Source: Planctomycetota bacterium
GTDB taxonomy: Bacteria > Planctomycetota > Phycisphaerae > SM23-33
Direction: 5' to 3'
NCBI GenBank assembly: GCA_024275995.1
Contig: JAJRYB010000054.1
Span: forward strand, 1 to 38,131
Length of the DNA stretch: 38,131 nt
A program made the translations under genes and the position numbers. This document shows, piece by piece, positions 1 through 38,131 of this stretch. Under the pieces are notes generated by a model. That model saw only the letters and a list, made by a program, of their open reading frames with translations, did no database searches and had not been told where the DNA came from. The stretch's first letter is position 1; each line of letters begins with the position of its first letter.

Positions 1-2
1 AG

Positions 3-110
3 TATTTCAAGACGGGTTACAGGGCGGTCTACCGGCGGATAATCCCTGCCGCGATTATCACCGCCATCCTGGCGTCGGCGTATTTCTTTCTCCTGCGATG
101 GACGATGTGA
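3..110 (+). CDS. C-terminal end of a membrane protein (5' truncated by window edge)
   Basis: Open frame YFKTGYRAVYRRIIPAAIITAILASAYFFLLRWTM* with one hydrophobic helix; no start in window. Confidence 0.4.
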   Translation, partial: YFKTGYRAVYRRIIPAAIITAILASAYFFLLRWTM

Positions 111-238
111 TTTGTACCGTTCCGCATCGCGGCGGTTATACCTCCACCAATTAATTACCGCGCTCGCGCGTAAGTGGCATTGCATTACAGACTGATTGGA
201 TCGTATCGGGATTGAGGCAAGTGTGTCGCCAAGCCATT

Positions 239-367
<129 letters not shown>

Positions 368-378
368 TCAGGACGAGT

Positions 379-1200
379 TCACATTCCCGGTGATATATCC
401 AACTGCGAAGGATATACGATAAAGCCCGGGCGTTTGATGCCGGTTTTCGGGCTGTAAGACAAATCTTCGCCATTGAGATCGATCACCCGGCAACCTGCCT
501 CGACGGCGATCGCCGCTCCGGCGGCAGTGTCCCACAGACACGTCGGACCGTGGCGCGGATAGACGTCGGCCTTTCCCTCGGCGACGGCGCATATCTTCAG
601 GCTGCTTCCGTACTGGACTGTCTCGGCGATATCGAGGCGATCGAGGAACTCCCGCGTCTGCTGCGAGAGGTGAGAGCGGCTCACCACCGCCTTTCGCGGC
701 TTGCGGCACATATTGGCGCGTATCCGTTCGGGCGATGCGCCGGATGGTGTACGTCGAAACGCCCCGCCGCCCCGCACGGCGTAATACAAGACGTCCTTCG
801 CGGGAACGTATATTACGCCGAGGATGGCTGCGCCACTCTCGACGAGGGCGATGTTGACGGTGTATTCATCCAGCCCCTTGACGAACTCCTTCGTTCCGTC
901 CAGGGGATCTACGCACCAGAAGATATCCCATTCGCCTTGTCCCGCATGCTCCAGATCACCTTCTTCGGAGAGGATGGGAAACTTCGGTTCGAGCGATTCA
1001 AGCCCGGCCTGGATCACGTTATGCGACGCCAGGTCCGCCCGCGTCAGGGGTGAACCGTCTTTTTTCGTCTCGACCTCGCCGAGCTCGGACGCGATTGGCA
1101 GGATCGCCTTGCCCGCCTCGATTGCGATCCGGCAGACCTCGGAGCCCAGGCCTTCCAGCGCCGAAGAATCCAGCGAGCTTTTTGCGCCGGTACTATCCAT
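379..1200 (-). CDS. cysQ: 3'(2'),5'-bisphosphate nucleotidase CysQ
   Basis: Inositol-monophosphatase fold motifs: ILSEEG, WCVDPLDGTKEFV, WDTAAGAAIAVEAG; adjacent to cysN. Confidence 0.9.
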   Translation of the reverse strand: MDSTGAKSSLDSSALEGLGSEVCRIAIEAGKAILPIASELGEVETKKDGSPLTRADLASHNVIQAGLESLEPKFPILSEEGDLEHAGQGEWDIFWCVDPLDGTKEFVKGLDEYTVNIALVESGAAILGVIYVPAKDVLYYAVRGGGAFRRTPSGASPERIRANMCRKPRKAVVSRSHLSQQTREFLDRLDIAETVQYGSSLKICAVAEGKADVYPRHGPTCLWDTAAGAAIAVEAGCRVIDLNGEDLSYSPKTGIKRPGFIVYPSQLDISPGM

Positions 1201-3118
1201 TACTGTCCAGGCAGCCCTTCTCCTGCAGGTACGCGAGTATGCGTTCCGCGCACTCGGTGATCGACAGGTCCTGTGTCGCCAACGTCAACTCCGGCGAGCG
1301 CGGGGCTTCGTAGGGGGCCGTCACTCCGGAGAACCGGGGAATCTCGCCCTTCTCGGCCTTATCGTAAATCTCGGGACGCCGCTGCCGGCATATCTGCACC
1401 GGTGTGGACAGATAAACTTCGATGAAGCGATCACCTCCGATGGTGGCGCGTGCATGCTGCCGGTCCGCCTCGTACGGCGAAAGCAGCGAGCATATGGTGA
1501 TCTGCCCGGCGTCGTTGAGCACGGCTGCGACTTCCGCCACGCGGCGGATGTTCTCCGTCCGATCGGCTGCGCTGAAATCCAGGTCTTTCGAGAGCGTCAT
1601 GCGGGCGTTCTCCCCGTCGATGACACTCGTCATGCACCCGCGATCGAACAGACGCCGCTCCAATTCATAGGCGATGCTTGTCTTGCCGGAACCGGTCAAG
1701 CCAGTCAGCCAGACCGTAGCGCTGCGGTGCCCGAGGCGGTCGCGTCGTTCCTCGATCGTCACACGACTGCGATGGCGATGGACGTTCTCGCTCTGTGGCT
1801 GGGCCTGCCAGCGGCCCGATGTCCGAAGCAACTCGCCCGGTTCGCGATCCAGGATCATGCCTGCGCCGACCGTATTGTGCGTAATGCGATCTATGATGAT
1901 GAACGCGCCGGTCGAGCGGTTTTTCTCGTATGGGTCAAAGGCAATGGGTTTGTTCGTCGTAACCACGATCCGGCCGATCTCGTTGAGTTTCAACTCGGAC
2001 GCATCCAGGCGGTGCAGCGTGTTGATGTCCACCTGGTAGTGGAGATCGGTCACCATGCCGCCCAGCGTTCGGGTGCAGTGCTTGATAAGGTAGTTTTTAT
2101 TCAGCTTTATGGGTTCTTCGGACATCCAGACAATCATGGCTTCGAAGGTGTTATCGATGTGTGGAACGTTGCGCACGTGCACGAGCATATCGCCCCGGCT
2201 GACGTCGATTTCGTCGGCCAGCACCACCGTCGCCGCCAATGGTGGAAAAGCCTCGTCAATTTCACCGTCCACGCCGAGCACCTGCTTGACTTTGCTCCTC
2301 GTGCCGGCGGGGACCACCATGACTTCGTCGCCCGGGCGAATCGAGCCCGAAGCCACCGTGCCCATGTAGCCACGAAACTCCGAATTGGGACGGGATACGT
2401 ACTGCACGGGAAAACGAAGATCGATCAGGTTCCGATCGCCGGCTACGTGAACCGTCTCGAGGTGGTTCAGCAGCGTCGAGCCCTGGTACCAGGGCATGTT
2501 CTCGCTGCGTTGCACGACGTTGTCGCCCGTCAGCGCGCTGACGGGGATGAACGTTACGTCGCGCGCTTCGAGCTTGGCGGCAAAGGCGGTGAACTCCTCG
2601 CGAATGCTCTCGAAGACTTCCTGCGACCAATCGACCAGGTCCATCTTGTTGACGGCGACTACCAGGTGCGTAATACCGAGCAGCGTCGTGATGAACGCGT
2701 GCCGCCTGGACTGTGTGGAAACGCCGTTTTTGGCGTCGATGAGAACCACCGCCAGGGAAGCGGTCGAGGCGCCCGTAGCCATGTTTCGGGTGTACTGTTC
2801 GTGCCCGGGCGTGTCGGCAATGATGAACTTGCGTTTAGGCGTGGTAAAGTACCGATACGCCACGTCGATGGTGATACCCTGTTCCCGCTAGGCCTGCAGG
2901 CCATCGGTAACCAGGGCAAAGTCGGGACCTTGACCGTCCCAACCCTTGCGGGTGGTGGCATCTTCGATCGAGGCCAGTTGATCCTCGTAGATGCCCTTCG
3001 ACTCGTAGAGGAGCCGTCCGATCAGGGTGCTCTTACCGTCATCGACGCTTCCGGCCGTCACAAAACGCAGAAGGTCTTTCTGTTCGTCCTTTTTCAGTAG
3101 TATAGTAGCGCTAATCAT
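1193..3118 (-). pseudogene. cysNC: CysNC bifunctional sulfate adenylyltransferase large subunit / APS kinase, interrupted by in-frame TAG at 2888-2890
   Basis: GTPase G1 [15 protein letters not shown]3 DTPGHEQYTRNM, G4 NKMDLVD, C-terminal kinase P-loop GLTGSGKTS. The two ORFs (2888-3160 and 1193-2863) share a frame and are joined by ...DGLQA*REQGITIDVAYRYF... Confidence 0.85.
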
Positions 3119-3119
3119 C

Positions 3120-4031
3120 TCAGAAATACCCTTCTCGTTTCTTGTCTTCCATGGAACCATCGCCGCTCTCGCGGTCGACGGCGCGACTTTGACGCTCGGA
3201 CTGCCTGGCGAGCATGGTCTCCTCGATAACCTCTTCCAGCGTCGTAGCGGTGGACTCGACCGCTCCCGTGCAGAACTGGCAGCCCAGCGTGCGGAAGCGG
3301 ACCATGCGGGTCTCGACCTTCTCGCCCTTGTGAGGCTTGACCAGTTCGCCGGCCCACAGCAGTATCCCGTCCCGCTCGATTACAGGCCGCTCCTCGGCAA
3401 AGTACAACGGTACAAGCTCAATTTTCTCCACGTACAGGTAGTGCCACACATCCAATTCCGTCCAGTTGCTCAGCGGGAAAACGCGGAACGATTCGCCACG
3501 ATTATGCCTGGAATTATAGAGGTTCCACAGTTCGGGTCGCTGACCCTTCGGGTCCCACTGCATGTGTTGGTCGCGGAACGAGTAGATTCGCTCCTTGGCG
3601 CGCGATTTCTCCTCGTCGCGCCGCGCGCCGCCGAAGGCTGCGTCGAACTCGTATTTCCTCAGTGCCTGGAGCAGGCCCTGTGTCTTCAACAGGTTCGAGC
3701 ACAGCGTGCAGGTCCAGTTGGACGGGTCGCGGCCGATTTCGTCGAAGGCCTCTTCGTTACGATGCACGATCAGGCGCACGCCCATGTCCTCCTCGAGGCG
3801 GTCGCGGAACTCGTACATCTGCGGAAACTTGAAGGACGTGTCCACGTGCAACAGGGGAAATGGAAGCGCCCCCGGCGCGAACGCCTTGATCGCCAGGCGC
3901 AACATCACCGAAGAATCCTTGCCTATCGAGTACATCATCACCGGGTTCTCGAACTCCGCAACCACTTCCCGAATGATGTGGATGCTCTCGGCTTCCAGTT
4001 GTCTCAAGTGCGTTATGCTATAAGAGGGCAC
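3120..4031 (-). CDS. cysD: Sulfate adenylyltransferase subunit 2 (CysD)
   Basis: [17 protein letters not shown]-loop, [17 protein letters not shown]-terminus KKREGYF; immediately upstream of cysNC. Confidence 0.95.
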
Positions 4032-4058
4032 CAGCAGTATCTCCGTTATTGCAGGGCG

Positions 4059-4724
4059 TCAGGCCCGACGAACAAGAATTCCGCTACCCGTAAGGTAGCC
4101 CAGGATATCGTCTACACATTCATCGACAGTTTTGTTCTGTGTTTCCAAAACGACCTCCGGCGAGAGCGGCGGTTCATATGGTGCGCTGACGCCGGTAAAG
4201 TCCTTTATTTCGCCGGCACGGGCCTTGACGTAAAGCCCCTTCGGATCGCGCCGCTCGCAGATCTCTACCGGAGCATCCACGAAGACTTCCACAAATCGCC
4301 CTTCACCGGCGGCGGCGCGAGCACGGTCTCGGTCACGCCGATAAGGCGAGATAAAGGCGGAAATCGTGATCAGCCCGGCATCGGCGAACAGTGCCGCCAC
4401 CTCGCCGATCCGACGGATGTTTTCCTCGCGATCTTCCGGGCTGAACCCGAGGTCGCCGTTGAGACCGTGACGAATATTATCGCCGTCCAGCACATAGGCT
4501 GCGTGCCCGTCGCGAACCAGCCGCTCTTCCAGGGCAAAGCCGATCGTCGACTTGCCGGAGCCTGACAGACCCGTCAGCCAGACCACGCAGCCGCGCTGGC
4601 CCAGAAGCTCCATACGGCGCTCGGCGTCGATCAGACCTTGATGCTTTACGATATTTTTACGATTCAATTCCACATCCACCGCTATGCCCCTCAAGCAGGC
4701 CTGGTGTCGTTCAGGATTCCGCAA
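4059..4724 (-). CDS. cysC: Adenylylsulfate kinase (stand-alone CysC)
   Basis: VVWLTGLSGSGKSTIGFAL, VLDGDNIRHGLNGDLGFSPEDREENIRR, FISPYRRDR; intact APS-kinase consensus. Confidence 0.93.
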   Translation of the reverse strand: MRNPERHQACLRGIAVDVELNRKNIVKHQGLIDAERRMELLGQRGCVVWLTGLSGSGKSTIGFALEERLVRDGHAAYVLDGDNIRHGLNGDLGFSPEDREENIRRIGEVAALFADAGLITISAFISPYRRDRDRARAAAGEGRFVEVFVDAPVEICERRDPKGLYVKARAGEIKDFTGVSAPYEPPLSPEVVLETQNKTVDECVDDILGYLTGSGILVRRA

Positions 4725-4849
4725 AAACGCTCAGCCTGGACAGACTCCATCTTCGTCGGCTGCGCGCCACTTTTTACCGCAACTCTCGTTTTTGCAGCAT
4801 ATCGGGCGACAACCTCAAGAGCGACGCCCGTCAGTTACACACACAAAAA

Positions 4850-5405
4850 TCACTCGGCCGGTTCGAGCAAATCCGCGTCGATTTCCACCGACGCGCCGTG
4901 TCCGAGGATACTCACCTCGACGACGAACCGGCTCCGCCCGCTGCGACGCTCGACCTTGCCTTCAACGCCTTGCAGCGGACCGGTGCGAACTCGGCACCGC
5001 GTGCCCTTCCCGCAGCGATTTGTACGGATCTATCGCCAGAGACGATTCCAGCAATCGCCTGATAGCCATCAGTTCGCCGACTATCTGCTTCTGGTCCGGA
5101 ACCTCGAAAAACCGCACGATCCTGTTGGTTTTCAACGCCGCAAGCCTGTGGTCTTCGTCTGCGCAGCACAAAAAAACGTATCCCGGAAACAGTGGAAGCG
5201 TCGATTTCCACCGTCGGCGACCGCTCCGTCGCGTTGCTTCATACATCGGCAGGAAGTACGCACCTCCTGAGACCAGGATGTCACGCGCCAAGCTTTTTTC
5301 CTGCCTTGGCTTAACGTGCGCAACCCACCATGTGCCCGGGGCGTCCTCCAGAAGAACACCGACAGGCCAGAGCATCGAGAGGTTCTCATCTGTCCGTAAC
5401 ATCAC
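4850..5405 (-). pseudogene. NusG/RfaH-like transcription antiterminator, frameshifted before the KOW domain
   Basis: NGN domain WWVAHVKPRQEKSLARDILVSGGAYFLPMYE...LFPGYVFLCC. Removing one G of the GGG (5004-5006) restores EGTRCRVRTGPLQGVEGKVERRSGRSRFVVEVSILGHGASVEIDADLLEPAE*. Confidence 0.8.
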
Positions 5406-5754
5406 GCCATTTCAAAAAAAACCACGCTCGAATGCCTCAGGGCCGTCAATGTGTCGCTGACGATTAAGCGACCTTTGGCTGAAAATAGCAGCCGTTATGA
5501 TAACAGACCCACCGGGCATTTTTAAGCCTATTTATTCCACCTCCCGTCAGGGTGCGTTGCGGGTATGACGCCGCCGTCACAGCCATGGACCGCGGATCTG
5601 AAATCTCCCTCCGTCGCCCTGCGGGCTATGGAGAGCGGGCAAATCCGAAATGCCGGATTTCAAAAAAACGATCGGCAGTTAGAGCAATTCAAGATTGACC
5701 CGGTAACTGTCGAATGCGACGCCAACGCCTTACGCCATCGTCGCATACGCATCG

Positions 5755-5932
5755 GAAAACGCCCCTTTTGCTCGCTCAAAAAGACCAGCGGATGCTCGAA
5801 ATCACCCCGGAAAATATTTTTTTATATTTCTCGCCTGAATAAGAACTTGCGCACATCACTTTCCCAAAAGTTACCTGTTCGGGTGGTCAAAACGTGGGTA
5901 TTCGCCCAAGTATGGAAGGCTCGCATTACGCT
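5755..5932 (+). repeat. Dispersed repeat, copy A (partner at 36506-36683)
   Basis: Shares gaaaatatttttttatat and gggtattcgcccaagtatggarggctcgcattacgc (35/36) in the same order and spacing as copy B. Confidence 0.8.
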
Positions 5933-7062
5933 CGGTTTTCGCTCATGGTTTCCATGATGCGCAGGTAGCTGTCGTATCGACGCGGATTGATAAGCCCTTC
6001 CTGCACGGCGACGACGACGGCGCAGCCCGGCTCGTGAGTGTGGGTGCAGTCGTTGAACCGGCACTGGTGGGAGTTCTCTTCGAACTCCGGGAAGTACCAC
6101 GGAAGCTGCGCCGCGTCGAGGCGTATGCCCAACTCCCGGATACCCGGCGTGTCCACGACGATGCCGCCTCCCGGTAAATCGTAAATCACCGAGGCGCTGG
6201 TGGTGTGTCTGCCCCGATCGTCCTTCTCACGAATCGATCGCGTTACGACGTGGGCGTCGGGAATGAGGGCGTTTATCAGCGTGCTCTTGCCGACGCCGGA
6301 AGCCCCGGCGAGGATGCTCCGATGGTTCGCAAGGCGGGACGCCAGCGCGTCCATGCCTTCGTTTGTCTTGGCCGAGCACGCCAGCACCTCCATTCCAAGG
6401 TCGCGGAATTCGGCGATAACCGACTCGTCCGGCGAGGCGAGGTCGATCTTGTTGACTACCAGCACCGGCTGGAGTTCGCCGCGCTGTGCGATTATCAGGA
6501 ACCGGTCGATCAACCCTCGGCGAAGCGCGGGTTTCCGCGTGGCCGCTACGATCAGCAGCAGGTCCATGTTGGCGGCTATGACTTTATGGAACGTGTCGCG
6601 ACCGTATTCGTCGCGACGTTTCCCGGACCTCGGCTCAGGTCGCAGAAGCACGGTGTCCCGCCGGTGGCGTGAGATAATCATCCCGTCCATGCGGTCCTTG
6701 TCGATGTCCTTCTGCCCGCTGGTATAGTCCGCCGGGCTCATCGCCACGGTCACCACGTCCCCGACAGCCAGCGGCGACGAATCTTCGGGCGCACGGAACG
6801 TCTTTGCGATACCGCAGAAAAGCCGCTTGCCTTCGACGCGGACGAAAGTGCCCCGACGGAACAACCCGACGACCATTCCCTCCTTGCGATCCATTCCGCA
6901 GGCTTCCTCGTCGGAGGCTGCGAACGCCTCCTCGCGCAGCTTGACCGCGCGGTGCGAGAGTTTGCTACCGTGCAGGGCGGCCTCCTCGACGTCCTGGCCG
7001 GCGTGATATCGCTGCTGCCAATTGCGGACTCTGCGTTGCGACTTGCCTTTTCGTCTTACCAT
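5926..7062 (-). CDS. rsgA: Ribosome small subunit-dependent GTPase RsgA
   Basis: Circularly permuted GTPase: NKIDLAS, GASGVGKSTLIN, DTPGIRELG, zinc site CRFNDCTHTHEPGCAV. Start chosen at MVRRKGKSQRRVRNW. Confidence 0.92.
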   Translation of the reverse strand: MVRRKGKSQRRVRNWQQRYHAGQDVEEAALHGSKLSHRAVKLREEAFAASDEEACGMDRKEGMVVGLFRRGTFVRVEGKRLFCGIAKTFRAPEDSSPLAVGDVVTVAMSPADYTSGQKDIDKDRMDGMIISRHRRDTVLLRPEPRSGKRRDEYGRDTFHKVIAANMDLLLIVAATRKPALRRGLIDRFLIIAQRGELQPVLVVNKIDLASPDESVIAEFRDLGMEVLACSAKTNEGMDALASRLANHRSILAGASGVGKSTLINALIPDAHVVTRSIREKDDRGRHTTSASVIYDLPGGGIVVDTPGIRELGIRLDAAQLPWYFPEFEENSHQCRFNDCTHTHEPGCAVVVAVQEGLINPRRYDSYLRIMETMSENRA

Positions 7063-7130
7063 CGAAGCTGCATTGTCGCCTGCGTCCGCGCCGAATGCAA
7101 TGCACGGGGAGAATGGAACGCCGCGGCGCC

Positions 7131-8024
7131 TCAGGCGGCGATAATCTTTCGGGCAAGGTCGAGCGCCACCAGCAGCGACGCAAAGAGGATCACGATTACG
7201 AAGTATTGCTGAAGTTTGCGCGCGTGAAGACGCTGGCATATCCATGCGCCGATCTGGACGCCGATGCCGCTTCCCACCAGCAGGACCATCACCACCGAGA
7301 GGTTGACATCCCCGCGCGATCCGTAAATGACGGTTCCGACGATTGCGCTGAACATTATGACCGCCAGGGAAGTTCCAATCGCACGATGCACGGTTAATCC
7401 GACGACGATCAGCAGAAGCGGCACGAAGAGCACGCCGCCCCCGATCCCCAAAAGTCCGGAGACCATTCCTATTGTGCATCCCACGAGCAGAAGTCCGGGC
7501 AGGCTGACGTCGGCAAGTTCGTCGGACAGTTTTATGCCCGGCCTGAGGCGCATCCGCTGAAGGGGGCTTTTCCCGCTGGAGTGTCGGCCCGGTCCGCGAG
7601 CGACCACCCACGCGGTCAACAGGAGCATTACCAGGTAAAGGACGCGGAAGGTGGCCTTGAACGTCACCGGACCCATCGCATCACGGAGGTAATAGTGCAG
7701 CTGCACGCCAAGCAGGACGCCAACCACGGCGCTCAGGAGGAGGTAAAACGCAGCCTTGACGTCCACGTTGTTCATGCGCCTGTGCCTGGCTGCCCCGGCA
7801 GCGGCGGTCCCGATGGTAAAACTCAGACTGCTTCCGACCACCAGCGTCTCTTCCATTCCCATCAGGACGATCAGCATCGGGTTGATCAGGAACGCCCCGC
7901 CGACACCGAAAAGCCCTGTAAGCACGCCGATCAGAAGGCCTATGCCACCCAGGGCGCAAAGCAGGGCCGGCCCCTGCAAATACGCATCGAAGTCCATCGA
8001 GAACATTTGGAGCAGTTCATTCAC
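7131..8024 (-). CDS. Sulfite exporter TauE/SafE family permease
   Basis: Duplicated GLFGVGGAFLINPML / GLLGIGGGVLFVPLLL motifs with multiple TM segments. GTG start at 8024 overlaps the upstream small ORF stop. Confidence 0.85.
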   Translation of the reverse strand: MNELLQMFSMDFDAYLQGPALLCALGGIGLLIGVLTGLFGVGGAFLINPMLIVLMGMEETLVVGSSLSFTIGTAAAGAARHRRMNNVDVKAAFYLLLSAVVGVLLGVQLHYYLRDAMGPVTFKATFRVLYLVMLLLTAWVVARGPGRHSSGKSPLQRMRLRPGIKLSDELADVSLPGLLLVGCTIGMVSGLLGIGGGVLFVPLLLIVVGLTVHRAIGTSLAVIMFSAIVGTVIYGSRGDVNLSVVMVLLVGSGIGVQIGAWICQRLHARKLQQYFVIVILFASLLVALDLARKIIAA

Positions 8025-8149
8025 GAACCCGCCGGGCCTCCCTTCGAGTTCAGCCTTTTCGAACGGACGCGATTGAACAACCAGTCCGTCCCCAGTCCCC
8101 ACGCCAGGGGCAGAAGGATCATCGACAGGAGTTTGATTACATACCACAT
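8021..8149 (-). CDS. Small putative membrane protein (42 aa) translationally coupled to TauE gene
   Basis: MWYVIKLLSMILLPLAWGLGTDWLFNRVRSKRLNSKGGPAGS*; its TGA overlaps the TauE GTG (GTGA). Confidence 0.45.
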   Translation of the reverse strand: MWYVIKLLSMILLPLAWGLGTDWLFNRVRSKRLNSKGGPAGS

Positions 8150-8312
8150 GGCCTCGTGTCACCTCGAGGGAGCGAACCTAGTGGAACTCGCCGAGCGATG
8201 CAAGTGCAAGTCGCATCTCCCGGCTACTTGTTCCGCTTCGACTGGAGGGGTATCATCCGCCCTGGATTCGTACGTCCTGCGGTAACGTTGCCTCTCATCC
8301 GGGAGTCCGATC

Positions 8313-8921
8313 ATGCGAAATTTGCCGCTTCTTTCTCTTCTGTCCGTCATGGCGGTCCTGTATGGATGCAACCAGCCGCAGGTACGCTCGATTGCGCAAA
8401 TCAAGCCCGGCAAATATTTTTCCGTTACCGTCGAGCAGGATGGAAGGCCGGTTCCCATTGACGATCATACCGCGTACATACATCGTCGCCCCTTCACGCT
8501 TGTTTTCGCGATGCGCAACCTGGACGCCGTGATGGTCAACGCATCGTTTTCTCCGAAGCTTTACGTCGCCGCGCGTGATGGTAAATCGCTGGGAAGCGTT
8601 CTTCCCCTGGAAGGCAGGGGCATGGCTGAGGATCTGTTCAACGTTCGACGGGAGATTTTTATCCGGGATGACGGGTATCACTTCTGGCATTACTACGGGC
8701 CGAAGAACCACCGTTTCGACAGCGTCGAGAGGGTCGAAAACCTCTGGATATGCCGACGGACAATCGAGCGATGCCTCGTGGGGCGCGGCACCCGGACCGT
8801 CGATCTCTCAAAAATGTCGCAGCGCGGAATATACCTCGTATTCACCAAGACCGCCTGGGACAAGACGACGAAAAAACGCGTCGAGAAGCAGACAGAGCGT
8901 CTGCGAATCCTGTTCCGCTAA
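8313..8921 (+). CDS. Hypothetical lipoprotein
   Basis: Signal peptide with lipobox-like MRNLPLLSLLSVMAVLYGC; no family recognised. Confidence 0.7.
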   Translation: MRNLPLLSLLSVMAVLYGCNQPQVRSIAQIKPGKYFSVTVEQDGRPVPIDDHTAYIHRRPFTLVFAMRNLDAVMVNASFSPKLYVAARDGKSLGSVLPLEGRGMAEDLFNVRREIFIRDDGYHFWHYYGPKNHRFDSVERVENLWICRRTIERCLVGRGTRTVDLSKMSQRGIYLVFTKTAWDKTTKKRVEKQTERLRILFR

Positions 8922-9775
8922 CCGGCGGCTATCTCGCGTTCCAATTGCCGCAGGACAGCGGCGTTAATCACATCCCAATCCCTGCCGTGAGCGTCTTTAC
9001 CTTTCGGCGTTTCGAGGATCATCGGCACGTTCTCCAGCCGGTCGTCGCCCAGCAGGTTCGCGAACCCGCCCAGGCCGATCTCGCCTTTCCCGATGTGCGC
9101 ATGGCGATCCACGCGCGAGCCGAGCGGGCGGAGCGAATCGTTCAGGTGAATGGCGAACAAGCGGTCGATGCCGATCTCGTCGTCGAAGAGTTTCATCGTA
9201 TTGCGCCAGGCCTGCGGCGTGCGGATGTCGTACCCTGCTGCGAAGATGTGGCAGGTATCCAGGCACACGCCCAGGCGTTGCGGACAGGCCGCGCGTGAAA
9301 GTATTTCCGCGAGCTGGGCGAACTCACAGCCGATGGAGTTACCCTGCCCGGCAGTGGTCTCCAGCAGGATCGTCGGGCCGGACTCGGCGGCGGCCAGGAT
9401 TTCGCCCAGCGCCTCGGCGACAAGAACGATCCCGCGAGAAGTATCCTCTCTCGATCCCGGATGGGTTACGAGATATTCGATTCCGAGTTGCCCGCAGCGC
9501 CGCAGATCTTCGAGCATCGCCGATATGGACTTCCTGCGGGCGGCGTACCTGCCGGCAAGGTTCACCAGGTACGACCCGTGCGCCACTATCGGCGATATGC
9601 CCGTCTCGCTGCGCGTCCTGCGGAACGTTTCCACAGCCTCAGGTTGCAGCGGGCTTGATCGCCACTGAACCTGGTTGCGGACGAATATCGCCAGCGTGGA
9701 AAAACCGTATCCGCGTGCCTTGATAAGCGCCTTGTGCATCCCCCCGGCGATACTCAAATGCGATCCCAATAGCAT
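8918..9775 (-). CDS. nfo: Endonuclease IV
   Basis: MLLGSHLSIAGGMHKAL, GVCLDTCHIFAAGYDI, HLNDS..., DRHAHIGKGEIG, ILETPKG. Confidence 0.95.
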   Translation of the reverse strand: MLLGSHLSIAGGMHKALIKARGYGFSTLAIFVRNQVQWRSSPLQPEAVETFRRTRSETGISPIVAHGSYLVNLAGRYAARRKSISAMLEDLRRCGQLGIEYLVTHPGSREDTSRGIVLVAEALGEILAAAESGPTILLETTAGQGNSIGCEFAQLAEILSRAACPQRLGVCLDTCHIFAAGYDIRTPQAWRNTMKLFDDEIGIDRLFAIHLNDSLRPLGSRVDRHAHIGKGEIGLGGFANLLGDDRLENVPMILETPKGKDAHGRDWDVINAAVLRQLEREIAAG

Positions 9776-9918
9776 AAATCACGTCCCGTACAAGAGTGTT
9801 CGAAAAAGACATTCTAACCCGGACGCCTCCGCCTGGAAACGCTCGAATCGTCAGGGTTGTCAATTCCCCCTCCCCTGGCGTATAATCCTTTCCTGGCGAA
9901 CCTTCAGGAGCAAACGCA

Positions 9919-26283: not shown

Positions 26284-27288
26284 ATGCCCAAACTGTACGC
26301 GATTCTGCTTGTAGCGGCGGTGACGATTCTGCCCGGCTGCCCCCGTGGCGGCACCTGGCCGGGGGAACCCGGCCCGGTGAAGATGGGTACCCCCGCCAAG
26401 CCGGTGGAAGCAAAAGTGACGCCGGCGAGTACGCAACCGGTACGGCGCGAGGTCCTGGCGCTGATCGACGGCAAGCCGATCTACATGGATCGCCTGTACA
26501 AAATTCTCCTGAACGCATACGGAATGCCGATCGCCCGTCAGCTTATCAGCACCGAGCTGGTCCTCCAGGAGGCGCGCAGGAGGAACATCACCATTACCCG
26601 GGACGACGTGCTGCGCGAAAACGATCTCGCGCTGAAGGAAGCTTTCGGGACGGTGCCCGCCGCCGATCAACGGGAGCGACTGCTCAAACAGTTTCTCGAC
26701 AGGTTTCAAGTCTCTCCCGAACGGTGGGATATGACGATGCGGCGCAACGCGTACCTGGCGAAGATGGCCGGGCAGAAGGTGCAGGTCTCCGATCAGGAAC
26801 TTGCCGACGAGTTCGGCCGGAGATATGGCCGCGGCGTAGTGGTGCGCCACATCCAGACGGCATCTCTTGAAGCGGCCCAGCGCGTGCGCCGCGAAGCCGC
26901 CCTCCCGGGCGCTGATTTCGCCAAGCTGGCGTATAAACATTCGATCAACGCTTCCGGCAAGCGGGGGGGGCTGCTTCCGGCGATCACCGAGCAGACGACC
27001 GACGTTGCACCGGGATTGAAACGCACGGCCCTGACGATGAAAACGCCCGGCGAACTGTCCGAGCCGATCATGGCGGGAACGACTTTTCATATCCTTCGCC
27101 TGGAGAAGGTGATTCCACCCAAGGGCATTCGCCTGGTGGACGTGAAGGACAAGCTGCTCGCCTCCATACGCGAGCGAAAAGTGCTTCTGCTCAAGCAGCA
27201 GATTCTGAGCAACGTGTTCCGCGACGCGAAGATCGAGTTCGTCAATCCGATCCTCAAAGCCCGGGAGCAGGAGGATTCACAGCCATGA
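26284..27288 (+). CDS. PpiC/SurA-like peptidylprolyl isomerase lipoprotein
   Basis: Lipobox-like ILPGC; parvulin-like VVRHIQTASLEAAQRVRREAALPGADFAKLAYKHSIN...GGLLPAI...GELSEPIMAGTTFHILRLEKV. Confidence 0.8.
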   Translation: MPKLYAILLVAAVTILPGCPRGGTWPGEPGPVKMGTPAKPVEAKVTPASTQPVRREVLALIDGKPIYMDRLYKILLNAYGMPIARQLISTELVLQEARRRNITITRDDVLRENDLALKEAFGTVPAADQRERLLKQFLDRFQVSPERWDMTMRRNAYLAKMAGQKVQVSDQELADEFGRRYGRGVVVRHIQTASLEAAQRVRREAALPGADFAKLAYKHSINASGKRGGLLPAITEQTTDVAPGLKRTALTMKTPGELSEPIMAGTTFHILRLEKVIPPKGIRLVDVKDKLLASIRERKVLLLKQQILSNVFRDAKIEFVNPILKAREQEDSQP

Positions 27289-28538
27289 GCGACCAATGGA
27301 ACATAGACGTTTCGCAGCGCATTCGCCGCCTGCCGCCCTACCTCTTTGCGCGCCTCAACAAGCTCAAGTACGACAAGCGCAGGCAGAACGTGGACATTAT
27401 CGACCTGGGCATGGGCAATCCGCTCGATCCTGCGCCCGATATCGTCATCGAGAAACTCTGCGAGGCCGCCCACGATCCGAGGAACCACCGATACAGCGTC
27501 TCCAGCGGGCTGTTCAACCTGAGACGCGACGTGTCGCAGCTATACGAACGCCTCTACAACGTTTCGCTGGACCCGGAGACGGAGGTCATCGCGACGATAG
27601 GCTCCAAGGAGGGCTTCTCGCACATGTGCCTGGCGTTGATGGGTCCGGGCGACACTGCCGTGGTTGGCGATCCGTATTTTCCAATCCACGTATACAGCGT
27701 GGCGCTTGCCGGAGCGAACGTCATCAACGTTACGCTCGGAAACGACGAGGCGTTCCTGGAGCGCGTCTCGCACGTAGTGGAGCACCTGTACCCCAAGCCA
27801 AAGCTGTTGATACTGAACTACCCGCACAATCCGACGGCGATGACCGTTGACGGTGTGAGTTTTTTCGAGGAAGTCGTGGACCTGGCGCGTCGCGAGGGAA
27901 TCCTGGTAATCCATGATTTTGCCTACGGGCGGACATGTTTCGACGGATACGGGGCCCCGTCGTTCCTCCAGGCGCGCGGGGCGAAGGACGTCGGTGTGGA
28001 ATTCATCACGATGTCCAAGCCCTACAATATGGCCGGGTGGCGGCTGGGCTTCTGCCTGGGTAACCGCGAGATGATCCGCGCCCTGGCGACGATAAAGGGC
28101 TACTACGATTACGGCATTTTTTCGCCGATCCAGATCGCCGGGATAATCGCCATGCGCCATTGCGAACCGGACGTCGCACGCCAGGCGGAGCTTTACGCGT
28201 CCCGGCGCGACGTGGTGGTCGACGCCCTCCGCAGGATGGACTGGCAGGTCGAAAGCCCGCGCGGGAGCATGTTCGTCTGGGCGAAGGTCGCCCAGAAGCA
28301 TCTTGCCGGAGAGGGTACGATCGACTTGAGCCTGCGCCTGCTGGACGAGGCGGAAGTTGTGGTCGCCCCGGGCAGGGCGTTCGGCGAAAACGGGGAGGGG
28401 TTCGTGCGCGTCGCCCTTGTGGAGAACGAACAGCGCCTGCGCCAGGCGGTCCGACAGATGGACCGGGCACTGAACAAGGGCATCAAGGCGCCGTCGGCGA
28501 AGAAGGCGAAGTCCAAAGGTACGCAACGTCCGTCGTAA
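27285..28538 (+). CDS. PLP-dependent class I/II aminotransferase, AlaC-like
   Basis: IDLGMGNPLDPAPD, GSKEGFSHMCLALMGPGDTAVVGDPYFP, LNYPHNPTA, TMSKPYNMAGWRLGFCLGN; ATGA overlap with upstream gene. Confidence 0.9.
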   Translation: MSDQWNIDVSQRIRRLPPYLFARLNKLKYDKRRQNVDIIDLGMGNPLDPAPDIVIEKLCEAAHDPRNHRYSVSSGLFNLRRDVSQLYERLYNVSLDPETEVIATIGSKEGFSHMCLALMGPGDTAVVGDPYFPIHVYSVALAGANVINVTLGNDEAFLERVSHVVEHLYPKPKLLILNYPHNPTAMTVDGVSFFEEVVDLARREGILVIHDFAYGRTCFDGYGAPSFLQARGAKDVGVEFITMSKPYNMAGWRLGFCLGNREMIRALATIKGYYDYGIFSPIQIAGIIAMRHCEPDVARQAELYASRRDVVVDALRRMDWQVESPRGSMFVWAKVAQKHLAGEGTIDLSLRLLDEAEVVVAPGRAFGENGEGFVRVALVENEQRLRQAVRQMDRALNKGIKAPSAKKAKSKGTQRPS

Positions 28539-28600
28539 CACCGTGAAGCGGCGTTATTCTTCGATGGAACGCCGGGTGGGTTTGGGATACGATTCCCGGC

Positions 28601-29926
28601 ATGCTTTTCCGCAGATACGGCACTTTTACGGGTGGGATCGATCTACCCGACGAGAAGCACTCGACGCTGGATGCGCCCATCGGCGCCTGGAAGCGCCCTG
28701 AGAAGCTTTTGCTTCCGCTTGCGCCGTGCAGGGGCGCGTCGGCGCGCCCGATAGTCCAGCCGGGCGAGAACGTCACCACCGGCGAGCGGATCGCCATCGG
28801 CGGTAACGGTGCGGTGGACATATTCGCCCCGCTGGCGGGGCGCGTCGCGAAACTTACGACCGCGCCGATCGTGAGGCGCAGAGCAATGGCGATGGTCCCC
28901 GCGATAGAGCTGAGAGACCTCTCGCGACCCACCGGTATTTGCGCGCTGTCGGAAGTGTTCGACTGGAAAAACGCCTCCGCCGAAGCGCTGCGGGCACGAA
29001 TCGCCGAAGGCGGCCTGACGACGCACCGCAGCGATCCCATCTCGCTGGCCAGGTGGATCGAACGCGCCGTCGCGAAGAAATGCGACGTATTGATCGCCAA
29101 CGTCATGGAGGGAGAGCCTTTCGTCACCTCGGCACATCGCCTGTTGGTCGAGCACGGCGCGGATGTCATTCGCGGCCTGGCGATTCTGGGCAGGTGCATG
29201 GGAGCGGTAAGGACGATCCTCGTGGTCGATCAGCGCCGCACGGACGATTATCGTGAACTGGTAGCTCCGGCGCGGACGTACTCGATAGTGCGCATCGCGC
29301 TGGAGCCGAAATATCCTCTCGGTGCGGACAATATCCTGCTCAAGGTGCTTCGGAGGCGCGAAGTTCCACCGGGTTCAAGCCCGATGGACGTTGGAACCGC
29401 CGTTATCGACGCGGCTACGTGTTTCGCGACGTATAGACAGGTCGCCTGCGGCGCCCCGCAGAGTTCTCGCGTGGTAACGGTATCCGGCGATCGCGTCGAG
29501 AAAAGCGGAAACTTCTGGGTTCCATTCGGAATCGCGTGCGAATCCCTTGTCGGGCGCGCCGAACCGCCGGTAATTCACGGCGGCCCGATGACCGGTGTGC
29601 GCACCGGTGGAGATCTGCCCACGGGACCGTCCACCGACGCGGTGCTGGCGATAAACGCCGCAGCGCCGGCTGCTCCGACGCCGTGCATTCGCTGCAGCTG
29701 GTGCACCGATCATTGCCCGGCGCGTCTGAACGTAGCGGCGCTGAACGACATGTTCGAGCTGGCCGAGATAGATCGCGCCCGTCGCGCCGGCGTGTTGGCG
29801 TGTGTGGATTGCGGCGTGTGCAGCTACGTGTGCCCGGCGCGCCTGCCGCTGAGCCAACGCGTCCGGCAGCTCAAGCGGGCAATATACGAGCGGAGGGAGG
29901 CGGCGCCGCTCTTCTCGGAAAAATAA
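28601..29926 (+). CDS. rnfC: RnfC-like electron transport subunit
   Basis: TFTGGIDLPDEK N-term, PGENVTTGERIA, NVMEGEPFVTSAHRLLVE, two 4Fe-4S motifs CIRCSWCTDHCP and CVDCGVCSYVCP. Confidence 0.85.
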   Translation: MLFRRYGTFTGGIDLPDEKHSTLDAPIGAWKRPEKLLLPLAPCRGASARPIVQPGENVTTGERIAIGGNGAVDIFAPLAGRVAKLTTAPIVRRRAMAMVPAIELRDLSRPTGICALSEVFDWKNASAEALRARIAEGGLTTHRSDPISLARWIERAVAKKCDVLIANVMEGEPFVTSAHRLLVEHGADVIRGLAILGRCMGAVRTILVVDQRRTDDYRELVAPARTYSIVRIALEPKYPLGADNILLKVLRRREVPPGSSPMDVGTAVIDAATCFATYRQVACGAPQSSRVVTVSGDRVEKSGNFWVPFGIACESLVGRAEPPVIHGGPMTGVRTGGDLPTGPSTDAVLAINAAAPAAPTPCIRCSWCTDHCPARLNVAALNDMFELAEIDRARRAGVLACVDCGVCSYVCPARLPLSQRVRQLKRAIYERREAAPLFSEK

Positions 29927-29943
29927 CCGGCGAACTATCGAAT

Positions 29944-31326
29944 ATGAACGAACCGGAATCGACAACCTCGAGCGCGTCGGAAATCCCCGACGAAAATCGG
30001 CCACCGATCGTCGCGGCGCAATCGCCGTTTCTCCGCGCGCCGGAAGGCGCACGCACGATTTTCCTGGTAACGTTCGCAGCCGCGTGCGGACCGCTTGCGG
30101 CGGGCCTGTTCCTGTTCGGGTGGCGAGCGGCGTCGGTAGCGGCGCTGTCGATTTTCGGCTGTGCCGTCATCGAGCGGATTTACTACGGCGTGACTCGCGT
30201 TCCGGCGCTTCTGGGACGGTCACACGCCTGGCTGACGGGACTGCTGTTGGCGCTTACGCTCCCGGCGTTCGTCGATTGGTACATCCCGCTGATCGCCGCG
30301 GCGTTCGCCATCATCGTCGGAAAGGCGATTTTCGGGGGCGTCGGACATTTCCTGTGGCAGCCCGCACTTGTCGGACGCCTTGCCGTCACCGTTCTTTTCC
30401 CTGCGGAACTTTCCATTCCGTTCGCACAGTTCCCCAGCGATTGGCCCATCCTCGCGTCCAACCGCGTGCTTCGCGTCGAGGCGGACGTGCGCAATGCCGG
30501 TCGCGTCGAGAACTATCGCCGATGGCGTCGCGCTCGCGCCGCGGAAGGTTACGACGCGATTCTCATCACGCGCCCGACGCTGCTCCTGGCCCGCCTTACC
30601 CGGGGAGAAGGACCATACTACGGCGCGCTGGCGTTCGTCGATCTGGACGCCGCGCAGACCAAGGGCGACCTGCGTCTGCCGGACGAATACGCCGAGGACC
30701 TTTCCACCCTTCCGGAGGCGCCCCTGCCCGAAGCGCCGGAAGCGATTACGCCGCCGGCCACCGGACCGCCGCGCCCGCGACCTGCGGCGCTGCTGCAACT
30801 ACCACCACTGAACGACATGCTTTACGGAGCGCGACCGGGCGGAATCGGAGAAACGTCTATCGTCATTATCGTGGTGGCGGGCCTGTACCTGGTGTATCGC
30901 AACTACGTCAAGGCGCAGCTTCCGCTGGCGTTTATCGCATCGGCGTGGTGCGTCGTGGCGATAGCTCCGATCTACCTGGAAGGACCGGCAGGAACGATCC
31001 GCGAGCTCTGGCTACCACTCCTGACGAGCGAAGGACTGGACGTGGGGTTCACCTACGTAAACTACCAGCTATTCAGTTGCGAACTGTTCCTTGCGGCGTT
31101 TTTCCTGTCTACGGAAATGACCTCCCGCCCGGTAACCACGGGTGGGCAGGTGATTTTCGGTATCGGCTGCGGCGCAGGGGCCATGCTCCTCAAACTGTAC
31201 ATGGACGTTCCGATTCCCTGTTACATGGCCGTGCTCGCGATGAACACGCTTACCCCGACGATCGAAGCGTTGTGGCGGCCTCGCGTGCTCGGACAGGGAT
31301 TCTGGTCACGATGGTTCGCCCGATGA
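29944..31326 (+). CDS. rnfD: RnfD/NqrB-like membrane subunit
   Basis: SHAWLTGLLLALTLPAFVDWYIPLIAAAFAIIVGKAIFGGVGHFLWQPALVGR; ATEMTSRPVT-like FLSTEMTSRPVTTGGQVIFGIGCG; follows rnfC. Confidence 0.85.
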   Translation: MNEPESTTSSASEIPDENRPPIVAAQSPFLRAPEGARTIFLVTFAAACGPLAAGLFLFGWRAASVAALSIFGCAVIERIYYGVTRVPALLGRSHAWLTGLLLALTLPAFVDWYIPLIAAAFAIIVGKAIFGGVGHFLWQPALVGRLAVTVLFPAELSIPFAQFPSDWPILASNRVLRVEADVRNAGRVENYRRWRRARAAEGYDAILITRPTLLLARLTRGEGPYYGALAFVDLDAAQTKGDLRLPDEYAEDLSTLPEAPLPEAPEAITPPATGPPRPRPAALLQLPPLNDMLYGARPGGIGETSIVIIVVAGLYLVYRNYVKAQLPLAFIASAWCVVAIAPIYLEGPAGTIRELWLPLLTSEGLDVGFTYVNYQLFSCELFLAAFFLSTEMTSRPVTTGGQVIFGIGCGAGAMLLKLYMDVPIPCYMAVLAMNTLTPTIEALWRPRVLGQGFWSRWFAR

Positions 31327-32610
31327 CGCCTTTTCCTTCCGACGGCCAAGGCGATCGACAATCGCAAGCCAGCCGAAGGCGGCGGCGATATTCAGCAGCC
31401 CCGTGACGGGCACGCGGAAGCGCGGCGTGCTAGCGGTACCGCCCGCAAACGCCGAGACAAGGACGAGCAGAAAGAAAAACCGGCACGTCGCTGACATCCG
31501 CAGCCGGAGCTTTTTCAGAACGCCGATCAGAACGCCGAAGTAAATCGCCAGCAGGATGAGCACCATAGGCACGGCCGCGATCATCGCTGCGATATCACCG
31601 TCGAAGTAATGTTTCGCAGCCGACCGGATTCCGCGCGTCCGCAGCACGTCAAGCGTACCGGCCTGCCCTTTGGTCATACCGGCGATTTCGAGAACGTCGG
31701 TAGCGCCGGGTAGCCAGAATCCGGCGCACCCTTTCAGATGGATCCGCGCGAACGTCCACGGATACTTGCCGATTACCTGCAAGGCCGCATCGGCTCGAAG
31801 ACGGGCGCGATCGCCGGGGGTTGATCGGTCAGTGGGCGACCGGCTCTTTTTCAGAAGTTTCGCGCGTGCATCTTCCATACTTATCCCCTCTGCCTGCGCC
31901 AGCGTTTGCGGCGCACTGTAAGCGTACATGCTGTCGGTGGCGAAGCTGGAAAAGCCCCAATACCCCCCGGCCGCCTGGTTCCGCAGCACCCACGGCGCGA
32001 TGCACGCCAGCACCACCCCGGTAAAGACTCCGGTATTCCACAGGCGTTGCGGGCGCGTCAGAAGCACGAGTGCGAACACCCCCGCCATCGCCAGACCGAC
32101 CGGGCGAAAGTAACAGGCAGCCGACAGCAATATCGCCGAAGCTACCAGCGCTCGAAAACTGCCTTTCTTGATATGCCTCACAAGCAGCAGTACCGATAGC
32201 ATGAAAAGGAACGCGTAGACACTGTCGGACAGCACCCGGCAGCTCGCAGCCACGACGAGTGGTGTTATCGCCTGGAAGGTAGCCGCGATAATCGCCGCCC
32301 GACGCGATACAACCATCGCAGCCAGCTTCCAAACCAGTGCGACCAGTGCAACGTCCAGCAGGATCTGCACGAAGAAAAGTAATCCCCTCTCGGCACAGGC
32401 GGCAATCAGGAGCGGATAGCCGGGCGTGCGGAAGATTTCCGGCGAGTGTCGCGGACCAAATGTACCGTCGGCGCGCAGGTCGTCGGCAAGAGCGGCGTAA
32501 TCGCGGGAATCCGGCGTAAGCAGGCCGGGTGAATCCCAACCCGCGTAAAGCAACCCTGCGCGGGTCGCCACTGCCAGAAGCAACACGATCAACAATGCCC
32601 GGCATTTCAT
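31306..32610 (-). CDS. Multi-pass glycosyltransferase family 39-like membrane protein
   Basis: LTPDSRDYAALADDLRADGTFG...FRTPGYPLLIAA N-terminal loop and many TM segments. Confidence 0.7.
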   Translation of the reverse strand: MKCRALLIVLLLAVATRAGLLYAGWDSPGLLTPDSRDYAALADDLRADGTFGPRHSPEIFRTPGYPLLIAACAERGLLFFVQILLDVALVALVWKLAAMVVSRRAAIIAATFQAITPLVVAASCRVLSDSVYAFLFMLSVLLLVRHIKKGSFRALVASAILLSAACYFRPVGLAMAGVFALVLLTRPQRLWNTGVFTGVVLACIAPWVLRNQAAGGYWGFSSFATDSMYAYSAPQTLAQAEGISMEDARAKLLKKSRSPTDRSTPGDRARLRADAALQVIGKYPWTFARIHLKGCAGFWLPGATDVLEIAGMTKGQAGTLDVLRTRGIRSAAKHYFDGDIAAMIAAVPMVLILLAIYFGVLIGVLKKLRLRMSATCRFFFLLVLVSAFAGGTASTPRFRVPVTGLLNIAAAFGWLAIVDRLGRRKEKASSGEPS

Positions 32611-32652
32611 AGGGGTATCCTATGGCGACGGGAAGCCTGTTACAATGTCCCC

Positions 32653-33300
32653 GTGAGCACAACACTTATCGTCAACGAAATATTCCGATCCGTCCAGGGC
32701 GAGGGAACCCGCGCCGGAAGTATCTGCGCGTTTGTGCGTCTGACGGGGTGCAACCTGCGATGCAACTGGTGCGATACGCGCTACGCCTGGGACGACGGCA
32801 GGCCGATGGAAATCGCCGACGTGCTCGCCCGCCTCGCCGAGCTGCACTGCCCGCTCGTGGAGGTAACGGGCGGCGAGCCACTTCTCCAATCCGGCGCGAC
32901 GGAGCTGCTCGAACGCCTGTGTGACGAAAATTACGAAGTGCTCCTGGAGACAAACGGATCGTATAACATTTCCTCGGTGGATTCGCGCGTCGTGCGAATC
33001 GTGGACTTCAAGTGCCCCTCCAGCGGACATGTGAGCGCCAACAAGTGGATAAATGTCGAGTACCTGACGGGCCGCGACGAGGTGAAATTCGTAATCGCGG
33101 ATCGCGATGATTTCGATTTCGCCGTGGAAGCTCTCCGGGAGCACGACCTTTCGGGAATATGCACGGTGATCTTCTCGCCTCTCTGGAACGCAATGGACAC
33201 GGCGGTACTGGCAGGCTGGCTGATCGAAGAAGGATTGGACGTGCGGCTGGGATTGCAATTGCATAAAATCATCTGGCCGGATGAAGAACGCGGAGTTTAA
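32653..33300 (+). CDS. queE: 7-carboxy-7-deazaguanine synthase (radical SAM)
   Basis: VNEIFRSVQGEGTRAG, FVRLTGCNLRCNWCDTRYAW, VTGGEPLLQ; GTG start; near queD. Confidence 0.94.
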   Translation: MSTTLIVNEIFRSVQGEGTRAGSICAFVRLTGCNLRCNWCDTRYAWDDGRPMEIADVLARLAELHCPLVEVTGGEPLLQSGATELLERLCDENYEVLLETNGSYNISSVDSRVVRIVDFKCPSSGHVSANKWINVEYLTGRDEVKFVIADRDDFDFAVEALREHDLSGICTVIFSPLWNAMDTAVLAGWLIEEGLDVRLGLQLHKIIWPDEERGV

Positions 33301-33310
33301 CCCGCGTTTT
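33287..33310 (+). terminator. Hairpin spanning the queE stop, possible weak terminator
   Basis: aacgcgg-agtttaac-ccgcgtt followed by ttc. Confidence 0.5.
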
Positions 33311-33311
33311 C

Positions 33312-33780
33312 ACCACAAAGAGCACAAAGATCACGAAGAGAAAAAACATTATATCAAATGGAAATCATCTTCCGATTCCCGAAGATTTAGACCGTGCGTC
33401 GAACGAGGTTATCGGCGCAGCGATTGAGGTTCACCGCCATCTTGGTCCGGGTTTTTTGGAGAGCATCTACGAAACTGCGCTCGTGTACGAGTTGCAACTG
33501 AGAGGGCTGGAGGTGGCGCAACAGGTGGCGATCTCCACGGCATACAAGGATATCGATATCGGAGGACAACGCGTCGACCTGCTGGTTCAGCCGGGGTTGG
33601 TGGTCGAATTGAAAGCAGTGGACACATTGTTACCCATCCACGAAGCGCAACTTCTGAGCTACCTGAAGGCAGGGCGATTTCGCTTGGGTCTCCTGATCAA
33701 CTTCCATGTGGAACAATTAAAACAGGGCATAAGACGCATGGTTTATTAAACCTTTGTGTTCTTCGTGTCCTTTGTGGTTA
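33312..33780. mobile_element. Second candidate GxxExxY cassette bounded by 28-bp inverted repeats
   Basis: Left 33312-33339 accacaaagagcacaaagatcacgaaga; right 33751-33778 reverse complement accacaaaggacacgaagaacacaaagg (22/28); both are three 9-mers of form NNcacRaag. Confidence 0.55.
33358..33749 (+). CDS. GxxExxY family protein, start region probably disrupted
   Basis: In-frame NHLPIPEDLDRASNEVIGAAIEVHRHLGPGFLESIYETALVYELQLRG...GLVVELKAVDTLLPIHEAQLLSYLKAGRFRLGLLINFHVEQLKQGIRRMV. The only nearby ATG (33358) is in another frame. Confidence 0.7.
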
Positions 33781-33803
33781 AGGTTGAGGTTGAGGCACAG
33801 AAA

Positions 33804-34166
33804 ATGAAAGCAGAATTGGTAAAGACATTTCGATTCGAGGCGGCACACTCGCTGCCCCGCGTTCCGGAAGGGCACAAGTGCCACCGGGTGCACGGGCACA
33901 ATTATCGTATCGACATTCACATCGCCGGCGAGGTGGACGCCGAGGCCGGCTGGGTGATGGACTTCGGCGAGCTGAACCGCATCGTCGAGCCTCTCCTCGA
34001 CGAGCTGGACCACCGTTATCTCAACGATATCGAAGGCCTGGAAAACGCCACCAGCGAGCTGCTCGCAAAATGGCTGTGGGATCGCATCTCGCCGAAGCTC
34101 CCTCAGTTGTCCGCGATCGGCGTGTGGGAATCCGACACGTCGCGATGCGTCTATCGCGGGCAGTAA
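33804..34166 (+). CDS. queD: 6-carboxy-5,6,7,8-tetrahydropterin synthase QueD
   Basis: FRFEAAHSLPRVPEGHKCHRVHGHNYRIDIHI, GWVMDFGELN, LDHRYLNDI, NATSELLAKWLW. Confidence 0.95.
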   Translation: MKAELVKTFRFEAAHSLPRVPEGHKCHRVHGHNYRIDIHIAGEVDAEAGWVMDFGELNRIVEPLLDELDHRYLNDIEGLENATSELLAKWLWDRISPKLPQLSAIGVWESDTSRCVYRGQ

Positions 34167-34174
34167 AGAAGCCT

Positions 34175-35488
34175 CTACTTCGCGCCGCAGCAGCGCTTGT
34201 ACTTCTTCCCGGAACCGCACGGACACGGGTCGTTGCGCCCGGGCGTTTTTTTCGGCAGCGGACCGGCGGCTCCGGGTGGCGGACCCGCTTCGAACCGCTC
34301 CCTCCGCTTCGCGCCGGTGGCGCCGTTCTCCAAAGGCGCCTTGGGCGGAGGAGTTTCGTTGCGCTTGAAATATTCCGCCATTCGGCGAAGCTCCCCCAGC
34401 GCCTCGCGGAAGAACATCTTGTAACCCTCGCAGAACCAGTTCACCCGCGACGGGTCGGTGCCGATCGGCACGTGATGCTTGGGACAGCCCGCATTGCACA
34501 ACGAGAGGAACTCGCAATCGCGGCAGGTATCCGGCAGGAGAGTTTTCATTTCGGCGAACTCGTCCAGTTTTTTCGATCGGACAAGCTGCGACAGCGGCGT
34601 TTCGTGAATGTTGCCGATCAGCCACGGCCTGTAGACGAAGTGATCGCACGCGTACAGGTCGCCGTTGAATTCCAGCACGTGCGCGTTGGCGCATCGCCCG
34701 GAATGGCAGCACATGGACGCCTTCTGAAATATCAACGTGTGCAATACGTTGTCGATGAACCGCTCGGAAACCTTGCCTATGTCCCGGCTCGCCCACTGCT
34801 CGAAGACGTCCAGGCAGAAATTTCCGAACTGCCCGGCCGTGCACGAATAGTCCGTAACCTCGCCGGACGGCGTGCGTTCGAGAATCGGAATAAACTGGAG
34901 GTAATTCACCCCGCGATTGACGAAGTAGCGGTAGATATCCCCGGCGTGCGGCGCGTTGACGCTGTTAAGCGTAACCAGCACGTTGAACTCGACGCCGTGT
35001 TTCTTGAGCAGTTCCAGCCCCGCCCACGCGCGATGGAAGCTCGGTCCACCGGCCTTGTCCACGCGAAACGCGTCGTGCCACTGGGCAGGCCCGTCCAGGC
35101 TCAGACCGATGAGGAATTTCTCCGCGGCGAAAAACTCGCACCACTGGTCGTCCAGCAGCGTACCGTTGGTCTGGAGGGCGTTGGCTACGTCCTGCCCGTC
35201 GCGCAGAGACTCTTTCTGCAATCGGACCGCTTTTCGGAAAAAGTCCTTCCCCGCCAGCAGCGGCTCTCCCCCCTGCCAGCCGAACTCGACGTGAACCTCC
35301 ATCGCCTCCATGTACTGCCGAGTGTACGCCCCGAGCGTCTCGTCGCTCATCATGAAACCGCTCTCTTGGGAGACTTCGGGGTACAATTCCCGCGGCTTCA
35401 TGGTGTAGTAGCAGTACCGGCAATCGAGGTTGCACACGCCGCAGACGGGCTTAGCCATGATATTGAAGGGGCGGACCGGTTCGCTCAT
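34175..35488 (-). CDS. Anaerobic sulfatase-maturase-like radical SAM/SPASM protein with C-terminal SEC-C motif
   Basis: KPVCGVCNLDCRYCYY, WQGGEPLLAGKDFF, QTNGTLLDDQWCEFF, SPASM cysteines, C-term GRNDPCPCGSGKKYKRCCG. Confidence 0.88.
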   Translation of the reverse strand: MSEPVRPFNIMAKPVCGVCNLDCRYCYYTMKPRELYPEVSQESGFMMSDETLGAYTRQYMEAMEVHVEFGWQGGEPLLAGKDFFRKAVRLQKESLRDGQDVANALQTNGTLLDDQWCEFFAAEKFLIGLSLDGPAQWHDAFRVDKAGGPSFHRAWAGLELLKKHGVEFNVLVTLNSVNAPHAGDIYRYFVNRGVNYLQFIPILERTPSGEVTDYSCTAGQFGNFCLDVFEQWASRDIGKVSERFIDNVLHTLIFQKASMCCHSGRCANAHVLEFNGDLYACDHFVYRPWLIGNIHETPLSQLVRSKKLDEFAEMKTLLPDTCRDCEFLSLCNAGCPKHHVPIGTDPSRVNWFCEGYKMFFREALGELRRMAEYFKRNETPPPKAPLENGATGAKRRERFEAGPPPGAAGPLPKKTPGRNDPCPCGSGKKYKRCCGAK

Positions 35489-35573
35489 GAACGGCTCTCT
35501 CGCACGGGGTGATACAGCAGGATAGCAGATAGGCTGCCTTCGAAGCAATACGTACCGTCGAAGGAACGGCGCG

Positions 35574-38131: not shown

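Follow-up and report, generated by a model that had tools for sequence, protein, structure and literature searches.

The queE and queD genes of the window (the whole 38,131-nucleotide stretch of DNA analysed here) are separated by a small gene of the GxxExxY family that lies between short inverted repeats, and the locus raises the question of whether gene and repeats form a single element and, if so, whether that element follows a general design. To our knowledge, no function is known for GxxExxY proteins. The family is common and uncharacterized, present in about half the genomes sampled from the window's phylum, and has attracted little literature; the passages of a reverse-transcriptase survey that mention it make no link to repeats or mobility.

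A nuclease gene between mirrored heptamer arrays

The upstream gene of this host operon, queE (32653..33300, plus strand), has its best match to TIGR04349 at 264 bits, below the model cut-off of 300, and ends with a stop codon at 33298-33300, whereas the downstream gene, queD (33804..34166, plus strand; TIGR03367, 109.5 bits, above cut-off), begins with an ATG at 33804. The GxxExxY gene (33375..33749, plus strand) lies between them, recognized by its profile matches, open frame, and conserved residues as encoding a RecB/Cas4-like PD-(D/E)XK nuclease of the subgroup we call subfamily A. Its product scores 139.7 bits against TIGR04256 (cut-off 35) and 139.6 bits against PF13366 (cut-off 22), the latter being the only domain detected in a domain search. 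These matches, together with the coordinates of the two neighbors, bear out the first-pass annotation, which had described a GxxExxY copy splitting queE and queD. Although the frame is open, it contains no ATG, GTG, or TTG upstream of the GxxExxY motif, and the nearest ATG, at 33358, is in a different frame; this copy therefore either uses a rare start codon, such as the ATT at 33375, or has lost its start. A search of positions 32600-34200 against Rfam at the gathering threshold gave no match.

The left arm (33312..33338, plus strand) reads ACCACAAAG-AGCACAAAG-ATCACGAAG, and the right arm (33752..33778, minus strand), read inverted, ACCACAAAG-GACACGAAG-AACACAAAG. Each comprises three NNCACRAAG units, whose CACRAAG heptamers lie at 33314-33320, 33323-33329, and 33332-33338 on the left and at 33752-33758, 33761-33767, and 33770-33776 on the right, with 2-nt spacers, and 22 of the 27 positions are identical between the arms. 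This agrees with the three 9-mers per side and the 22 of 28 matches reported on first inspection, the 28 counting one extra base, and an inverted-repeat search recovers the same pair as 30 nt with 80% complementarity, 413 nt apart. Next to the left arm is outer end A (CCCGCGTTTTCAC; 33301..33313, plus strand), whose T-run before ACC matches the C-n4-TTTTT-Y-ACC end of the CACRAAG elements elsewhere in this genome; at the right arm is outer end B (GTTAAGGT, inverted ACCTTAAC; 33777..33784, minus strand), which is TTCATAACC in the genome's elements and CCTTAACC here. With up to two mismatches, the two-unit pattern CACRAAGNNCACRAAG occurs five times in the window against an expected 0.69, a count reached by none of 100 shuffles, and its four exact matches are all in the arms of the queE/queD element. 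Genome-wide, the three-unit pattern at the same tolerance has 57 matches, compared with 0 for a reversed control pattern.

A paralogous gene of a second subfamily, B (10949..11341, plus strand; TIGR04256, 135.5 bits; PF13366, 130.7 bits), is located elsewhere in the window between arms of another kind: GATGAACNCA-type units of period 10 on the left and a GATGAACGCA-type arm on the right (11411..11433, minus strand). The left arm of this element, with some of its flank, is tandemly duplicated at 10833-10984 with an offset of 82 bp, giving an outer copy at 10846..10868 and an inner copy at 10928..10950 (both plus strand), and the start codon of the gene consequently falls within the inner copy. 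The source genome holds five GxxExxY genes in all, and all five lie between inverted micro-repeats, each of its own kind (NNCACRAAG, GATGAACNCA, NNCGCAGAG, NNCACAGAG, and ACACAGAG/ACAGAG type). The copy with NNCACAGAG arms (L002; G000:C61:32694-33038) keeps its arms intact and carries an in-frame TAG; it is a decayed copy.

A minimal PD-(D/E)XK fold with little phage or plasmid carriage

In an alignment of 71 GxxExxY proteins, E29, D68, E78, and K80 are invariant and Q92 and Y96 are conserved in at least 90%; judged from this alignment, the E, D, ExK, and QxxxY residues correspond to the catalytic pattern of RecB/Cas4-type PD-(D/E)XK nucleases. An AF2 model of the queE/queD protein has a pLDDT of 96.5, and its nearest folds by Foldseek are lambda exonuclease and Cas4 SSO0001, with a probability of about 1 and E values of 0.006-0.03, above 0.001. 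A sequence search for relatives of solved structure returned none. The match to Cas4 and lambda exonuclease extends to the fold and the D..ExK..QxxxY residues; unlike those enzymes, the GxxExxY protein is half the size, has no iron-sulfur cysteines in its conserved columns, and in the window adjoins no CRISPR or recombination partner gene. PADLOC gave only weak matches to Cas4 models (E 0.0045 for the window protein), with no match to a specific defense model.

Carriage by phages or plasmids was considered and rejected. GxxExxY genes occur in 8 of 72,556 plasmid records, all classed as non-mobilizable by typing; a search of 50,697 phage records found none, and 2.9 million viral contigs contain only 7 matches.

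Matched arms accompany GxxExxY genes across phyla

To compare these genes with others, we scored the left flank against the inverted right flank. From 80 loci in named genomes, 73 had sufficient flank, and a score of at least 17 is reached by 54 of these 73 GxxExxY genes but by only 9 of 274 neighboring genes (medians 22.5 and 10.5). Of 217 distinct proteins or loci from many phyla, a set that combines the named-genome loci with those of the window's phylum, 181 have flanks that outscore 60 shuffled versions of themselves. Within a set of 117 loci, 96 exceed 100 shuffles, and for 74% of loci the locus's own arm pair is in the best 5% of pairings. By these flank-score tests, roughly 17-26% of GxxExxY loci have no clear arms. 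Inverted micro-repeats are thus enriched at GxxExxY genes relative to others, as the first-pass annotation had anticipated, and its proposal of a general rule, a GxxExxY protein with periodic inverted termini, is upheld by both this enrichment and the co-variation described below.

GxxExxY genes are found in 70 of 149 sampled genomes of the window's phylum and also in other bacterial phyla and in archaea, at 1-15 copies per genome and at unrelated sites. The named loci span 17 phyla, archaea included, over which the protein tree requires 35 phylum changes against a minimum of 16, an excess that indicates transfer between phyla. Found in at least 17 phyla of bacteria and archaea, this design of gene plus matching arms probably represents an undescribed kind of small DNA element, and probably a mobile one.

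Arm type follows protein subfamily

We typed arm classes by simple patterns at 181 loci; because 40 of these remained in an "other" class, co-variation was tested as CRCNNAG arms against the rest. CRCNNAG arms accompany 88 of 101 subfamily-A loci (NFN..LKDGI) compared with 30 of 80 others (Fisher p 3e-12). On the protein tree, arm class changes 15 times, as opposed to 41-62 times in shuffles, and of the pairs compared within single genomes, 23 are concordant and 3 discordant. The two paralogs of the window fit the same scheme, subfamily A having CACRAAG arms and subfamily B GATGAACNCA arms. The first-pass annotation had considered these two terminal-repeat families unrelated in sequence and had read them as a sign of a general rule; the rule stands, as does the proposed co-variation of protein and termini, with the refinement that the two families, far from unrelated noise, track the two protein subfamilies.

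The arms of each locus keep a common register

The usual arm consists of three CRCNVAG heptamers, 1-3 nt apart, with ACC at the start and T-rich sequence outside. In 98% of cases the k-th spacer is equally long on both sides, against 44% for mispaired loci, and the variable bases of the units agree in 87% (51% mispaired), whereas the spacer bases themselves agree in only 60% (40% mispaired). This poor matching of spacer letters indicates that the arms are not recent copies of one another. Spacer pattern changes 25 times over 62 loci on the protein tree, compared with at least 26 and a mean of 33 in shuffles, and the changes occur in both arms together. Because spacing varies, yet equally in both arms, pairing or register of the heptamers is favored over a fixed protein footprint, and we infer selection for mutual arm register, that is, for heptamer pairing. 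As the spacers pair poorly, a hairpin formed by these arms would be interrupted.

Whether such pairing would occur in RNA or in DNA can be approached through the mismatches. An RNA-specific helix predicts an excess of G.U among arm mismatches, and this excess is absent: on the sense strand, mismatches within units are 24:19, with no G.U bias, and over all arm positions 393:343 (p 0.07), A.C being as frequent as G.U. The lack of a G.U excess would favor DNA over RNA as the site of pairing. In the predicted RNA fold of the queE/queD element, the arm helix is present in the centroid structure; the whole element folds no better than shuffles (z -1.4 as RNA, -0.5 as DNA).

Gene-less hairpins share the arms

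Most CACRAAG hairpins of the source genome have no gene inside. About a dozen gene-less hairpins of 83-258 bp carry the same CACRAAG arms and are polar, with one end of the form C-n4-TTTTT-Y-ACC and the other TTCATAACC; the queE/queD coding element has its C-n4-TTTTT-Y-ACC-type end at the left. Conservation around CACRAAG elements ends about 8-13 nt beyond the arm, and three of the gene-less hairpins (on C22, C61, and C7) have homologous loops. A second genome, G115, contains hairpins of about 90 bp with 4+4 units and common outer flanks, along with one ~490-bp copy that has the same arms and a frameshifted GxxExxY gene inside. At another G115 locus with CACRGAG arms (L421; G115:C69:55530-56160), the loop contains a further inverted repeat, GCGACCCGTCTTTGTTT / AAACAAAGACGGGTCGC, which may be a second hairpin nested in the first.

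Across the 149 genomes of the phylum, the median number of arrays is 5 in the 70 with a GxxExxY gene and 1 in the 79 without (p 6e-7), and at least 20 arrays are present in 18 of the 70 as opposed to 1 of the 79. A control pattern in the same two sets gives 70 and 66 matches, showing no difference. Three genomes in which no GxxExxY gene was detected nevertheless have many CRCRRAG arrays (G051, 47; G063, 19; G039, 14), and these represent either hairpins without a resident enzyme or incomplete assemblies. The arms, their mutual matching, their co-variation with protein subfamily, and the existence of gene-less relatives with defined ends are all read directly from sequence.

A repeatedly occupied junction in Bacteroides

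The junction between radA and a FAD gene in Bacteroides allows the presence and absence of the element to be compared at one site. In B. finegoldii and relatives, the junction is filled, the stop and start codons lying 475-478 bp apart, and in several other species a spacer of 1-13 bp contains no element. At two further loci of this junction, L375 and L200, the GxxExxY elements differ in their arms and encode proteins only 53-60% identical, a combination that indicates that the site has been occupied more than once; another, L370, retains a 50-bp one-armed remnant. Neither a target-site duplication nor an exact excision scar was resolved there, the empty sites in Bacteroidaceae being too diverged. 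Between two filled species (L191/L192), the GxxExxY gene has a dN/dS of 0.04 at a dS of 1.2, with no change in the right arm. By these comparisons, the nuclease at this junction has been inherited vertically and kept under strong purifying selection, a pattern that also fits a host function. Presence and absence with replacement at one site, purifying selection, and retention of the catalytic residues are likewise read from sequence.

The 66-80 bp spacers of four other loci at the junction (L353, L355, L363, and L365) start with (G)RCACTGAT, some of them repeating TCACTGATG; they may be what is left of an old GAT-type arm.

Models for the element

Hairpin-ended elements are known from the REPIN/RAYT and IS200/IS605 systems, in which a small HUH/Y1 transposase gene is associated with hairpin ends and gene-less hairpins made of inverted pairs are dispersed in the genome. 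We hold it somewhat better than an even bet that the queE/queD gene, together with its arms, forms one inserted element of a REPIN/RAYT-like kind, whose arms pair as DNA and whose own nuclease acts there. The element would consist of a nuclease gene of ~125 residues between mirrored heptamer arrays of matching identity and spacing. The arms would fold on each other in DNA, most likely as a hairpin on single-stranded DNA or as a cruciform, and the encoded nuclease would recognize and cut the paired-heptamer end, thereby moving or maintaining either the coding element or a gene-less hairpin that shares its arms; the gene-less hairpins would be non-autonomous copies. Action of the nuclease on the arms, a route through DNA and not RNA, and movement by the element's own activity are the steps that we infer here.

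The anatomy is also very near that of the intervening sequence (IVS) in Coxiella 23S rRNA, a 428-nt insert with an S23p ORF and 28-bp terminal inverted repeats that is excised by RNase III (PMC4990558). An RNA-level element of this sort, in which pairing of the arms within the operon transcript would create a stem for RNase III to cleave, rendering the insert harmless, and spread would occur via RNA, would gain from the arm helix in the centroid RNA fold, from S23p/four-helix (TIGR02436) genes outside rRNA that lie in like arms at 22 of 30 loci, and from the orientation of elements located between co-transcribed genes, which is sense by 45:6. That sense excess, however, equals the 46:7 of ordinary genes, and RNA-coupled insertion, which it had suggested, was dropped. 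The mismatches without sense-strand G.U bias (24:19 and 393:343) also speak against the RNA route, as do the lack of an Rfam match at the queE/queD site and the fact that the site is not rRNA, and we regard this explanation as unlikely. A module that serves the host, with a resident housekeeping, defense, or regulatory nuclease and arms that act as an operator or cis-regulatory hairpin for the operon, would account for the dN/dS of 0.04 and the conservation of arms at one site over a dS of 1.2, and for the near absence of the family from plasmids, phage records, and viral contigs. Such a module is difficult to reconcile with sporadic presence (70 of 149 genomes) and 1-15 copies at unrelated sites, with empty and re-occupied sites, with decayed copies (the in-frame TAG of L002 and the broken gene of L423), and with dozens of gene-less hairpins and transfer between phyla; we judge it improbable.

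If instead the micro-repeat hairpins were independent entities moved by another enzyme, the GxxExxY and four-helix genes would merely be captured passengers. The greater number of gene-less than coding hairpins, the unrelated small TIGR02436 genes in comparable hairpins, and the arrays in genomes without a detected GxxExxY gene (47 in G051) would all suit this explanation. The 23:3 match of arm type and subfamily within genomes and the dependence of array abundance on gene presence are not expected from it, however, and the units at TIGR02436 genes are of a different, G/T-rich kind, as though ends were specific to each family, so capture as passive cargo appears highly improbable. That purine-rich intergenic DNA merely looks repetitive has a negligible chance of being correct. 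Single arms are indeed short and degenerate, but the 57 matches against 0 for the reversed control, the 54 of 73 genes against 9 of 274 neighbors, and the 98% agreement in spacer length contradict an origin in composition; reversed-pattern control, shuffles, neighboring genes, and mispaired flanks all agree that the arrangement is not due to chance, as had been suggested at first pass.

Likenesses to known systems and a parallel in TIGR02436 genes

The favored element, a nuclease gene with DNA-pairing arms of its own, resembles REPIN/RAYT in its dispersed gene-less hairpins, in the dependence of their number on the enzyme gene, and in the purifying selection on the enzyme. It differs from both REPIN/RAYT and IS200/IS605 in that the enzyme is of the PD-(D/E)XK type, with no HUH/Y1 transposase found, in that the ends are arrays of 3-4 heptamers that vary between loci and match within a locus, and in that the hairpin encloses the gene itself, of which a genome has several copies. 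Like MITEs and autonomous DNA transposons, it has terminal inverted repeats, with coding and gene-less copies alike in their termini and bounded by defined outer ends; unlike them, it has no DDE transposase, and its ends are a matched pair that changes together instead of one fixed sequence. Free-standing homing endonucleases likewise involve a small intergenic nuclease gene, and the Bacteroides junction re-occupied in several species is reminiscent of them, but GxxExxY genes occupy many unrelated sites, and homing involves neither matched arms on the flanks nor gene-less pairs of arms. A group II intron differs in its catalytic intron RNA, for which the Rfam search of 32600-34200 gave no match.

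With the IVSs of 23S rRNA, the element shares an insert of ~430-480 nt with one small ORF and terminal inverted repeats of ~28 bp, host sequence that is otherwise intact, and patchy, horizontal spread. The differences are its location outside rRNA, at queE/queD, its PF13366 rather than S23p ORF, and its heptamer-array arms with mismatches that have no RNA-type bias. A search of open-access journal literature found no description of elements composed of GxxExxY/PF13366 genes plus arms, and to that extent the kind of element is new. Its enzyme would be of a type with which hairpin-ended elements are not known to work, and because the genes are accompanied by matched ends of their own, the family gains a testable substrate. 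The reading of gene plus ends would also account for a large group of hairpins found between genes in the genomes of uncultured organisms.

The inverted micro-repeat rule is not unique to GxxExxY. In the window's phylum, 22 of 30 loci of TIGR02436 genes, which encode four-helix bundles, have inverted micro-repeat flanks that score above 60 shuffles, and their arms are built of other, mostly G/T-rich units such as GGTTAATCGGTTAACC, GTTAGTGGTTAGTG, and GTGTCTGGTGTCTGG (L047:1400-1910, L048, and L320-L348). This parallel arrangement suggests a wider design, and it may explain the source of 23S rRNA IVSs, whose origin has been called unclear (PMC4990558). More tentatively, and with rather less than even confidence, we propose a kingdom-wide class of mobile elements in which a minimal PD-(D/E)XK nuclease would recognize DNA hairpin ends of 3-4 heptamers, enzyme and ends would co-diversify, and gene-less hairpins would be moved in trans; TIGR02436, with its G/T-rich arms, would then constitute a second, independent system of like design and the 23S rRNA IVSs its specialized offshoot.

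The window also contains a repeat of a different kind. A sequence of ~178 bp is present twice in direct orientation, at 5757-5934 and 36507-36685, with about three quarters of positions identical, and the minus strand of each copy of this dispersed repeat has a short reading frame that looks conserved (HTWANT..TGNFW).
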